From positions 744,001 through 808,000 of the forward strand of contig NZ_CP056123.1 of the NCBI RefSeq assembly GCF_018219155.1: a stretch of DNA of 64,000 nt, written 5' to 3'. Positions within the stretch are counted from its first letter, which is position 1; each line of letters begins with the position of its first letter. This document shows positions 1 to 64,000 of this stretch, piece by piece. This DNA is from Moritella sp. 24 (lineage in GTDB: Bacteria; Pseudomonadota; Gammaproteobacteria; Enterobacterales; Moritellaceae). The notes beneath the pieces were generated by a model, which was not told the origin of the DNA, searched no databases, and saw only the letters and a list, made by a program, of their open reading frames with translations. A program made the position numbers and the translations under genes.

Positions 1-357
1 GAACATGATTGTACCGACTTGGTCTAGATTACGGGTCGATCCAAATGCAACCGTTCTATCCACGTTTTTTGCTGCACGATAAACCCAAGATCTTTCCGCT
101 CGATTGAAAGGCATCTCTTCACGATCTTGTGCAAAAAAATATTGCCGGAAGAATTCACCTTGTTTTTCAAATAGATATCTAAATCGTCCAATGACAGGGT
201 AGTTATGACGAATTGCTTGTTTAGTTTGTCTTTTATCAGCTATATACATATAAATAACACTGATGATACCGACAATTAGTGCAAGGATAAATAAGCTAGT
301 GATAATATCTAAGCCAAACAATAGTAGATCAATTTGAGATTTGAATTCTGATTGCAT
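1..357 (-). CDS. FMN-binding glutamate synthase-family protein, N-terminal part
   Basis: This gene is cut by the window edge: 119 codons run open from an ATG at 355-357 to position 1. Residues about 11-39 form one hydrophobic segment. The following stretch (NYPVIGRFRYLFEKQGEFFR, then PFNRAERSWVYRAAK and FGSTRNL) is typical of the N-terminus of membrane-anchored proteins with a glutamate-synthase FMN domain. A good ribosome site (AAAGGTG on the minus strand) lies just upstream. The catalytic FMN/Fe-S part is outside the window. These stand-alone proteins resemble the central domain of GltB, but their substrate is not settled. The family call rests on memory of this N-terminal pattern. Confidence 0.7.
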   Translation of the reverse strand, partial: MQSEFKSQIDLLLFGLDIITSLFILALIVGIISVIYMYIADKRQTKQAIRHNYPVIGRFRYLFEKQGEFFRQYFFAQDREEMPFNRAERSWVYRAAKNVDRTVAFGSTRNLDQVGTIMF

Positions 358-476
358 AAGTCACACCTTTAATTAATTCTTATGTACTAGTTAAGAATAT
401 AACCAAAGTAATTGCATGACTCATCACAATATTATCACTATTCCATCATTATTTACGCTAATACTTTTAGATAAGC

Positions 477-1007
477 TTATTTGTTGATCATGTCTTTTGC
501 TATTTGTTGTAGCAGGTAAGTTTCTCGTTCAATTGATAAACCTGCATTAGGGTGACCAGCCATCACTTCAAGGTTATGTGCAATAGCGTCATGAATATTA
601 ATCCATAACGCACTCACGCCATTTTTAATTTCATTTTCTTCTAGTCTTGGCGTGCCTAATTGTTTGTTTGCATCACAGGTAAAGCAGTAAGACAGCATTT
701 GAATACTATCGAAGCCATCTTTATACCAAGGTCTGATTTCTTCATAGCTCCCGTAAGGCACTACGTTGTGAATATTTTCGGCACCGGTTTCTTCTTCGAC
801 TTCGCGGATTAGTCCTGTAATGATGTCTTCGTCATCATGTAAGCCACCACCGGGTAAACTGTAGTCATGATAGCGAGCGGTGAAAATAAGTAAGATCTCT
901 TCATCATGGGTAATAATGCCGCGTGTTGCGATCCGCTGACCCGTATTTTTAGGTGCAGTAACATCTGGGTGAATAGTAGAACGGAGGACTGGCATTTGGT
1001 TGATCAT
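477..1007 (-). CDS. Nudix hydrolase
   Basis: This 176-residue protein has a complete Nudix box at residues 54-76: Gly54, Glu60, then REVEEETG at 68-75. It fits the GX5EX7REUXEEXGU pattern that binds the divalent metal for pyrophosphate-bond cleavage. Nudix enzymes hydrolyse nucleoside diphosphates linked to another group X; the specific substrate cannot be read from the sequence. The start ATG is preceded at a normal distance by AAGAG. It stands alone, with the fadL gene divergent on its right and no shared function apparent. It could act in nucleotide sanitation or cofactor turnover. Confidence 0.88.
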   Translation of the reverse strand: MINQMPVLRSTIHPDVTAPKNTGQRIATRGIITHDEEILLIFTARYHDYSLPGGGLHDDEDIITGLIREVEEETGAENIHNVVPYGSYEEIRPWYKDGFDSIQMLSYCFTCDANKQLGTPRLEENEIKNGVSALWINIHDAIAHNLEVMAGHPNAGLSIERETYLLQQIAKDMINK

Positions 1008-1391
1008 TATAAATAGCTCTTGTGATTGTTTAACTAATATTTTGTTGGTGTATTAATTCGGTATATTGCGATCGTTTTTGATATTGCTGTATCGCAATTG
1101 GAACGATTAATTAAGGCATTATATTAGCATATCTGCTAAGGAGAGGCTGTAATGGTATTTTGAGTTGTTTTAGGGTATTGAATCATAATAAGTTTAATTT
1201 CAACCGTAGAGTAACAGCTCTACATTTTAACTAACAATAATTTAACGTAAATACGTTATTTTTAATTATTTTCACCTCTTTTGGGGTATTTATTTCGTTT
1301 GGGATTATTTAATTCTAAATGACATATTACAACCTGTCACAATAGATTAACATCCTCGGCATATTAAATAATAACTACAGGGATTAATGTA
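1008..1391. other. gene-free region between the Nudix gene and fadL
   Basis: These 384 bases hold both divergent promoters. An 8-bp inverted repeat (ATTGCGAT at 1065-1072, ATCGCAAT at 1091-1098) lies near the Nudix start, and its inner bases overlap a second one (ATCGTT/AACGAT). A small hairpin GTAGAG/CTCTAC sits at 1206-1223. I found no convincing FadR operator upstream of fadL and no credible ORF. Confidence 0.4.
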
Positions 1392-2690
1392 ATGAAAGGC
1401 AATTTGAAAGTGACTTCGGCCCTTGGCTCAGCTATCGCGCTGGCATTGGCAACTGCATCTACATCTGTACTTGCAGCTGGTTTCCAAGTAGGTGAACATT
1501 CAGCTACAGGTTTAGGCCGTGCAAATGCGGGTGAAGGTGCCATCGCTGATACAGCATTAGTGTTAACTAAAAACCCAGCTGCAATGACGATGTTTGATAA
1601 AACAACTGTTTCAAGCCAACTTGCTTTCATTGCACCTGATGTTAATACTGAATATGAAGATTCAAATGGTGTAGCTCAAACTGAAGAAGATTATGCGCCG
1701 AATCAATTCGTACCAAGTTTTGCGGCAATTATGCCTTTGAATGACAAAGTGTCTATTGGCTTTGCTATGTTCTCTAATTACGGTACAGGTACTGAAGTAA
1801 GTGATGAATTTGCCTACGGTGATATTGGTGGTACAACAAGTATTATCACTGTTGATAGTAGCTTTAATATTGCGTATAAAATAAATGATTTATTGAGTAT
1901 AGGTGCGGGTTATGACCTTGTTGTTGGTCAAGCTGAAATGGAAAAAGGCTTTGATGTTGGACCTGTAGCTAATACATTTGATATGAGTGGTAATGCGATT
2001 GGTCATGGTTGGAATGTGGGTACATTATTTACAATTAATGAGAATAATCGCTTAGCTTTAACTTATCGTTCTGCAGTTGACATGAGTTTTGAAGGTGACT
2101 TTACTGGTAGTGGTGCCTTTGCTCCTGGGGAAGCTGGTAGATTACTTCCAGCAGATCCTAGCACTGTTACTGGTAATGTAGATGTTACTTTACCAGCTAT
2201 TGCTGAGTTATCTGGTTATCATAAAGTAAGTGATGTTCTTGCTGTACATTATAGTGCGATGTGGACACAATGGAGCTCACTAGATGAGTTGAAAGCAACT
2301 AGCGAAGGTTGTAAAAGTGGAACAAATGATCTACTTGATCCATTCGAAAATGGTGTTTGTTTCCAAAAAGACTTAGAGTATAACGATAGTATACGTTATG
2401 CTGTTGGTACAACTGCTTATGTATCAGAGTCTGTAACATTGCGTATGGGTTATGCTTATGATGAGCAAGCTGGTGAAGCTATTGTTGTAATGCCTGATAC
2501 AAGTCGTCATCAAATTTCAGCTGGCGTGAGCTATGCAGCTAGTGAAACCGTTAGTTTTGATCTTGGTAGTGCTTATATATTCGGTGATGAAGTTACATTT
2601 ACAGAGCACAGTGAGTTGGGCGGAGATCAAGAGTTCACTTCAAATGGTTCTGCTTGGTTAGTATCAGCACAAATGAATATGGCATTCTAA
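1392..2690 (+). CDS. fadL: FadL-family outer-membrane long-chain fatty acid transporter
   Basis: The 432-residue precursor has a signal peptide of about 28 residues ending VLA, and the mature protein starts AGFQV, as in FadL. The N-terminal GEGAIAD and KNPAAMTMF stretches (residues about 48-68) match the FadL hatch region with its NPA motif. The rest is alternating polar/hydrophobic beta-strand sequence ending in a C-terminal Phe, the usual outer-membrane barrel signature. FadL family porins pass long-chain fatty acids or other hydrophobic molecules across the outer membrane. With fadH, fadE, a lipase and a thioesterase in the same window, fatty-acid uptake is the likely job. Other FadL-type porins carry aromatic hydrocarbons, so the substrate is inferred. 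A strong terminator follows. Confidence 0.9.
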   Translation: MKGNLKVTSALGSAIALALATASTSVLAAGFQVGEHSATGLGRANAGEGAIADTALVLTKNPAAMTMFDKTTVSSQLAFIAPDVNTEYEDSNGVAQTEEDYAPNQFVPSFAAIMPLNDKVSIGFAMFSNYGTGTEVSDEFAYGDIGGTTSIITVDSSFNIAYKINDLLSIGAGYDLVVGQAEMEKGFDVGPVANTFDMSGNAIGHGWNVGTLFTINENNRLALTYRSAVDMSFEGDFTGSGAFAPGEAGRLLPADPSTVTGNVDVTLPAIAELSGYHKVSDVLAVHYSAMWTQWSSLDELKATSEGCKSGTNDLLDPFENGVCFQKDLEYNDSIRYAVGTTAYVSESVTLRMGYAYDEQAGEAIVVMPDTSRHQISAGVSYAASETVSFDLGSAYIFGDEVTFTEHSELGGDQEFTSNGSAWLVSAQMNMAF

Positions 2691-2720
2691 TTTGAGCTAT
2701 TAAATTAATACTCAGATACA

Positions 2721-2753
2721 AAAAAACCAGCTAAGTAATTAGCTGGTTTTTTT
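2721..2753. terminator. bidirectional terminator between fadL and the XRE regulator
   Basis: Eight-bp stem CCAGCTAA (2727-2734) / TTAGCTGG (2739-2746) with a GTAA loop. A-run on the left and T-run on the right let it serve both convergent genes. Confidence 0.9.
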
Positions 2754-2774
2754 CGTTAAAAGGTATTTTTAATA

Positions 2775-3533
2775 TTAACCTTTCTGCGCTTTACTAAAGC
2801 GTACTAAATCCGCGTTGTTATTCAACAAATCTTTAAAAAATGGATTTTGATATAAGTCTTTTAAACTGCCTTTATAGAACTTAACACGCGATGCTGTAGG
2901 GTAAGGTTCAAAATGTAGATCTTGAAAAAATGAGGCAATTGCTGGTGTACGTGTTGGTAGTACAACAGACGTAAATTTACCATCCAAATCTAACACCATC
3001 TTAATTGCTACACTGTTATCAATAAAACAGAACGATACAATCATCCCCGTATTACTAGCAATATAATGGCCAACAATCGCATTTTCATTCATGAGCAAGC
3101 TAACCGTGTAGTGCGCTGGCGGAAATGCAGCCATTGTCTCGGTGAGTGCTTCAGTATAAAAATGTTCGTGCCCTTTATTTACTACTTCAGCCTGCTTTTC
3201 TGTTAAGTTAGAAAAATCTACAGCCGCAATATCAGTGATATTTACGGGATAAAATGCAGGTCTGCCACCAATTTCTGTCGCCTTTGTTTTGCTAACAAAT
3301 TTCTTTTCTTGCTCACTCATCTCATAGCCTTCTGCAAAAAAGCGAGCGATAGCGATACGACGTAAAAAAGAGGGTTCTCGTTTGCCATTTTCCCAAAGGG
3401 ATAATGTTGTCTGTGAGAGACCGGTAAATTCTTTATGTGAATTAGCTAACTGCGACACGAAGTCAAACTGAGACAACTTATGATTTTTACGTGTCAGGCG
3501 TAATTGAGTGCCAAAACCTTCTTTTTTAAACAT
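2775..3533 (-). CDS. XRE-family transcriptional regulator with a long C-terminal domain
   Basis: The N-terminal 65 or so residues form a Cro/C1-type helix-turn-helix: FGTQLRLTRKNHKLSQFDFV, followed by LSQTTLSLWENGKREPSF, where the ENGKREP stretch is the classic turn after the recognition helix. Residues about 95-250 have no family I recognise. They include mixed alpha/beta sequence (YTVSLLMNENAIVGHYIASN, IKMVLDLDGKFTSVVL) that could be a ligand-binding domain. ATG choice is supported by AAGGA six bases upstream. It is monocistronic and converges on fadL. Target genes are unknown. Confidence 0.82.
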   Translation of the reverse strand: MFKKEGFGTQLRLTRKNHKLSQFDFVSQLANSHKEFTGLSQTTLSLWENGKREPSFLRRIAIARFFAEGYEMSEQEKKFVSKTKATEIGGRPAFYPVNITDIAAVDFSNLTEKQAEVVNKGHEHFYTEALTETMAAFPPAHYTVSLLMNENAIVGHYIASNTGMIVSFCFIDNSVAIKMVLDLDGKFTSVVLPTRTPAIASFFQDLHFEPYPTASRVKFYKGSLKDLYQNPFFKDLLNNNADLVRFSKAQKG

Positions 3534-3556
3534 TTATTGTCCTTGGTACTAAAGCA

Positions 3557-3646
3557 TTAGCTGTTATGTTGTTGCTCAAGTTTATGTTTAGCTAAAAGAG
3601 TTAAAACAATTAGAAGTTTAATTGCTTGTATTGATAACCAAATCAT
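3557..3646 (-). CDS. possible 29-residue single-helix membrane peptide
   Basis: A very short reading frame on the minus strand, starting with ATG at 3644-3646, with AGGTG six bases upstream. It encodes MIWLSIQAIKLLIVLTLLAK and then a charged tail HKLEQQHNS before TAA. It lies directly upstream of the XRE regulator in the same direction (gap 23 bases) and could be a leader or a small membrane protein. Nothing but the ribosome site and the amphipathic layout supports it, so this is tentative. Confidence 0.3.
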   Translation of the reverse strand: MIWLSIQAIKLLIVLTLLAKHKLEQQHNS

Positions 3647-3728
3647 TTATGCACCTAGAGTAATTAATCTATTTATAGAAGAATAAAATATTATCAAATA
3701 TTATATCCTTAGGTGGAAAGTTGTGCAA

Positions 3729-3757
3729 TTCATTTCACATATTGTCGATTATATAAT
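3729..3757 (+). promoter_or_regulatory. candidate promoter of trpR-permease
   Basis: A perfect -10 hexamer TATAAT at 3752-3757 is spaced 17 bases from a weak -35 TTCATT at 3729-3734. It lies about 120 bases upstream of the preferred trpR start. I could not find a convincing palindromic Trp operator (CTAGT-type half sites) over it. Confidence 0.4.
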
Positions 3758-3874
3758 GTTATGTAAGTAGTTGTAATCATAAAAAATGATACAAAAATAA
3801 AAAAACTCTTGATATAAAAGAGTGTAATGCTGTACTGTTACGTCATTACAGATAATCTACTAGGTATTACCTTT

Positions 3875-4138
3875 ATGATCAATGAATTGTTTTGCGATAT
3901 ATCGAATAAGGAAGATGTTTCACTTATTTTGCCTTTACTGCTTTCCGCTGAAGAATTAAACGCTATTCGCTCACGAGCTTTGGTTTATAAAGAACTGTTG
4001 CTTGGAGATAAGTCTCAGCGTGAAATCGCAAAAATACACAATATAAGTATTGCGACAATTACTCGAGGTTCAAATAATTTGAAATCAATGAGTAGTACTG
4101 AAAAAGAATTATTACAAACATTATTAATTAGGAAGTAG
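3875..4138 (+). CDS. trpR: Trp repressor TrpR
   Basis: The protein carries the TrpR signature: KSQREIAKIHNISIATITRG followed by SNNLK, matching the helix-turn-helix of E. coli TrpR (SQRE...ATITRGSNSLK). TrpR binds tryptophan and represses trp biosynthesis and transport genes. From ATG 3875 the product is 87 residues and starts MINELFCDI, where similarity to TrpR begins. An upstream ATG at 3827 would give 103 residues, close to the usual length, and has AAAGAG before it, but its extra 16 residues do not look like TrpR. The start is therefore uncertain. The stop is 4 bases before the permease ATG, so the two are almost surely one transcript. Confidence 0.85.
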   Translation: MINELFCDISNKEDVSLILPLLLSAEELNAIRSRALVYKELLLGDKSQREIAKIHNISIATITRGSNNLKSMSSTEKELLQTLLIRK

Positions 4139-4142
4139 GTTT

Positions 4143-5384
4143 ATGTCTGAAGTTATGGCAGCTAAGCAAGAAGCACAACCGTCCTCGTTGGGTGGCGTAT
4201 TTATTATTACAGGGACGAGTATTGGTGCCGGTATGTTTTCTTTACCTGTATTAACATCAAGCATGTGGTTTGGTTGGGCAGTACTATTTTTGTGTGTTTC
4301 TTGGTATTGCATGTATAGCTCTGCTCTTTACTTACTTGAAGCGAATCAGAAGTTTAAGCATGGTGTTAATTTTGATTCCATGACTAAAGCGTTATTACCT
4401 ACGTCATTGCGCGTACTTAATGGCTTATCAGTTCTGTTTGTAAGTTATATCTTAGTTTATGCCTATATTTCTGGTGGCGGCTCAATGCTGGGTCATAGCT
4501 TACAATCTGGTCTTGGCATTGAACTTGATCAGTCTGTAGCGAGTTTTGTTTTTGCTGTGCTACTTGGATTAATTGTGAGCTTTAGTACTAAAGCGGTTGA
4601 TCGTTTTACATCTGCGATGTTAGGTGGAATGGTGATCACGTTTAGTATTGCTATTTTTAGCCTGCTAAGTGGTGCTAACTTTTCATTATTACAACCTTTT
4701 GCTGAGATGACTGAGCGTTTACCTTATAGCTGGGCGGCAATTCCTTCATTAATGGTTTGCTTTGGTTTTCATTCTAATATCCCAAGCCTAGTTAAATACT
4801 ATAAAAAAGATAGCTCGAAAGTAGTTAATTCAATTCGTTACGGTAGCTTGTTGGCGCTGGCTATTTATCTTGTTTGGTTACTAGCAAGCTTTACTGTGAT
4901 TGGTCGTGACGGTTTTGCGAGTGTTATTGCGCAGGGCGGTAATATGGGCGCACTAGTGTCTGCATTAGAGTCGAGTGGCTCTGGCCCGACGTTAGCTGTA
5001 ACACTACAGTTATTTGCTAATTTTGCTGTAGCGACATCATTTCTTGGCGTAGCATTGGGTTTATTCGATTTTCTAACCGATTTATTAAAACTTGATGATA
5101 GTTTATCTGGTCGTAGTAAAACGGCACTTGTTACTTTTGTACCACCAATGATTGGCGGTGTGTTATTTCCTAACGGTTTTATCTATGCAATTGGTTATGC
5201 TGGATTTGCGGCTGCAGTGTTTGCATTGTTCACACCCGTAGCCTTAGCTTTTCAAGCTCGCAAGCATTTACCGTCGACTGATTTCTCTGTTTCAGGTGGT
5301 TATGCTCGCATGATTATCGTGATGATTTTTGCATTGTCTGTAGTGACTTTTCAAGTATTGTCGATGTTAGGTTTGCTCGCTTAA
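4143..5384 (+). CDS. mtr: aromatic amino acid permease (Mtr/TyrP family), probably tryptophan
   Basis: A 413-residue polytopic inner-membrane protein of the hydroxy/aromatic amino acid permease (HAAAP) family. It opens with GGVFIITGTSIGAGMFSLPV, the conserved first helix of Mtr, TnaB and TyrP, and has about eleven hydrophobic segments. These are proton-driven importers of tryptophan or tyrosine. Direct coupling to trpR, four bases upstream, makes tryptophan the likeliest substrate; that is inference from context. In E. coli mtr is a TrpR target located apart from trpR. A strong terminator follows, so trpR and this gene look like a self-contained two-gene unit. Confidence 0.85.
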   Translation: MSEVMAAKQEAQPSSLGGVFIITGTSIGAGMFSLPVLTSSMWFGWAVLFLCVSWYCMYSSALYLLEANQKFKHGVNFDSMTKALLPTSLRVLNGLSVLFVSYILVYAYISGGGSMLGHSLQSGLGIELDQSVASFVFAVLLGLIVSFSTKAVDRFTSAMLGGMVITFSIAIFSLLSGANFSLLQPFAEMTERLPYSWAAIPSLMVCFGFHSNIPSLVKYYKKDSSKVVNSIRYGSLLALAIYLVWLLASFTVIGRDGFASVIAQGGNMGALVSALESSGSGPTLAVTLQLFANFAVATSFLGVALGLFDFLTDLLKLDDSLSGRSKTALVTFVPPMIGGVLFPNGFIYAIGYAGFAAAVFALFTPVALAFQARKHLPSTDFSVSGGYARMIIVMIFALSVVTFQVLSMLGLLA

Positions 5385-5404
5385 TCGCACTTATTGATAG
5401 TATG

Positions 5405-5447
5405 ACAGCCGTTAATGATGATGTGATTAACGGCTGTTTAGTTTTTT
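5405..5447 (+). terminator. terminator after the permease gene
   Basis: Perfect 12-bp stem ACAGCCGTTAAT (5405-5416) / ATTAACGGCTGT (5426-5437), then TTAGTTTTTT. Confidence 0.9.
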
Positions 5448-5625
5448 ATGATTGATGATAAATGTGATTAAGTTTAACTATTTGAAATTAATATCTATTT
5501 GTGTTGTTTAGTGCTTGGTTTTGGCTGTTATCTGCGATATGACACTATTTTGAAACAATAATGATATTAGTTTTGAATTAATTCTATTTTATTAAGTATA
5601 ATAAGATATATTTTGATTATGTGAT

Positions 5626-6525
5626 ATGAATATGAATTATACTTTTTCTCGCTCAGCTATTATTTTTACCCTTGTCTTCTCCTTATCGGGGTGTTTTGAT
5701 ATTGCGGATATTCCAAAATTAAACTCATCATGGAAAGTGACTGATTCAACACAAATCAATGATGATCAATTCGGTTTTGTTACAGATTCTTCGAGCACAT
5801 GTCCTACCTTTTTAACTAATACGAATAATGACATGGCTGACATTCAGCTTCCCACCGAATTTGGCATTGCGGGTTGGAATATATATAAGCAGGATAACGA
5901 TAACTGGCGCGCAGAGTTAACAAACTTAATTGAAAAAAATGATTTAATTGTTTTACAAGAAGCTAAATTAAGCTTTTTATTACATCAATTAATGCAGCAA
6001 TATGAATTAACGTGGACACAAGTGGAAGCGTTTAGTGTTTACAAGCAGTCGATGGGTGTACTAACGGCAAGTAAAGTGATGCCTTTATCTGTTTGTAAAC
6101 AAACCCTGGCTGAACCTTGGCTGCGTTTTCCTAAATCATCATTAATCAGTTATTACCCTTGGGCTGGTAGTGATGAGCCTTTACTTGTCGCAAATATGCA
6201 CATGATTAACTTTACTTTGGGTGTCGACGAGTTTAATCAGCAGTTAGAAGGTGTGATTTCTGTTATTCGCAAATATAGCGGCCCAGTGATCATGGCGGGT
6301 GATTTTAATACGTGGACAAATAAACGTTTAAACCAATTGCTTGATATTACAGCGAGTGTTGATTTACAACAATTGGTTTATCAAAACGATGTGCGCGAAA
6401 CGGCGTTTGGTCATCCACTTGATGATATCTATTTTAGAGGCATGCAGCAGATAAGTGCATCGTCTTATGAAACTGAAGCATCAGATCATAACCCGATCGT
6501 CGCACGTTTTGGTCCACTATATTAA
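5626..6525 (+). CDS. endonuclease/exonuclease/phosphatase-family lipoprotein
   Basis: The N-terminus is a lipoprotein signal (hydrophobic run, then LSGC with the lipid-bearing Cys at residue 23). The body has the endonuclease/exonuclease/phosphatase fold markers in order: GIAGWNIYKQ, the metal-binding Glu in LIVLQEAK, an ANMHMINF segment, MAGDFNTW and C-terminal SDHNPIVARF. These supply the Glu, Asp, Asn and His of the active site. The family includes DNases, phosphodiesterases and sphingomyelinase-like enzymes, so the substrate stays open. As a lipoprotein it would work in the periplasm or at the outer membrane. A second ATG at 5632 would shorten it by two residues. It appears monocistronic. 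Confidence 0.82.
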   Translation: MNMNYTFSRSAIIFTLVFSLSGCFDIADIPKLNSSWKVTDSTQINDDQFGFVTDSSSTCPTFLTNTNNDMADIQLPTEFGIAGWNIYKQDNDNWRAELTNLIEKNDLIVLQEAKLSFLLHQLMQQYELTWTQVEAFSVYKQSMGVLTASKVMPLSVCKQTLAEPWLRFPKSSLISYYPWAGSDEPLLVANMHMINFTLGVDEFNQQLEGVISVIRKYSGPVIMAGDFNTWTNKRLNQLLDITASVDLQQLVYQNDVRETAFGHPLDDIYFRGMQQISASSYETEASDHNPIVARFGPLY

Positions 6526-6561
6526 TAACGACCAACGGCATATTTTTATAATTAGTGATGG

Positions 6562-7011
6562 ATGAATATGATGGATAAATTTAAGCAGCAGTACCCTATT
6601 ATTGTCGATGATATTGTACGTTGGGGTGATATGGATGCCTTTGGTCACGTTAATAATACGGTGTATTTCCGCTATTTTGAACAAGCAAGAATTGGCTACT
6701 TTGATCAAATTAAAGCAATGGAATACATGAACGAGCATGGTATTGGCCCAATCTTGGCTGCGACTAATTGCCGTTTTAAAGCACCATTAAAATCACCGGA
6801 TACTATTCAAATTGGTGCGACAGTGTCAGAGTTTGCTGCGCATAAACTTATTATGAAATATGCAGTGTGGAGTAATACGCTAGAACGGGTTGTTGCTGAA
6901 GGGGAAGGCGTGATTGTGTTCGTTGATTACAAAGCGCATAAGAAAATGCCTGTGCCAGCAGATATCGTCGATAAAATTAAACAGTTACAACCTGCGTTAT
7001 TTACTGCTTAG
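6562..7011 (+). CDS. acyl-CoA thioesterase (4-hydroxybenzoyl-CoA thioesterase fold)
   Basis: A 149-residue single hot-dog-fold protein. Residues 21-40 read WGDMDAFGHVNNTVYFRYFE, the YbgC/4HBT signature with the catalytic Asp at about residue 25. Enzymes of this group hydrolyse acyl-CoA to free acid and CoA in the cytosol. The chain-length preference cannot be told, though the gene sits among lipid genes. A gene of this group in the tol-pal operon is called ybgC; no tol genes are nearby here, so I give no symbol. A strong bidirectional terminator follows. Confidence 0.88.
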   Translation: MNMMDKFKQQYPIIVDDIVRWGDMDAFGHVNNTVYFRYFEQARIGYFDQIKAMEYMNEHGIGPILAATNCRFKAPLKSPDTIQIGATVSEFAAHKLIMKYAVWSNTLERVVAEGEGVIVFVDYKAHKKMPVPADIVDKIKQLQPALFTA

Positions 7012-7023
7012 CGATATTTTAAA

Positions 7024-7062
7024 GTAAAAAAAAGCAGACTAACATAAGTTAGTCTGCTTATT
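7024..7062. terminator. bidirectional terminator, thioesterase and DUF3010 gene
   Basis: Eleven-bp stem AGCAGACTAAC (7033-7043) / GTTAGTCTGCT (7048-7058), with an A-run on the left serving the minus-strand gene. The right side has only TTATTGC. Confidence 0.85.
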
Positions 7063-7084
7063 GCATTACAACACGTCTTTATAA

Positions 7085-7528
7085 TTAAAGTGCGTTGTTT
7101 GCTGCTTTTTCGTTTAAGAATAGGCAACCAAGTGTGAATGCATTTTGTTGGAATTTTTTCAAGCCAGTCTCTGCAAAATCAACAAAGATTGGGTGATCTT
7201 GTACAAGTTGCTTGTAGAATGTTTGTGAAACCATGTTCACTTCAACATTCATTACAAGTTGGATTGCTGCTTCTGCTTTAAAGCTTGTTGAGCTACCACT
7301 AAACTTACCTTTTGTTAGGCGTTCTTTGATCACAACATTTTCGATTTTATAATCTGTCATTAGCTGGGCAAATTCTTTATGAAACTGACGCATTTGATAC
7401 GCTTCAGTTGAACTTGCTAAGGTAATTTTTCTTTTACGACATTCAATAAGTTCAAACATTCCGTCTTTTAAAGATAGGAAACATAGATTTACTTCATTGC
7501 CTGCTAGTTCAACACTACAAATTCTCAT
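7085..7528 (-). CDS. DUF3010 family protein
   Basis: The start at 7528 gives 147 residues beginning MRICSVELAGNEVNLCFLSL. GGTGAG lies about eight bases upstream of this ATG, and the family length fits; an upstream ATG at 7591 would add 21 residues without a ribosome site. The protein is soluble, with an acidic core and the conserved-looking ECRKRKITLASSTEAYQMRQ and IKERLTKGKFSGSSTSFKAE stretches. I recognise it as DUF3010, found in Vibrio- and Shewanella-type bacteria, with no known function. The small globular layout (strand, then a KGKFSGSS loop) suggests a nucleotide- or nucleic-acid-related fold, but this is speculation. Confidence 0.7.
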   Translation of the reverse strand: MRICSVELAGNEVNLCFLSLKDGMFELIECRKRKITLASSTEAYQMRQFHKEFAQLMTDYKIENVVIKERLTKGKFSGSSTSFKAEAAIQLVMNVEVNMVSQTFYKQLVQDHPIFVDFAETGLKKFQQNAFTLGCLFLNEKAANNAL

Positions 7529-7663
7529 TAAATAACTCACCATAAATAAAGATAACCTCGCTATTATAACCACTTTATTGCCAGTTAACATGGTTATCGT
7601 TGTTTCGTTGTGAATTTATACGATAACATGTTTGTTAAAGATGACTTATTTTGAGGAAACGTA

Positions 7664-8338
7664 ATGACTTATTTATCGTGTGTTGAAATTGAGCCAAAGC
7701 AAGCCGCGAATGCGAGTGTTATTTGGTTACATGGACTGGGCGCTAACGGCCATGACTTTGCGCCTATTGTGCCTATGTTTGCATTACCAAAAGAACATCA
7801 AGTGCGTTATGTATTTCCACATGCACCAGAGATAAAGGTCACGATTAATAACGGTTATAAAATGCCAGCATGGTATGACATTTTAGAAATAACACTTGAG
7901 CGAAAAATAGATATGCCAGGTTTAATGGTGAGTGTTGAGCAAGTGCAGAAACTGATCCAACGCGAGATAGACAGAGGAATTGATAGTACGCGTATTATTG
8001 TCGCTGGTTTTTCGCAGGGTGGTGCCGTTGCTTATCAAAGTGCATTAACCTTTGCTGAACCACTTGCAGGTTTGATGGTGATGTCGAGTTACTTCGCTAC
8101 ACATAAAACAGTAGAACCGCATAAACATAATCTCGCGTTACCTATCCATATATATCATGGTAGTGCAGATCCTGTTGTGGCTGAATCGCTAGGTTTAGAT
8201 GCCATTAAGCATTTAGAAACACTTGGTTATGCACCGAAATATAGTCGCTATCCAGCAGAGCATACTGTTACACCACAACAAATAAATGATATATCACAAC
8301 ATATAACTCAGTTTTTAACGATGAATATAGAAGCTTAA
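7664..8338 (+). CDS. carboxylesterase / phospholipase of the alpha/beta-hydrolase family
   Basis: A 224-residue cytosolic esterase of the acyl-protein-thioesterase type (PF02230). The oxyanion loop WLHGLGANGHDF is at about residues 21-32, the nucleophile Ser117 in AGFSQGG, Asp169 in GSADPVV, and His200 in AEHTV complete the catalytic triad. Family members hydrolyse short-chain carboxylic esters and lysophospholipids. The gene stands alone, downstream of a divergent DUF3010 gene. GAGGAAACG supplies the ribosome site just before the ATG. Confidence 0.9.
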   Translation: MTYLSCVEIEPKQAANASVIWLHGLGANGHDFAPIVPMFALPKEHQVRYVFPHAPEIKVTINNGYKMPAWYDILEITLERKIDMPGLMVSVEQVQKLIQREIDRGIDSTRIIVAGFSQGGAVAYQSALTFAEPLAGLMVMSSYFATHKTVEPHKHNLALPIHIYHGSADPVVAESLGLDAIKHLETLGYAPKYSRYPAEHTVTPQQINDISQHITQFLTMNIEA

Positions 8339-8478
8339 TAGATATTTTTACTATTTAAGATGTAATGGTTTTAATACTTTATTTCGCTATTAAGATCACA
8401 ATGATACAAGTTGTGCTCTCATTTGTGGCCATTACATCTATGCTTAATAGTTCCTAGTGTGACAGGTAAGATTTAACA

Positions 8479-8940
8479 ATGCGTGAGAATAAAAACTGCA
8501 ATTTAGAAAATGATGTCGTTAATAATCATGTATTAATTGATAATTTTGCGGCTATTAATGATAATAGCGATACTACCAATAGTGATTCTACGTGTGATAT
8601 TGATGGCGATACTGTTGCTGTTGAAGTGACTTTAGCAGAAAAAATGAATTTTGTTAGACAAGTTTGGTTAGCGGGACTTGGTGCGTATAGCCATAGCATT
8701 GATGAAATTAATACGGCAGGAGAAAAGTCTTCTATGTTTTTTGAAGACTTGCTACGACAAGGTGAACAGGTAGACTCAGCCTTTAAATTGCATACCGCAG
8801 GTGAGTATATTTCTTTACATGGGTTAGAAAGATTAATACAACGAACCTATGCGAAATTAACAGGCATTGAAAGTGATAAAATAAACCAGTTGAATGATAA
8901 ACTTGATGCTTTATTAGCGGAACTTAAAGAGAGTAAATAA
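8479..8940 (+). CDS. phasin-family (polyhydroxyalkanoate granule) protein
   Basis: The C-terminal hundred residues carry the phasin PF05597 pattern: VRQVWLAGLGAYSHSIDEI, then FFEDLLRQGEQVDS and a C-terminal helical region that looks like a short coiled coil (INQLNDKLDALLAELKE). The first 45 residues are acidic, Asn-rich and probably disordered. Phasins coat polyester storage granules and control their size. No polyester synthase (phaC) is in the window, so the protein may act at a distance or be a general amphipathic helper. The gene appears monocistronic. Confidence 0.78.
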   Translation: MRENKNCNLENDVVNNHVLIDNFAAINDNSDTTNSDSTCDIDGDTVAVEVTLAEKMNFVRQVWLAGLGAYSHSIDEINTAGEKSSMFFEDLLRQGEQVDSAFKLHTAGEYISLHGLERLIQRTYAKLTGIESDKINQLNDKLDALLAELKESK

Positions 8941-9003
8941 ACCACTACTGTGGTAGTTAAAGTGGCTTATTTACGTGGCTTATAGACTCATCTCATGTCG
9001 AGA

Positions 9004-9747
9004 TTAGTCTTCAGCAAGTAATTTACTCAGGTATTCACTTGCATTGGCTCTAATTGGCATGAAGTAGACGTTATCGCCTTTTGCTGCCACCTTTTTGATC
9101 ATGGCGCGGCCAAACTCAATATTCCATTCTTTCGTTGCTTTGAAATCACTAGGAAAAACAACATCATTCTTATTTTCCCAATAAGATTGACTCGTTTCGC
9201 TGTGAATTGGGCTCATGCCCCAGAATACTTCTGTCCCCTGTAACATATCCATGTATACATCAAGAAACTTCAAATCAAAGAACGGCTGCGTGAAAAATCC
9301 ATCAACACCAGCATCGATTTTATCGTGAATATAATCGAGTTCTTTACGCATACTGGTTCGATACTGATCGATCGCAGCGTAAACTTTCATATATGGCAGT
9401 TCTTTTTTAATAATTCGAATCAGTTCACATGATGTATTACGGTAAGTACGATGTGAGATATCCTGCGGTGGATCGCCTTCAACAACAAGTACTGAGTTGA
9501 TCTTACTATGACGGAAAAAGTCGGTGAGTGGAAAACCATTTTTCAGATCAAAATCGATAGCCCGAAGGTGTGGGATAACTTCGTCGAATTTATCCTGCAG
9601 ACGGTCACAAGCATCCCAGCTGCGAACATCAAAGCGAAGTAAGTCTGGAATGTTTAGTGTATTAATTTGGGTAAATTGGCTAACTTCTTCGACTTCAGTA
9701 TTTAAGGTTTCCCATGTACGGGGTACAAGCTCTATTGAGTATTTCAA
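9004..9747 (-). CDS. short methylenetetrahydrofolate reductase-like protein
   Basis: A 247-residue protein resembling MetF (PF02219). It keeps the general-acid Glu (YSIELVPR, Glu6; compare FEFFPP in MetF), a GDPP segment with Asp92 that corresponds to the flavin-contacting Asp of GDLPP, and GVDGFFTQPFFD at about residues 147-158, equal to the TQFFFD strand of MetF. It is about 50 residues shorter than E. coli MetF. MetF reduces methylene-THF to methyl-THF with FAD. Whether this paralogue does so is unknown. It is downstream of nfo on the same strand with a 112-base gap. Confidence 0.72.
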   Translation of the reverse strand: MKYSIELVPRTWETLNTEVEEVSQFTQINTLNIPDLLRFDVRSWDACDRLQDKFDEVIPHLRAIDFDLKNGFPLTDFFRHSKINSVLVVEGDPPQDISHRTYRNTSCELIRIIKKELPYMKVYAAIDQYRTSMRKELDYIHDKIDAGVDGFFTQPFFDLKFLDVYMDMLQGTEVFWGMSPIHSETSQSYWENKNDVVFPSDFKATKEWNIEFGRAMIKKVAAKGDNVYFMPIRANASEYLSKLLAED

Positions 9748-9859
9748 ATTACATCCCTATCTGTCATCAACAATCCTAGTTGATAATCCTTTTTATACCC
9801 AAACTCGGCTCCGCGTGTTTGGGCTTTTCCAAAATTGATATAATTTGTATTACTATATC

Positions 9860-10711
9860 TTATTTATTTGCGGCTAACTGCTGTAACCAAGCTATTTCAT
9901 CGGCCCAAATAGTATCATCTATTGTTTCCAATACCATAGGTATACCATTAAACCGGTCATCCTGCATGATAAATTTAAACGCATCTTCACCAATAAAGCC
10001 TTGGCCTAAGCTGTGATGGCGATCAACTTTGGTGCCTAGTTCGACTTTACTATCATTTATATGCATACCAGCAAGGTATTCAAAACCGACAATATGCTCA
10101 AAGTCATTAAAGGTTTTTTCACAGGCTTCGAAGGTACGTAAATCATAGCCTGCAACAAAGGTATGGCAAGTATCGATACAAACACCTACACGACTCTTAT
10201 CTTCGACTTGATCAATAATCTCAGCAAGGTGTTCAAAACGATACCCTAGGTTTGTGCCTTGTCCTGCCGTATTTTCAATCACAGCTTTAACTGATGTAGA
10301 CTTCTCTAACGCTAAGTTAATTGATTCGGCAACACGTTTTAAACTTTCTGATTCAGATATTTTTTTTAAGTGACTACCTGGATGGAAATTAAGTAAGGTT
10401 AAACCGAGTTGCTCACAGCGGTGCATTTCATCATAGAAAGCATTACGTGACTTTTCTAATGCTTCTGCGTCTGGGTGACCAAGGTTAATCAAGTAAGAGT
10501 CGTGCGGTAAAATTTGCGCAGGACTAAAGTTGTAGCGTTTACAGTTGGCTTTAAATTTACGAATATCATCAGGAGTCAGTGCTTTCGCATCCCAACGACG
10601 TTGGTTTTTGGTGAATAGAGCAAAGGCCGTCGCTCCTAAATCATGTGCATTTTTAGGGGCATTCCATACGCCGCCAGCGGCAGATACGTGTGCACCAATA
10701 AACTTAGTCAT
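9860..10711 (-). CDS. nfo: endonuclease IV (AP endonuclease)
   Basis: The protein begins [18 protein letters not shown] and continues [14 protein letters not shown], the nearly invariant start of Nfo. Zinc-ligand segments follow: ENTAGQG (Glu), CIDTCHTF (Asp, His), MHINDSK (His, Asp), HHSLGQG (His) and LET (Glu). Nfo cleaves DNA 5' to abasic sites in base-excision repair. An ATG 12 bases further out (10723) is in frame, but GGAG lies seven bases before the 10711 ATG, so I choose that one (283 residues). It is divergent from ung. Confidence 0.96.
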
Positions 10712-10832
10712 TTTTTGCTCCATTACTTTAGGAATTTATATTTTCTAATCAATTAAATGATAAAACAGTTTTAAAGGTGGCTTTTTACGATAAAATTACG
10801 TTTTTGGCAATGCTAATCTTTGGAAGCTATAA

Positions 10833-11513
10833 ATGAAAACTTGGTCAGAATTTTTGTTGCACGAACAGCAACAACCGTATTATTTAGCGTTACAAAACTT
10901 CATCACTGCAGAAAGAGCCGCTGGTAAAGTCATTTATCCTAAGGAAGCGGATGTATTTCAAGCCTTCACATTAACCCCTTTAAAAGACGTTAAAATCGTT
11001 ATATTGGGACAAGACCCTTATCATGGGCCTGAACAAGCGCATGGTTTATGCTTTTCTGTATTACCTGAAATCAAGATCCCACCTTCATTGCGTAATATGT
11101 ATAAAGAATTGACGAGTGATATAGACGGTTTTAATACACCTGATCATGGCTATTTAATCGAATGGGCTCAACAAGGCATTTTAATGCTAAACACGGTTCT
11201 GACTGTTGAGCAGGCCAAGGCTCATTCTCATGCTAAATCAGGGTGGGAAACATTTTCCGATCATGTTGTTGAGTTTCTGAATCAACAAGATGACGAAATT
11301 ATTTTTGTATTATGGGGCAATCACGCGAAGAAGAAAGGTCGCCATATTGATCGTAATAAGCATTTTGTTTTAGAAGGCGTGCATCCATCGCCACTATCAG
11401 CAAGTCGCGGTTTCTTTGGGTGTCAGCATTTCTCTGCGATTAATGCGCGTTTGAAAACACGTCAAAAATCCCAAATTAATTGGCAGGTAAGTGATGTTAA
11501 AGCGTTAGTATAA
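10833..11513 (+). CDS. ung: uracil-DNA glycosylase
   Basis: A 226-residue family-1 uracil-DNA glycosylase. GQDPYHG at residues 59-65 has the catalytic Asp61, and [18 protein letters not shown] at about 184-201 has the catalytic His184 and the DNA-intercalation loop. It removes uracil from DNA, leaving the abasic site that Nfo then cuts; the two genes are divergent neighbours here. The ribosome site is weak (GGAAGC), yet the start fits the family length. Confidence 0.97.
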
Positions 11514-11598
11514 CTAAATAGGTAAATGTGAGCGCGATCAAAGAAGGTAACACTATTTGGGTATATGGTAAGGGGAGACAATTCAAATTGGAGTTTAT

Positions 11599-12180
11599 AT
11601 GTTATCTCTCATAACAAAAGACCATGAAAAAGTAGAGTTACTGTTGAATGTATTAACTGAGCAGCTAGCTGAACTCGAATCTGAAGAGCAGGGTGTTAAT
11701 TTTGCTTTGATGGATGATATCGTTAATTATTTACGCAATTATATTGATCGTTATCATCACCCAAAAGAAGATCTTATTTATTCATACTATCTTGAACACT
11801 ATGTTGAAGATGCGGATATGCCTAATCGCTTAGCCAGTGAGCATCAAAGCTTAAACTTTTTGAGTCGTGAGCTATCGAATACACTCGCTATGATTCAGCT
11901 TGATTCAGTGATGCCATTTGATGAATTAGCCTCTCAGTTAAGAGGATTCGTTAATAGTCAACGATCACATATTCAATTTGAAACAAATGTTGTAATGCCA
12001 TTAATGGCTGAGAAATTCTCGCCAGATGATTGGTGCCATATCGAACATTTGTGGAAAAATGGTAGTTCACAAGAAGTAAAAGCCATCGCAGTCTTTAATA
12101 ATGCTTATGGGCAATTACAACAGCGAATTATTGATGCAGGATTCAGTTGTGAGTCAGAAGAAGATTTGTGTTTGGTATAA
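11599..12180 (+). CDS. hemerythrin domain-containing protein
   Basis: A 193-residue helical protein with iron-ligand candidates spaced as in bacterial hemerythrin-like proteins: His9 in TKDHEKV, HHPKED at about 55-60, then SEHQ and the HIQFE motif at about 134-138 (HxxxE). Such proteins bind a di-iron site and act in O2 or NO sensing or storage, or in iron handling. I cannot say which. It is a lone soluble gene after ung and ends in a good terminator. Confidence 0.85.
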   Translation: MLSLITKDHEKVELLLNVLTEQLAELESEEQGVNFALMDDIVNYLRNYIDRYHHPKEDLIYSYYLEHYVEDADMPNRLASEHQSLNFLSRELSNTLAMIQLDSVMPFDELASQLRGFVNSQRSHIQFETNVVMPLMAEKFSPDDWCHIEHLWKNGSSQEVKAIAVFNNAYGQLQQRIIDAGFSCESEEDLCLV

Positions 12181-12204
12181 GCGCGAAATGATGACTTTGA
12201 TACT

Positions 12205-12237
12205 ATCAAAAAAGCCGCATTAAATGCGGCTTTTTTA
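12205..12237. terminator. terminator between hemerythrin and DUF3545 genes
   Basis: Seven-bp stem GCCGCAT (12214-12220) / ATGCGGC (12224-12230) with a TAA loop, A-run on one side and TTTTTT on the other, so it can work in both directions. Confidence 0.88.
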
Positions 12238-12238
12238 T

Positions 12239-12406
12239 TTAAGCAATGAGATCAGAGTAATAGCTTAAAGGATCATCGTAACCATCCATTTCCTTCTCTA
12301 AGATTAGTTTGTCCTTAATCGCTTCAATCTCACGCCACTTACGTTTTGAAGACGATTTTGTTTCTTTTTTTGTATTTTCTATCGACACTTGATTTATTCC
12401 TTCCAT
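12239..12406 (-). CDS. DUF3545 family small protein
   Basis: A 55-residue gene. From ATG at 12404-12406 it reads MEGINQVSIENTKKETKSSS, then KRKWREIEAIKDKLILEKEM and DGYDDPLSYY, ending SDLIA. The KRKWREIEAIKD core is what I remember of DUF3545, a small protein of Vibrio and Shewanella relatives without known function. AAGGTG lies five bases upstream of the ATG. The basic centre and acidic tail suggest a soluble adaptor. It shares a terminator with the convergent hemerythrin gene. Confidence 0.75.
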   Translation of the reverse strand: MEGINQVSIENTKKETKSSSKRKWREIEAIKDKLILEKEMDGYDDPLSYYSDLIA

Positions 12407-12726
12407 GGGATCACCTTTGTAATGATAGTAACCTTTTCTCTATATCATTTTTTTAATGTCCACTGCCGTATTTCTATGTACATTTGGGTGCTAGATCACA
12501 AAAATGTGCCTAGAATAATAATTGTATAAAATAGTTTATGTAAAAGTTAATGTGTTAATTTTGCGTATATGTATCTAGCTCGCTCAACTATTGCGAGTTC
12601 GGTAATTTTTACGCCTGTTTATTAACAATTTACTGGTTTTTTATGTTATATTTCGCGCCACGTTTAGTTGGTGGTGTTATTTAAACTACTATCTATGGAC
12701 TTTAATAAGAGTGTGGAAAGGAAAAT
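12407..12726. other. gene-free region upstream of the amino acid symporter
   Basis: These 320 bases contain the promoters of the DUF3545 gene and of the symporter. TCACA at 12496-12500 is a perfect half of a CRP site, but its partner TGGGT matches only in part. No riboswitch fold or further ORF is apparent. Confidence 0.35.
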
Positions 12727-14142
12727 ATGACGGAATTTATCAACTTTATAAATGGGCTGTTGTGGGGCTCTGTACTGGTTTATTTGCTTATCGGTACTGG
12801 TCTGTATTTTACCTTTAAATTAGGTTTTATTCAGTTCCGCCATTTTACTCATATGTTCTCTGTTCTTGCTGGTAGCCGTAAAAGCAGTAGTGAGGGTGTA
12901 TCATCATTTCAAGCATTATGTACAAGTTTAGCAGCGCGTGTTGGTACTGGTAACCTTGCTGGTGTTGCTGTTGCAATCACCGCTGGTGGCCCAGGTGCTG
13001 TATTCTGGATGTGGTTAATTGCTGTTATTGGTATGGCAACAAGTTTTGCAGAAAGCTCGTTAGCACAATTATTTAAAACGAAAGACGCTGATGGTAACTT
13101 CCGTGGTGGTCCAGCTTACTACATGGAAAAAGGTCTAGGTCGTCGTTGGATGGGCGTTGTATTCTCTATCTGCCTAATCGTTGCATTTGGTTTGGTATTT
13201 AACGCTGTTCAGTCTGATGCTATTGCTAATTCAATGCACAATGCATTTGGCTTCGATAAAACGATTGTTGGTGTTGTATTAGTTATATTCACAAGCTTCA
13301 TCATTTTTGGTGGCCTACGTGTTATCGGTGCATTCGCTGAAATCGTAGTACCATTCATGGCGCTTGCTTATATTCTGATTGCTTTTGTTGTTGTTGCAAT
13401 GAACATTTCAGAATTACCTGCAGTACTTGAACTTATCGTTAAATCAGCATTTGGCTTAGAAGAAGCGGCTGGTGGTGCGTTAGGTGTTGCAATGATGCAA
13501 GGTATCAAACGTGGTTTGTTCTCGAACGAAGCTGGTATGGGTAGTGCACCGAATGCTGCGGCAAGTGCGGCACCATTCCCGAATCACCCTGCATCGCAAG
13601 GTTATGTACAGATGCTAGGTGTGTTCATTGATACTATCGTTATCTGTACTGCGACTGCTTCTATTATCTTACTTTCTGACCTAGGTGATGCATCTGGTGT
13701 TGGTGGTATCGAATTAACGCAGCATGCATTGTCATCGCACGTTGGTAGCTGGGGTAGTACTTTTGTTGCTATTGCGATTTTATTCTTCGCATTTACGTCA
13801 ATTGTTGCTAACTACTCATACGCTGAAACAAGTATCTTATTCTTGAACCGTGATTCTAAAGTGATGGTATGGATCTTCCGTGTTGTTGTATTAGGTATGG
13901 TAATGTTTGGTGCGGTTGCAAAATCGGATCTAATCTGGAATATGGCCGATGCTTCAATGGGCTTAATGGCGCTAGTCAATATTATCGCCATCTTGATGTT
14001 ATCTAAGTACGTGATTATCGTAGCGAAAGATTACAACAAGCAATTAGCTGAAGGTAAAACGCCTACATTTGATAGCTCAGAATACCCTGAAATCGATAAA
14101 AAGATTAACAGTGAAATCTGGAGTTCTAAATTTAAAAAGTAA
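12727..14142 (+). CDS. AGCS-family sodium:alanine/glycine symporter
   Basis: A 471-residue inner-membrane transporter of the alanine/glycine:cation symporter family. Recognisable parts are SSFQALCTSLAARVGTGNLA (residues about 59-78), GGPGAVFWMW, the FAESSLAQLF helix, FRGGPAYYMEKGLG, and KRGLFSNEAGMGSAPNAAAS, the family signature. About ten to eleven transmembrane segments are visible. It imports small neutral amino acids with sodium, as expected for a marine organism. The gene is monocistronic, with GGAAAGGAAAAT as ribosome site and a strong terminator after it. Alanine, glycine and serine are all plausible substrates. Confidence 0.93.
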   Translation: MTEFINFINGLLWGSVLVYLLIGTGLYFTFKLGFIQFRHFTHMFSVLAGSRKSSSEGVSSFQALCTSLAARVGTGNLAGVAVAITAGGPGAVFWMWLIAVIGMATSFAESSLAQLFKTKDADGNFRGGPAYYMEKGLGRRWMGVVFSICLIVAFGLVFNAVQSDAIANSMHNAFGFDKTIVGVVLVIFTSFIIFGGLRVIGAFAEIVVPFMALAYILIAFVVVAMNISELPAVLELIVKSAFGLEEAAGGALGVAMMQGIKRGLFSNEAGMGSAPNAAASAAPFPNHPASQGYVQMLGVFIDTIVICTATASIILLSDLGDASGVGGIELTQHALSSHVGSWGSTFVAIAILFFAFTSIVANYSYAETSILFLNRDSKVMVWIFRVVVLGMVMFGAVAKSDLIWNMADASMGLMALVNIIAILMLSKYVIIVAKDYNKQLAEGKTPTFDSSEYPEIDKKINSEIWSSKFKK

Positions 14143-14176
14143 CATTTACTTATATTAAATTAGCATTGTAAAATTA

Positions 14177-14213
14177 GAAAAAGCCACTCATTCCAGTAAT
14201 GAGTGGCTTTTTT
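14177..14213 (+). terminator. terminator after the AGCS symporter
   Basis: Twelve-bp stem, arms 14181-14192 and 14198-14209 (AAGCCACTCATT against AATGAGTGGCTT), loop CCAGT, followed by a T-run. Confidence 0.92.
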
Positions 14214-14338
14214 ATTAGGTATTAATTTAGAGGTAATGAAATTGTATTAAATTTGCTTAATCCCACCACTTAGAGTTTTAGCTCTAGTCTCTTTGTGGTT
14301 AAATTGCGTTTTAATACCGACTCACATAGGATCAAGTC

Positions 14339-14890
14339 ATGAATAAATTAGTAACTCTAGCTTCTGCAATGCTATTAAGTTTCTCTGTTAATGCTGCACA
14401 GGAAGTGTCAGGCGTTTCAGTACCAGATAATGTCTCTGTTGAAGGCGCATCGCTTAACTATCAAGGTGCGGGTGTTCGTAGTAAATTCTTTATTGATTTG
14501 TATGTTGGTTCGCTATTTACACAAAAAGCGGATACAGATGTAGTAAAAAGCCAAGATCAAAGTGCAATTCGCCTTAATATTATTTCTGGTTTAATTACTT
14601 CTGAGAAAATGGTGAGTGCGATTAACGAAGGTTTTGATGGTGCGACATCAGGTAATACTGCGCCAATCTCAGCAGAGATTGCAGAGTTCATTGGTGTATT
14701 TAGCGAAGAGATCGTTAAAGGTGACCAATTCACTTTAGTGAGCATTCCAGGCAAAGGTTTAACGACATATAAAAATGATGAAAAACTATCAACGATTACT
14801 AATGATGATTTTCGTCAGGCGGTATTATCTATTTGGTTAGGCGACAAGCCAGCGGATGATGATTTAAAAGAAGATATGCTAGGTCTATAA
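14339..14890 (+). CDS. secreted chalcone isomerase-like protein
   Basis: A 183-residue protein with a signal peptide ending VNAA (residues 1-20). The mature part has the bacterial chalcone-isomerase-like pattern (PF16036): LNYQGAGVRSKFFIDLYVGS, then a Ser/Gly-rich middle, GKGLTTYKNDE, and the C-terminal FRQAVLSIWLGDKPADDDLK. The bacterial proteins are exported; their function is not established, and most lack real chalcone isomerase activity. A lone gene with a good AGGATCAAGTC ribosome region. Confidence 0.85.
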   Translation: MNKLVTLASAMLLSFSVNAAQEVSGVSVPDNVSVEGASLNYQGAGVRSKFFIDLYVGSLFTQKADTDVVKSQDQSAIRLNIISGLITSEKMVSAINEGFDGATSGNTAPISAEIAEFIGVFSEEIVKGDQFTLVSIPGKGLTTYKNDEKLSTITNDDFRQAVLSIWLGDKPADDDLKEDMLGL

Positions 14891-14932
14891 TTAGCGCTGT
14901 CGTTAATATGACGACACGATAAGCAAACAAAT

Positions 14933-14983
14933 AAAAATGGCTTACGGATAAGATTAACTCTTAGCGTAAGCCATTTTTTATAT
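14933..14983. terminator. bidirectional terminator, chalcone isomerase-like gene and mltD
   Basis: Fourteen-bp stem AAAAATGGCTTACG (14933-14946) / CGTAAGCCATTTTT (14965-14978). Both arms carry the A/T tract needed for termination in each direction. Confidence 0.9.
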
Positions 14984-15010
14984 GTGCTGTTTGGGTTTTA
15001 CGTTGATGTA

Positions 15011-16621
15011 TTAAGTATTTACTTTTGTTACATCAACATAAAGGCGTAATGATTGTCCTGGCTGGATGTACTTCTGATTAGCCAGCCCATTCCATCTAAC
15101 AAGATCTTTGACCTTTACGTTAAACTTGTTGGCAATACGAGCGAGTGAATCGCCTTGGCGTACTTTATAGGTAATGTTACGCATAATACCTTTGCCATTG
15201 CTACTACCTTGTTTTTTACCTTGCCAAACAACCAGTTTTTGATTGATCTTTAATGCATCTTTAGGCGCGATGTTGTTCCATTTTGCCAAGCTCTTATAAT
15301 TGACTTTATAAGCACGTGAGATATCCCACAAGTTATCGCCTGATTGTACTTTATGGACTACTTTGAAGCGTCCTGCTGGCTTTTCTTGACGGCGTGTAAT
15401 ACGCGATGATTCACTGAATTTATAATAATTTAAGTCTTTTGCAGCCATCGGGATCAACAATGCTTGGCCGATTTTAATCATGCTCGAATCGAGATTATTA
15501 ACAGATGCGATGATCTTACTTGAGGTATTATAGTTTTCAGCAATCTCACCTAAGCTATCACCTGATTTCACTTTATAGCGAACCCAGTTTAGACGACCTT
15601 TCGCATCCGTTTTTGCTAATGCAGCTTCAAATTTTTCTACATTCTCATTTGGAATTAATAAGGTATGCGGTCCATCTGGTGCTGTAGCCCATTGGTTGAA
15701 GCCTGGGTTAAGACGCTGTAGTTGATCAACTTGCATATCGGCTAGATCAGCGGCAAGCGCTAGGTCTATTTGGCTATTAACGTCAACTTGTTGAATAGCT
15801 GGCTCGTTATCAATGACAGGTAGTGTCAGGTTATATTTGTCAGCGTTTTGCAATATGTCTGCAAGTGCTAATAACTTCGGTACGTATGCTTCTGTTTCTT
15901 TTGGTAACGACAACGACCAGAAGTCCGTTGCTAAGCCGGCTTTTTGGTTACGCTTAATAGAGCGACCTACGCGACCTTGACCTGAGTTATATGAAGCAAG
16001 GGCGTGTAGCCAGTCGCCATCGAAGCGACGACTTAAATATTCCATGTAGGTTAACGCTGCACTTGTTGATGCAAGTACGTCACGGCGACCATCGTACCAC
16101 CAGTTTTGATCTAGACCATATTGCGTTGCTGTGCCGGGTACAAATTGCCACATACCTGATGCACTACCATGAGAGTAGGCAAATGGGTCAAATGCACTTT
16201 CTACAACAGGTAGTAGTGCGAGTTCTAATGGTAAGTTACGACGCTCAAGTTCTTCAACAATCAGGTAGAGAAATGGTTCTGCACGTTTTGATACCGTCAT
16301 TAAATGTTGCGGGTGCTCTAAGAACCATTTACGGTGTTTTGCTATGCGAGCATTATCGGGAATAGGAATCGTCATTTGCTCTGCAATACGTACCCAAACG
16401 TTATCAATAGGCTCGACGGTGATCTCTTCACTAACAATCAGTTTTGCAATTTTTTCTGCTGTCGCACTATCTAAACCGGTGTCTTCATCGCTGGCTTTTG
16501 GAGATTGGGTAACGGCAGGCGTTATCGTAGTTTGCACATCGTTACTGTGATCTTCTGGTGTCATTTGACAACCGGTCAGTAATATCAATACCGGAATGGA
16601 TAATTTAAATTTCATATACAT
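15011..16621 (-). CDS. mltD: membrane-bound lytic murein transglycosylase D
   Basis: A 536-residue lipoprotein (hydrophobic start, LLTGC lipobox). The lytic transglycosylase domain holds the catalytic Glu in VVESAFDPFAYSHGSASGMW, followed by QFVPGTATQYGL, at about residues 127-160. Three LysM peptidoglycan-binding repeats follow: YKVKSGDSLGEIAENYN, HKVQSGDNLWDISRAYK and YKVRQGDSLARIANKFN. MltD cleaves the glycan between MurNAc and GlcNAc, forming anhydro-muropeptides. A second ATG six bases in (16615) is equally possible. It sits beside gloB as in E. coli, with a shared orientation. Confidence 0.95.
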   Translation of the reverse strand: MYMKFKLSIPVLILLTGCQMTPEDHSNDVQTTITPAVTQSPKASDEDTGLDSATAEKIAKLIVSEEITVEPIDNVWVRIAEQMTIPIPDNARIAKHRKWFLEHPQHLMTVSKRAEPFLYLIVEELERRNLPLELALLPVVESAFDPFAYSHGSASGMWQFVPGTATQYGLDQNWWYDGRRDVLASTSAALTYMEYLSRRFDGDWLHALASYNSGQGRVGRSIKRNQKAGLATDFWSLSLPKETEAYVPKLLALADILQNADKYNLTLPVIDNEPAIQQVDVNSQIDLALAADLADMQVDQLQRLNPGFNQWATAPDGPHTLLIPNENVEKFEAALAKTDAKGRLNWVRYKVKSGDSLGEIAENYNTSSKIIASVNNLDSSMIKIGQALLIPMAAKDLNYYKFSESSRITRRQEKPAGRFKVVHKVQSGDNLWDISRAYKVNYKSLAKWNNIAPKDALKINQKLVVWQGKKQGSSNGKGIMRNITYKVRQGDSLARIANKFNVKVKDLVRWNGLANQKYIQPGQSLRLYVDVTKVNT

Positions 16622-16709
16622 CTTATGTGAGTGAACAACCTTGGTATGCTAATCGTCAACGAAAAACAAAGCAAGTGTATCATTTGGGGTATTTATTTAT
16701 CTTTATTGG

Positions 16710-17486
16710 TTAAAAATGGTCTTTCCAAGCCCTTAACGCTGTGAATACCGCTTGTTCACTGGTTAGGATATCAAGCAGTTTGTGCTCCATTGCCATGCTC
16801 ACTGTTATTTCATCAGTACGTAAGAAAACATTGATTTCTTTTTCATTTTTAAGGCTGTTTGGTACGGTAGGTAAACCTTGTTGACGTAATTTTGCTGTAA
16901 GCTCAATGTGCTTTTTTAGGTTACTGTTTTGTGGTTCAACCGCATAGCAAAACATTAAATTAGCTTGGGTATATTCATGAGCAGGGTAGACCTGAATATT
17001 TTCATTTAAGGCTTTGATACGTTGCAGTGATGAAAAAAGTTCAGTCGCGTTTCCGTCAAGAATTCGGCCACAGCCACCAGAGAATAATGTATCACCTGAA
17101 AACAACATGGTTTGATTATGGTAAACAACATGTTCACGCTTGTGCCCTGGTGTCGCCATAACCGTTAATATTAAACTATTATTTAATAAACTTAATTGGC
17201 TATTTTCAGATACTAACGTGAGTGGCGCATTAACATCCATTTCAATTGATGAATAGATATTCACAGGGTGTTCTGATGCGGTAATTATGTTATTGATACC
17301 GTCAATATGATCATAATGGTGATGTGTAATTAAAATAGCATCGAGGATCAAATTCTGTTTATTGATCACTTCTAATACGGGACCTGATTGACCTGGATCG
17401 ACGATACAACAGTGATTATTTTCAGTATTTTTGATCAACCAAACATAATTGTCGTTAAATGTTGGTATAGAAATGACTTCAAGCAT
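16710..17486 (-). CDS. gloB: hydroxyacylglutathione hydrolase (glyoxalase II)
   Basis: A 258-residue metallo-beta-lactamase-fold enzyme. The THHHYDH motif is at residues 54-60 (His55, His57, Asp59, His60 as metal ligands), FSGDTLFSGGCGR has the bridging Asp, and YPAHEYT has the later His. GloB hydrolyses S-lactoylglutathione to lactate and glutathione, finishing methylglyoxal detoxification. The C-terminal HAGH substrate-binding part is present (ends LRAWKDHF). It is divergent from the methyltransferase gene with 65 bases between them. Confidence 0.95.
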   Translation of the reverse strand: MLEVISIPTFNDNYVWLIKNTENNHCCIVDPGQSGPVLEVINKQNLILDAILITHHHYDHIDGINNIITASEHPVNIYSSIEMDVNAPLTLVSENSQLSLLNNSLILTVMATPGHKREHVVYHNQTMLFSGDTLFSGGCGRILDGNATELFSSLQRIKALNENIQVYPAHEYTQANLMFCYAVEPQNSNLKKHIELTAKLRQQGLPTVPNSLKNEKEINVFLRTDEITVSMAMEHKLLDILTSEQAVFTALRAWKDHF

Positions 17487-17551
17487 TGCATCGTTCTCTT
17501 TATGGGATTATCTTTAATTACATATAAAACAAAATTTTAGCGGATATTGTC

Positions 17552-18301
17552 GTGTTAATAAAACCTGCACATCATAAGCATGAAATAACAATCCCTCACT
17601 CTTGGAACGATCTTCCAATGGGAGAGTGGCTTGCTAGCCAAATTCAGGCTCGGCTAGATGTTTGGTGTCCTAAAGTATTTGGTTATCATCTACTAAAATT
17701 GGGTTCGCTGAGTGGTGAGCTTAATTGTTTTGGCAGTAGTATACAACATCAGGTCACGGCAACATCAGAACAAGGGATGGGGGGGATATTTGTTGACCCT
17801 GCACATTTGCCTTTTCAGGAAAATTGTATTGATGCTTGTATTCTGACGCAATCATTGGATTTTTCGGCTGATCCGCATCAAGTATTACGTGAGGTTGAGC
17901 GTGTCTTAACCGGTGATGGTTACCTTATTTTAAGTGGCTATAATCCGCTATCACTCTGTGGCATGGTTAAATTGTTTGGTGTGAAACGTAATCATCCCCC
18001 TTGGTCTGGCAGAATGTTCACCCCTGCACGTATTAAAGACTGGCTTGAATTACTCGGTTTTGAAATTGTGCAAGATGATCGATTTGCTTTCACATCTTTT
18101 TTGGGCAAGAAACCATTAACGTGGTGGTCTGAAGGGATTGGTCAAATGCACTTTCCTTCTTTTTCATCGGTCTACTTTATTGTAGCTCGTAAACGACGAG
18201 CACCGATATCACCGGTTAAAAATTGGTGGCAAGTAGCGCGAGCTAAACGTCGTTTTATCCCCACAGGCGCGACCCAGAAATTACCGCATAAGTCATCTTA
18301 G
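17552..18301 (+). CDS. class I SAM-dependent methyltransferase (YafS-like)
   Basis: A 249-residue protein starting at a GTG. The central part, DACILTQSLDFSADPHQVLR then EVERVLTGDGYLILSGYNP, is the post-motif region of class I methyltransferases (acidic loop, strand 4, strand 5). The glycine-rich motif I is poorly conserved. The position next to gloB is that of E. coli yafS. The substrate is unknown. The C-terminal 40 residues are very basic (RKRRAPISP, RAKRRFIP). In E. coli rnhA comes next; here dnaQ follows after about 120 bases. Confidence 0.82.
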   Translation: MLIKPAHHKHEITIPHSWNDLPMGEWLASQIQARLDVWCPKVFGYHLLKLGSLSGELNCFGSSIQHQVTATSEQGMGGIFVDPAHLPFQENCIDACILTQSLDFSADPHQVLREVERVLTGDGYLILSGYNPLSLCGMVKLFGVKRNHPPWSGRMFTPARIKDWLELLGFEIVQDDRFAFTSFLGKKPLTWWSEGIGQMHFPSFSSVYFIVARKRRAPISPVKNWWQVARAKRRFIPTGATQKLPHKSS

Positions 18302-18424
18302 TTTATCTCGCGGTATGTTTATCCTCTCATCTATACTTCCCTAACTGATTTACGCATGTTATCAGGTGAATCGAACGTCAATTCATATTAGAATAGCCAC
18401 AGTTTAATTGAAGTGGTGAAATTT

Positions 18425-19162
18425 ATGTCGTTGGACAATGCAGAGTTAATACAGGGCGCTGGTCGTGTAATCGTTTTTGATACCGAAACAACCGGTATGA
18501 ATATGGGCGCGGGTGGTGTACACATTGGTCATCGCGTGATTGAAATTGGTTGTATTGAATTGATCAATCGCCGTCCTACTGGCCGTACTTACCATGTTTA
18601 TATCAAGCCCGACCGCTTGGTTGATCCTGAAGCGATCGCGGTTCATGGGATCACGGATGAATTCTTGCAAGATAAGCCTGTATTTTCTGCTATCGCTGAT
18701 GAGTTTCTTACCTTCATTAACGGTGCCGAATTGGTGGCTCACAACGCCTCGTTCGATATTAGCTTTATCGACCATGAATTCAGATTACTGAATAAAGGTC
18801 TGCCTGAAACTAAAGAAATCTGCAAGATTACCGATACATTAGCTATCGCGAAGAAACTCTTTCCCGGTAAACGAAATAACTTAGATGTATTATGTAACCG
18901 TTATGGTATCGATAACTCACACCGTACCCTGCATGGTGCATTACTGGATGCCGAGATCTTAGCAGATGTTTATCTGTTTATGACCGGTGGTCAAACTAAA
19001 TTGAATTTATCGCAAGACAGTGCGGGTGATCAAAGTAGTGGTCTTCGTCGACTTGCCGCGACGCGTGCGCCGTTGAAGGTTGTACTCGCGACGAGTGAAG
19101 AATTGAAAGCGCATGATGAGCGACTTGGTATCGTCGGTGATGCTTTGTGGCAAGTACACTAA
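18425..19162 (+). CDS. dnaQ: DNA polymerase III epsilon subunit (proofreading exonuclease)
   Basis: A 245-residue DnaQ with the three DEDDh exonuclease motifs: Exo I VFDTETTGMN (Asp19, Glu21), Exo II NASFDISFIDHE, and Exo III HGALLDAEILADVY with the catalytic His. It proofreads replication within the Pol III core. The C-terminal Pol-III alpha-binding tail is present. Two GTG codons at 18413 and 18416 are in frame, but GGTGA lies six bases before ATG 18425, which also gives the usual length. The next gene begins 14 bases on and is probably cotranscribed. Confidence 0.96.
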   Translation: MSLDNAELIQGAGRVIVFDTETTGMNMGAGGVHIGHRVIEIGCIELINRRPTGRTYHVYIKPDRLVDPEAIAVHGITDEFLQDKPVFSAIADEFLTFINGAELVAHNASFDISFIDHEFRLLNKGLPETKEICKITDTLAIAKKLFPGKRNNLDVLCNRYGIDNSHRTLHGALLDAEILADVYLFMTGGQTKLNLSQDSAGDQSSGLRRLAATRAPLKVVLATSEELKAHDERLGIVGDALWQVH

Positions 19163-19176
19163 AATAAAGGAAACGT

Positions 19177-20511
19177 ATGCGTAATATAGGGTTATTATTA
19201 GCATTTATTTTTGCTGTAACGATGAGTGCTTTTAGTACCGCCCAAAGTGTTTATCAAACGAGTGATATTCCCTTGTTAGATAATCGCTTTCGTGTTGATT
19301 ATGGCATTGAAAAAATAACATTTATTATTGCGCGAGCACGTTTTTCTAAAGCAGTGATCTTAGTTCGTCCTGATGGTAGCAAGGTCTATGTTTGGGATAA
19401 ATCAGAGCAAGTTCATTGGATTGAAGGTGAAGAAAATGACATTATCACCATCGATGATCCGATGCCTGGACCTTGGCAGGCGTTAGGCAAGATCCAAGGT
19501 GATAATCGGATTCAGATATTATCTGATGTTCAGCTGCAAGTTGACCGTTTGCCTATTCAACTTTACAGTGGGGAGCGTTTAAAGGTAAGTGGTGCGTTAT
19601 TACATTTGAAGAAACGTTTAAACGAATCCTACTTACGAGACACTGAACTGATTATGACTGCTTATGGTTATAATCGTACCGAAGACGAAAATTTTAATTT
19701 CATTTCTCAAGAACTGGCTAAATTTAATGATGAAGGGATGTTTTATGATGAGATCCCTGAAGATGGTCTGTTTACGACGTATTTAAAACTTGATTTAGCC
19801 ACTGGTAAATATAAGTTCGAAGTTGCGGTAAACAATCACGCGTTTACGCGCAGCTTTAATCAAGATGTAGTCATCTTTCCTCGCCCAATAAAAACACAAA
19901 TGTTACCTCTGTTATTCGATGCTGAGCCTAAGTTAAAAGTAACTGTCGATATCGAGGAGCTAAAGTCAGAGAGTGTCGTGATTAAAGGTCGCTTAGCGTC
20001 CGTTAACGGTGGTCCAAGCAGTGACTTTATCATTTATGGTGAACCAGATACGGCTGAACTGATTCATACATTTGAGCGACCTGAGCATATTGGTAGTTAT
20101 AATATCGAATTAGCGTTGTTTGCTACAACAAAAGCAGGGCGTGAAATTACAATTAATATGTCTCCGGAAGCCTTTGTCATTCCCCGACCTATCACTATCG
20201 ACAGCTCATTAATACCTGCTCCTATTGCATCTCAGGCTGAGCCGACAATTGAAGCTGTTAGCGACGACTCTGAAATTGAGTGGAATATATTATTGTGGGT
20301 TGTCGGGGGGTTATTAACGACTCTCATCGTTGCAGTCGCGATTTTATTTAGTATTAAATTTTGGCAAAAGCGTAAATTTGAAAAAGTAATCGCTAATCAA
20401 TTGAACAGCGACGAGATAACCGCTAGTGATGATACGGCTAAAGAGCCGAAAGGAATGAGTGGAGATCTTGATATGTTGACCGATCTGGATTTGAATTCAC
20501 TTGATAAATAG
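19177..20511 (+). CDS. TIGR03503-family membrane-anchored protein
   Basis: A 444-residue protein with a signal peptide (about 1-22, ending STAQ), a long exported domain rich in beta strands, and one transmembrane segment at about residues 370-392 (NILLWVVGGLLTTLIVAVAI). The last 50 residues are cytoplasmic and acidic. The N-terminal domain (FRVDYGIEKITFIIARARFS, then VILVRPDGSKVYVW) is what I recall of TIGR03503, a family of Shewanella and Vibrio relatives with no known function. The topology suits an envelope sensor or adhesive. It follows dnaQ by 14 bases. Confidence 0.7.
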   Translation: MRNIGLLLAFIFAVTMSAFSTAQSVYQTSDIPLLDNRFRVDYGIEKITFIIARARFSKAVILVRPDGSKVYVWDKSEQVHWIEGEENDIITIDDPMPGPWQALGKIQGDNRIQILSDVQLQVDRLPIQLYSGERLKVSGALLHLKKRLNESYLRDTELIMTAYGYNRTEDENFNFISQELAKFNDEGMFYDEIPEDGLFTTYLKLDLATGKYKFEVAVNNHAFTRSFNQDVVIFPRPIKTQMLPLLFDAEPKLKVTVDIEELKSESVVIKGRLASVNGGPSSDFIIYGEPDTAELIHTFERPEHIGSYNIELALFATTKAGREITINMSPEAFVIPRPITIDSSLIPAPIASQAEPTIEAVSDDSEIEWNILLWVVGGLLTTLIVAVAILFSIKFWQKRKFEKVIANQLNSDEITASDDTAKEPKGMSGDLDMLTDLDLNSLDK

Positions 20512-20727
20512 TTTGAAACGTAACCAATTAGAAAGTGAGTTCAATTAACAGAAAATAAGGGACGTATTTAATAATTCTTTCGCGATTAATACTTGTTTAA
20601 AAAATGTAATGCAATTAAAGTCAATGTTAATAAGGTAGTCTTTGTTTTAGAAGGTTATCAGCTGACTAGCTCTCTGCTTAGATAGTCAAATTTTAATAGT
20701 CAATTTCTCAAATTAAGGTTAAAAATT

Positions 20728-21153
20728 ATGGCGATTCAACGCACTTTTTCTATTGTTAAGCCTGATGCAGTAAGAAAAAATTTAATCGGTGCTATTTACT
20801 CTCGTATTGAAGCTTGTGGTTTAAGTGTAGTGGGAGCAAAAATGCTTCACCTTACTCGTGAACAAGCGGAAGGTTTTTATGCTGAGCATGAAGGCAAAGT
20901 ATTTTTCGAACCTCTAATGGAATTCATGACGTCTGGTCCAATCATGGTTCAAGTATTAGAAGGTGAAAATGCGATCACTTTCTACCGTGAATTAATGGGT
21001 ACAACGAATCCAGAAAACGCAGCAGCGGGTACGTTACGTTGCGATTATGCTGAAAGCATGCGTTTCAATGCTGTTCATGGTTCTGATAGCGAAGAATCAG
21101 CAGCACGTGAAATAGCTTACTTCTTTACTGAAAATGAAGTTTGCTCACGCTAA
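20728..21153 (+). CDS. ndk: nucleoside diphosphate kinase
   Basis: A 141-residue Ndk. The phosphate-accepting His117 is in FNAVHGSDS, and the N-terminal ERTFS-like start [18 protein letters not shown] is present. It moves the gamma phosphate from ATP to other NDPs to balance NTP and dNTP pools. It begins the block ndk-rlmN-pilW-rodZ-ispG-hisS-yfgM-bamB-der, the same as in E. coli, but a 346-base gap with a terminator-like hairpin separates it from rlmN. Confidence 0.97.
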
Positions 21154-21499
21154 TCCTATTGTTTATCGGGTAGTAAAGAGATCACACATCTAGGTATGAT
21201 TGATTTACTGCCCGTCTTCTATTTTACCTCCTCCATTAAATTCTTATATATTTCGTCTATAACACCTTAATCCTCTGTTATTCAGCCTTATTCTCGATTA
21301 TTGAATATGATGGCTAATAAATTATTTTGTTTAATTCGGCTAATGCGCTAGCGTCAAGGCGTTAAACTTTGTACAATCCCGCGCCCTGAAACCTCAATTT
21401 TAGCATCGTCTTTTTTATCCAACTATGTTCAAAATAGTGTTTAAAATTGAGTCTTAAATTGTTTCAAACCGAATAAAATACATTACAGAGGCTCACTTC
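21154..21499. other. gene-free region between ndk and rlmN
   Basis: These 346 bases start with the ndk terminator hairpin. The remainder should carry the rlmN promoter. I see no ORF with a ribosome site and no RNA gene. Confidence 0.4.
21167..21226 (+). terminator. probable terminator of ndk
   Basis: Eleven-bp stem with one G-U pair: CGGGTAGTAAA (21167-21177) / TTTACTGCCCG (21204-21214), a 26-base loop, then the T-rich TCTTCTATTTT. Confidence 0.6.
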
Positions 21500-22615
21500 A
21501 TGAGTAATAAAAAGATTAATCTATTAGACTTTGATCGCAACGCTATGCGCCAATATTTTTCAGACATTGGTGAAAAACCATTCCGTGCCGATCAAGTGAT
21601 GAAATGGATTTATCATGAAGGTTGTGATGACATCAATGAAATGACTAACTTAAATAAGAAGTTACGTGAAAAATTATTGCGCGAAACTGTTATTGAAGCA
21701 CCTGAAATTAGTCAAGAACAACGCAGTGCTGACGGCACAATTAAATGGGCATTAAAAGTTGATGGCCAAGAATATGAAACGGTTTATATTCCTGATGGTG
21801 ACCGTGCGACACTTTGTGTATCGTCACAAGTTGGTTGTGCACTAGAATGTACATTCTGCTCGACAGCACAGCAAGGCTTTAACCGTAACTTACGTGTATC
21901 TGAGATCATTGGTCAGGTATGGCGTGCAACACAAGTTATTGGTTTCAACAACAAGAAACGTGCGATCACTAACGTTGTAATGATGGGAATGGGCGAGCCT
22001 CTACTTAACATGACAAACTTGGTACCTGCGTTAAACTTGATGCTAGATGATTACGGTTTTGGTCTATCAAAACGTCGCGTAACAGTATCTACTTCTGGCG
22101 TTGTACCTGCACTGGACAAACTAGGTGATTTAATCGATGTGGCACTAGCTGTATCACTACACGCGCCAAATGATGAACTACGTGACGAAATTGTACCGAT
22201 CAATAAAAAGTATAATATTGAAACCTTGTTATCATCTGTTAAGACCTACATTAGCAAATCAAATGCCAACCGTCAGAAAGTAACAATCGAGTATGTACTA
22301 CTTGATCATGTTAATGATTCAACGGATCAGGCACACGAATTAGCGCATTTATTAAAAGATACACCGTGTAAAATCAACTTGATTCCATTCAACCCTTTCC
22401 CGGGTAGTGACTATGGTAAGCCAAGTAATAGCCGTATTGATCGCTTCAATAAAGTACTGATGACTTACGAAAATACAGTAACAATTCGTAAAACACGTGG
22501 CGATGATATTGATGCTGCTTGCGGTCAATTAGCGGGTGATGTAATCGACAGAACGAAGAGAACATTAAAAAAACGGATGCAAGGCGAAGAGATTTCAGTC
22601 AAAATGAGTGATTAA
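21500..22615 (+). CDS. rlmN: 23S rRNA A2503 / tRNA A37 C2-methyltransferase
   Basis: A 371-residue radical SAM enzyme. The CxxxCxxC cluster is Cys113, Cys117 and Cys120 in [10 protein letters not shown], followed by [10 protein letters not shown]. The C-terminal [13 protein letters not shown] carries the methyl-bearing catalytic Cys. RlmN methylates C2 of A2503 in 23S rRNA and A37 of some tRNAs. Its Fe-S cluster ties it to the isc operon later in the window. The stop is 25 bases before pilW. Confidence 0.96.
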
Positions 22616-22640
22616 CACATTTGACTAGATGGATTTAGGC

Positions 22641-23411
22641 ATGAAACGTTTCGCTGTAGTAGGATTAATAGTAACAGCACTGGCAGGGTGTAGCTCACAG
22701 AGTTACATTGAAACCAGTGCTGGTTTGAGTGACAACTCGGTTGATATCACTGCAGCGGCAAGAAGCCGTTTAACCTTAGCACTAAAGTATATTGAAATTG
22801 AAAACTATCAAGAAGCAAAAGTGAATCTTGATAGAGCTGTGCGTTATACACCTAACGATGCAGATGTTTATTTAGCGTATGCGTATTACTATCAGAAAGT
22901 AAAAGAGCATGCACAAGCTGAAAAAGCCTATCTACAGGCGCTTGAACTTGCACCAAATGATGGTAACATCCATAATAACTTTGGTGTATTCCTATGTGGA
23001 ATAGCTCGATATCATGAAGCTGAGGCTGAGTTTTTAGCTGCAATCTCGTCACCAAGTTATAATCAAATTGCAAATAGTTATGAAAATGCGGGCCAGTGTG
23101 CGCTTGAAAATGGCGAAAAGTCACAGGCGTTAACATATTTACAATCATCTCTCGCATATGCACCGCAAAATTTAGACGTACGGTTATCTATTGCTGAATT
23201 ACACTATAAATTGGCCGATTACGCGGCGGCTAAACAGCAATTAATGAAATATGAGTCAGCCACTAAGGCAACCGCACGCAGTCTTTGGTTGGGTTTTAAT
23301 ATTGCGGATAAACAACATAGTTCAGCGGTCGCTGAAGTATATAGTCGTCAATTATTAGCTCAATTTCCGTTAGCGATCCAAACACAAAAATATATTACAA
23401 ATGACTATTGA
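22641..23411 (+). CDS. pilW: type IV pilus biogenesis/stability lipoprotein PilW
   Basis: From ATG 22641 the protein is 256 residues and starts with a lipoprotein signal MKRFAVVGLIVTALAGC. An in-frame ATG at 22629 would spoil the signal. It then shows tetratricopeptide repeats: SRLTLALKYIEIENYQEAKV, AYLALELAPNDGNIHNNFGV-type units and SLAYAPQNLDVRLSIAELHY. PilW (PilF) stabilises the type IV pilus secretin in the outer membrane. The gene overlaps rodZ by 11 bases, so translation is probably coupled. Confidence 0.9.
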   Translation: MKRFAVVGLIVTALAGCSSQSYIETSAGLSDNSVDITAAARSRLTLALKYIEIENYQEAKVNLDRAVRYTPNDADVYLAYAYYYQKVKEHAQAEKAYLQALELAPNDGNIHNNFGVFLCGIARYHEAEAEFLAAISSPSYNQIANSYENAGQCALENGEKSQALTYLQSSLAYAPQNLDVRLSIAELHYKLADYAAAKQQLMKYESATKATARSLWLGFNIADKQHSSAVAEVYSRQLLAQFPLAIQTQKYITNDY

Positions 23412-24399
23412 TTTAGAAACCTTAAAAGATGCAGATAAACCTGCTGATCTGCAAGATAATATCGAAGTAATAACTGCAGGGCAGATATTACAAGATGCGC
23501 GTGTTGCATTAGGTATTAGCGTAAAGCAAGTCAGTGACAATATTAATCTAAAACTATCCGTTATTCGCAACATTGAAGAAGCTGTTGCTGATAAAGATAT
23601 CTCACCAACCTTCATGCGTGGCTACATTCGTTGCTATGCCCGTTATCTAAAGATCGATGAAGACGAAGTACTCCGTGCATATGACTGTCAAAACGTAGCA
23701 TGTGAGCAACAAGCCGAATTACAAAGCTTTTCTAAACGAACAAAATTAGAAGCACATGATAACCGCCTCATGTTAGTGAGTTATGGCATCGTTGGTTTTA
23801 TGCTTATCGTATTCTTAATTTGGGGATTACGCGGCGATGAAGTTGAGGTTGTTGTACCTGTTCCTGAACCAAGCCCAATTGAAACTGTTGTATCAACAGA
23901 CGCTGTCGTCAAAGATGATGTCGTTGTTCCAATGACTGAAAATCTGGACATTGCTACTGATACTGCTACCGATACAGTAATCGTATCGCCAACTTCAGTA
24001 TCTGAACAGCCTACAGAATTACCTGAACAAGCAATGGCTATCACGCCTATTGTAACGCCAATTGTTGAACTTGAATCGCCAATTGCAGCGAATCTTGAAG
24101 AGCCTACGGTGAACGTTGTAAAAAAACGAGAGGAGAGTCCAGCGGATAATCCTAACCAAGCGTTATTATTAATGTTTACAGGTGATTGCTGGATACAGAT
24201 TAAAGACAGTGATGGAAAAACATTATTGACTGGTGTTAAAAAAGCCGGTCAGACAGTTACATTACAGGGTTTAGCACCATTGTCAGTAAAACTCGGCGCG
24301 CCAGAGCAAGTTACAATGAGTTATGCCGGTGAACCAGTCGATCTATCTACCTTTAGAAAAGGTCGACTTGCTAAATTTAAATTACCTTTTAAAGCTTAA
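23401..24399 (+). CDS. rodZ: cytoskeletal protein RodZ
   Basis: A 332-residue bitopic protein. The N-terminal helix-turn-helix (GQILQDARVALGISVKQVSD ... FMRGYIRCYARYL) is the MreB-binding cytoplasmic domain, at about residues 27-95. A transmembrane helix follows at about 126-142 (LVSYGIVGFMLIVFLIWGL). A Pro/Thr/Val-rich linker comes next, then a periplasmic DUF4115 domain (about 255-332, LLLMFTGDCWIQIKDSDGKT). It couples MreB filaments to the wall-synthesis machine and sets rod shape. It overlaps pilW and is 16 bases before ispG. Confidence 0.93.
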   Translation: MTIDLETLKDADKPADLQDNIEVITAGQILQDARVALGISVKQVSDNINLKLSVIRNIEEAVADKDISPTFMRGYIRCYARYLKIDEDEVLRAYDCQNVACEQQAELQSFSKRTKLEAHDNRLMLVSYGIVGFMLIVFLIWGLRGDEVEVVVPVPEPSPIETVVSTDAVVKDDVVVPMTENLDIATDTATDTVIVSPTSVSEQPTELPEQAMAITPIVTPIVELESPIAANLEEPTVNVVKKREESPADNPNQALLLMFTGDCWIQIKDSDGKTLLTGVKKAGQTVTLQGLAPLSVKLGAPEQVTMSYAGEPVDLSTFRKGRLAKFKLPFKA

Positions 24400-24415
24400 T
24401 TAACGAGTTATATAT

Positions 24416-25534
24416 ATGCACCAGGAAAGCCCAATTATTCGCCGCCAATCAAAACAAATTATGGTTGGTAATGTGCCTGTCGGCGGCAATGCGCCGATTG
24501 CTGTACAGTCAATGACAAATACGTTGACGACGGATGTTGCTGCAACCGTTGCTCAAATTAAAGCATTAGAAGCCGTTGGCGCTGATATTGTTCGTGTTTC
24601 TGTACCGACGATGGATGCAGCTGAAGCATTTAAATTGATTAAACAGCAAGTAGATGTACCGTTGGTTGCTGATATCCATTTTGACTACCGTATCGCACTT
24701 AAAGTGGCAGAATATGGTGTGGATTGTTTACGTATTAATCCAGGCAATATTGGTAATGAAAGCCGTATTCGTTCTGTTGTTGATTGCGCTAAAGATATGA
24801 ATATTCCTATTCGTATTGGTGTAAACGGTGGCTCGTTAGAACGAGAGATCCAAGAGAAATATGGTGAACCAACACCTGCTGCACTTGTTGAATCAGCAAT
24901 GCGCCACGTTGATATTCTTGACCGTTTGAACTTTGATCAGTTTAAAGTTAGCGTAAAAGCATCGGATGTATTTCTTGCTGTCGAATCTTATCGTCAATTA
25001 GCAAAGAGAATCGAGCAACCGCTACATTTAGGTATTACTGAAGCCGGTGGTTTCAGAAGTGGTGCGGTTAAGTCATCGGTTGGTCTTGGTATGCTATTAG
25101 CTGAAGGTATTGGTGATACGTTACGTATTTCACTTGCAGCAGATCCAGTTGAAGAAATTCGTGTTGGTTTTGATATTCTTAAATCACTGCGTATCCGTAG
25201 TCGTGGTATTAACTTTATTGCTTGTCCTACTTGCTCACGTCAAGAGTTTGATGTTATCAGCACTGTTAATGCACTTGAAGAGCGTTTAGAAGATATTATT
25301 ACACCAATGGACGTATCTATCATCGGTTGTGTCGTGAATGGCCCAGGCGAAGCTGAAGTATCACAGATTGGTGTAACTGGCGGTAGTAATAAGAGCGGTT
25401 ATTACTTAGATGGCAAACGTCAAAAAGAACGTTTTGATAATAACGACATGATCGATCAGTTAGAGGCTAAAATTCGAGCGAAAGCAGCGATGATGGCACC
25501 TGAAAATATCATCGTAACAGACGCAGAATCGTAA
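24416..25534 (+). CDS. ispG: 4-hydroxy-3-methylbut-2-enyl diphosphate synthase
   Basis: A 372-residue IspG (GcpE). It starts with the PIRRR-like [20 protein letters not shown] and has the [13 protein letters not shown] motif, and the [4Fe-4S] ligands in FIACPTCSR and [10 protein letters not shown]. It reduces MEcPP to HMBPP in the MEP route of isoprenoid synthesis. The cluster comes from the ISC system. The stop is followed by a stem-loop and a separate promoter for hisS. Confidence 0.97.
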
Positions 25535-25543
25535 TTTTACCGT

Positions 25544-25594
25544 AAAGGTGTTGGAATTAGGATAAATATCCTACTAACACCTTTGAATATTTTA
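25544..25594 (+). terminator. stem-loop after ispG
   Basis: Outer arms AAAGGTGTT (25544-25552) / AACACCTTT (25576-25584) enclose an inner hairpin AGGATA/TATCCT. The downstream bases (GAATATTTTA) are only partly T-rich, so it may attenuate rather than fully end transcription. Confidence 0.55.
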
Positions 25595-25619
25595 CCTCGA
25601 CGTAGAAACTCCTTATAAT
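25591..25619 (+). promoter_or_regulatory. candidate hisS promoter
   Basis: -35 TTTACC at 25591-25596 and perfect -10 TATAAT at 25614-25619, spacing 17, about 40 bases before the hisS start. Confidence 0.6.
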
Positions 25620-25657
25620 CTGGGGTTATATGTCTTTTTTAATTTTCGAGAGTGACC

Positions 25658-26938
25658 GTGGCTAAACCAATCCAAGCAATTCGTGGCATGAATGATTGCT
25701 TACCAGAACAAACGCCGGTATGGCAAAAAGTAGAATCAGTATTACGTGATACTGTTGCAGCCTATGGCTACTCTGAAATCCGTATGCCAATCGTTGAATC
25801 TACGCATTTATTTAAGCGCGCGATCGGTGAAGTAACAGACGTTGTTGAAAAAGAAATGTACACGTTTGATGACCGTAACGGTGACAGCCTTACACTACGT
25901 CCTGAAGGCACTGCGTCAACAGTACGTGCTGGTATTCAAAATGGTTTGTTATATAACCAAGAACGTCGTATGTGGTACATCGGACCAATGTTCCGTCATG
26001 AGCGCCCACAAAAAGGACGTTATCGTCAATTCCACCAGTTTGGTGTGGAAATTTTTGGCCTTAAAGGTGCAGATACTGATGCAGAAGTTATTTTATTAAC
26101 AGCGCGTCTGTGGAAACTACTTGGTATCGACCAGCATGTGACATTACAGCTGAACTCACTGGGTTCTTCAGAAGAGCGTATTGCGCATAAGGAAGCACTA
26201 ATTAGCTTCTTAGAAGGCTTTAAAGAAGATCTTGATGAAGAAAGCCAACGTCGTATGTACACGAACCCATTACGTGTACTAGACAGCAAGAATCCAAATG
26301 TACAAGCATTGCTTACAGATGCACCAAGCTTAGCTGATTACTACGGTGAAGAAACTAAAGCGCATTTTGATGGTCTATGTAAGATGTTAGATAGCGCAGG
26401 CGTTAAATATCAAATCAATGATCGTTTAGTTCGCGGCCTTGATTATTATAACTACACTGTATTTGAGTGGGTTACTGAAAGCCTAGGCGCACAGGGTACT
26501 GTGTGTGGTGGCGGTCGTTATGATGGCTTAGTAGAGCAACTTGGTGGCAAAGCGACACCTGCTGTTGGCTTTGCTTTGGGCATTGAACGTCTTGTATTAT
26601 TATTAGAAACATTAGAGCTGACAGCGGATATCGCTGGCGCTGTTGATGTTTATATCGCAGCATTAGGCGAAGGCGCTGATGTACACGGTATGTTATTAGC
26701 GGAGCAGTTACGCGATCAAATGCCAACTGCAAAAGTAATGATGCATAACGGCGGCGGTAACTTTAAGAAACAACTTAAACGAGCTGACCAAAATGGCGCG
26801 AAAGTAGCTCTTATTTTGGGTGGCGATGAAATCGAAAACAAACAAGTGACTGTGAAAGACCTGACTGGTAAAACAGAACAGCAAACCATTGCAGTGACAG
26901 AGTTAGTCAATAAATTAACAACGCTATTAAACAAGTAA
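25658..26938 (+). CDS. hisS: histidyl-tRNA synthetase
   Basis: A class II synthetase, 426 residues from the GTG at 25658, which gives the usual start [16 protein letters not shown]. An in-frame GTG six bases upstream is possible; AGAG before the second one favours it. Motif 2 is seen in [20 protein letters not shown], the histidine-specific signature in [16 protein letters not shown], and motif 3 in [17 protein letters not shown]. The C-terminal anticodon-binding domain is complete. It charges tRNA-His. Confidence 0.97.
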
Positions 26939-26979
26939 AATAATACTGTTTAGTTGTGTTTAAAAATTAAGGGTGAGAC

Positions 26980-27651
26980 GTGGAAGGTTACGCTACTGAA
27001 GAACAACAAGTTGAAGCGCTGAAGTCATGGTGGAAATCCAATGGTAATGCGGTTATTTTTGGTACTGTGCTAGGCCTAGCAGGTTTAGTTGGTTTTCGTT
27101 ATTACAACGATAGCCAGTTAACAGGACAAGAAGAACTATCAGCTGCTTATGATACTGTTGTGACTGAATTATCTGAAAATGGACTTGCGGCGAAGGCGAC
27201 AACTCAGATGTTTATTGATGCAAACAGTGGTAATGCTTATGCAACATTAACAGCATTACAGCTTGCAGCTGAAGCCGTTAAAAAACAAGATTATGCTGAA
27301 GCTGAGAAACAACTTAGCTGGGTAGCGAATAGCAGTAATCAAGCAAGTATCTTGCCGATTGCTAATCTTCGTCTAGCACGTGTTCAAGCGCAATTAGAAA
27401 ACTTTGATGCAGCATTAGCGACTCTTGAAAAAGTAACACTTGATACATTCGCGAGTAAAACAGCGGAAATCAAAGGTGATATTTATGTTCAACAAGGCGA
27501 TTTAAACGCAGCGCGTAGTGCTTATGAAGCTGCGTTAGCAGGTGTTGGTGCAAATACACAGTTATTACAATTAAAACTGAATGACCTTGCTGTTGCTGAC
27601 GTTGCAGATGATCTAGATGCTGCGATTGCAGGTGACTTGAATGGCCAATAA
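26980..27651 (+). CDS. yfgM: YfgM, ancillary SecYEG/periplasmic chaperone-network protein
   Basis: A 223-residue protein starting at a GTG with GGTGAG upstream. The cytoplasmic start EGYATEEQQVEALKSWWKSN precedes a transmembrane helix (NAVIFGTVLGLAGLVGFRYY, residues about 23-42). The periplasmic part has helical repeats of the UPF0070 type. YfgM associates with the SecYEG translocon and PpiD. It lies between hisS and bamB as in E. coli and overlaps bamB by 11 bases. Confidence 0.9.
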   Translation: MEGYATEEQQVEALKSWWKSNGNAVIFGTVLGLAGLVGFRYYNDSQLTGQEELSAAYDTVVTELSENGLAAKATTQMFIDANSGNAYATLTALQLAAEAVKKQDYAEAEKQLSWVANSSNQASILPIANLRLARVQAQLENFDAALATLEKVTLDTFASKTAEIKGDIYVQQGDLNAARSAYEAALAGVGANTQLLQLKLNDLAVADVADDLDAAIAGDLNGQ

Positions 27652-28831
27652 GCTGAGAACACTGACTACAGCTGCAGTTCTTTCAGTCTTGTTACAAGGT
27701 TGCTCTTTGTTTAGCGATGATGAGGACGTGTATTCTCCATTGCCTGAGATTCAGTCTGAATTTACGCCAGAAGTAGAATGGCGCAAGAGTATTGGTTCGG
27801 GTGTTGGTGAGTATTATTCACAGACTCGAACATTACTTGTAAACGACCAACTGTTTGCGGCAAGTCGAGCTGGCTTAGTGACAGCGTTAAACCCAATTTC
27901 AGGTGATGAAATTTGGGAACAGGATCTATCTGAACAAGCGGTATTTAACCGTTTTGATGACAGTGATAATGCCCTGCTTTCGGGCGGCATTGCTGCGGGT
28001 TACGGCATGGTATTTGTTGGCAGTGAAAATGCAGTCTTATTTGCATTAGATGACAAAACTGGTGACGTTATCTGGCAAGTTGAAACTGATGGTGAAGTGA
28101 TTGCGAGCCCTGTTGTTGATGAAGGACTGGTTATCATTCAAACTGGCAGTGGTAGCTTGATTGGCTTTGATGTGCAAACGGGTGAACAACGTTGGATTCA
28201 AAGCTCAGAATTACCTACATTAACATTACGTGGGAATAATTCGCCAATCACTACTAATGGAGCAGCGATTTATGGACGCAGTGATGGTAAACTAGCCGCC
28301 GTCTTTCTTGCCAATGGTCGTTTGATCTGGGAAGTTAATGTTGCTAAGCCAAAAGGCGCTAATGATATTGACCGTTTAGTTGATGTTAATGGGCAAGCAG
28401 TTGCTCGTGGTACAGACGTGTATACGTCGGCTTTTAATGGCGAACTAATGGCAATTGAATTACGCTCTGGTAAGGTTCTTTGGAAACGCGCTTATGCGTC
28501 AGTAAAAGATCTCACCGTGGCTGGTTTCGAGTTGTTTTTAACAGATACTGAAGGCCGCATCCATGCGATTGATCGTCGTAATGGTTTGACTTTATGGTCG
28601 CAGAATCGTTTAGCATTACGCGGTGTTACTGCACCGGTTGTCTCGGGTAACAATATTGTTGTCGGAGATAAAGAAGGCTACCTACACTGGTTAGATCGTA
28701 AAACCGGTAAACTGGTAGCACAACAGTTAATTGATAGTGATGGACTATTTTCTAAAGCATTGAACTCAGAAGAATATCTCTACGTTCAAAGCCGCAGTGG
28801 TGACTTGGTTGCTGTAAAGAAACCAATTTAA
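27641..28831 (+). CDS. bamB: outer-membrane protein assembly factor BamB
   Basis: A 396-residue lipoprotein (LLQGC lipobox, Cys at residue 22) followed by a PQQ-like eight-bladed beta-propeller. Blades show repeated GxVIWQ/GEQRWIQ/GKVLWKR motifs, for example DDKTGDVIWQVETDGEVIAS and LRSGKVLWKRAYASVKDL. BamB is part of the BAM complex that folds beta-barrels (such as the FadL-family porin here) into the outer membrane. It overlaps yfgM and is followed by a short hairpin before der. Confidence 0.95.
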   Translation: MANKLRTLTTAAVLSVLLQGCSLFSDDEDVYSPLPEIQSEFTPEVEWRKSIGSGVGEYYSQTRTLLVNDQLFAASRAGLVTALNPISGDEIWEQDLSEQAVFNRFDDSDNALLSGGIAAGYGMVFVGSENAVLFALDDKTGDVIWQVETDGEVIASPVVDEGLVIIQTGSGSLIGFDVQTGEQRWIQSSELPTLTLRGNNSPITTNGAAIYGRSDGKLAAVFLANGRLIWEVNVAKPKGANDIDRLVDVNGQAVARGTDVYTSAFNGELMAIELRSGKVLWKRAYASVKDLTVAGFELFLTDTEGRIHAIDRRNGLTLWSQNRLALRGVTAPVVSGNNIVVGDKEGYLHWLDRKTGKLVAQQLIDSDGLFSKALNSEEYLYVQSRSGDLVAVKKPI

Positions 28832-28864
28832 CCCGCTAGATAGAATACCATTAACATAATTTAT

Positions 28865-28885
28865 TGCGCCGAGAGGCGCATTTTG
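28865..28885 (+). terminator. weak terminator or attenuator between bamB and der
   Basis: Six-bp GC-rich stem TGCGCC (28865-28870) / GGCGCA (28875-28880), GAGA loop, only TTTT after it. Confidence 0.5.
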
Positions 28886-28942
28886 TCCTTTTAAATAAGT
28901 GACTTTCATTTTACTAGAGCCGTATTGAGGCTGAGGTTATAT

Positions 28943-30415
28943 ATGACCCCTGTAATTGCATTGGTTGGACGCCCTAATGTTGGTAAATCAACATTGTTCA
29001 ACCGCTTAACTCGTACCCGGGACGCACTTGTTGCCGATTTCCCAGGGTTAACTCGTGACCGTAAATATGGACAAGCTAACTTAGCTGGTCGTGAGTTCAT
29101 CGTAGTTGATACCGGCGGTATTAACGGTGATGAAGAAGGGATTGATGCAAAAATGGCTGACCAATCGCTACTTGCGATTGAAGAAGCTGATGCCGTATTA
29201 TTTTTAGTGGATGCACGAGCAGGCTTAACTGTCTCTGACCAAGCAATTGCTGAACATTTACGTAAACAAGAAAAGAAAGTATTTCTTGTTGCGAACAAAA
29301 CAGATGGCCTAGATGGCGATGTTGCTGTTGCAGAATTCTATGCGCTTGCACTTGGTGATATCTACCAAATTGCTGCATCGCAAGGTCGTGGTACTAATAT
29401 TCTTATTGAAGAAGCATTAGCACACGTTGAAGTTGTTGATGCTGAAGAAGAGGAAGAATTCTCTGACGCTGACCCTTTCATTGATGGTGAGTTATTACCT
29501 GAAGAAGAGGAAGAAGAGCAACGTGACGAAGATTACGCAAGTTTACCGATTAAACTAGCGATGATTGGTTGCCCTAACGTTGGTAAATCAACGCTAGTTA
29601 ACCGTATCCTAGGTGAAGAGCGTGTTGTTGTTTATGACATGCCTGGTACTACGCGTGACAGTATCTACATCCCGATGGAGCGTGATGGTCGTAACTACAT
29701 GCTTATCGATACTGCAGGTGTTCGTCGTCGTAAAAATATCAATGAAGCTGTTGAGAAATTCTCAATCGTTAAAGCATTACAAGCAATTGATGATGCTAAC
29801 GTTGTATTGATGGTATTTGATGCACGCGTTGGTGTTACTGCACAAGATCTAACATTGTTAGGCTTTGCAATTAACTCTGGTCGTTCAATTGTGATTGCAG
29901 TGAACAAGTGGGATGGTTTAGATACTGATGTGAAAGATCGCATTAAATCTGAACTTGATCGTCGCTTAGGCTTTATTGACTTTGCACGTATCCATTTCAT
30001 CTCTGCATTACACGGTACAGGTGTTGGTCACTTATTTGAATCGATTACAGAAGCATTCGATTCATCAACTAAGCGTGTATCAACGTCTATGCTAACGCGT
30101 ATTGTACGTATGGCTGTTGATGATCACCAACCGCCAATGCACGCAGGTCGTCGTGTTAAACTACGTTACGCGCATGCGGGTGGCTACAATCCACCACTTA
30201 TCGTTGTGCACGGTAACCAAGTAACAAAATTAGCGAACTCATATCGCCGTTACCTAATTAACTATTTCCGTCGTTCATTAAAAATTATGGGCACGCCGAT
30301 TAAAGTTGATTTCCGTGACAGCGAAAACCCGTTTGCAGATAAGAAAAATAACTTATCATTATCGCAACAGAAGAAACGTCGTCGTATGATGTCGCACTAT
30401 AAGAGTAAAAAATAA
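28943..30415 (+). CDS. der: ribosome biogenesis GTPase Der (EngA)
   Basis: A 490-residue protein with two GTPase domains: G1 sites GRPNVGKST (about residue 8) and GCPNVGKST (about 212), DTGG and DTAG, and NKTD/NKWD. A C-terminal KH-like domain follows, and an acidic linker rich in Glu lies between the G domains. Der helps mature the 50S subunit. A TTG at 28925 is in frame, but GAGG eight bases before ATG 28943 and the family start [12 protein letters not shown] decide the start. Confidence 0.97.
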
Positions 30416-30437
30416 TAACGCTGATTATTATTGATAG

Positions 30438-30466
30438 AAAGGTCTGTTTTTACAGGCCTTTTTTTA
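30438..30466 (+). terminator. terminator after der
   Basis: Nine-bp stem AAGGTCTGT / ACAGGCCTT (one G-U pair) with a TTTT loop and a long T-run. Confidence 0.9.
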
Positions 30467-30598
30467 TATCTCTGAATCATGTTTTTATCATATTTACGGT
30501 ATTTAATTATAACTATTGATGTAAAGGCTGCTACTATTTGAAGCTATATGAAATAGGGATATTACGTTAATGTGTATGGATAAAATGAGAGGTTTTGC

Positions 30599-31177
30599 TT
30601 GACCGTTGTTGCTGTCGTTTATTTTTCGGAATCAGGCTCTACTCAAGCGTTAGCGCGGGACGTTATCACCGGTATCAATACCGTTGAAGACGTAAAGGTC
30701 ATTGAATGTCAGATTCAAGCTTGGGATATGTTTGAAGGTCGCTTCGATAATGATGAATTGATGTGTCTATTAGATAATGCTGATGCCATTATATTTGGTT
30801 CACCGACATATATGGGTGGTGTATCGAGTCAGTTTAAAGCATTTGCAGATGCAAGTAGTGAACGCTGGGATGGTCAGCAATGGCGAAATAAGTTTACAGC
30901 GGGTTTTACTGTCGGCAGTTGTCTTAATGGCGATCAAGCGAATACACTCCAATACATGGCAACACTCGCCAGCCAGCATGGTATGTTATGGGTGGGTTTA
31001 GATATTGCTGGTGGATATAATAGTTTAGGTTTAAATCGCTTAGGCTGTCAGTTAGGTGTTGTTGGGCATAACCCAGAAGGCGAGGTACATCGCAGTGATC
31101 TTGATACAGCAAGGTATTTAGGGCGTCGTGTCGCGTTAATCACGAAGGCCTGCGCACGAGAGCTACAGGCCTTATAA
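30599..31177 (+). CDS. flavodoxin-family NAD(P)H-dependent oxidoreductase
   Basis: A 192-residue FMN-binding flavodoxin-fold protein, starting at a TTG preceded by GAGAGG. The phosphate loop SESGSTQALA (residues about 9-18) and the FMN ring-binding GSPTYMGGVSSQFKAFAD (about 65-82) are clear. It resembles WrbA and PF03358 quinone reductases. The electron donor and acceptor are unknown. It stands alone between der and msrC. Confidence 0.85.
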   Translation: MTVVAVVYFSESGSTQALARDVITGINTVEDVKVIECQIQAWDMFEGRFDNDELMCLLDNADAIIFGSPTYMGGVSSQFKAFADASSERWDGQQWRNKFTAGFTVGSCLNGDQANTLQYMATLASQHGMLWVGLDIAGGYNSLGLNRLGCQLGVVGHNPEGEVHRSDLDTARYLGRRVALITKACARELQAL

Positions 31178-31205
31178 TCACGACTGAGCTAAATAACTAC
31201 ATAGG

Positions 31206-31670
31206 TTACTTGATTGCTAGGCGCTTAATGAGCTGGCTAACAAGTAGTTCTGCACCAACTAAATCATCTTGATCAAAGCGACCAATGCTTGGACTATCGA
31301 TATCAAGTACACCGATTAATTTATCATTAACCACAATCGGTACTACAATCTCTGAGTTACTTGCAGCATCACAGGCAATATGACCGGGGAAGTCATGTAC
31401 ATCAGTGACTAATTGCGTTTGTAACGTACTTGCCGCAGCCCCACAAACACCTCTGCCTACCGGAATGCGGATGCAAGCGGGTAGCCCTTGAAATGGACCA
31501 AGTACTAACTCATCATTTTCGTATAAATAAAATCCAGCCCAATTTATGTCTTCCAGCTCCATAAAGAGTAGGGCACTGAGGTTTGCTAAATTAGCAATTA
31601 AATGTGTTTCTTCTGCCATCAACGCATCGGCTTGTTGGGCAAGGCGTTGATAAAGTTGAGTCTTAGACAT
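31206..31670 (-). CDS. msrC: free methionine-(R)-sulfoxide reductase
   Basis: A 154-residue GAF-domain protein. INWAGFYLY, GPFQGLPACIRIPVGRGVCG and HIACDAASNSEIVVP match fRMsr (MsrC/YebR), including the three redox Cys (in PACIR, GVCG and IACD). It reduces free methionine-R-sulfoxide with thioredoxin. GAF proteins with these Cys are nearly always this enzyme. The gene is on the minus strand and its start sits before a 285-base region without genes. Confidence 0.9.
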   Translation of the reverse strand: MSKTQLYQRLAQQADALMAEETHLIANLANLSALLFMELEDINWAGFYLYENDELVLGPFQGLPACIRIPVGRGVCGAAASTLQTQLVTDVHDFPGHIACDAASNSEIVVPIVVNDKLIGVLDIDSPSIGRFDQDDLVGAELLVSQLIKRLAIK

Positions 31671-31955
31671 GTATTCCCTTTATGAATAATAAGATGAAAG
31701 TCGATGTATTATATCGTGTTTAAATGATGATTATATCGTCATAAAGGTGATGTTGGTTTGAGTTGATTCCTTCGGGCAAAAAAAGAGTGATAAGATGTAG
31801 CTTAATTTGCTAAAAATGTGTTTACTAAATGCGAACATAGTAGATCCTCGTCATACTTACAGCTTAGTTAAGACCTACTGTAAGGCATAATGATAGCGGT
31901 TACTTTACCTCTTATTTAATATTTATCCTATTTCGTCGACTGAAGTTAATTATTC

Positions 31956-32417
31956 ATGCATATATACCTTGTGACCCATGAACGAGAGTTCTCACGCCGT
32001 AGTAATACCGGTAAATTAGTTCAACAGTTTCTACCCAAAGAGACAAGTATTGTACCTTGGCGCCGTAAAGAACCTGATACAAAATTGTTAACGGCGATCA
32101 AATCTGGTCGTGTTGCCATTTTAGCCCCAGATGCGGATGAGGAGCATGATATCAGTGAATTCGATAGCCTCGTATTACTGGATAGTACATGGCAGGAAGC
32201 GCGTAAAATGTATCGCCAAAGTGATTATCTACAGGACCTACCCAAGGTCACGTTAAGTGCCGCGCAAGCGTCAGAGTTTATCTTACGTGCCAATCAATTA
32301 GAGGGCGGGTTAAGTACTGTTGAGTGTGTCATTGAGTTATTACGCCTACAGCAACGAGATCAAGAGGCTGACCAGTTGGTTGTCGAGTTTAGATCGTTCA
32401 TTCGCGCTTGCTTATAA
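31956..32417 (+). CDS. DTW-domain tRNA-uridine aminocarboxypropyltransferase-like, short form
   Basis: The DTW motif is DSTWQEARKMY at about residues 78-88. The domain starts HIYLVTHEREFSRRSNTGKL and ends with LEGGLSTVECVIELLRL. DTW proteins (TapT/TuaA type) transfer the aminocarboxypropyl group of SAM to uridine, making acp3U in tRNA. This one is 153 residues, with no N-terminal Cys-rich segment; a TAA just upstream in frame closes off extension. It overlaps the 3' end of the convergent AraC gene by 20 bases. Confidence 0.82.
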   Translation: MHIYLVTHEREFSRRSNTGKLVQQFLPKETSIVPWRRKEPDTKLLTAIKSGRVAILAPDADEEHDISEFDSLVLLDSTWQEARKMYRQSDYLQDLPKVTLSAAQASEFILRANQLEGGLSTVECVIELLRLQQRDQEADQLVVEFRSFIRACL

Positions 32418-33495
32418 ATGCCTGTCGATAATTTTTGGGGGTGCTGTTAGTCCAGCGTCTAAATGCTTTATAAAAAGCGGCTGGAGTTGCAAAGCCAAGT
32501 AAGTATGACACTTCACTAAAGGCGAGTTGTGTATCGCGTACATAACTCAATGCTAAGCCTTTTCTCGTTTTATCCATTATGCATTGATAGTTCGTATTTT
32601 CCTTGTATAAACGTCGCCTCAATGTCCATGCTGAGGTGCCGAGTAAGGCTGCTACTTGGTTAATGTCTGGCATGCTCCCTACTAAATGATGACTTACTTT
32701 TTCGATGACTTTACTTTGCCAGTCTTGATTTTGTTGTAGGCGTTGTAATTCATTTTGGCATAATTGCTGAGCTTGAATATAACTGCTCATACACGCATCC
32801 GGTAACGGCTGCTCGATGTAATCGCTATTCAATACCAAACCATTAAATGTTGAATTAAATATTACTGGGCAATTAAAAAATTGTTGGTAGCGTTCAACGT
32901 TCTTAGGCTCTGGATATTCGATATGAACGGCTTTAATAATATGGGGCGATTGGTTTGAGTGTGGCGAGGTCTTCAGGTCCTTTTTAATGGTTTGTAAATG
33001 GACAGCGCGTGAGGTGAGCAAGGTGAACCAACTCGCTAGTACAGAATCAACTACAAAATAATTATAGGCATTGTAAGGGGCAATAGAATAAAAGCGGAGA
33101 GTCGGTTGGGGGTCAGTAATAAATTGCGAGTGACCACGTACATTTTGACTTAACAAGCTTTCGTATTGAGCAATCGCGTATGCCATCGTGCTTATATCAA
33201 TCGCCGACATACAAGTAAATCCGAGCATTCCATAATGTTGAAAACACACATTTTCGCCCATCAATAGACCGAGATCATCTCGTCCAGTTTGCTGAATAAG
33301 TTCAAAGCCAATACGCATATACTTGGGGATAGATAAGCGCCCATGATGCGCACTTAACTGAGCGACAGATACATTGTATTTAGCCAGCGTAGGATTAATA
33401 TCATAACCGAGCTTACTACTTGTTAGGCTCATTTGTTGTAAAAAATTAACGGAGATATCACCTAAGCTGACTTTTGAATCTATTGCGGTTGTCAT
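32398..33495 (-). CDS. AraC-family transcriptional regulator
   Basis: A 365-residue regulator. The N-terminal part matches the AraC arabinose-binding-type domain PF12625 (YDINPTLAKYNVSVAQLSAH, then MGENVCFQHYGMLGFTCMSA). The C-terminal HTH is in MPDINQVAALLGTSAWTLRR and the second helix region LAFSEVSYLLGFATPAAFYK. It is divergent from fadH across 179 bases, so control of dienoyl-CoA reductase is likely. Upstream ATGs exist up to 33531, but AGGA just before 33495 favours it. The effector may be a fatty-acid-derived molecule; this is inference. Confidence 0.88.
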   Translation of the reverse strand: MTTAIDSKVSLGDISVNFLQQMSLTSSKLGYDINPTLAKYNVSVAQLSAHHGRLSIPKYMRIGFELIQQTGRDDLGLLMGENVCFQHYGMLGFTCMSAIDISTMAYAIAQYESLLSQNVRGHSQFITDPQPTLRFYSIAPYNAYNYFVVDSVLASWFTLLTSRAVHLQTIKKDLKTSPHSNQSPHIIKAVHIEYPEPKNVERYQQFFNCPVIFNSTFNGLVLNSDYIEQPLPDACMSSYIQAQQLCQNELQRLQQNQDWQSKVIEKVSHHLVGSMPDINQVAALLGTSAWTLRRRLYKENTNYQCIMDKTRKGLALSYVRDTQLAFSEVSYLLGFATPAAFYKAFRRWTNSTPKNYRQAFISKRE

Positions 33496-33671
33496 CGATC
33501 CTATTCTCCAAATGTAAGAAGCCATTATCACAAACGTACGTTAAAAATAACGATTGCTAACTAAAGATAATTAATTGTATATCATGGGAATTGTATACGC
33601 CGTGCTTTAAGGCTACTTTTAACAAAAATAATAATAAACTTTGAATTTGAATCGCCACCGCAATGGAGTGA

Positions 33672-35717
<2,046 letters not shown>

Positions 35718-35890
35718 AATTAACAGTCGTTGTTGTCAAAAAGGGCTCAGTGGAACTTATCCTTTGGGCTCTTTTTTATTCTGCTAATGTAATTGTTAGA
35801 TTGGGTTAATGATAAAAATTGAATTAATTCATCGAATATCAGTGCTATCGTCTAAATTTGTTCTAGTATTTTAATCAGAGTTAAACTTTT

Positions 35891-36247
35891 ATGATGAGTG
35901 TCACAATGCCTAAAAAACTTTGCTATTTATTAGAACTGCCGGATTCTAAAGTGACATTCAGTGTCTTACTTATTGCAGATAAAGCATGCCTATCTGTTGC
36001 TGGTATCGATGAGTGTTACGCGATTGATCGCCTCATGATCGTAGAGAATCCAAGTGCACAATTACAAGGTTATTATATCTGTGATTATGCGACTCCTGTT
36101 TGGTCTCTTGAAGATTTATCTTTGCAAGATATTGGCTTACTCTCTGTCAATTTTGGTTTATTCATTGAGCATGAATATAATGATATTTATGCCATGGAAG
36201 CACATCACCTCGTTGATGCTGAACAATATCAACCGATTAAAACTTAA
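35891..36247 (+). CDS. hypothetical protein, 118 residues
   Basis: I do not recognise this family. The product starts MMSVTMPKKLCYLLELPDSK and is acidic and rich in Leu, Ile and Tyr. It has no signal peptide or transmembrane helix. Strand-like segments (VTFSVLLIADKACLSVAGI) and a C-terminal acidic stretch suggest a small soluble alpha/beta protein. Codon use is like the neighbours. It lies between fadH and the DUF5062 gene on the same strand; a second ATG at 35894 could serve as start. Confidence 0.6.
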   Translation: MMSVTMPKKLCYLLELPDSKVTFSVLLIADKACLSVAGIDECYAIDRLMIVENPSAQLQGYYICDYATPVWSLEDLSLQDIGLLSVNFGLFIEHEYNDIYAMEAHHLVDAEQYQPIKT

Positions 36248-36409
36248 CTTATAATTTAAATGTCACATTTATTTTTGCTTAATTATGCTATAACAGCCTT
36301 GTACTCAAGCTAAATTGCCTCGCGTATAGATTGCATGTGTATAAACTGTTTCACACTTCTGCTAAGCCTGTAGAGCATGATTAGCAGCATGTTAAGTTAA
36401 GAGGGAATG

Positions 36410-36676
36410 ATGGCAAAACTGAAGAACGAAAAGAAGCTATTTAAAGCGGCTATCTCATTAGGTACGCAATACCTTCAACAACGTGGCAGTACATTCACTG
36501 CGACAGACTCTGAAGACGTTAAAGCACAGTATATTTATAAAGCCTTGGTGTTTGATAAATTAATGCAACCACTTGCTAAAGACCAAGAAACAGGCTTAAA
36601 CATTAAGCACAAATTAGCTATTTGGATATCTCGTAAATTACCTGCTGATCACCCTTTGCTTAAAGACGAGAACTAA
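36410..36676 (+). CDS. DUF5062 family protein
   Basis: An 88-residue protein starting MAKLKNEKKLFKAAISLGTQ. The end, LNIKHKLAIWISRKLPADHP, is the part I recognise as DUF5062, a small family of Vibrio and relatives. Function unknown. AGAGGG is best spaced from the second of two tandem ATGs (36410). Basic and helical, probably soluble. It shares a terminator with the convergent patatin gene. Confidence 0.72.
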   Translation: MAKLKNEKKLFKAAISLGTQYLQQRGSTFTATDSEDVKAQYIYKALVFDKLMQPLAKDQETGLNIKHKLAIWISRKLPADHPLLKDEN

Positions 36677-36723
36677 AGCAGGCTAAAAATTCTGCATTGT
36701 AATAACAACGTTTGATTAATATT

Positions 36724-36770
36724 AAAATGGGCTAGAGCGTGTATCTTCACGATCGTTAGCCCATTTTTTA
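36724..36770. terminator. bidirectional terminator, DUF5062 gene and patatin
   Basis: Eleven-bp stem AAAATGGGCTA (36724-36734) / TAGCCCATTTT (36757-36767), with a small inner CGTG/CACG pairing and a T-run after it. Confidence 0.9.
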
Positions 36771-36779
36771 TATCATTGA

Positions 36780-37616
36780 TTAATGACGTTGTAAAAATGA
36801 CGTTGCAGCTTTTATGCCTGCGGTATAGTCGTTTTCTAGCGTGGTCACTTGGCGTGTTAATGTTGGCGTTTTTAATTCTTCATCGGGTGCAATTTCTATT
36901 ATATTGATGCCTGCTGGCGGGTTGCGCATAAATTCACAAGTGCTGTTGTATTCTTTACTGTAATTTTCAAGGAGTTTGGTGAGAACGCTATCGTTTCTTA
37001 CCCAGTATGTGAGTAAGCGTTCTACGACTGACAACTTCTCTATCCAACGTTTTGTTCTTGTTCTTATCACGATAATATTTTTAGCACCTAAATCGACCGC
37101 TTTTTTTACCGGTATTGGATCGACTAACCCCCCATCAATATGTACATCTTCTCCGAATTTAATCCCCGGTCGGAAAACAATGGGCAATGCACAAGATGCA
37201 ATTATTTGTTGAAACCATCGACTTGGCTCTGCCATCTGATAGCTGGCTTGACCCTTTGATTTGTCACAACTGGTAATAACAAAAGGGCGTGATTTTAAGC
37301 GCCGTTTGGCTTGGTTTAGATCAATCGGATCGTGTAATGCTAATAAATCATGTAACTCTGCTAGTTCCATGGCATTCCCGCCTTTTAAAAAACGAGTCCA
37401 ATCGACAAACGTAGCTGATTTAGCAAGGTGGTTAATAAGTCTAACTGAATATTTCTTTTGTCCGGCGATAAACGCGGAGAGGTTCAACGTCCCTGCTGAG
37501 CTACCAATAAACAGATCAAAAGGGTCATACCCATGATCTAGAAAGGTATCTAGCACTCCTGCAGTAAATACGCTGCGCATTCCTCCACCTTCTACAACAA
37601 GTGCTGTTTCTATCAT
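36780..37616 (-). CDS. patatin-like phospholipase (YjjU-like)
   Basis: A 278-residue patatin-domain protein. The oxyanion loop VVEGGGMRSVFTAGVLD (residues 7-23), the nucleophile Ser in GSSAGTLN (GxSxG), and the catalytic Asp in DGGLVDPIPV are all present. Patatins release fatty acids from glycerolipids. The closest relatives in E. coli are YjjU and RssA; the physiological lipid is unknown. GAGG lies six bases before the ATG. Confidence 0.9.
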   Translation of the reverse strand: MIETALVVEGGGMRSVFTAGVLDTFLDHGYDPFDLFIGSSAGTLNLSAFIAGQKKYSVRLINHLAKSATFVDWTRFLKGGNAMELAELHDLLALHDPIDLNQAKRRLKSRPFVITSCDKSKGQASYQMAEPSRWFQQIIASCALPIVFRPGIKFGEDVHIDGGLVDPIPVKKAVDLGAKNIIVIRTRTKRWIEKLSVVERLLTYWVRNDSVLTKLLENYSKEYNSTCEFMRNPPAGINIIEIAPDEELKTPTLTRQVTTLENDYTAGIKAATSFLQRH

Positions 37617-37800
37617 AGCAACCTCGATATATTCACTTGATTTAACAAGCCTAGAATAAATACCAATATTTGGTAGTTTTATGTCTATCTCTCGTGTGAT
37701 AAATACTTTTATCGTTGATCAGTATTGGCTAGAACTATGACAGCTAAATTATGTCAGGATGATGATATTGTGACAAAGCAAGGGAAGGTATAAGTCGCGA

Positions 37801-37846
37801 TAAGGCGAATAATTAACGTCGTACTCAATGTTAATTATTCGCCTTA
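37801..37846. repeat. perfect 17-bp inverted repeat
   Basis: TAAGGCGAATAATTAAC (37801-37817) and its exact reverse complement (37830-37846) flank a 12-base loop. It is just downstream of the alpha/beta hydrolase gene and may be its terminator, although no clear T-run follows on the minus strand. Confidence 0.75.
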
Positions 37847-37860
37847 TTAAAGGTGACTGC

Positions 37861-38865
37861 TTATTTTAAGTTTAAAAAGGCAAGTGCATCATTGAGTGTT
37901 TGCTGTGGAATTTCTTCCATTGGTACATGTCCCGCATTTGGGTATGTGATTAAAGTAGAACCTGGGATATTCGATAGCCATTGTTCGCTTAATGTTGCTG
38001 GTACCCAAATATCTTTTTCACCCCACATCAGTAGCGTTGGCGCAGTGATTGATGCAAAGTTTAAAGGCTTGTTTTTACTGTTTTTTTCATCAAGCATAGC
38101 GATGGTATTTGCATATGCTTGCTTTGCACCAGGGCGTAATGACAAGTGAATGTAGCGGTTCATATTCTCTTTAGTTATACGGTCTGGATCACCATATACA
38201 TCTTTGACACCCATCGCGACAATGAAGGGAGGGAATACATTAGCTGCAAGTGAATTGATCCCCGGCATACTTGCTAAGCTTAAAATAAAGGGCAGTTCTT
38301 GTGGCGCGCCAGCAGGGTCGATGAGAATAAGTTTTTCGACTTTATCGGGGTTGCTAGCGGCGTAATGCGCTGAAATATAACCGCCGAGTGAATTACCGAC
38401 TAAGACAAAATCATCAAGTTGTAATTGGGTGATGAATTGTTCGAAAGAAGAATGTAATAGATCTTCAGAGAAGTCATCAGGATTTTTTTGACCACCAGTC
38501 AAACCAAACCCAGGGACATCAAGACTAATGATGCGGTAATCATCCGCTAAGCCTTCGTTCCACTTATCCCATGTATGCAATGACGATAAAATACCGTGTA
38601 TTAATACAATTGGTTGGCCATCGGGATTACCTTCGTCACGGTAGTGAACCTGCATACCATTAATGCTCATCCACTGTGATTCTTCGTTAGTGTACAGTGC
38701 ATTGATATCTTCTAGTGGCATTTCACCTACGCCCCAAACACTGCTGACTGTCGGACTTGCTGCAACGGCTTCTTGCATACTTGAGCATCCTGCTAAGCTT
38801 AAACTTGTCGCGAGCGTTAAGGCCGCTAAAGGTAATATATTACCGAATTCAAATCTCATCATCAC
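37861..38865 (-). CDS. alpha/beta-hydrolase lipoprotein
   Basis: A 334-residue hydrolase exported as a lipoprotein (LSLAGCSSMQ lipobox). The body has the alpha/beta-hydrolase pattern: VLIHGILSSLHTWDKW, nucleophile Ser in LVGNSLGGYISAHY, Asp in GEKDIWVPA, and His in NAGHVPMEE. The substrate is unknown; an esterase or lipase at the envelope is likely. A GTG followed by two ATGs forms the start, with AAGGA seven bases before the GTG, so the exact initiator is ambiguous. Confidence 0.88.
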   Translation of the reverse strand: MMMRFEFGNILPLAALTLATSLSLAGCSSMQEAVAASPTVSSVWGVGEMPLEDINALYTNEESQWMSINGMQVHYRDEGNPDGQPIVLIHGILSSLHTWDKWNEGLADDYRIISLDVPGFGLTGGQKNPDDFSEDLLHSSFEQFITQLQLDDFVLVGNSLGGYISAHYAASNPDKVEKLILIDPAGAPQELPFILSLASMPGINSLAANVFPPFIVAMGVKDVYGDPDRITKENMNRYIHLSLRPGAKQAYANTIAMLDEKNSKNKPLNFASITAPTLLMWGEKDIWVPATLSEQWLSNIPGSTLITYPNAGHVPMEEIPQQTLNDALAFLNLK

Positions 38866-39151
38866 TGTTTCATCCTTGAAATATGGTTTTTTTATTTAAA
38901 AATAAATAGCGAATGCTACGTAAAATTAAAAAGTGATTAAGCATAAACAAGTTTATTTTAAACTAATGCCTAATTTAATTACTTAATTTCAGAATGTGGA
39001 TATTGATCACTAAACAGTGGATTTACAATTGGTGTGTCCAGCTAAGGTAATGAGTATTCACTGGTATTAAACTGAGACGAAACGTAAAGGTGTCATGAAA
39101 TGGCTTATATAGGCTGTGTAATAAGTTATTAGCTGATAGTCGAGTAAACAT
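38866..39151. other. gene-free region between the hydrolase and the suhB terminator
   Basis: About 290 bases that should hold the hydrolase promoter. I see no ORF with a ribosome site, no RNA gene and no repeat beyond the palindromic terminator that follows it. Confidence 0.35.
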
Positions 39152-39190
39152 AAAAAGGCCCAGTACTTGTACAAGTACTGGGCCTTTTTT
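39152..39190. terminator. perfect 38-bp palindromic terminator of suhB
   Basis: Arms 39152-39170 and 39171-39189 are exact reverse complements without a spacer (AAAAAGGCCCAGTACTTGT and its complement), A-run outside left and T-run outside right. Confidence 0.92.
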
Positions 39191-39231
39191 ACTTAAGATT
39201 TGAACTCAATAATCTAGCGTTCGCGCTAATA

Positions 39232-40035
39232 TTATTTAGCTAAAGATTCAGTCAGGTGAGGACGGATCTTAGCAAGCATATCTTTAAGTACACGTGGAGA
39301 TGCAACAACTGAGTTACCAGATTTGAAGAAATCATGGCCGCCAGCGAAATCAGTTACGATTGCGCCTGATTCAGTAGCGATTAAGTTACCCGCTGCAGTT
39401 TCCCAAGGTTTTTGACCCATGCTCCAGAAACCATCTACACGACCAGCTGCTAGGTAAGCAAGGTTAAGTGCAGGGCAACCTGATGCACGTACATCAGCAC
39501 ATTCAGAGAATAATGCGCCGAAGATGTTCATGTAAGTATCTTGTTGGTGCTTCATCGTATGTGGGAAGCCAGTAGCAAGAACAGTACCTGATAAATCTTT
39601 AGCAGAACCAGCACGTAAACGGAAACCGTTTAATTGAGCGCCTTTACCACGACAAGCAGAGAAGATTTCATCACCGATAGCATCAAAGATAACAGCAACT
39701 TCAGCTTTACCTTTAACGTGTAAAGCAACAGAAATAGCAAAGTGTGGGATGCCTTTAACAAAGTTAGTCGTACCGTTTAGTGGGTCAATGATCCACTGGT
39801 AGTCTGTATCTGTACCAGTTGTAGCACCGCTTTCTTTTGCGATGATAGTATGCTCTGGGTAGGCTTTTTTAATTGTAGCGATAATAGCTGCTTCAGCTTC
39901 TTTGTCTACGTTAGTCACAAAATCATTTGTGCCTTTTTGCTCTACTTTAGTCTTGCTTGGATCACCATAAGCTTTTACGATTATATTGCCTGCGTCACGC
40001 GCAGCACGGATCGCGATTGTTAGCATCGGATGCAT
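39232..40035 (-). CDS. suhB: SuhB, inositol-monophosphatase-like protein with a degenerate active site
   Basis: A 267-residue SuhB, colinear with the E. coli protein (MHPMLTIAIRAARDAGN; NDFVTNVDKEAE). In the IMPase family the metal ligands in E. coli numbering are Glu67, Asp84, Asp87 and Asp212. Here these are Lys67 (IIAKESG), Asp84, Asn87 (IDPLNGTTNF) and Glu212 (KPWETAAG). The substrate-side Asp191 and Glu205 are Asn and Ser (ALNLAY; FWSMGQ). E. coli SuhB also joins the Nus complex in rRNA antitermination, a role that does not need catalysis. I therefore infer a non-catalytic SuhB. Codons were re-read on the DNA and confirm the replacements at 67, 87 and 212. Confidence 0.93.
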   Translation of the reverse strand: MHPMLTIAIRAARDAGNIIVKAYGDPSKTKVEQKGTNDFVTNVDKEAEAAIIATIKKAYPEHTIIAKESGATTGTDTDYQWIIDPLNGTTNFVKGIPHFAISVALHVKGKAEVAVIFDAIGDEIFSACRGKGAQLNGFRLRAGSAKDLSGTVLATGFPHTMKHQQDTYMNIFGALFSECADVRASGCPALNLAYLAAGRVDGFWSMGQKPWETAAGNLIATESGAIVTDFAGGHDFFKSGNSVVASPRVLKDMLAKIRPHLTESLAK

Positions 40036-40184
40036 ACTATTACCACCAAATTTTTGAAAGAACGGGATTTAGGGCGCGGAGTATACCAACTTTATTAAAA
40101 TGTTCAAAATTTATTTTTTCTTATTTAAAATTGCCCATATTTTTAGTTTGGCGATTGCTCCGCGTATTGTTGTTTTGCTTTAAA

Positions 40185-40217
40185 TACCGCTGAACAACTG
40201 TAGGTAGATGAGCGGTA
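40185..40217 (-). terminator. possible weak terminator of the lipase-foldase operon
   Basis: Seven-bp inverted repeat TACCGCT (40185-40191) / AGCGGTA (40211-40217), just after the foldase stop on the minus strand, followed there by TTTAAAGC. Confidence 0.4.
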
Positions 40218-40226
40218 ACAGATATA

Positions 40227-41216
40227 TTATAGATCACTGATGTACTCAAGGGATCGGATCCGCTTTTGCTCTGTGGCATTAAAGTGTGCGTCTCTTAACT
40301 CATTTATATGTGTTTCTTTATTTAAGTTACTGTCATCGTTGAGAATTACTTTTCTCTGCGCTAGATATGAATTTACTTTGCGATTAAATCGCGCTTCTTG
40401 CTGTTCTAGGGCTGTCATTCTTACTGCGGCCTCTGACCCGAGTAATGCTTCATACGTGATATAACGTTGTTGTGCATCATCATTACTCGCTACTTGATTG
40501 AGTTCGGCAGAGATAAGATCATCTTGATAAACGCGACTAATCTCATCGGGCATATTCGACAACTCTTCTTTTAATAGGTAGTTGTAATCAACTTGAGATA
40601 CAGAGATTGCTTGTAATTGTTGTTTTTTTATAGTGACTTGTCGATGTAGATTCTCGTTATTAAAGAGTAACGTTTGCTCTTCAGGGCTAAATAACGCCAA
40701 CTGTTTACTCCTTAATTCACTATCGAGGCGTTCTAAATCATCAATACTGGGTGCGCTGTTTATGTCTATCGAGAGTAAAGACTGTTTATATAAAAGGAAG
40801 CGTTCGAATAAATCATAGTCTGCTGAACTGTAGTGTTCAGGGCTATTTGTAATGAACTTTTTGACGTTCATTTTTAAGTGTTCGATATCTGTTTCTGTTT
40901 CTGTTTCATTAAAACCCGATAAAAAATAATCAAACATATCGCGTAATGAGGCCTGATCAATCTCAGTGTCTTGTTGAGATACGGCTTGAATTGAAGCGTT
41001 ATCGATTCTGATGATTGACGGTATTATTTTTTTATCTTTGCTTTTTAGCACTATCTCTCCGTTATGCTGTACTGCTTCTATTCTTTTTGTTTTGGAATCA
41101 ACTGCGGGATTAATGATGACGATAGTTTGTTTATGAATCGGATCATCGATTAACTTTATATAGGCTACACTCGCAGCCGCGGTGATAATTGTGATTGCTA
41201 GCGTAGCCTTTTTCAT
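40227..41216 (-). CDS. lipase-specific foldase (secretion chaperone)
   Basis: A 329-residue protein anchored by an N-terminal helix (about residues 4-22). LRDMFDYFLSGFNETE at about 89-104 is the lipase-chaperone RxxFDY(F/C)LSA motif. The rest is a long, helical, highly charged lipase-embracing arm (many Q, E, R; ARFNRKVNSYLAQRKVIL and the RDAHFNATEQKRIRSLEYI end). Such foldases (Lif) fold the partner lipase in the periplasm before type II secretion. It starts two bases after the lipase stop, so the pair is an operon. Confidence 0.93.
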   Translation of the reverse strand: MKKATLAITIITAAASVAYIKLIDDPIHKQTIVIINPAVDSKTKRIEAVQHNGEIVLKSKDKKIIPSIIRIDNASIQAVSQQDTEIDQASLRDMFDYFLSGFNETETETDIEHLKMNVKKFITNSPEHYSSADYDLFERFLLYKQSLLSIDINSAPSIDDLERLDSELRSKQLALFSPEEQTLLFNNENLHRQVTIKKQQLQAISVSQVDYNYLLKEELSNMPDEISRVYQDDLISAELNQVASNDDAQQRYITYEALLGSEAAVRMTALEQQEARFNRKVNSYLAQRKVILNDDSNLNKETHINELRDAHFNATEQKRIRSLEYISDL

Positions 41217-41218
41217 GA

Positions 41219-42190
41219 TTATAAGCCTTGTAGTTTCAATCGGTTTGCGTGTTGACGGTAAATACTTGGTACAGACAAGAATAAAGCGGTATGCCCCAGT
41301 ACCTGATTAATTTCATCAACATGATTCATGCGGTAGCTATCGTTGATGACTTTGCCTAAGTGCGTACTGCAAACACCAACCATGCCATCATTTGCTTCAC
41401 CACCTAACCATGATGAACCGAAAGCAAGTAAGCTCACTGCTTTTAGTGGAGCATCAACAAGTGCATCTTTTGGACTCGTCATTAATCGACTACCACTCCA
41501 AGAGTAATAATACACCTTGTGCTGGATGCCGTTGACTGTACTTGTTACTACAGGGTCACCTTGACCACATGCTGTTGTAGGTACACCCTCTGGATATTTT
41601 TTATTGAAGGCGAGAGACTCATGTGTCGTTAATGCTTTTAAAGCCCCTTTAGCATTGACTGGAAGTGTCGAACCGCTCGATAGATATTGTGTTATTTTTG
41701 ATAAATAGCCAATAACACTTGAACTTGCACTATTAACTAACGTGCCATCTGGCGCCACGCTATAAAATAAATCTGCGAACTTAGATCCTTTATTCACACC
41801 ACCAATACTGGTTACTGATGCAACGAGCTCTGGGGCGACAGATGCCACGTATCGAGACGTTGGACCGCCGTGGCTGTGACCTATTAAATTCACTTTGCTT
41901 GCGCCTGTACGCGCTAAAAACTGTTTAACTTGCAGTAAAAGCTGCTCGCCTCTAATTTCAGTTGTATTGGTTGATGATACTTGAGCGGTATAAACCGTTG
42001 CACCGTTTTGTCTTAGTGTTTGCGCTATTTTATAAAAATAGTCATAGCCTTGAATATCATCAAACCCTAAAAAACCATGTACAAGTACAATCGGGTATTG
42101 TGTATCTGTATAATTTCGATTGGTTGCAGCATTTGCATAATTGAGTAAGGTTGTTACTAGCATTATTGTGACGAACATTAAGCGTTTCAT
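41219..42190 (-). CDS. secreted triacylglycerol lipase (family I.1/I.2)
   Basis: From ATG 42190 (AAGGA eight bases upstream) the product is 323 residues with a signal peptide ending ANA (residues 1-21). YPIVLVHGFLGFDDIQGYDY gives the oxyanion region, Ser106 in NLIGHSHGGPTSRY is the nucleophile, and NHVDEINQ holds the likely catalytic His. It resembles Pseudomonas and Burkholderia lipases, which need a foldase like the one encoded next. It would release fatty acids outside the cell. An upstream in-frame start at 42226 lacks a signal peptide at its N-terminus and is less likely. Confidence 0.94.
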   Translation of the reverse strand: MKRLMFVTIMLVTTLLNYANAATNRNYTDTQYPIVLVHGFLGFDDIQGYDYFYKIAQTLRQNGATVYTAQVSSTNTTEIRGEQLLLQVKQFLARTGASKVNLIGHSHGGPTSRYVASVAPELVASVTSIGGVNKGSKFADLFYSVAPDGTLVNSASSSVIGYLSKITQYLSSGSTLPVNAKGALKALTTHESLAFNKKYPEGVPTTACGQGDPVVTSTVNGIQHKVYYYSWSGSRLMTSPKDALVDAPLKAVSLLAFGSSWLGGEANDGMVGVCSTHLGKVINDSYRMNHVDEINQVLGHTALFLSVPSIYRQHANRLKLQGL

Positions 42191-42468
42191 TTTACCATCC
42201 TTAGATTGCCATTTATTTGAAATCATTGAACTTTATTGTTCATCGTTATGGTGTCATATTAAGAATAGGAAAAACGTAAGCAGACGTAAGCTAGAGTAAG
42301 AGTTGTAAGTCAAGGTGGGGATGATATTGAAGCGAGATATACCTCGTATACTGTGATAGAATTCGCGACCAGTAAATTAACAATTCCAATAATAGTCTGA
42401 ACGGTGGTTTAAACACGAGGTTTAAATTTTCCCAGTTTTACTATTATGCGTCTTTTTAGGTATTAATA

Positions 42469-43185
42469 ATGTTAGCAAACGTAAAAGTTGTATTAGTCGG
42501 TACATCTCACCCAGGTAATATTGGTTCGGCCGCTCGCGCCATGAAAACAATGGGTTTAACGCAATTAGTGTTAGTTGCGCCTCTTTGTGAAATTGATGAA
42601 AAATCAGTTGCGTTGGCTGCTGGTGCCGCAGATGTACTAGAAAATGCGATCATCGTCGATACCTTAGAAGAAGCGGTAACAGATTGTGGCCTGGTGATTG
42701 GCACAAGTGCACGCTCTCGTACATTGCAGTGGCCAATGCTAGATTCACGTGAAGCGGGCTTGAAGCTAATCGAAGAAGTGCCTAACTATCCTGTTGCATT
42801 AGTATTTGGTCGCGAACGTATTGGCTTAACCAATGATGAACTACAAAAATGTACTTACCATGTATGTGTTTCTGCAAATCCTGAATATAGCTCATTAAAC
42901 CTCGCAATGGCTGTACAGATTTTAACATACGAAACACGTATGGCTTATCTGGCGACAAACTCGTTCCCAGAACAAGATAATCCGTATCCAAAGCAAGCTG
43001 AATTGGAAATGTTCCATACGCATCTTGAAGAGACGTTATGGGATTCTGGTTTTATCAATAAAGCGCATCCAGGTGTGGTTATGAATCGTTTACGTCGACT
43101 CTTCACTCGAGCTCGTCCAGAAACCGTTGAATTAAATATTCTACGTGGCGCATTAGTGTCTATTCAACGTAATCTGAAAAAATAG
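42469..43185 (+). CDS. trmJ: tRNA (cytidine/uridine-2'-O)-methyltransferase
   Basis: A 238-residue SPOUT methyltransferase. The start [20 protein letters not shown] and the knot motifs [16 protein letters not shown] and [14 protein letters not shown] are typical of TrmJ. It methylates the 2'-O of C/U32 in tRNA. The C-terminal [13 protein letters not shown] region contacts tRNA. It precedes iscR as in E. coli. Between it and suhB sits the lipase pair, which is not the E. coli arrangement. Confidence 0.96.
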
Positions 43186-43218
43186 TGACGACGTTGTTCC
43201 ATCGATTGCTTAATTTTA

Positions 43219-43243
43219 ATACCTGAGTAAATTAGTCAGGTAT
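43219..43243. promoter_or_regulatory. IscR type-1 binding site, distal
   Basis: The 25-base site starts ATACCTGAGTAAATTAG and ends TCAGGTAT. Compared with the type-1 consensus as I remember it (ATASYYGACTRWWWYAGTC plus RRSTAT), 24 of 25 positions fit; only a G for C at position 9 differs. The [2Fe-2S] form of IscR represses at such sites. Confidence 0.88.
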
Positions 43244-43268
43244 ATACTTGACCATTTTAGTCGGGTAT
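43244..43268. promoter_or_regulatory. IscR type-1 binding site, proximal
   Basis: Begins ATACTTGACCATTTTAGTC and ends GGGTAT. It fits 24 of 25 positions of the consensus and abuts the distal site with no gap. The TTGACC inside it looks like a -35 element, so bound IscR would block RNA polymerase. Confidence 0.88.
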
Positions 43269-43305
43269 GTAACCATAACTGTAAATAACAGTTTTAGAGG
43301 TTGCT

Positions 43306-43779
43306 ATGCGATTGACATCGAAGGGACGTTACGCCGTTACGGCTATGATCGACCTTGCATTGCACGCAGAAGTGAAACCTGTGCCATTAGCTGAAATATC
43401 GGAACGACAAAGTATTTCACTGTCGTATTTGGAGCAGCTATTCTCTCGATTACGTCGAAAGAAGCTAGTAGCAAGTGCAAGAGGACCCGGTGGTGGCTAC
43501 AAGTTAGGTATGTTACCTGGGGACATTTCTGTTGCGATGATCATTGATGCAGTAGACGAGAATGTAAAAGCGACCAAATGTGATTCTACAGGTGGTTGTA
43601 ATGATGGAAAACGCTGTTTAACGCATTCACTTTGGGATGATTTAAGTGAGCGAATTAGTGATTTTCTTGATAACATATCGCTTGCTGATTTGATGAAAAA
43701 TAATGAGATTAAGCAGATGGTCAATGATCAAGATCATAACCGCCAAGTATTAAATAAAATTGATATCAATATCATTTGA
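43306..43779 (+). CDS. iscR: Fe-S cluster regulator IscR
   Basis: A 157-residue Rrf2-type winged-helix regulator. The DNA-binding domain opens with [20 protein letters not shown], and the [2Fe-2S] ligands Cys92, Cys98, Cys104 and His107 sit in [17 protein letters not shown]. Holo-IscR represses the isc operon when clusters are plentiful, and apo-IscR activates other genes. Two type-1 sites lie 38-87 bases upstream, so self-repression is likely. It heads the operon and is 95 bases before iscS. AGAGG serves as ribosome site. Confidence 0.97.
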
Positions 43780-43874
43780 TACGTATTTAAAGAATACATA
43801 AGTAATCATAATTATAATTATAAGATATGAACACTAATTAGTGACCTAATTGTGTTGTATGGAGCAATGACTAG

Positions 43875-45089
43875 ATGAAAAAACCTATTTATTTGGATTA
43901 TTCTGCGACTACGCCTGTAGACCCTCGTGTAGCAGAAAAAATGATGCAGTGTCTGACTATGGACGGCATCTTTGGTAACCCTGCGTCTCGTTCACATCGT
44001 TTCGGTTGGCAGGCAGAAGAAGCAGTAGACATTGCTCGTAATCAAATTGCAGATTTAGTGAATGCAGATCCACGTGAAGTTGTTATTACGTCGGGTGCTA
44101 CTGAATCAAACAATCTTGCTATTAAAGGTGCTGCGCATTTTTATAATAAAAAAGGCAAGCATATCATTACAAGTAAAATTGAGCACAAAGCAGTGCTTGA
44201 TACTTGTCGTCAACTAGAGCGTGAAGGTTTTGAAGTAACGTATTTAGACCCAACTTCTGAAGGTCTAATTACAGTAGAAATCCTTGAAGCTGCAATCCGT
44301 GAAGATACAATTATTGTTAGTATCATGCACGTGAATAATGAAATTGGTGCGATTAATGATATCGCTGCATTGGGTGAACTTTGTCGTTCTAAGAAAGTCT
44401 TATTCCATGTAGATGCTGCGCAAAGTGCGGGCAAATTACCAATCGACTTTTCTGAACTTAAAGTAGATATGTTATCAGTATCGGCACATAAAATTTATGG
44501 CCCTAAAGGTATTGGTGCATTATACGTTCAACGTAAACCTCGTATCCGTTTAGAAGCACAGATGCACGGTGGCGGTCATGAACGTGGTATGCGTAGTGGT
44601 ACACTTCCTACTCACCAAATTGTGGGTATGGGTGAAGCTTTCCGCATTGCTAAAGAAGAAATGCAACAAGATACAGACCATGCAGAAGCATTACGTAAAC
44701 GTTTCTGGGCTGGTATTACCGATATTGAAGAAGTATATCTAAACGGTCACGCTGAACAGCGTATCGTGAGTAACCTGAACGTAAGCTTCAACTTTGTTGA
44801 AGGTGAGTCATTAATGATGGCACTGAAAGACCTCGCGGTTTCTTCAGGCTCTGCTTGTACATCAGCAAGTTTAGAACCATCTTATGTACTACGTGCATTA
44901 GGTCTAAACGATGAAATGGCGCATAGCTCAATTCGTTTCTCATTCGGTCGTTTTACGACAGAAGAAGAAGTAGATTATGCAACAAGCATCATTAAAGAAA
45001 ACATCAGTAAATTACGTGAAATGTCACCTTTATGGGAGATGTTTAAAGATGGTATCGATTTAAGCACTATCGAGTGGGATCACCACTAA
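43875..45089 (+). CDS. iscS: cysteine desulfurase IscS
   Basis: A 404-residue PLP enzyme. Lys206 in [10 protein letters not shown] binds PLP, and the mobile-loop Cys328 in [17 protein letters not shown] takes the sulfur. IscS passes sulfur from cysteine to IscU, and also to tRNA thiolation partners. It is second in the operon, 52 bases before iscU. Length and motifs are standard. Confidence 0.98.
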
Positions 45090-45141
45090 ACGTTCACCCT
45101 TATTTCACGAAAATTTATATTCAGTTTGAAGGAGTTATATC

Positions 45142-45525
45142 ATGGCTTATAGCGAAAAAGTAATCGACCATTATGAAAACCCACGTAACGTAGGTTCATT
45201 TGATAAAAGTGACCCATCTATCGCAACCGGTATGGTTGGCGCACCGGCTTGTGGTGACGTAATGAAGTTACAACTTAAAATTAATGAAGAAGGCATCATT
45301 GAAGATGCTAAATTCAAAACTTACGGTTGTGGTTCTGCTATTGCATCAAGTTCTTTAGTTACCGAATGGGTAAAAGGCAAGAGCATTGAGCAAGCAGGCG
45401 AAATCACCAATACAACTATTGCTGAAGAACTAGAATTGCCTCCAGTGAAAATTCACTGTTCAATTCTTGCTGAAGATGCAATCAAAGCTGCAATTGATGA
45501 TTACAAAAAGAAAAAAGAGTCTTAG
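45142..45525 (+). CDS. iscU: Fe-S cluster scaffold IscU
   Basis: A 127-residue scaffold with the three cluster Cys (Cys37 in GAPACGDV, Cys63 in TYGCGSAI, Cys106 in IHCSILAED), Asp39, and the LPPVKIHC motif that HscA recognises. It assembles [2Fe-2S]/[4Fe-4S] clusters with IscS and hands them to HscBA. AAGGAG is the ribosome site. The stop is 9 bases before iscA. Confidence 0.98.
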   Translation: MAYSEKVIDHYENPRNVGSFDKSDPSIATGMVGAPACGDVMKLQLKINEEGIIEDAKFKTYGCGSAIASSSLVTEWVKGKSIEQAGEITNTTIAEELELPPVKIHCSILAEDAIKAAIDDYKKKKES

Positions 45526-45534
45526 GAGCTAACG

Positions 45535-45858
45535 ATGGCTGTTACTTTATCTGACTCTGCTGCAGCGCGCGTTGCTCGCTATCTTGAGAAGCGTGGTAAA
45601 GGTGCCGGTCTACGTCTGGGTGTGAAAACATCTGGTTGTTCTGGCCTTGCTTATATCCTTGAGTTTGTTGACACTATTGATGAGAACGATGAAGTTTTTG
45701 TTGAAAAAGGTGTTACCGTTATCGTGGATAAAAAAAGCTACGTTTATCTTGATGGAATCGAATTAGATTTCGTTAAAGAAGGCCTCAATGAAGGGTTTGA
45801 ATTTAACAATCCCAACATGAAAGGCGAATGCGGCTGCGGTGAAAGCTTCAACGTGTAA
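45535..45858 (+). CDS. iscA: A-type Fe-S carrier IscA
   Basis: A 107-residue A-type carrier with the conserved Cys35 ([10 protein letters not shown]) and the C-terminal Cys pair in GECGCGES. It delivers clusters, especially [4Fe-4S], to apo-enzymes such as IspG and RlmN. A hairpin follows before hscB. Confidence 0.97.
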
Positions 45859-45868
45859 TATTGATATA

Positions 45869-45898
45869 CCCAAATAACCTCGTTATTTGGGTTTTGTT
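45869..45898 (+). terminator. hairpin with T-tract inside the isc operon (iscA-hscB)
   Basis: Ten-bp stem CCCAAATAAC (45869-45878) / GTTATTTGGG (45882-45891) with a three-base loop, then TTTTGTTT. It could end part of the iscRSUA transcripts or mark a processing site. Confidence 0.65.
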
Positions 45899-45927
45899 TA
45901 TTTAATCTATCCATTAAAGGTCGTCAG

Positions 45928-46446
45928 ATGAACCATTTTGAGCTGTTTGGTTTACCCGTTAATTTTGAACTAGATAGTGCCGGTTTAGCAACAACATATC
46001 GAGACTTACAGCGCACACTACACCCTGATAACTTTGCTAATGGCAGTGAGCGAGATCGCTTAATTGCAGTGCAAAAATCATCGCAAGTTAATGATGCGTA
46101 TTCCACTCTAAAGTCGCCAATTCAACGTGCAGAATATATCCTTGCTGTTTGTCATGAAGATATTCGTGGTGAACAAAAAACACTGCAAGATCCAATGTTT
46201 CTTATGCAGCAAATGGAACTACACGAGCGTCTTGAAGATATTCCCGATTCTGCGGACCCTGAGCAAGAAATTGCAGACTTCGACGATGAGCTAACAGCCT
46301 CGATCAAAGCATACTTGCAAGAATTTTCTAAATTACTCAGTGCAGAGCATTATAACGACGCGGCAAATGTAGTGCGTAAATTAAAATTTGTTTACAAACT
46401 GCAAGCACAATTAAGTACACTTGAAGATAGTTTACTTGATTACTAA
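45928..46446 (+). CDS. hscB: Fe-S co-chaperone HscB
   Basis: A 172-residue J-type co-chaperone. The HPD motif is at residues 32-34 (TLHPDNFA), in an N-terminal J domain (MNHFELFGLPVNFELDSAGL). The C-terminal three-helix part binds IscU (MQQMELHERLEDIPDS). HscB delivers IscU to HscA and stimulates its ATPase. It is 30 bases before hscA. Confidence 0.96.
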   Translation: MNHFELFGLPVNFELDSAGLATTYRDLQRTLHPDNFANGSERDRLIAVQKSSQVNDAYSTLKSPIQRAEYILAVCHEDIRGEQKTLQDPMFLMQQMELHERLEDIPDSADPEQEIADFDDELTASIKAYLQEFSKLLSAEHYNDAANVVRKLKFVYKLQAQLSTLEDSLLDY

Positions 46447-46476
46447 TCAAATAATTTAAATTTAAGAACCTAAAAC

Positions 46477-48336
46477 ATGGCATTACTTCAAATTGCTGAA
46501 CCGGGTCAATCGGCAGCACCTCATGAACATAAACTTGCAGTTGGTATTGATCTCGGTACGACTAATTCATTAGTAGCAAGTGTCCGTAGTGGCAGCGCTA
46601 AAACATTAGTTGATAACACGGGTCAAGATATTTTACCTTCCGTGGTTCGTTATACTGCAGATTCAATTGTTGTTGGCGAAGACGCTGCGCAACAAGCGGT
46701 AACGGATCCAGAAAATACTATCTCCTCGGTAAAGCGTTTGATGGGCAAAGCCTTTTCAGATATTGACGCTGCTCGTATTCCGAATGTACTTGTAGAATCT
46801 GCATCGGGCCAACCGTTAATTAAAACGGTAGCTGGAGAACTTAATCCGGTACAAGTTTCTGCTGAGATCCTAAAAGCATTGGCAGCACGTGCAACTGAGA
46901 CACTTGCTGGTGAGCTTAACGGTGTGGTTATTACTGTACCTGCTTATTTTGATGATGCACAACGTCAAGGTACGAAAGACGCGGCAAATATCGCAGGACT
47001 GAATGTTTTACGTTTATTGAATGAACCAACAGCCGCTGCGATTGCATACGGTTTAGATGCGGGTCAAGAAGGCATTATTGCTGTTTACGATCTGGGTGGT
47101 GGTACGTTCGATATCTCTATTTTACGTCTTAATAAAGGCGTATTCGAAGTACTTGCGACTGGTGGCGATTCAGCGCTTGGCGGTGATGACTTCGATCATC
47201 TCGTTGCTGATTGGATCAGTGCTGAAGCGGGACTTGTGGGAGAGCAATCATTAGCAATGCAGCGTTTGCTACTAACACAAGCAAAACAAGCGAAACAAGA
47301 CTTAACAGATTCAGCTAGCGTTAATATTACTATCGCATTAGAGTCTGTTAACTGGCAGGGAACATTAAGCCGTGAAACGTTTGATGGTCTTATTCAGCCA
47401 TTAGTTAAGCGCACTTTATTAGCATGTCGCCGTTCGTTAAAAGATGCCGATATCAGCAAAGATGACGTACTTGAAGTTGTGATGGTAGGCGGTTCAACGC
47501 GCGTGCCATTAGTACGTGAAAAAGTAGGTGAGTTCTTCGCTCAAGAACCACTAACGAGTATTAACCCAGATAAAGTTGTTGCGATTGGTGCTGCGATTCA
47601 GGCTGACGTATTAGTGGGTAACAAACCTGATTCAGATTTATTACTGCTGGATGTTACACCGTTATCACTTGGTTTAGAAACCATGGGCGGCCTGGTTGAG
47701 AAAGTTATTCCACGTAATACAACTATCCCTGTAGCACGTGCGCAAGAGTTTACCACGTTTAAAGATGGGCAAACGGCAATGACAATTCACGTGCTGCAAG
47801 GCGAACGTGAGATGGTTGCTGATTGTCGTTCATTAGCGCGTTTCTCATTAACTGGTATTCCACCTATGGCGGCAGGTGCTGCACATATTCGTGTGACGTT
47901 CCAAGTTGATGCTGATGGTTTGCTAAGTGTATCAGCGATGGAAAAATCATCGGGTGTATCTGCTTCGATTCAAGTTAAACCGTCTTATGGTTTAAGTGAT
48001 AATGAAGTTGCAAACATGCTTAAAGATTCAATGACATATGCGAAAGAAGATGTAACTGCGCGTATGTTAGCTGAGCAACAGTTAGAAGCTGACCGCGTAA
48101 TGGAAAGCCTGATCGTTGCCTTACAACAAGACGGTAAAGCATTACTTTCTGATGCTGAACAAAATGTCATTGAAACAGCGATTCAAACGCTTTATCAGAT
48201 CCGTCAGGGTGATGATAGAGATGCGATTGAAAAAGAAATTGAAACAGTCGATAAATTAACACAAGATTTTGCTGCTCGCCGTATGGATCAATCAATCCGT
48301 AAAGCGTTGCAGGGTCAGTCGGTAGATAAGGTCTAA
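46477..48336 (+). CDS. hscA: Fe-S chaperone HscA
   Basis: A 619-residue Hsp70. ATPase-domain markers are [25 protein letters not shown] and [11 protein letters not shown]; the substrate-binding domain follows with [16 protein letters not shown]. HscA binds the LPPVK motif of IscU and helps cluster release. The stop is 3 bases before fdx, so they are translationally linked. Confidence 0.97.
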
Positions 48337-48339
48337 GAA

Positions 48340-48678
48340 ATGCCAAAAGTTATATTTTTACCTCATGAAGATTTATGCCCAGAAGGTCTCTCTGTAGAGG
48401 CTGCTAAAGGTGAAACAATCCTTGATGTTGCATTAAAAAACAAAATTATCATTGAACATGCATGTGAAAAATCATGTGCTTGTACTACTTGTCATGTGAT
48501 CATTCGTGAAGGCTTTGATTCAATTGAAGAAAGCGATGAACTTGAAGATGACATGCTAGATAAAGCATGGGGCTTAGAACCTGATTCTCGTTTAGGTTGC
48601 CAAGCAATTATCGAAGACGAAGATCTGGTTGTTGAGATCCCGAAATATACAATTAATATGGTTTCTGAAAGCCACTAA
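48340..48678 (+). CDS. fdx: ISC-type [2Fe-2S] ferredoxin
   Basis: A 112-residue ferredoxin with cluster Cys at residues 42, 48 and 51 (HACEKSCACTTCH) and a fourth in RLGCQAI. It supplies electrons for cluster assembly on IscU. It lies 3 bases after hscA. The C-terminal IPKYTINMVSESH is normal for the family. Confidence 0.97.
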   Translation: MPKVIFLPHEDLCPEGLSVEAAKGETILDVALKNKIIIEHACEKSCACTTCHVIIREGFDSIEESDELEDDMLDKAWGLEPDSRLGCQAIIEDEDLVVEIPKYTINMVSESH

Positions 48679-48743
48679 TTACAGTTAAGTGAAAGCATCT
48701 TGGTTACGCGCATTTATGACGTAACCGAACTAAACTGAAAGTA

Positions 48744-48777
48744 ACCGTACAGTATTGATTACTGTACGGTGTTTATT
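48744..48777 (+). terminator. stem-loop between fdx and iscX
   Basis: Perfect 11-bp stem ACCGTACAGTA (48744-48754) / TACTGTACGGT (48760-48770), loop TTGAT, then GTTTATTT. Only a partial T-run, so attenuation or RNA processing is as likely as termination. Confidence 0.55.
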
Positions 48778-48790
48778 TCAGGGAGGTTTT

Positions 48791-48988
48791 ATGGCGTTAG
48801 CTTGGTCAGACAGTGCTGAGATTGCAATTACGTTAGCTGAACATTATCCAGAACAAGACCCACAACAAGTCAGATTTACGGATTTACGTAAGATGATATT
48901 AGGGTTAGATGAGTTTACCGATGATCCTAATCATTGTGGTGAACGAGTTCTTGAAGCAGTGATGCTTGCTTGGATTGATGAATATTAA
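48791..48988 (+). CDS. iscX: IscX
   Basis: A 65-residue acidic protein starting MALAWSDSAEIAITLAEHYP, with the typical YPEQDPQQVRFTDLRKMILG core and a WIDEY end. It binds IscS and modulates iron delivery and desulfurase activity. GGGAGG just before ATG 48791 decides the start; an in-frame codon at 48755 would lie inside the hairpin. It closes the isc operon. Confidence 0.95.
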   Translation: MALAWSDSAEIAITLAEHYPEQDPQQVRFTDLRKMILGLDEFTDDPNHCGERVLEAVMLAWIDEY

Positions 48989-49022
48989 CTATTTAATTGT
49001 TAATGGATAATCGTTAATACAG

Positions 49023-49068
49023 AATAAGCCCATGGTTAGCATTATGCTGATTGTGGGCTTTTTTTTGC
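49023..49068 (+). terminator. terminator of the isc operon
   Basis: Seven-bp stem AAGCCCA (49025-49031) / TGGGCTT (49054-49060), inner AGCAT/ATGCT pairing, then a run of T. Confidence 0.88.
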
Positions 49069-49154
49069 TTTAACTTATGAAAAACAAGATGAAATAATCT
49101 CGTTTTTCATTTTGTAACCTTGGTTCCGCGCATGGCTTAATTATCGTTGATGGG

Positions 49155-49194
49155 TTTTAATCTGTGGCCTAATTAACTATTCTACTTCATGGCG
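49155..49194. repeat. diverged direct repeat B, copy 1
   Basis: TTTTAATCTGTGGCCTAATT and the bases after it recur, with about one change in five, at 49570-49612. The two copies bracket the 35-residue membrane-protein gene. Confidence 0.55.
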
Positions 49195-49200
49195 TTATTT

Positions 49201-49308
49201 TCAGTTATTACTGTTTTTCTGACTAAAATAAAATGCAAAACCCAAACAAATAATCGCAGTTGTTCCTGAGATGGCCATTAAAATATAAGATGTATTTTCT
49301 GCACTCAT
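49201..49308 (-). CDS. 35-residue single-span membrane protein (unrecognised)
   Basis: A very short gene: ATG at 49306-49308, TGA at 49201-49203. It encodes MSAENTSYILMAISGTTAII followed by CLGFAFYFSQKNSNN. Residues about 8-28 form one membrane helix; the tail is polar. GGAG lies eight bases upstream of the ATG. I know of no family, and the function is unknown. It lies just after the isc operon on the other strand. Confidence 0.55.
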   Translation of the reverse strand: MSAENTSYILMAISGTTAIICLGFAFYFSQKNSNN

Positions 49309-49632
49309 TATTATATCTCCGTGTACTGGTCTATCTCTACGGGTGGTTATGAAAGTTCTTGTTTATCTTAATCATCATTGTAGAACACTACGTATAAAAT
49401 GTAATCTACATAAATTATGGAACCAATCAAAAAAGTGTGTCATTGCAGGTTTTTATTGAGGCCTGTTCGTTACACACTTTGTCTGGAATTAGTTCGCTAT
49501 ATTTCATGTCGCGAACCATTTTCACGACCTAATCTTACATAGCATGCGTTATACGCAGTGATTTTAGCCTTTTAGTTTGTGGCCAAATTAGCTATTTCAC
49601 TACAATCATGCGAATAAGGATGATTGGGTTTG
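49309..49632. other. gene-free stretch with inverted repeats
   Basis: About 320 bases. A 9-bp inverted repeat AAAGTGTGT (49432-49440) / ACACACTTT (49472-49480) and a small palindromic TGCGT/ACGCA near 49546-49558 are visible. Repeat B copy 2 lies at its right end. No credible ORF. Confidence 0.4.
49570..49612. repeat. diverged direct repeat B, copy 2
   Basis: Begins TTTTAGTTTGTGGCCAAATT and is similar to 49155-49194 along some 40 bases. Confidence 0.55.
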
Positions 49633-50007
49633 TTAATAGCCATTCGATACGTGTCTCTTACGGAAGAACAGGCCAATCGAGGAACCGAATATTAAAGAAA
49701 ATATAACTAGTAAGTCATATGAGTCCCAACCGGAATAGACTTCCCCTGTCAGTAAATAAAAACCTAAATAACCCAGTAATTCACTTAAAAACGCTGCTGT
49801 TATTGAGTGAACAATGGGGTAATGTAACTGACGATTAGTTATTAAAATAAAAATATATGTGGGTACGATAAAATATAGAATGAATAGAAAATATCCTCTC
49901 CACTCCGAATATTCATATGTAATGCTCATGTAACCCTCTATAAATCCTATAGTTATAGAAGATAAAGTAATAATGATGGTGGAAAAAAATATTAATTTCC
50001 AATTCAT
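49633..50007 (-). CDS. hypothetical polytopic membrane protein
   Basis: A 124-residue very hydrophobic protein with about four membrane segments: LIFFSTIIITLSSITIGFIE, GYFLFILYFIVPTYIFILIT, IVHSITAAFLSELLGYLGFY and LLVIFSLIFGSSIGLFFRKR. It ends with a short basic tail. No family is recognised. AAAGGG upstream of the ATG supports it as real. It is flanked by repeats in the iscX-pepB interval and has no counterpart in the E. coli order. Confidence 0.6.
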   Translation of the reverse strand: MNWKLIFFSTIIITLSSITIGFIEGYMSITYEYSEWRGYFLFILYFIVPTYIFILITNRQLHYPIVHSITAAFLSELLGYLGFYLLTGEVYSGWDSYDLLVIFSLIFGSSIGLFFRKRHVSNGY

Positions 50008-50115
50008 GACAATGCCCTTTAGGTGTAGTTTTTATATTAAACGTTGTTTTTTTAATGTTAGTTACCGCCAAAGGTGGCCTATGTTCAAAATCCAAGTAGA
50101 TAAAAATTTTATAAA

Positions 50116-50198
50116 GCCTCCTAATTGGAGGTTTTATAGATCTTGGGATAAAACAGTCTCTTAGCGGCCGATTGAACATAAAAGTGATTAATACGCAT
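50116..50198. repeat. diverged direct repeat A, copy 1
   Basis: About 83 bases starting with the hairpin CCTCC..GGAGG and a T-rich tail (TTTTATAGATCTTGGG), ending GAACATAAAAGTGATTAATA. It resembles copy 2 at about three bases in four (by eye). The hairpin plus T-run looks like a terminator. Confidence 0.7.
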
Positions 50199-50444
50199 GA
50201 AAATGAGGGTGGAATGAAAAGTGGATAACAATGGATTAAAATTTATGTTGGTGATGAGACTTTGTCTTTCAGAAAAATGGGGGGATAGGTTTACCCTACA
50301 AATATAAGTGAGTAATAAGGTAAACCTGAAGCCATGTGAGCAATGTCTTATCCTAAAAAGGAACCTGAACCTCTGAAAAACAAGGTAATGATAATGAATA
50401 TCATTAGCGTTTGCAATGCTTTTTTGTAGTGGGATAGTAAATTT

Positions 50445-50526
50445 GTCCTCCTTGTTGGAGGCTTTTTAGATCTAGGGCTTAAATAGTTCCTGAGCGGGCT
50501 ATTGCACATAAAGGTGATAATACGCA
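50445..50526. repeat. diverged direct repeat A, copy 2
   Basis: Same architecture as copy 1: CCTCC..GGAGG hairpin, CTTTTTAGATCTAGGG, then GCACATAAAGGTGATAATAC. Spacing between copies is about 330 bases. Confidence 0.7.
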
Positions 50527-50667
50527 GCGTCAAAAGGATGTTCGATCAAAATGTCGCTCGAAAAGCTTAAACCCTGATGATTACCGCTTAAATTGACAAC
50601 TTAATTCTGCACTGATTTGGTGATCTGTAGTTTCAGGTAAGATGGCCGTAAATGGCTGTATTTATCT

Positions 50668-50871
50668 ATGTTTGGCTCGTTACATCAACCTAAACCGATT
50701 CGCTTTCCATTCGCTCGCGTCAATCATGCCCTCGGCATAAAGCCCGGACCAATCATAAAAGTAGGGCGCGAAGCTATCCCCGATCATCGCATTGAGCGTG
50801 ATTTATATCATGACACTTTTTCCGATTTTTTTGCAAAAACCAGTTCGCTAAGGGGGATAAAAAAATTGTAG
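50668..50871 (+). CDS. doubtful 67-residue ORF or gene remnant
   Basis: It starts MFGSLHQPKPIRFPFARVNH and runs through GPIIKVGREAIPDHRIERDL to a basic end. Base and residue composition (Pro, Arg, His) is unlike the neighbours. There is no ribosome site, and an in-frame TAA lies just upstream of DGRKWLYLS. It may be the leftover of a transferred gene or chance. Function unknown. Confidence 0.3.
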   Translation: MFGSLHQPKPIRFPFARVNHALGIKPGPIIKVGREAIPDHRIERDLYHDTFSDFFAKTSSLRGIKKL

Positions 50872-51080
50872 TTTGAGATTATTCTATTGGTCGTGAAATG
50901 TTCGAAAAAAACGTTCATTTAAGTCGAACGAATTATTCATAGATACATTAAATGTCCAATTCGACTTTTAAGGTGTGGAATAATAAAGTGTTTAACCGTA
51001 CTTTTATGATACATAACCAAACAAATCATTAAAGTATTGTTATAGTAATCGCACTAACACGTCGATATTAAGGATATTTA

Positions 51081-52376
51081 ATGAAGGATTTCATGAGCGT
51101 AGAACTAACGCTTGCTCCCGCTGACAGTTTTTGGGGCAAGAATGCATTAGTGAGTTTTAATGCCGGAGTTGCATCTATTCATCTTGGTGATAATAGTGCT
51201 GACTACTCATTACAAGTACAACGTGCAGCACGTAAGTTATCAAATCAAGGCATAGGTAAAGTCAGCTTAAAAGGCGAGTTATGGAATACTGAGTTACGTA
51301 TTGCATTTGATCAAGGTTATTACACCGCGAAAGAAAATCAGGAAGCTTGTTTTGGTTTAGAGCTAGCAAGTGTCGCTGAGAAGAAAGACTTTTATGCTTT
51401 TCAGCAAGCAAGTCACTGGGTTCGTAAAACAATTAACACTGATGCAGAAGAAATGTATCCGGTTAAGCTAGCGCAAAGTGCAGCGGATCTATTATTGAAA
51501 ATAGCGCCTGAATCGATCACGTATAATATCATTGCGGGTGACGATTTATTAACACATGGCTTTACCGGTATTCATACCGTCGGTCGTGGCAGTCAACACC
51601 TTCCTGCAATGTTGCAATTAGACTTCAACCCAACAGGTGATGCTGATGCACCTATTGCAACAGCACTAGTAGGCAAGGGCATTACGTTTGACTCGGGTGG
51701 TTACAGCATTAAACCTTCTGATGGCATGGCTGTAATGAAAAGTGATATGGGCGGTGCAGCGACATTAACTGGCGCACTTGCTTTAGCGATTAGCCAAGGT
51801 TTAGATAAACGTGTACAGCTATTCTTATGCTGTGCTGAGAACATGATCAGCAGCAATGCCTTTAAACTGGGTGATATTATTACCTACAAAAATGATATCA
51901 CTGTAGAAGTGCTTAATACTGATGCTGAAGGTCGTTTAGTGCTAGCTGACGGTTTGCTGGCTGCAGAAGAGAACGCGCCACAACGCTTGATTGATGCCGC
52001 GACATTGACTGGTGCAGCTAAGATGGCGCTTGGTCGTGATTATAATGCACTATTTGGCTTTGATCAGAACTTCGTTAACTCAGTATTAGCAAATGCGAAA
52101 GCAGAAAATGAGTTTGCTTGGCAACTACCACTAGAAAAATGGCATCAACAGCAATTGCCATCGAGCTTTGCTGATATGGCAAATATCCATGCCGGTGAAG
52201 GTCGTGCTGGAGCATCTACTGCTGCGGCATTCTTATCACGTTTTGTACGTGAAGATGGACAAGGTTGGTTGCATTTAGATTTAGCAGGTTGTTATCAAAA
52301 GGCAGCGAATGATCTATGGGCGACGGGTGCGAAAGGGCATGGTATCCGCACATTAGCTAAAACATTACTTGATTAA
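51081..52376 (+). CDS. pepB: aminopeptidase B
   Basis: A 431-residue M17 leucyl-aminopeptidase-family enzyme. Metal-site motifs are ALVGKGITFDSGGYSIKPSD, MKSDMGGAA and NTDAEGRLVLADGL, with HLDLAG near the end. PepB trims N-terminal residues from peptides. In E. coli pepB directly follows iscX; here 2.1 kb separates them. Two ATGs (51081 and 51093) both have AAGGA-type sites, so four residues at the start are uncertain. A terminator follows. Confidence 0.95.
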   Translation: MKDFMSVELTLAPADSFWGKNALVSFNAGVASIHLGDNSADYSLQVQRAARKLSNQGIGKVSLKGELWNTELRIAFDQGYYTAKENQEACFGLELASVAEKKDFYAFQQASHWVRKTINTDAEEMYPVKLAQSAADLLLKIAPESITYNIIAGDDLLTHGFTGIHTVGRGSQHLPAMLQLDFNPTGDADAPIATALVGKGITFDSGGYSIKPSDGMAVMKSDMGGAATLTGALALAISQGLDKRVQLFLCCAENMISSNAFKLGDIITYKNDITVEVLNTDAEGRLVLADGLLAAEENAPQRLIDAATLTGAAKMALGRDYNALFGFDQNFVNSVLANAKAENEFAWQLPLEKWHQQQLPSSFADMANIHAGEGRAGASTAAAFLSRFVREDGQGWLHLDLAGCYQKAANDLWATGAKGHGIRTLAKTLLD

Positions 52377-52402
52377 CTCATCCCCGTTTTAAGAAAGTGA
52401 AT

Positions 52403-52450
52403 AAGCCCGAATTAATTTGGATATAGCATCCATAATTCGGGCTTTTTATT
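52403..52450 (+). terminator. terminator after pepB
   Basis: Twelve-bp stem AAGCCCGAATTA (52403-52414) / TAATTCGGGCTT (52433-52444), inner TGGA/TCCA pairing, T-run after it. Confidence 0.92.
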
Positions 52451-52593
52451 ATTTAATGACTCATCATAAATATCCTGAATAATGCTATGAACGAATAAAC
52501 ACACCACGATTTAGTTATAAATGCTGATAAATCCGCCTCTCCAGTTTATTTTATTGCTTAAGACTTGTTTTATGCTAATATTCGCGCCCCTTA

Positions 52594-52638
52594 AAATGCT
52601 CAAACGCTCAGATGCGCTAACGCTCAAATGCTCAAATG
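52594..52638. repeat. short imperfect tandem repeat before nupC
   Basis: Four to five imperfect copies of a roughly 10-base unit (ATGCTCAAAC, GCTCAGATGC, GCTCAAATGC...). It lies just upstream of the transporter start and may vary in length. Confidence 0.6.
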
Positions 52639-52650
52639 CAAATGGAAAAC

Positions 52651-53919
52651 ATGGAAACAATAATTAGTCTTATCGGGATTTTAGTCCTACTTGGTGTCGC
52701 TTATCTTCTTTCTGAAAATAAAAAAGCAATCAACTTAAGAACCGTTGGTTTTGCTTTTTTAATTCAATTTCTATTAGGCGGTTTCATCTTATACTCTGCA
52801 ATTGGGCAGACAATCATATTAACGATTGCTGATGGTATATCTGCTGTTATTGGTTACAGTAATGACGGTATTAGCTTTCTTTTCGGTGGTTTAGTTAGCG
52901 ATAAAATGTATGAACTCTTTGGTGGTGGCGGTTTTGTCATCGCATTGCAAGTATTACCTATTATTGTATTTTTCTCGTCATTATCAGCGGTATTATATTA
53001 TTTAGGCATTATGCCCTTAGTGGTTAAGTGGATTGGCGGGGCAATGCAAAAGCTACTGAAAACCAGTAAAGCTGAGTCTATGTCTGCGACTGCTAATATC
53101 TTTCTAGGTGTTACCGAAGCGCCACTACTTGTTAAACCTTACTTGCCTAAAATGACGCGTTCTGAATTATTTGCCATTATGTGCGGTGGCCTTGCATCTA
53201 TTGCTGGTACGGTATTGGCAAGTTATGCACAAATGGGCGTTCCTATGGAATACTTATTAGCAGCATCGTTTATGGCTGCGCCAGGCGGTTTGCTATTTGC
53301 CAAAATCCTGATACCTGAAACAGAGACGATTGTAGAGCAAGATTTAGCTGACAAGGATGAATATGAACCTTCGAATATTGTTGAAGCTGCAGCAACAGGA
53401 GCATCAAGCGGTGTTAGATTAGCGATCGAAGTAGGCGGAATGTTACTTGCGTTTGTTAGTTTAGTCGCATTGTTAAACGGTATACTTGGTGGTATTGGCG
53501 GTTGGTTAGGTTATCCTGAACTGAGTTTACAGCTAATGCTTGGCTACCTTTTTTCTCCGGTTGCATTTTTAATGGGTGTGCCTTGGAATGAGGCTATGCT
53601 GGCAGGTTCATTCATTGGCCAAAAAATTGTTATTAATGAGTTTTTTGCTTATATCAATTTAGTGCCTTATCTTAATGGCGATATGCTTGTTAATGCAACT
53701 GGCATGGCAATGACAGAAAAAACCCAACTGATCCTCTCGTTTGCACTGTGTGGTTTTGCGAATTTGGGTACTATCGCGATTGCTATCGCAGGTATTGGCA
53801 TGATGGTGCCGGAGCGACGTTCAGAAGTATCTCAATTAGCGTTGAAGGCACTTGTTGCAGGTATATTGTCTAATCTGATGGCTGCAACAATTGCAGGGCT
53901 GTTTTTTGGATTAAGTTAA
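52651..53919 (+). CDS. NupC-family concentrative nucleoside transporter
   Basis: A 422-residue polytopic inner-membrane protein of the CNT family. ETIISLIGILVLLGVAYLLS is the first helix; GVTEAPLLVKPYLPKMTRSE and FAIMCGGLASIAGTVLASYA are the conserved core, with EVGGMLLAFVSLVALLNGIL later. CNT proteins import nucleosides with H+ or Na+. GGA spaced from ATG 52651 and similarity to NupC from METII onward favour this start over 52636. It ends with a terminator shared by the next gene. Confidence 0.93.
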   Translation: METIISLIGILVLLGVAYLLSENKKAINLRTVGFAFLIQFLLGGFILYSAIGQTIILTIADGISAVIGYSNDGISFLFGGLVSDKMYELFGGGGFVIALQVLPIIVFFSSLSAVLYYLGIMPLVVKWIGGAMQKLLKTSKAESMSATANIFLGVTEAPLLVKPYLPKMTRSELFAIMCGGLASIAGTVLASYAQMGVPMEYLLAASFMAAPGGLLFAKILIPETETIVEQDLADKDEYEPSNIVEAAATGASSGVRLAIEVGGMLLAFVSLVALLNGILGGIGGWLGYPELSLQLMLGYLFSPVAFLMGVPWNEAMLAGSFIGQKIVINEFFAYINLVPYLNGDMLVNATGMAMTEKTQLILSFALCGFANLGTIAIAIAGIGMMVPERRSEVSQLALKALVAGILSNLMAATIAGLFFGLS

Positions 53920-53942
53920 CGTTTAGAGTCAGTGTATTTGAT

Positions 53943-53992
53943 ACACCATCCTATTTATACACTGCGTATAGCAAATAGGATGGTGTGTTTTA
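53943..53992. terminator. bidirectional terminator, nucleoside transporter and secreted-protein genes
   Basis: Fourteen-bp perfect stem ACACCATCCTATTT (53943-53956) / AAATAGGATGGTGT (53973-53986), followed by GTTTTATTTT. Confidence 0.88.
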
Positions 53993-53994
53993 TT

Positions 53995-54999
53995 TTATTT
54001 AAAGTCACCATTCATGTAACGATAAAATGATGGGTTAACCCATACTGTCGTTGGTGTTACTTCAGCACCGTTCATTGTTACACTCACTTGTTTCGCCTGT
54101 AGTTTAGCTTTAGCTGGTAACGTTAATAAGTCAATTTTATAGTTGTTGATGGTTACGTTGTTTTCTATCAGTACACTGTAATTAGCTGTTTTTGTGTATG
54201 ATCGATAGAACGGCTGCCACCAAGATTCAGCAATTAACCCTGTCTCTTTAGCTGTATCTTTTTTAGCATATTTGTTAATTAATGCCATAAACTTGTTTTT
54301 GTTTACAGTGTTTTCAAACTCAAAATCCAAGTTATATTCTTTTACGACTGAAACCATTTTACCGCTCTCTAAAGTCGTTACAGAGTAGTTTGGTTCGCCC
54401 CATTCAGGCAAATATTCAAATGCAGATGATTTCGGCGTTAACTGTACTTTGGGATCAAAGCCTTCACTTTTCATTAAATACAATAACTGAGTAGCATGCT
54501 TAATATTGTTATGGCCATAACGGATCATAAGCGCTGTATTGAAGTTTGAATCATCTTTCATGTTAATCACGTTATAACCCGTGGTGTAACCATGATCGAT
54601 AAGGCTATTAAGTTGCTTAAGCGCTTTTTTATCTTGGATGATCGTCGCGCTACTCCATTTATTTAACACTCGCTCAACGATGTTTTTATCAGACAGGTTA
54701 CCAATATAGTTTCCTGATGGTTCATTATAGTCATTTACAAAAGAGGTTAGCTTTAGCGACATTGTTTTTGTGTTGGCTAAATCTTTTGTAGTGATAATGC
54801 CCATATCAACTAATAGTGCATCTGCTTGAGAAGCTGCTTCACTTCCTGTTGCTTTTGCAATTTTATCTTGATTGTAAGTTAATGCTAACTCCTTCAGGTT
54901 TAGCGCATTGATTGCTAAATCTGTTGTCATTACGTTAGCATGGGTTGCCAGTGGAAATAGAACTAAGGTCATCATTGTTGTAACTGATTTCAATTTCAT
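53995..54999 (-). CDS. unrecognised secreted protein
   Basis: I do not recognise this 334-residue protein. It has a signal peptide (MKLKSVTTMMTLVLFPLATH, cleaved near HAN). The mature part is rich in Lys, Asn, Thr and Leu, helical in the first half, then mixed. Features are GYNVINMKDDSNFNTALMIR, then RYGHNNIKHATQLLYLMKSE and a Trp-rich ESWWQPFYRSYTK. No catalytic motif stands out. A GTG at 55011 could also start it. It is monocistronic, and its 3' end meets that of the nucleoside transporter. Confidence 0.65.
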   Translation of the reverse strand: MKLKSVTTMMTLVLFPLATHANVMTTDLAINALNLKELALTYNQDKIAKATGSEAASQADALLVDMGIITTKDLANTKTMSLKLTSFVNDYNEPSGNYIGNLSDKNIVERVLNKWSSATIIQDKKALKQLNSLIDHGYTTGYNVINMKDDSNFNTALMIRYGHNNIKHATQLLYLMKSEGFDPKVQLTPKSSAFEYLPEWGEPNYSVTTLESGKMVSVVKEYNLDFEFENTVNKNKFMALINKYAKKDTAKETGLIAESWWQPFYRSYTKTANYSVLIENNVTINNYKIDLLTLPAKAKLQAKQVSVTMNGAEVTPTTVWVNPSFYRYMNGDFK

Positions 55000-55220
55000 C
55001 GGTATATTCACTTATCCATAAAGATATATTAACTCAATATGTCGCAACTGAGTTCATGTTTAGAGTTTTGTGCTAATTAATGCGGCGCATTATATAGGTA
55101 TAGTTATGGAATGAATAGGCAATAAAAGGGAGAATAAATAATAGCGTTATTTAATAGTGTTATTGTATTATTAGCGATTAAATCAGATGAAAAATGACTG
55201 TTAATTTATATTTTTAGACG

Positions 55221-55272
55221 AAAAAATCCCGCTTGATAATTTATGAAAACTATCAGTAGCGGGATTTTATTT
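55221..55272 (-). terminator. terminator of fadE
   Basis: Eleven-bp stem AAAATCCCGCT (55223-55233) / AGCGGGATTTT (55258-55268), inner TGATA/TATCA pairing. On the minus strand a T-run follows. Confidence 0.88.
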
Positions 55273-55294
55273 AAGTTAAGCGCTTACTTTAAAA

Positions 55295-57814
55295 CTAAGC
55301 TGCTGTTACTGCTTTTTTCTTTTTAGGTGCTGCTTTTTGTGTAACGCCTGCTTGAGCACGTGCACGCCAATCACCGTTTAGTTGGTTAACTAACGATTTG
55401 TCAGCTGCAAGTACTTCAGGGTCAAAGTCATCAACGTTAATTGTACGTAAACGACCAACTTCAGCTACTTTTAATAGTTCAGCTTCATCTGCCGTGATTT
55501 GTTTGTTAGCCAGCGCTATATCAGCAAATTTGTCTAAGTAAATAAATGCTTGTTTCGCACCATTCTCTTTACAAACACGGATGAAGATAGGTTCTGCAAC
55601 AATAACGTCTCTCAAGGCTTTCTCTTGTAGACCTACAGGGTTACCTTCTTCTTCAGTTAGGTACATATCTGTTGCTAGGCGGCTACGTGTATCAGAAGGT
55701 ACTTGTAGTAAACCTGCAACAACATGGTCTAGTTTATCAGTAGGACGTGATAGACGCGTACCTGCTGGTAATACCATTGCACGTAATGCGATACCAACAA
55801 CACGAACAGGGAAGTTACGTAGTAATTCATCAATCGCTTGTTCAGCTTTGAATAATGAATCTTGTAGTGCCCAGTGTACTAATGGTAAATCAGCTTTTTG
55901 ACGACCTTCATCTTCAAAACGTTTTAGCGTTGCAGACGATAGGTATAGTTGGCTTAAGATATCACCTAAACGTGCAGAAACACGTTCTTTACGTTTTAGG
56001 TCACCACCGAGTACGCCCATCGCTACATCAGATAAGAACGCTAAGTTAGCACTTAAACGGTTCATCTGTTGATAGTACTGCGCTGTTTCATCTTTAAATG
56101 GTGCTGCAGACCCTTTACCGTTAGTCACGCCCATTACGAATGAACGGAAGAAGTTAGACATTGCAAAGCCGATATGACCGAACAGTGCTGCATCAAAGTC
56201 TTGTAGCCCTTTCTTATGATCTTCAAGTGCTGCTGCAGTTAATTCTGGTAATACGAACGGATGACAACGGATTGCACCTTGACCATAAATGATCAGGTTA
56301 CGCGTTAGAATGTTTGCACCTTCTACTGTAATTGCAACTGGCGCCGCTTGGTAACCACGACCTGCCATGTTGTTTGGACCAAGACAGATACCTTTACCAC
56401 CTGAAATGTCCATTGCATCGATAGCACATTTTTGAGCACGGTCTGTTAAATGCATTTTAACAATCGCAGTGATTACTGATGGTTTCTCACCTAAATCAAT
56501 TGCACTTGTTGTTAGCGTTGATGCTGCGCCCATCAGGTAAGCATTACCACCGATACGTGCTAGTGGCTCTTCAATACCTTCCATTTTACCAATCGCAACT
56601 TTAAATTGACGACGGATAGCTGTGTAAGAGCCCATACCTAGTGCTGCAAGTTTAACTGCACCTGCAGAGCATGACGGAAGGGTAATACCACGACCTACAG
56701 ACAGACATTCAACTAGCATGCGCCAGCCTTGACCAGCCATTTCTGGACCACCAATGATGTAGTCTAATGGTACGAATACTTCGTTACCTTTAGTTGGACC
56801 ATTTTGGAACGGTAAGTTAAGTGGGAAGTGACGACGACCCGTTTCAACACCTGGGATATCCGTAGGGATAAGCGCACAAGTAATACCGATGTCTTCTTTA
56901 TCACCAAGTAGACCATCTGGATCACGCAGTTTAATTGCAAGACCAAGTACAGTCGCAACAGGTGCAAGTGTAATATAACGTTTGTTCCAAGTCAGTTTCA
57001 TACCCAGAACTTCTTTACCTTCGAATTCGCCTTTACACACGATACCGAAATCAGGGATTGCACCTGCATCAGAACCGGCTTCAGGACTTGTTAGTGCGAA
57101 ACATGGAATTTCTTCACCAACAGCAAGACGAGGAAGGTAGTAATCTTGTTGCTCTTTAGTACCGTAATGTTGTAGTAATTCACCAGGTCCTAATGAGTTA
57201 GGTACACCAACTGTGCTCGCCATTACAGCGCTTGAGCCAGTTAGTTTTTGCAGTACCATTGATTGTGCTAATGCTGAAAATTCTAGACCACCGTATTTTT
57301 TCTTGATGATCATTGCGAAGAAGCCCTTAGTTTTAAGGAATTCCCACAGCTCTGGAGGTAAGTCTGCACGATTGTGAGTGATATCAAACTCATCAGCCAT
57401 GCGACATGCTTCTTCAACAGGGCCGTCAAGGAAAGCGCGTTCTTCTGCAGTTAGTGCTGGTGCAGGCACATTATGCAGTTTTTCCCAATTTGGCTTACCG
57501 CTAAATAAATCAGCGTCCCACCAAGTTGTACCTGCTTCCAATGCTTCAGTCTCAGTTTGAGACATCTCAGGCATTATTTTACGAAAGCCTTTTAAGATTG
57601 GTGCTGTTAAATAGCCTTGACGAATACTGGTGATGTTTAATGGTATCGCAATTACAGCTGTTATTATCCAGATAGCTAGTGGTACATCACCGAAATATGA
57701 AACGGCTGCAAGTGCGACAAAAAACGCACCAGTAAAAGCAGCTAATGATGCTCGTTGGTAAGATAATGTACCAAATATTGCCACTAAGGCTAATAGTGAA
57801 ATTGTGGTTGCCAT
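55295..57814 (-). CDS. fadE: acyl-CoA dehydrogenase FadE
   Basis: An 839-residue FadE, a little longer than the E. coli protein. Two N-terminal membrane-like segments (about residues 3-60) precede the dehydrogenase core. Core motifs are [38 protein letters not shown] and [20 protein letters not shown]. It carries out the first, FAD-linked step of beta-oxidation. The last 15 residues are Lys/Ala-rich. AAGGAG lies seven bases upstream of the ATG. A FadR-like operator 40-55 bases upstream suggests repression when fatty acids are scarce. Confidence 0.96.
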
Positions 57815-58252
57815 GATTTTCTCCTTTCATAAAGCAACTAAAATAGCTAGGTCAGAGGTCAGACCAGAAGACTGGTTTAATTATTAGTTCTAGTTGAAAA
57901 CTATTAAATTAGCAAGTTTTTTACATGCAATTTACATACTATTTATAGAACCTGTCGTTAACCGCTTGTTTTTGACCAATTGGGTTTACAAGCGTTCACT
58001 GATAATAGCGTTATTGGATGGATAACTTAATTGCCTATTTAACTTTATTTTAGGTCAGTTCGGTCAAGAAATAACGATATTTAGTACTTATTTTTGGGTA
58101 GTAAGTGGGTGTTAACTAAGCACTTTATCATACTGTCAGCTTATTTTTGGTTATGCTTAACCTTTTATTTATATGAGTAATACAAGTGCATTATTTTGTG
58201 AAACAATAGTATTATTATACAACTGTATTTTAAGACGTAAAGGCGATAAAAA
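57815..58252. other. gene-free region between fadE and gmhA
   Basis: These 438 bases hold the promoters of the two divergent genes and the FadR-like site near fadE. No ORF with a ribosome site, no RNA gene and no further repeat are apparent. Confidence 0.4.
57853..57869. promoter_or_regulatory. FadR-like operator of fadE
   Basis: CAGAGGTCAGACCAGAA. The central GGTCaGACC is a perfect palindrome equal to the core of the FadR consensus (AACTGGTCNGACCAGTT), with 11 of 16 scored positions matching. The position, 39-55 bases before the start codon, fits repression. Confidence 0.7.
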
Positions 58253-58843
58253 ATGACAAATTATCAAGGCTTAATTCAGCAAGAATTAGCTGAAGCAGCA
58301 CAGGTTTTAAATGACTTTTTAGCAGACTCTAAAAACGCGGAAAATATTGAAGCTGCAGCGGCATTATTAGCAGATTCATTTAAAGCGGGCGGAAAAGTGT
58401 TATCTTGTGGCAATGGTGGTTCACATTGTGACGCGATGCATTTTGCTGAAGAGTTATCTGGACGTTACCGTGAAAATCGTCCTGCAATGGCTGGGATCGC
58501 AATTTCAGATGTTAGCCATATGTCTTGTGTGAGTAATGACTTTGGTTATGAGTACGTATTTTCACGTTATGTTGAAGGTATTGGCCAGCAAGGTGATGTG
58601 CTATTGGGATTGAGTACCAGTGGTAATTCACAAAATGTGTTAAACGCATTTGCAGCTGCGAAAGCAAAAGGCATGAAGACGATTGCATTAACCGGTAAAG
58701 ATGGCGGCAAAATGGCGGGTATCGCAGATATCGAAATTCGCGTGCCACATTTTGGTTATGCTGATCGTATTCAAGAGATCCACATTAAAGTGATTCACCT
58801 GTTAATTCAGCTAGTAGAAAAAATGATGGGTTATGCTGATTAA
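58253..58843 (+). CDS. gmhA: sedoheptulose-7-phosphate isomerase
   Basis: A 196-residue SIS-domain isomerase. [20 protein letters not shown] (residues about 53-72) and [15 protein letters not shown] match GmhA/LpcA. It converts sedoheptulose 7-phosphate to heptose 7-phosphate, the first step toward ADP-heptose for the lipopolysaccharide inner core. The next gene, yafJ, is its usual neighbour. Confidence 0.96.
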
Positions 58844-59002
58844 TCTAGGCTGTTTAGCTATATGATATTGCACAATGGTGCGTAATATAGTGTTATTTGC
58901 CATAGACAGTTGCTTGGCAATAAGTAGAATAAAGATTATGAAGTGAATTTAGCCCTGTGTGGTTAATGTTGTTATAAGTCATAAAAGTGAAGTTATCAGT
59001 AT

Positions 59003-59779
59003 ATGTGTGAATTATTAGGTATGAGCGCAAATGTGCCTACCGACATTTGTTTTAGTTTTTCTGGGCTGATGCAGCGTGGTGGTAAGACTGGACCACATTC
59101 TGATGGTTGGGGAATTACTTTTTATGAAGGCAAGGGTTGCCGTACTTTTCGCGATCCTAAACCAAGCTGTGAATCTAAAGTTGCTCAATTAGTAAAAAAT
59201 TACCCAATTAAAAGCCAAGCAGTTATTTCACATATTCGTCAGGCGAATCGTGGCGGTGTAGCATTAGAGAATACCCATCCTTTTACCCGTGAATTTTGGG
59301 GTAAAAACTGGACGTATGCGCATAATGGCCAGTTAACTGATTATCAAGGTTTAGCGACTGGTTTTTACACCCCGATTGGTGAAACCGACAGTGAATTAGC
59401 ATTCTGTTGGATTTTACAGGAAGTGTGTAAAGAGTTTCCAACTAAACCTGATGACATGAAAGCGGTATTTCGTTTTATTGCCACTTTGTGTGATCAATTA
59501 AGAGCGTTGGGTGTATTCAACTTATTGCTAACAGATGGTGACTTTGTATTCGCGTACTGCACGAACAATTTACATCATATTATTCGCGAAGCGCCGTTTG
59601 GCCATGCTCAGTTAATCGATGAAAACATTGAAATTAACTTTGAGAATGAAACGTCAGATACAGATGTAGTGGCTATTATTGCAACGCAACCGCTGACTGA
59701 TAATGAAGTGTGGCATAAAATGCAGCCCGGTGAATACTGTGTATTTTGTCGAGGTAGTATTATGTTAACAAATAAGTAG
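59003..59779 (+). CDS. yafJ: class II glutamine amidotransferase (YafJ)
   Basis: A 258-residue Ntn-type amidotransferase. The nucleophile Cys2 follows the start Met (MCELLGMSANVPTDICFSF). GGKTGPHSDGWGITFYEGKG, SHIRQANRGG, ENTHPFTREFWGKNWTYAHN and GETDSELAFCWIL complete the glutamine-binding site. It is related to the glutaminase domain of glucosamine-6-phosphate synthase but has no partner domain. The in vivo amide acceptor is unknown. The gmhA-yafJ adjacency is as in E. coli. Confidence 0.9.
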   Translation: MCELLGMSANVPTDICFSFSGLMQRGGKTGPHSDGWGITFYEGKGCRTFRDPKPSCESKVAQLVKNYPIKSQAVISHIRQANRGGVALENTHPFTREFWGKNWTYAHNGQLTDYQGLATGFYTPIGETDSELAFCWILQEVCKEFPTKPDDMKAVFRFIATLCDQLRALGVFNLLLTDGDFVFAYCTNNLHHIIREAPFGHAQLIDENIEINFENETSDTDVVAIIATQPLTDNEVWHKMQPGEYCVFCRGSIMLTNK

Positions 59780-59830
59780 TACTTATTTATTTGTAGCATC
59801 TAGTACAGTCATAAAAATTAAAGCCATTAA

Positions 59831-59870
59831 AAAAGCCTTTATGCAGTCATGCGATAAAGGCTTTTTATTA
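59831..59870. terminator. bidirectional terminator, yafJ and purN
   Basis: Thirteen-bp stem, arms 59831-59843 and 59855-59867 (AAAAAGCCTTTAT against ATAAAGGCTTTTT), with a GCA/TGC inner pair. Confidence 0.92.
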
Positions 59871-59890
59871 TCTAGGGTTAGTTAACTAAC

Positions 59891-60538
59891 TTAGTCAGCA
59901 GCGTAGCCGCTTTGTGCTAGTTCTTTACCATCAAGTACGGCTTTTCCGTTAGTCATTGCTAAACGTTCAGCACAGAACCATTGCACAACCATTGGGTAGA
60001 TCATATGTTCTTGAGTATGCACTCGCGAACTTAAATCATCTACCGTATCGTCAGCAAATACTGGTACTTTTGCTTGTAGGATAACGGGACCAGCATCTAA
60101 CTCTGGTGTAACAAAGTGCACTGAAGCACCGTGTTCTTCATCGCCATTATCAATTGCACGTTGATGTGTATCTAAACCTGGATATTTAGGTAATAGAGAA
60201 GGATGTATATTAAGCATCTTGCCAGCATAATGCTGAACAAAGTTGTCACTTAAAATACGCATATAGCCTGCTAACACAATTAGATCAGGTTGGTATTGAT
60301 CGATTTGTGTCATTAGCTCTGCATCGAATGCAGCGCGGTCAGCGAAATCAACTTGGCTAAGTGAGATTGCATCTACACCCGCTTGTTGAGCTCGCTCTAG
60401 GCCATAGGCAGTACTTTTGTTACTAAAAACAGCAGTTACTTTGCCGTTAATCGTACCTTGTTCGCACTGATCTAGAATGGTCTGTAAGTTACTGCCATTA
60501 CCAGAAATTAATACTACGATAGATGCTTGTTTAGACAT
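59891..60538 (-). CDS. purN: phosphoribosylglycinamide formyltransferase
   Basis: A 215-residue PurN. VVLISGNGSNLQTILD opens the protein; LAGYMRILSDNFVQ, NIHPSLLPKYPGLDTHQRAI (with catalytic His) and the Asp in HFVTPELDAGPVIL complete the site. It transfers formyl from 10-formyl-THF to GAR in purine synthesis. Its ATG overlaps the purM stop by one base (TAATG), so translation is coupled. Confidence 0.97.
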   Translation of the reverse strand: MSKQASIVVLISGNGSNLQTILDQCEQGTINGKVTAVFSNKSTAYGLERAQQAGVDAISLSQVDFADRAAFDAELMTQIDQYQPDLIVLAGYMRILSDNFVQHYAGKMLNIHPSLLPKYPGLDTHQRAIDNGDEEHGASVHFVTPELDAGPVILQAKVPVFADDTVDDLSSRVHTQEHMIYPMVVQWFCAERLAMTNGKAVLDGKELAQSGYAAD

Positions 60539-61578
60539 TATTTTATCTCTACTTGTTCTTCATTTTCTGCAGCGTCTGCAATTTCACCGATTAGCCACGC
60601 ATTTTCGCCGTGTTCAGTGAATATTTCCAGTGCTTTTTCAACTTGTGCTTCTGGTAGAGCGATAACCATACCAACACCACAGTTAAATGTACGATACATT
60701 TCCGTACGTTCAACGTTACCTTTTTCTTGTAACCAGTTGAAAATTTCAGGCCACTGCCAGCTATTTTCATCAATGATAGCTTTTGTTTGTGCTGGTAGTA
60801 CACGTGGGATATTTTCCCAGAAACCACCACCAGTAATGTGTGATAAAGCGTGAACTTCACACTCTTTCAGCACAGCTAGCACAGACTTAACATAGATGTT
60901 AGTTGGCGTTAGAAGGGTATCACCTAATGTAGAATCACCAAATGCTTGACTTGGATCTTCTTTTGATACTTCAAGAATCTTACGAACTAAAGAATAGCCG
61001 TTTGAGTGAGGGCCACTCGATCCTAAAGCGATAAGTTTATCACCGGCAGCAACTTTAGTGCCGTCAATGATGTTTTCTTTATCTACAATGCCAACACAGA
61101 AGCCAGCAATGTCAAAATCTTTACCGTCGTACATACCTGGCATTTCAGCAGTTTCACCGCCTGTTAACGCACAACCAGATAATAAACAACCTTCACCGAT
61201 ACCGGTAACAACAGATGCAGCTACATCTACATCTAGCTTGCCTGTTGCATAGTAATCTAAGAAGAATAGTGGTTCAGCACCTTGTACAATAAGGTCGTTT
61301 ACACACATAGCAACTAAATCGATACCTACCGTATCATATTTAGCTAAATCGATAGCGAGGCGTAGTTTCGTTCCTACACCGTCTGTTCCTGCAACCAACA
61401 CTGGTTCTTTATAACCAGTAGGTAATTGGCAAAGAGCGCCGAAGCCACCTAGACCACCCATAACCTCAGGGCGTTTAGTTTTTTTCGCTACACCTTTAAT
61501 GCGTTCTACTAATGCATTACCTGCGTCGATATCAACGCCTGCATCTTTATAACTTAGAGAAGTATTTTGGTTGCTCAC
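60538..61578 (-). CDS. purM: phosphoribosylformylglycinamidine cyclo-ligase
   Basis: A 346-residue PurM, starting at a GTG (61578) that gives [20 protein letters not shown], as in E. coli. GAGG lies seven bases before it; the outer GTG at 61590 is less likely. [20 protein letters not shown] and [13 protein letters not shown] are the ATP and substrate loops. It makes AIR in purine synthesis. It is divergent from upp, the E. coli arrangement. Confidence 0.97.
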
Positions 61579-61800
61579 TGGATCCCTCACAAACTAATCG
61601 TATCAATTGGATTAAAAAATCGCGGTCATGTTAACAACTTTACTCACATAATAGAAACAAAATTATGCCTTGTTTGACCTGCTAATTGATTTTATTCTTA
61701 ACTCTGGCTTTTCCTTGGAATAAGCTATCATTATAGTGCCATTATTGGTAATATTGCGCGTTTTTGTATTGCACTTACTTTGATTTTATTAGGAGATTCC

Positions 61801-62427
61801 ATGAAAGTTGTTGAGGTAAAACACCCGTTAGTACGTCATAAACTGGGTTTAATGCGCGCTGCGGATATCAGCACTAAACGTTTTCGTGAACTAGCAACAG
61901 AAGTGGGTAGCCTACTTACTTATGAAGCAACGGCTGATTTAGAGTTAGAGCAGAAGACCATTGAAGGTTGGAATGGTGATGTTACCGTTGATCAAATCAA
62001 AGGGAAAAAGGTAACTGTAGTGCCAATCCTACGTGCTGGCTTAGGCATGATGGATGGTGTACTAGAACATATGCCAAGTGCACGTGTAAGTGTTGTTGGT
62101 ATTTACCGTGATGAAGAAACATTAGAAGCGGTATCTTACTTCGAAAAAATCGTTCACAGCATTGATGAACGTTTAGCAATTGTTGTTGACCCTATGTTAG
62201 CAACTGGCGGTTCTATGATCGCAACATTAGACCTGTTAAAAGCAAAAGGTTGTAAGCGCATTAAAGTGCTTATTCTTGTTGCTGCACCAGAAGGTCTAAA
62301 AGCGCTAGAAGAAGCACACCCAGATATCGAGCTTTACACTGCATCTGTTGATGAACGTTTAGACGAAAAAGGTTACATCGTTCCAGGTCTTGGTGACGCT
62401 GGCGATAAGATTTTCGGTACTAAATAA
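61801..62427 (+). CDS. upp: uracil phosphoribosyltransferase
   Basis: A 208-residue enzyme from ATG 61801, where AGGAG lies six bases upstream. [35 protein letters not shown] and the PRPP loop [12 protein letters not shown] are typical. It forms UMP from uracil and PRPP in pyrimidine salvage. Upstream in-frame codons at 61780 lack a ribosome site. A terminator follows. Confidence 0.97.
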
Positions 62428-62473
62428 GTACAGTAATAAGCAACTGAATTAATCTGATTAATTGAGTTATAGA

Positions 62474-62506
62474 GACATCAACAAATTATGTTGGTGTCTT
62501 TTTTTA
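62474..62506 (+). terminator. terminator after upp
   Basis: Ten-bp stem with one G-U pair, GACATCAACA (62474-62483) / TGTTGGTGTC (62489-62498), loop AATTA, then a T-run. Confidence 0.9.
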
Positions 62507-62515
62507 CCACCCTTT

Positions 62516-62653
62516 TTATTCTGTTTGATTACCCACTAAATACCCGCCCCATATGAACAGCATATTCAATATATAAACCTTCTCAATATCAATATTAAAG
62601 TATCGTTCACTATCAGCCTGCTTATCATCTGTATTTTTAGATTGAAAATACAT
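62516..62653 (-). CDS. possible 45-residue protein
   Basis: A short minus-strand gene: ATG at 62651-62653, TAA at 62516-62518. It begins MYFQSKNTDDKQADSERYFN, continues IDIEKVYILNMLFIWGGYLV and ends GNQTE. A hydrophobic stretch (about residues 27-41) could be a membrane helix. The ribosome site AAGGGGAA, seven bases upstream, is strong. No family is recognised. It lies between upp and the DUF2066 gene, opposite strand. Confidence 0.45.
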   Translation of the reverse strand: MYFQSKNTDDKQADSERYFNIDIEKVYILNMLFIWGGYLVGNQTE

Positions 62654-62856
62654 AAATATTCCCCTTCATTTTAAGTTAACTCCTTGATATTTTAGTATGG
62701 TCAAGTTTTTGCTATATCGCTAATTAGGTTGATGTCATGGAATATGTTGGACTTAGTGTATGGTTTGGTTATTATTTGAGGTAAATTAATAGTCTTTGCT
62801 ATGTTATTATCTAAATAATCAATTTGAGTCATCACGTTACTCTTAAAAAGGATCGT
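62654..62856. other. promoter region of the DUF2066 gene
   Basis: About 200 bases, including the presumed promoters of the 45-residue gene and the DUF2066 gene. No repeat or RNA structure stands out. Confidence 0.3.
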
Positions 62857-63903
62857 ATGAAGCGTTTATTTCCTATTTTATTATCATTGTTATCTCTTTT
62901 ACCGTTAACTACACGTGCGGTTGAAGTTGAGCATCTTTATTCTGCATCTGTTATGGCTGTTGGTAACCAAACTAACCGCGATTTACAGAAAGTGGCATTT
63001 GCTGAGGTACTCGTGAAGATATCTGGTAATGCGACAATTGCGACAAACCCTGTGATCAAAAAAGCATTGCTCAGAGCCCGTGAGTATTTGGTTAAACAGG
63101 CTGAAGAGCGTGTTGACGGCGAACGTTATTTACAAGCAAGCTTTAATGAGCAAAAAATAAATCGCTTATTACGCAGTAGCGAGTTTGGTGTGTGGAGCCA
63201 AAACCGTCCACAGCAAGTTTTATGGCTGGTGGTTGATGAAAACTTTAGCCGAAGTGTAAAAGGCGAGAATGACACTGATTACGCCGACTTTATCAATGCA
63301 ATTAAAGCCCAAGCAAACAAACGTGGTATTCCTGTGTTATTCCCAATTATGGATCTTGATGATCAACTGAAAGTAAGTAGCAGTGATCTGTGGGGACAAT
63401 TCACCGATCCTGTTGAGCTCGCTTCAACACGTTATGCTGCAGATAATTATATTATTGCTAAGATCATTAAGCAGAATGACGATTACCAACTAAATTGGAG
63501 TATGTACGGTCGTAGTAATACAAATCAACCTTATGAAATTTGGTTAAACGGCCAAGGCCAAGGTGAACTTGAAAGTATTGGTATCGCGCTAACAAATAAC
63601 CTTGCGAATCATTTAGGTGAGCGTTATAGCGTAAAAGCATCAGGCAATAATGAAGTGGTGTTTTTAAATGTAGATGCGGTTACTGGTATTACTGATTATG
63701 CAAAATTGATTGAGATGTTTTCTGAGTTATCTGCGGTTGCACAAGTTGATCTTGAGATCGTGAGTGGATCAAGTATTCAGTTAAAGTTGGTATTACTCGG
63801 TACGCAAGACGATCTATTGACTGAATTATCACTAGATCAACGGATCCAAAGTAGTGAAAATGCCCTTGGTGACATGAATTTTCAATGGAACGCGACAAAT
63901 TAA
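62857..63903 (+). CDS. DUF2066-family exported protein
   Basis: A 348-residue protein with a signal peptide (MKRLFPILLSLLSLLPLTTR, ending RAV). The N-terminal half, VEHLYSASVMAVGNQTNRDL then QKVAFAEVLVKISGNATIAT, matches DUF2066. AGGA five bases before ATG 62857 decides the start. In Shewanella- and Vibrio-like bacteria I remember this gene beside hda; the last bases of the window carry a likely ribosome site (AAAGGGTGA) for a next gene. Function unknown; probably periplasmic. Confidence 0.82.
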   Translation: MKRLFPILLSLLSLLPLTTRAVEVEHLYSASVMAVGNQTNRDLQKVAFAEVLVKISGNATIATNPVIKKALLRAREYLVKQAEERVDGERYLQASFNEQKINRLLRSSEFGVWSQNRPQQVLWLVVDENFSRSVKGENDTDYADFINAIKAQANKRGIPVLFPIMDLDDQLKVSSSDLWGQFTDPVELASTRYAADNYIIAKIIKQNDDYQLNWSMYGRSNTNQPYEIWLNGQGQGELESIGIALTNNLANHLGERYSVKASGNNEVVFLNVDAVTGITDYAKLIEMFSELSAVAQVDLEIVSGSSIQLKLVLLGTQDDLLTELSLDQRIQSSENALGDMNFQWNATN

Positions 63904-64000
63904 GCAATTTTGCATTGTGTTTTTTTGCTAGCCGTTCTCTATCGGCCATTGAGGTGCTACAATGGCCACACTAATCTTATGATTGTATGAAAGGGTGATA

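Follow-up and report, generated by a model that had tools for sequence, protein, structure and literature searches.

Background

The widely conserved protein SuhB serves both as an inositol monophosphatase (IMPase) and, in an unrelated function, as a Nus factor in the transcription of rRNA, and how much the phosphatase site weighs for the rRNA role is a question that goes beyond laboratory mutants of Escherichia coli. In the IMPase family E67 and D84 each bind two metals, D87 and D212 bind one each, and T89 helps to activate the water (residue numbering throughout is that of E. coli SuhB). The E. coli D87N protein loses phosphatase activity and keeps the transcription role, and the R184I protein loses complementation. 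Metal and phosphate ligands of the same kind, among them a strictly conserved Asp whose equivalence to D212 is our own assignment, are given for the family in the portion of PMC5516325 on which we draw, which also defines SuhB motif 5 as two Arg followed by GSAAL. Passages in two papers describe the suhB phenotype in E. coli as independent of IMPase activity (PMC6614801, citing Chen and Roberts 2000; PMC4807359, citing its reference 35). Likewise, a passage of PMC5725501 describes repression of E. coli suhB by the Nus complex through a boxA located six bases before the Shine-Dalgarno sequence, and suhB, marked as borderline, appears among the ancestrally essential genes of Enterobacteriaceae in a part of a transposon study (PMC11481867). 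A literature search, with most subscription journals outside its reach, returned no paper pairing SuhB with pseudoenzyme, D87N or Moritella.

Results and discussion

A SuhB orthologue with altered metal ligands in Moritella

The DNA analysed here, hereafter the window, is a stretch of 64,000 nucleotides from Moritella sp. 24 (contig NZ_CP056123.1, positions 744,001 to 808,000 of the forward strand), and its translation contains a complete SuhB (Table 1). Residues 1-265 of E. coli SuhB align with this protein without gaps, and it scores 393.5 bits with the SuhB equivalog model NF008027, above the cut-off of 332, and 225.2 with PF00459 (cut-off 27). The open frame is full-length in all 11 Moritella genomes of our sample, which comprises all those returned by searches of the genus and the family. 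On the upstream side of the window gene, beyond a lipase-foldase pair, lie genes that we take to be trmJ, iscR and iscS, and because of this neighborhood, which is presumably also the gene order in E. coli, we regard the window gene as the suhB orthologue and not a paralogue. The intervening pair, a lipase and its chaperone (PF03280), occupies window positions 40227-42226 on the minus strand; across the genus trmJ directly adjoins suhB in 7 of the 11 genomes and the lipase-foldase pair is found on that side in the other four. Outside Moritella, trmJ is near suhB in 14 of 15 loci from named contigs, and it was absent within 1.5 kb around suhB at the six loci examined from the nearest family (f25). 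Motif 5 in the form RRxGSAAL was not matched in the window protein, which reads RASGCPAL at this place; this motif is a typical rather than an indispensable feature of SuhB.

Table 1. Positions of suhB, its altered codons, its leader elements and its conserved neighbors in the window
Position	Strand	Feature	Evidence
39152..39189	-	Intrinsic-terminator-like hairpin of 17 pairs, 3' of suhB	
39232..40035	-	suhB CDS, 267 aa, active site apparently dismantled	Translation, profile and alignment
39400..39402	-	Codon 212, GAA, Glu; metal-ligand Asp in E. coli	Alignment, codons
39421..39423	-	Codon 205, AGC, Ser; substrate-side Glu in E. coli	Alignment, codons
39463..39465	-	Codon 191, Asn; Asp in 173/173 other Enterobacterales SuhB, Asn in human IMPA1	
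39484..39486	-	Codon 184, Ala, dimer core; Arg in 169/173 other Enterobacterales SuhB	
39769..39771	-	Codon 89, Thr; His or Asn in 8/11 Moritella	Alignment, codons
39775..39777	-	Codon 87, AAC, Asn; metal-ligand Asp in E. coli	Translation, alignment, codons
39784..39786	-	Codon 84, GAC, Asp, retained metal ligand	Translation, alignment, codons
39835..39837	-	Codon 67, AAA, Lys; metal-ligand Glu in E. coli	Translation, alignment, codons
39904..39906	-	Codon 44, Asp; Glu in 8/11 Moritella	Alignment, codons
40043..40047	-	Shine-Dalgarno-like GGTGG	
40051..40063	-	boxA-like GTTCTTTCAAAAA in suhB leader, identical in 11/11 Moritella, one mismatch to GYTCTTTAANA	
40080..40107	-	Promoter-like TTGAAC-16-TATACT, 5' to the boxA-like site; weak, as 3 were found in the region against 2.8 expected	
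42469..43185	+	trmJ, conserved suhB neighbor	SpoU methylase family by Pfam; gene name presumed
43306..43779	+	iscR, conserved neighbor	Name presumed from sequence and gene order

Alignment of the window protein to E. coli SuhB gives K67, E68, D84, N87, A184, N191, S205 and E212. The replacements at 67, 87, 191, 205 and 212 and the retention of D84, which the original prediction had read from this DNA, are all correct, and A184 in place of R184 is a further change absent from its list. Its statement that only Asp84 of the four metal ligands is kept holds literally, but it overstates the loss at 212, as E212 still carries a carboxylate. In place of the E67/D84/D87/D212 set of catalytic inositol monophosphatases all 11 Moritella proteins have K67, D84, N87 and E212, and A184, N191 and S205 are likewise common to the whole sample. 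The codons are AAA at 67, GAC at 84, AAC at 87, GCN at 184, AAC or AAT at 191, AGC at 205 and GAA at 212 (n=11), and this agreement between 11 genomes rules out sequencing error as the source of the changed residues. Four named public Moritella contigs carry these fixed residues too, but they appear to come from assemblies already among the 11 and were left out of all counts. Other sites differ within the genus: the same eight genomes have T89 replaced by His or Asn and D44 by Glu, whereas the three that keep D44 and T89 include that of the window, and E68 is present in 6 of 11.

The closest described system, E. coli SuhB (PDB 6IB7, 6IB8 and 6TQN), resembles the Moritella protein as an orthologue that is gapless over 265 residues, with the same predicted fold, K251 and L254, the same neighbors (as far as the presumed E. 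coli order goes) and, ahead of the gene, a boxA in E. coli and a boxA-like site in Moritella. It differs in being an active IMPase with E67, D84, D87 and D212, as against K67, N87, E212, A184, N191 and S205 in Moritella.

Conservation of the changed positions in other SuhB proteins

The Enterobacterales set consisted of 184 SuhB, of which 11 are from Moritella, 15 from named contigs and 158 from further genomes, the last being hand-picked from 374 non-Moritella genomes with a match among 394 searched. Among the 173 sequences other than those of Moritella, a selection that favours odd and reduced genomes and hence overrepresents rare states, E67 is found in 166 (6 Lys, 1 Thr), D84 and D87 in 170 each, T89 in 166, D191 in all 173, E205 in 170 and D212 in 159 (11 Glu, 2 Asn, 1 Ala). 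A class-wide search of 104 genomes gave matches in 97 outside Moritella, and 69 of these, belonging to other families, supplied a second set of SuhB. Here D84, D87 and T89 are each present in 69 of 69, D212 in all 68 having a residue at that place, and E67 in 68 of 69, the one exception (L280) being unsure as its match begins at query residue 72; E205 is retained in 59 and replaced in 10. Positions 67, 84, 87 and 89 are close to fixed and position 205 drifts. Free variation of these residues in relatives, which the original prediction had itself named as speaking against it, is ruled out by the 173 and 69 SuhB for the near-invariant E67, D84 and D87, but not for 205 and 212.

Not every replacement carries the same weight. 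In human IMPA1 the residue corresponding to D191 is Asn, so that N191 does not stand as a sign of loss and D191N is ruled out as a contributor to inactivation; similarly, S205 fails as a diagnostic residue given the replacements of E205 in the class-wide set. D212E combined with otherwise intact metal ligands was observed in nine SuhB (L054, L059, L061, L066, L070, L071, L182, L183 and L113), eight of them from the nearest family and one from another. As D212E occurs together with the other metal ligands in these proteins, E212 may be tolerated, and neither S205 nor E212 is decisive on its own. That Moritella and the nearest family inherited D212E from a shared ancestor is unsupported, as within that family D212E is nested inside one genus in a FastTree tree with many weak branches.

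Focus of change, predicted fold and selection

As a reference for fixed positions we used 166 SuhB, excluding those of Moritella and seven other damaged SuhB (see below), and a threshold of at least 97% for one residue. This defined 46 positions, of which 37 are unchanged in Moritella and nine are changed, six in all 11 genomes (67, 87, 119, 184, 191 and 205) and three in some (44, 68 and 89). The changed positions account for 8 of 14 in a set comprising the active site and R184 as against 1 of 32 among the rest (Fisher p 9e-5), and for the window protein alone the corresponding counts are 5 of 14 and 1 of 32 (p 0.007); the 14-residue set was named after the changes were seen and the 166 SuhB were partly picked by these residues, so that these p-values are descriptive and not tests. 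Judged by these alignments, change in Moritella SuhB appears to be concentrated on the active site.

An AlphaFold2 model of the window protein, built with 63 sequences, has a mean pLDDT of 94.6 and a pTM of 0.92, and among PDB entries it is most like E. coli SuhB as seen in the crystal with NusA AR2 (TM 0.98) and in the rrn antitermination complex, a likeness to be read in view of the bias of alignment-driven structure prediction towards the family fold. The intact fold that had been proposed from the sequence is thus borne out in prediction. Within Moritella suhB has a median pairwise dN/dS of 0.138, nusA one of 0.043 and cysQ one of 0.056; in the nearest family the suhB values are 0.072 in genus g35, about half that in Moritella, and 0.050 in genus g25. 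Leaving out 20 active-site codons brings the Moritella suhB value only down to 0.113. Moritella suhB is under purifying selection that is somewhat relaxed. With its fold kept in prediction, its catalytic residues lost and its gene under selection, Moritella SuhB would qualify as a pseudoenzyme.

NusA contacts, boxA and the suhB leader

The residues that contact the AR2 repeat of NusA, K251 and L254, are kept in all 11 Moritella SuhB. Their partner has 499 aa with two C-terminal repeats (TIGR01954), AR1 and AR2, and within the genus it varies at 5 of 69 columns in the AR2 part and at 35 of 430 before it. An exact boxA, TGCTCTTTAACAA, is present in all 11 Moritella genomes, while the same string read backwards, as a control, occurs once in all 11 together. 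Four of the five exact copies in the genome of the window lie 198-214 nt upstream of a 16S gene; around the fifth (L238, C1:523903-523915, minus strand) no rRNA gene was found in 2.7 kb.

In the Moritella suhB leader the boxA-like GTTCTTTCAAAAA lies three bases upstream of the GGTGG. Between the -10 region and the start codon the leaders of the 11 genomes are near-identical throughout, and conservation alone therefore does not single out the boxA-like site. At -45 to -12 a GYTCTTT core is found in 133 of the 163 intact SuhB with enough leader, in all 11 Moritella and in four of the seven damaged SuhB, as against 1/163, 0/11 and 0/7 for the reversed core; the full GYTCTTTAANA is present in 87 of the 163 intact leaders, in none of the 11 Moritella and in one of the seven damaged. 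A boxA scan of the whole window allowing two mismatches gave chance numbers (10 found against 9.7 expected) and did not include the suhB site, and the argument for this site thus rests on its place and its conservation.

Other IMPase-family genes in Moritella

A second IMPase gene, for which the original prediction had advised looking, was sought in the genome of the window, and three other PF00459 genes were recovered (L002, L003 and L004). Two are CysQ proteins above the TIGR01331 cut-off and the third is below every cut-off; unlike SuhB, with which they share the Pfam family, all three keep the EE, DPLDGT and WD motifs, and the first CysQ keeps them in all 11 Moritella. The presence of three intact paralogues therefore makes the loss specific to SuhB. 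L004 (1480-2424) codes for a 314-aa PF00459 protein that reaches no NCBIfam cut-off, and its gene has a 4-base overlap with the preceding one. Inositol-1-phosphate synthase (PF01658) was not found in any of the 11 Moritella genomes, whereas 6 of 14 control genomes were positive, and this absence fits with there being no need for an IMPase.

A probable natural pseudo-phosphatase and the alternatives to it

We consider it highly probable that the SuhB of Moritella, as a naturally occurring pseudo-phosphatase, functions solely as a Nus factor. The three-metal phosphatase site would have been dismantled in the common ancestor of the sampled Moritella: K67 takes the place of a Glu that binds two metals, Asn and Glu replace two of the three Asp ligands, and the water-activating Thr89 is also missing in most species. 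Since K67, N87 and E212 leave every metal site with a ligand lost or altered and a positive charge is introduced, catalysis should fail. The scaffold would be retained because the cell needs it to bind NusA and boxA RNA and to aid the loading of NusB/E on RNA polymerase during rRNA transcription. We infer both the absent phosphatase activity and the working antitermination role. The separation of function put forward in the original prediction is supported to this extent, with near-invariant residues lost and with the predicted fold, the NusA contacts, the boxA and purifying selection remaining. As in the IMPase-defective E. coli SuhB that supports growth, and in D87N, the phosphatase would be lost and the other function kept; those are laboratory mutants, whereas the Moritella protein is natural, genus-wide and altered at several positions.

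The proteins may still bind metal weakly or retain some activity, as D84 and E212 are present in all 11, E68 in six, and D44 together with T89 in three. A phosphatase whose site has been re-made around D84, E212 and E68 for a different metal or substrate is nevertheless improbable. The retention of D84 and of a carboxylate at 212, the nine D212E proteins with their other metal ligands in place and the identity of N191 with the human IMPA1 residue would all suit such an enzyme, but K67 puts a positive charge where a ligand of two metals stood, N87 removes another ligand, T89 is gone from 8 of the 11 genomes, and the differences at 44, 68 and 89 within the genus look like those of a decaying site. 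Alternatively, the whole gene might be decaying towards a pseudogene, with both functions fading, and the median dN/dS of 0.14, higher than that of nusA, cysQ or the suhB of genus g35, points in this direction. The full-length frame in all 11 genomes, the 37 of 46 near-invariant positions left unchanged, and the AR2 contacts and leader kept throughout make this very unlikely.

The main doubt about a protein acting solely in the Nus complex comes from A184, found in all 11 Moritella. R184 belongs to the dimer core and R184I abolishes complementation in E. coli, and for these reasons A184 could alter the transcription role; harm is made less likely by the E. coli R184A protein, whose dimer closely resembles the wild type. 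This R184A protein has been crystallised (2qfl). The fixation of K67 and A184 in 11 genomes, along with the altered RRxGSAAL motif, might also be taken for signs of a new third role, such as sensing a ligand or forming an altered dimer, in place of the old Nus role only. We give this little credence, as no feature indicates a particular new role and the old one is favored by synteny, NusA and boxA. If Moritella SuhB is indeed a pseudo-phosphatase, the annotation 'inositol-1-monophosphatase' can mislead even for a strong orthologue.

Other damaged SuhB proteins

Seven more SuhB with lost metal ligands were detected (L091, L095, L141, L176, L178, L181 and L204), and together with Moritella these genomes, some of them reduced, offer natural proteins for testing the role of the phosphatase site directly. 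L091, L095, L176 and L204 belong to one family, with genomes of 1.2, 1.1, 0.8 and 1.0 Mb respectively; the genome of L141 measures 2.9 Mb and that of L181 1.7 Mb, and L178 comes from a draft genome that is 89% complete. As in Moritella the gene is kept and metal ligands are lost, with E67 changed in all seven and to Lys in six. They differ from Moritella in the combination of losses and, in several cases, in decay also outside the active site: the replacements center on the active site in L095, L178, L181 and L204 (p 0.006-0.02) and not clearly so in L091, L141 and L176. Position 251 is Lys in six of the seven and 254 is Leu in five. The GYTCTTT core is missing before suhB in three of the four genomes of 0.8-1.2 Mb.

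On a FastTree tree built without the active-site columns K67 requires at least four changes; the four reduced-genome sequences cluster on this tree, which has many weak branches, possibly through long-branch attraction. The Lys67 codon is AAA in the six non-Moritella K67 genes as well as in Moritella, with GC3 values of 0.13-0.37 in the former and 0.30 in the latter. We refuse E67K as proof of adaptive convergence, given the low GC3 and that AAA is a single G-to-A step from GAA; Lys at 67 may be due wholly to mutation bias. A more speculative scheme, which we hold to be doubtful, is that loss of catalysis in SuhB recurs once inositol phosphates are useless, with Glu67-to-Lys as the preferred first step, the Lys ammonium in the empty metal site holding the remaining carboxylates without Mg2+ and thereby freeing the Nus scaffold from control by metal and substrate.

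L141, and also L216, encode a SuhB with K67, A89 and N212 that still adjoins trmJ and has a boxA-like leader. Two genus-mates of L141 (L142 and L146) have retained the ligands, suggesting a recent loss in L141.
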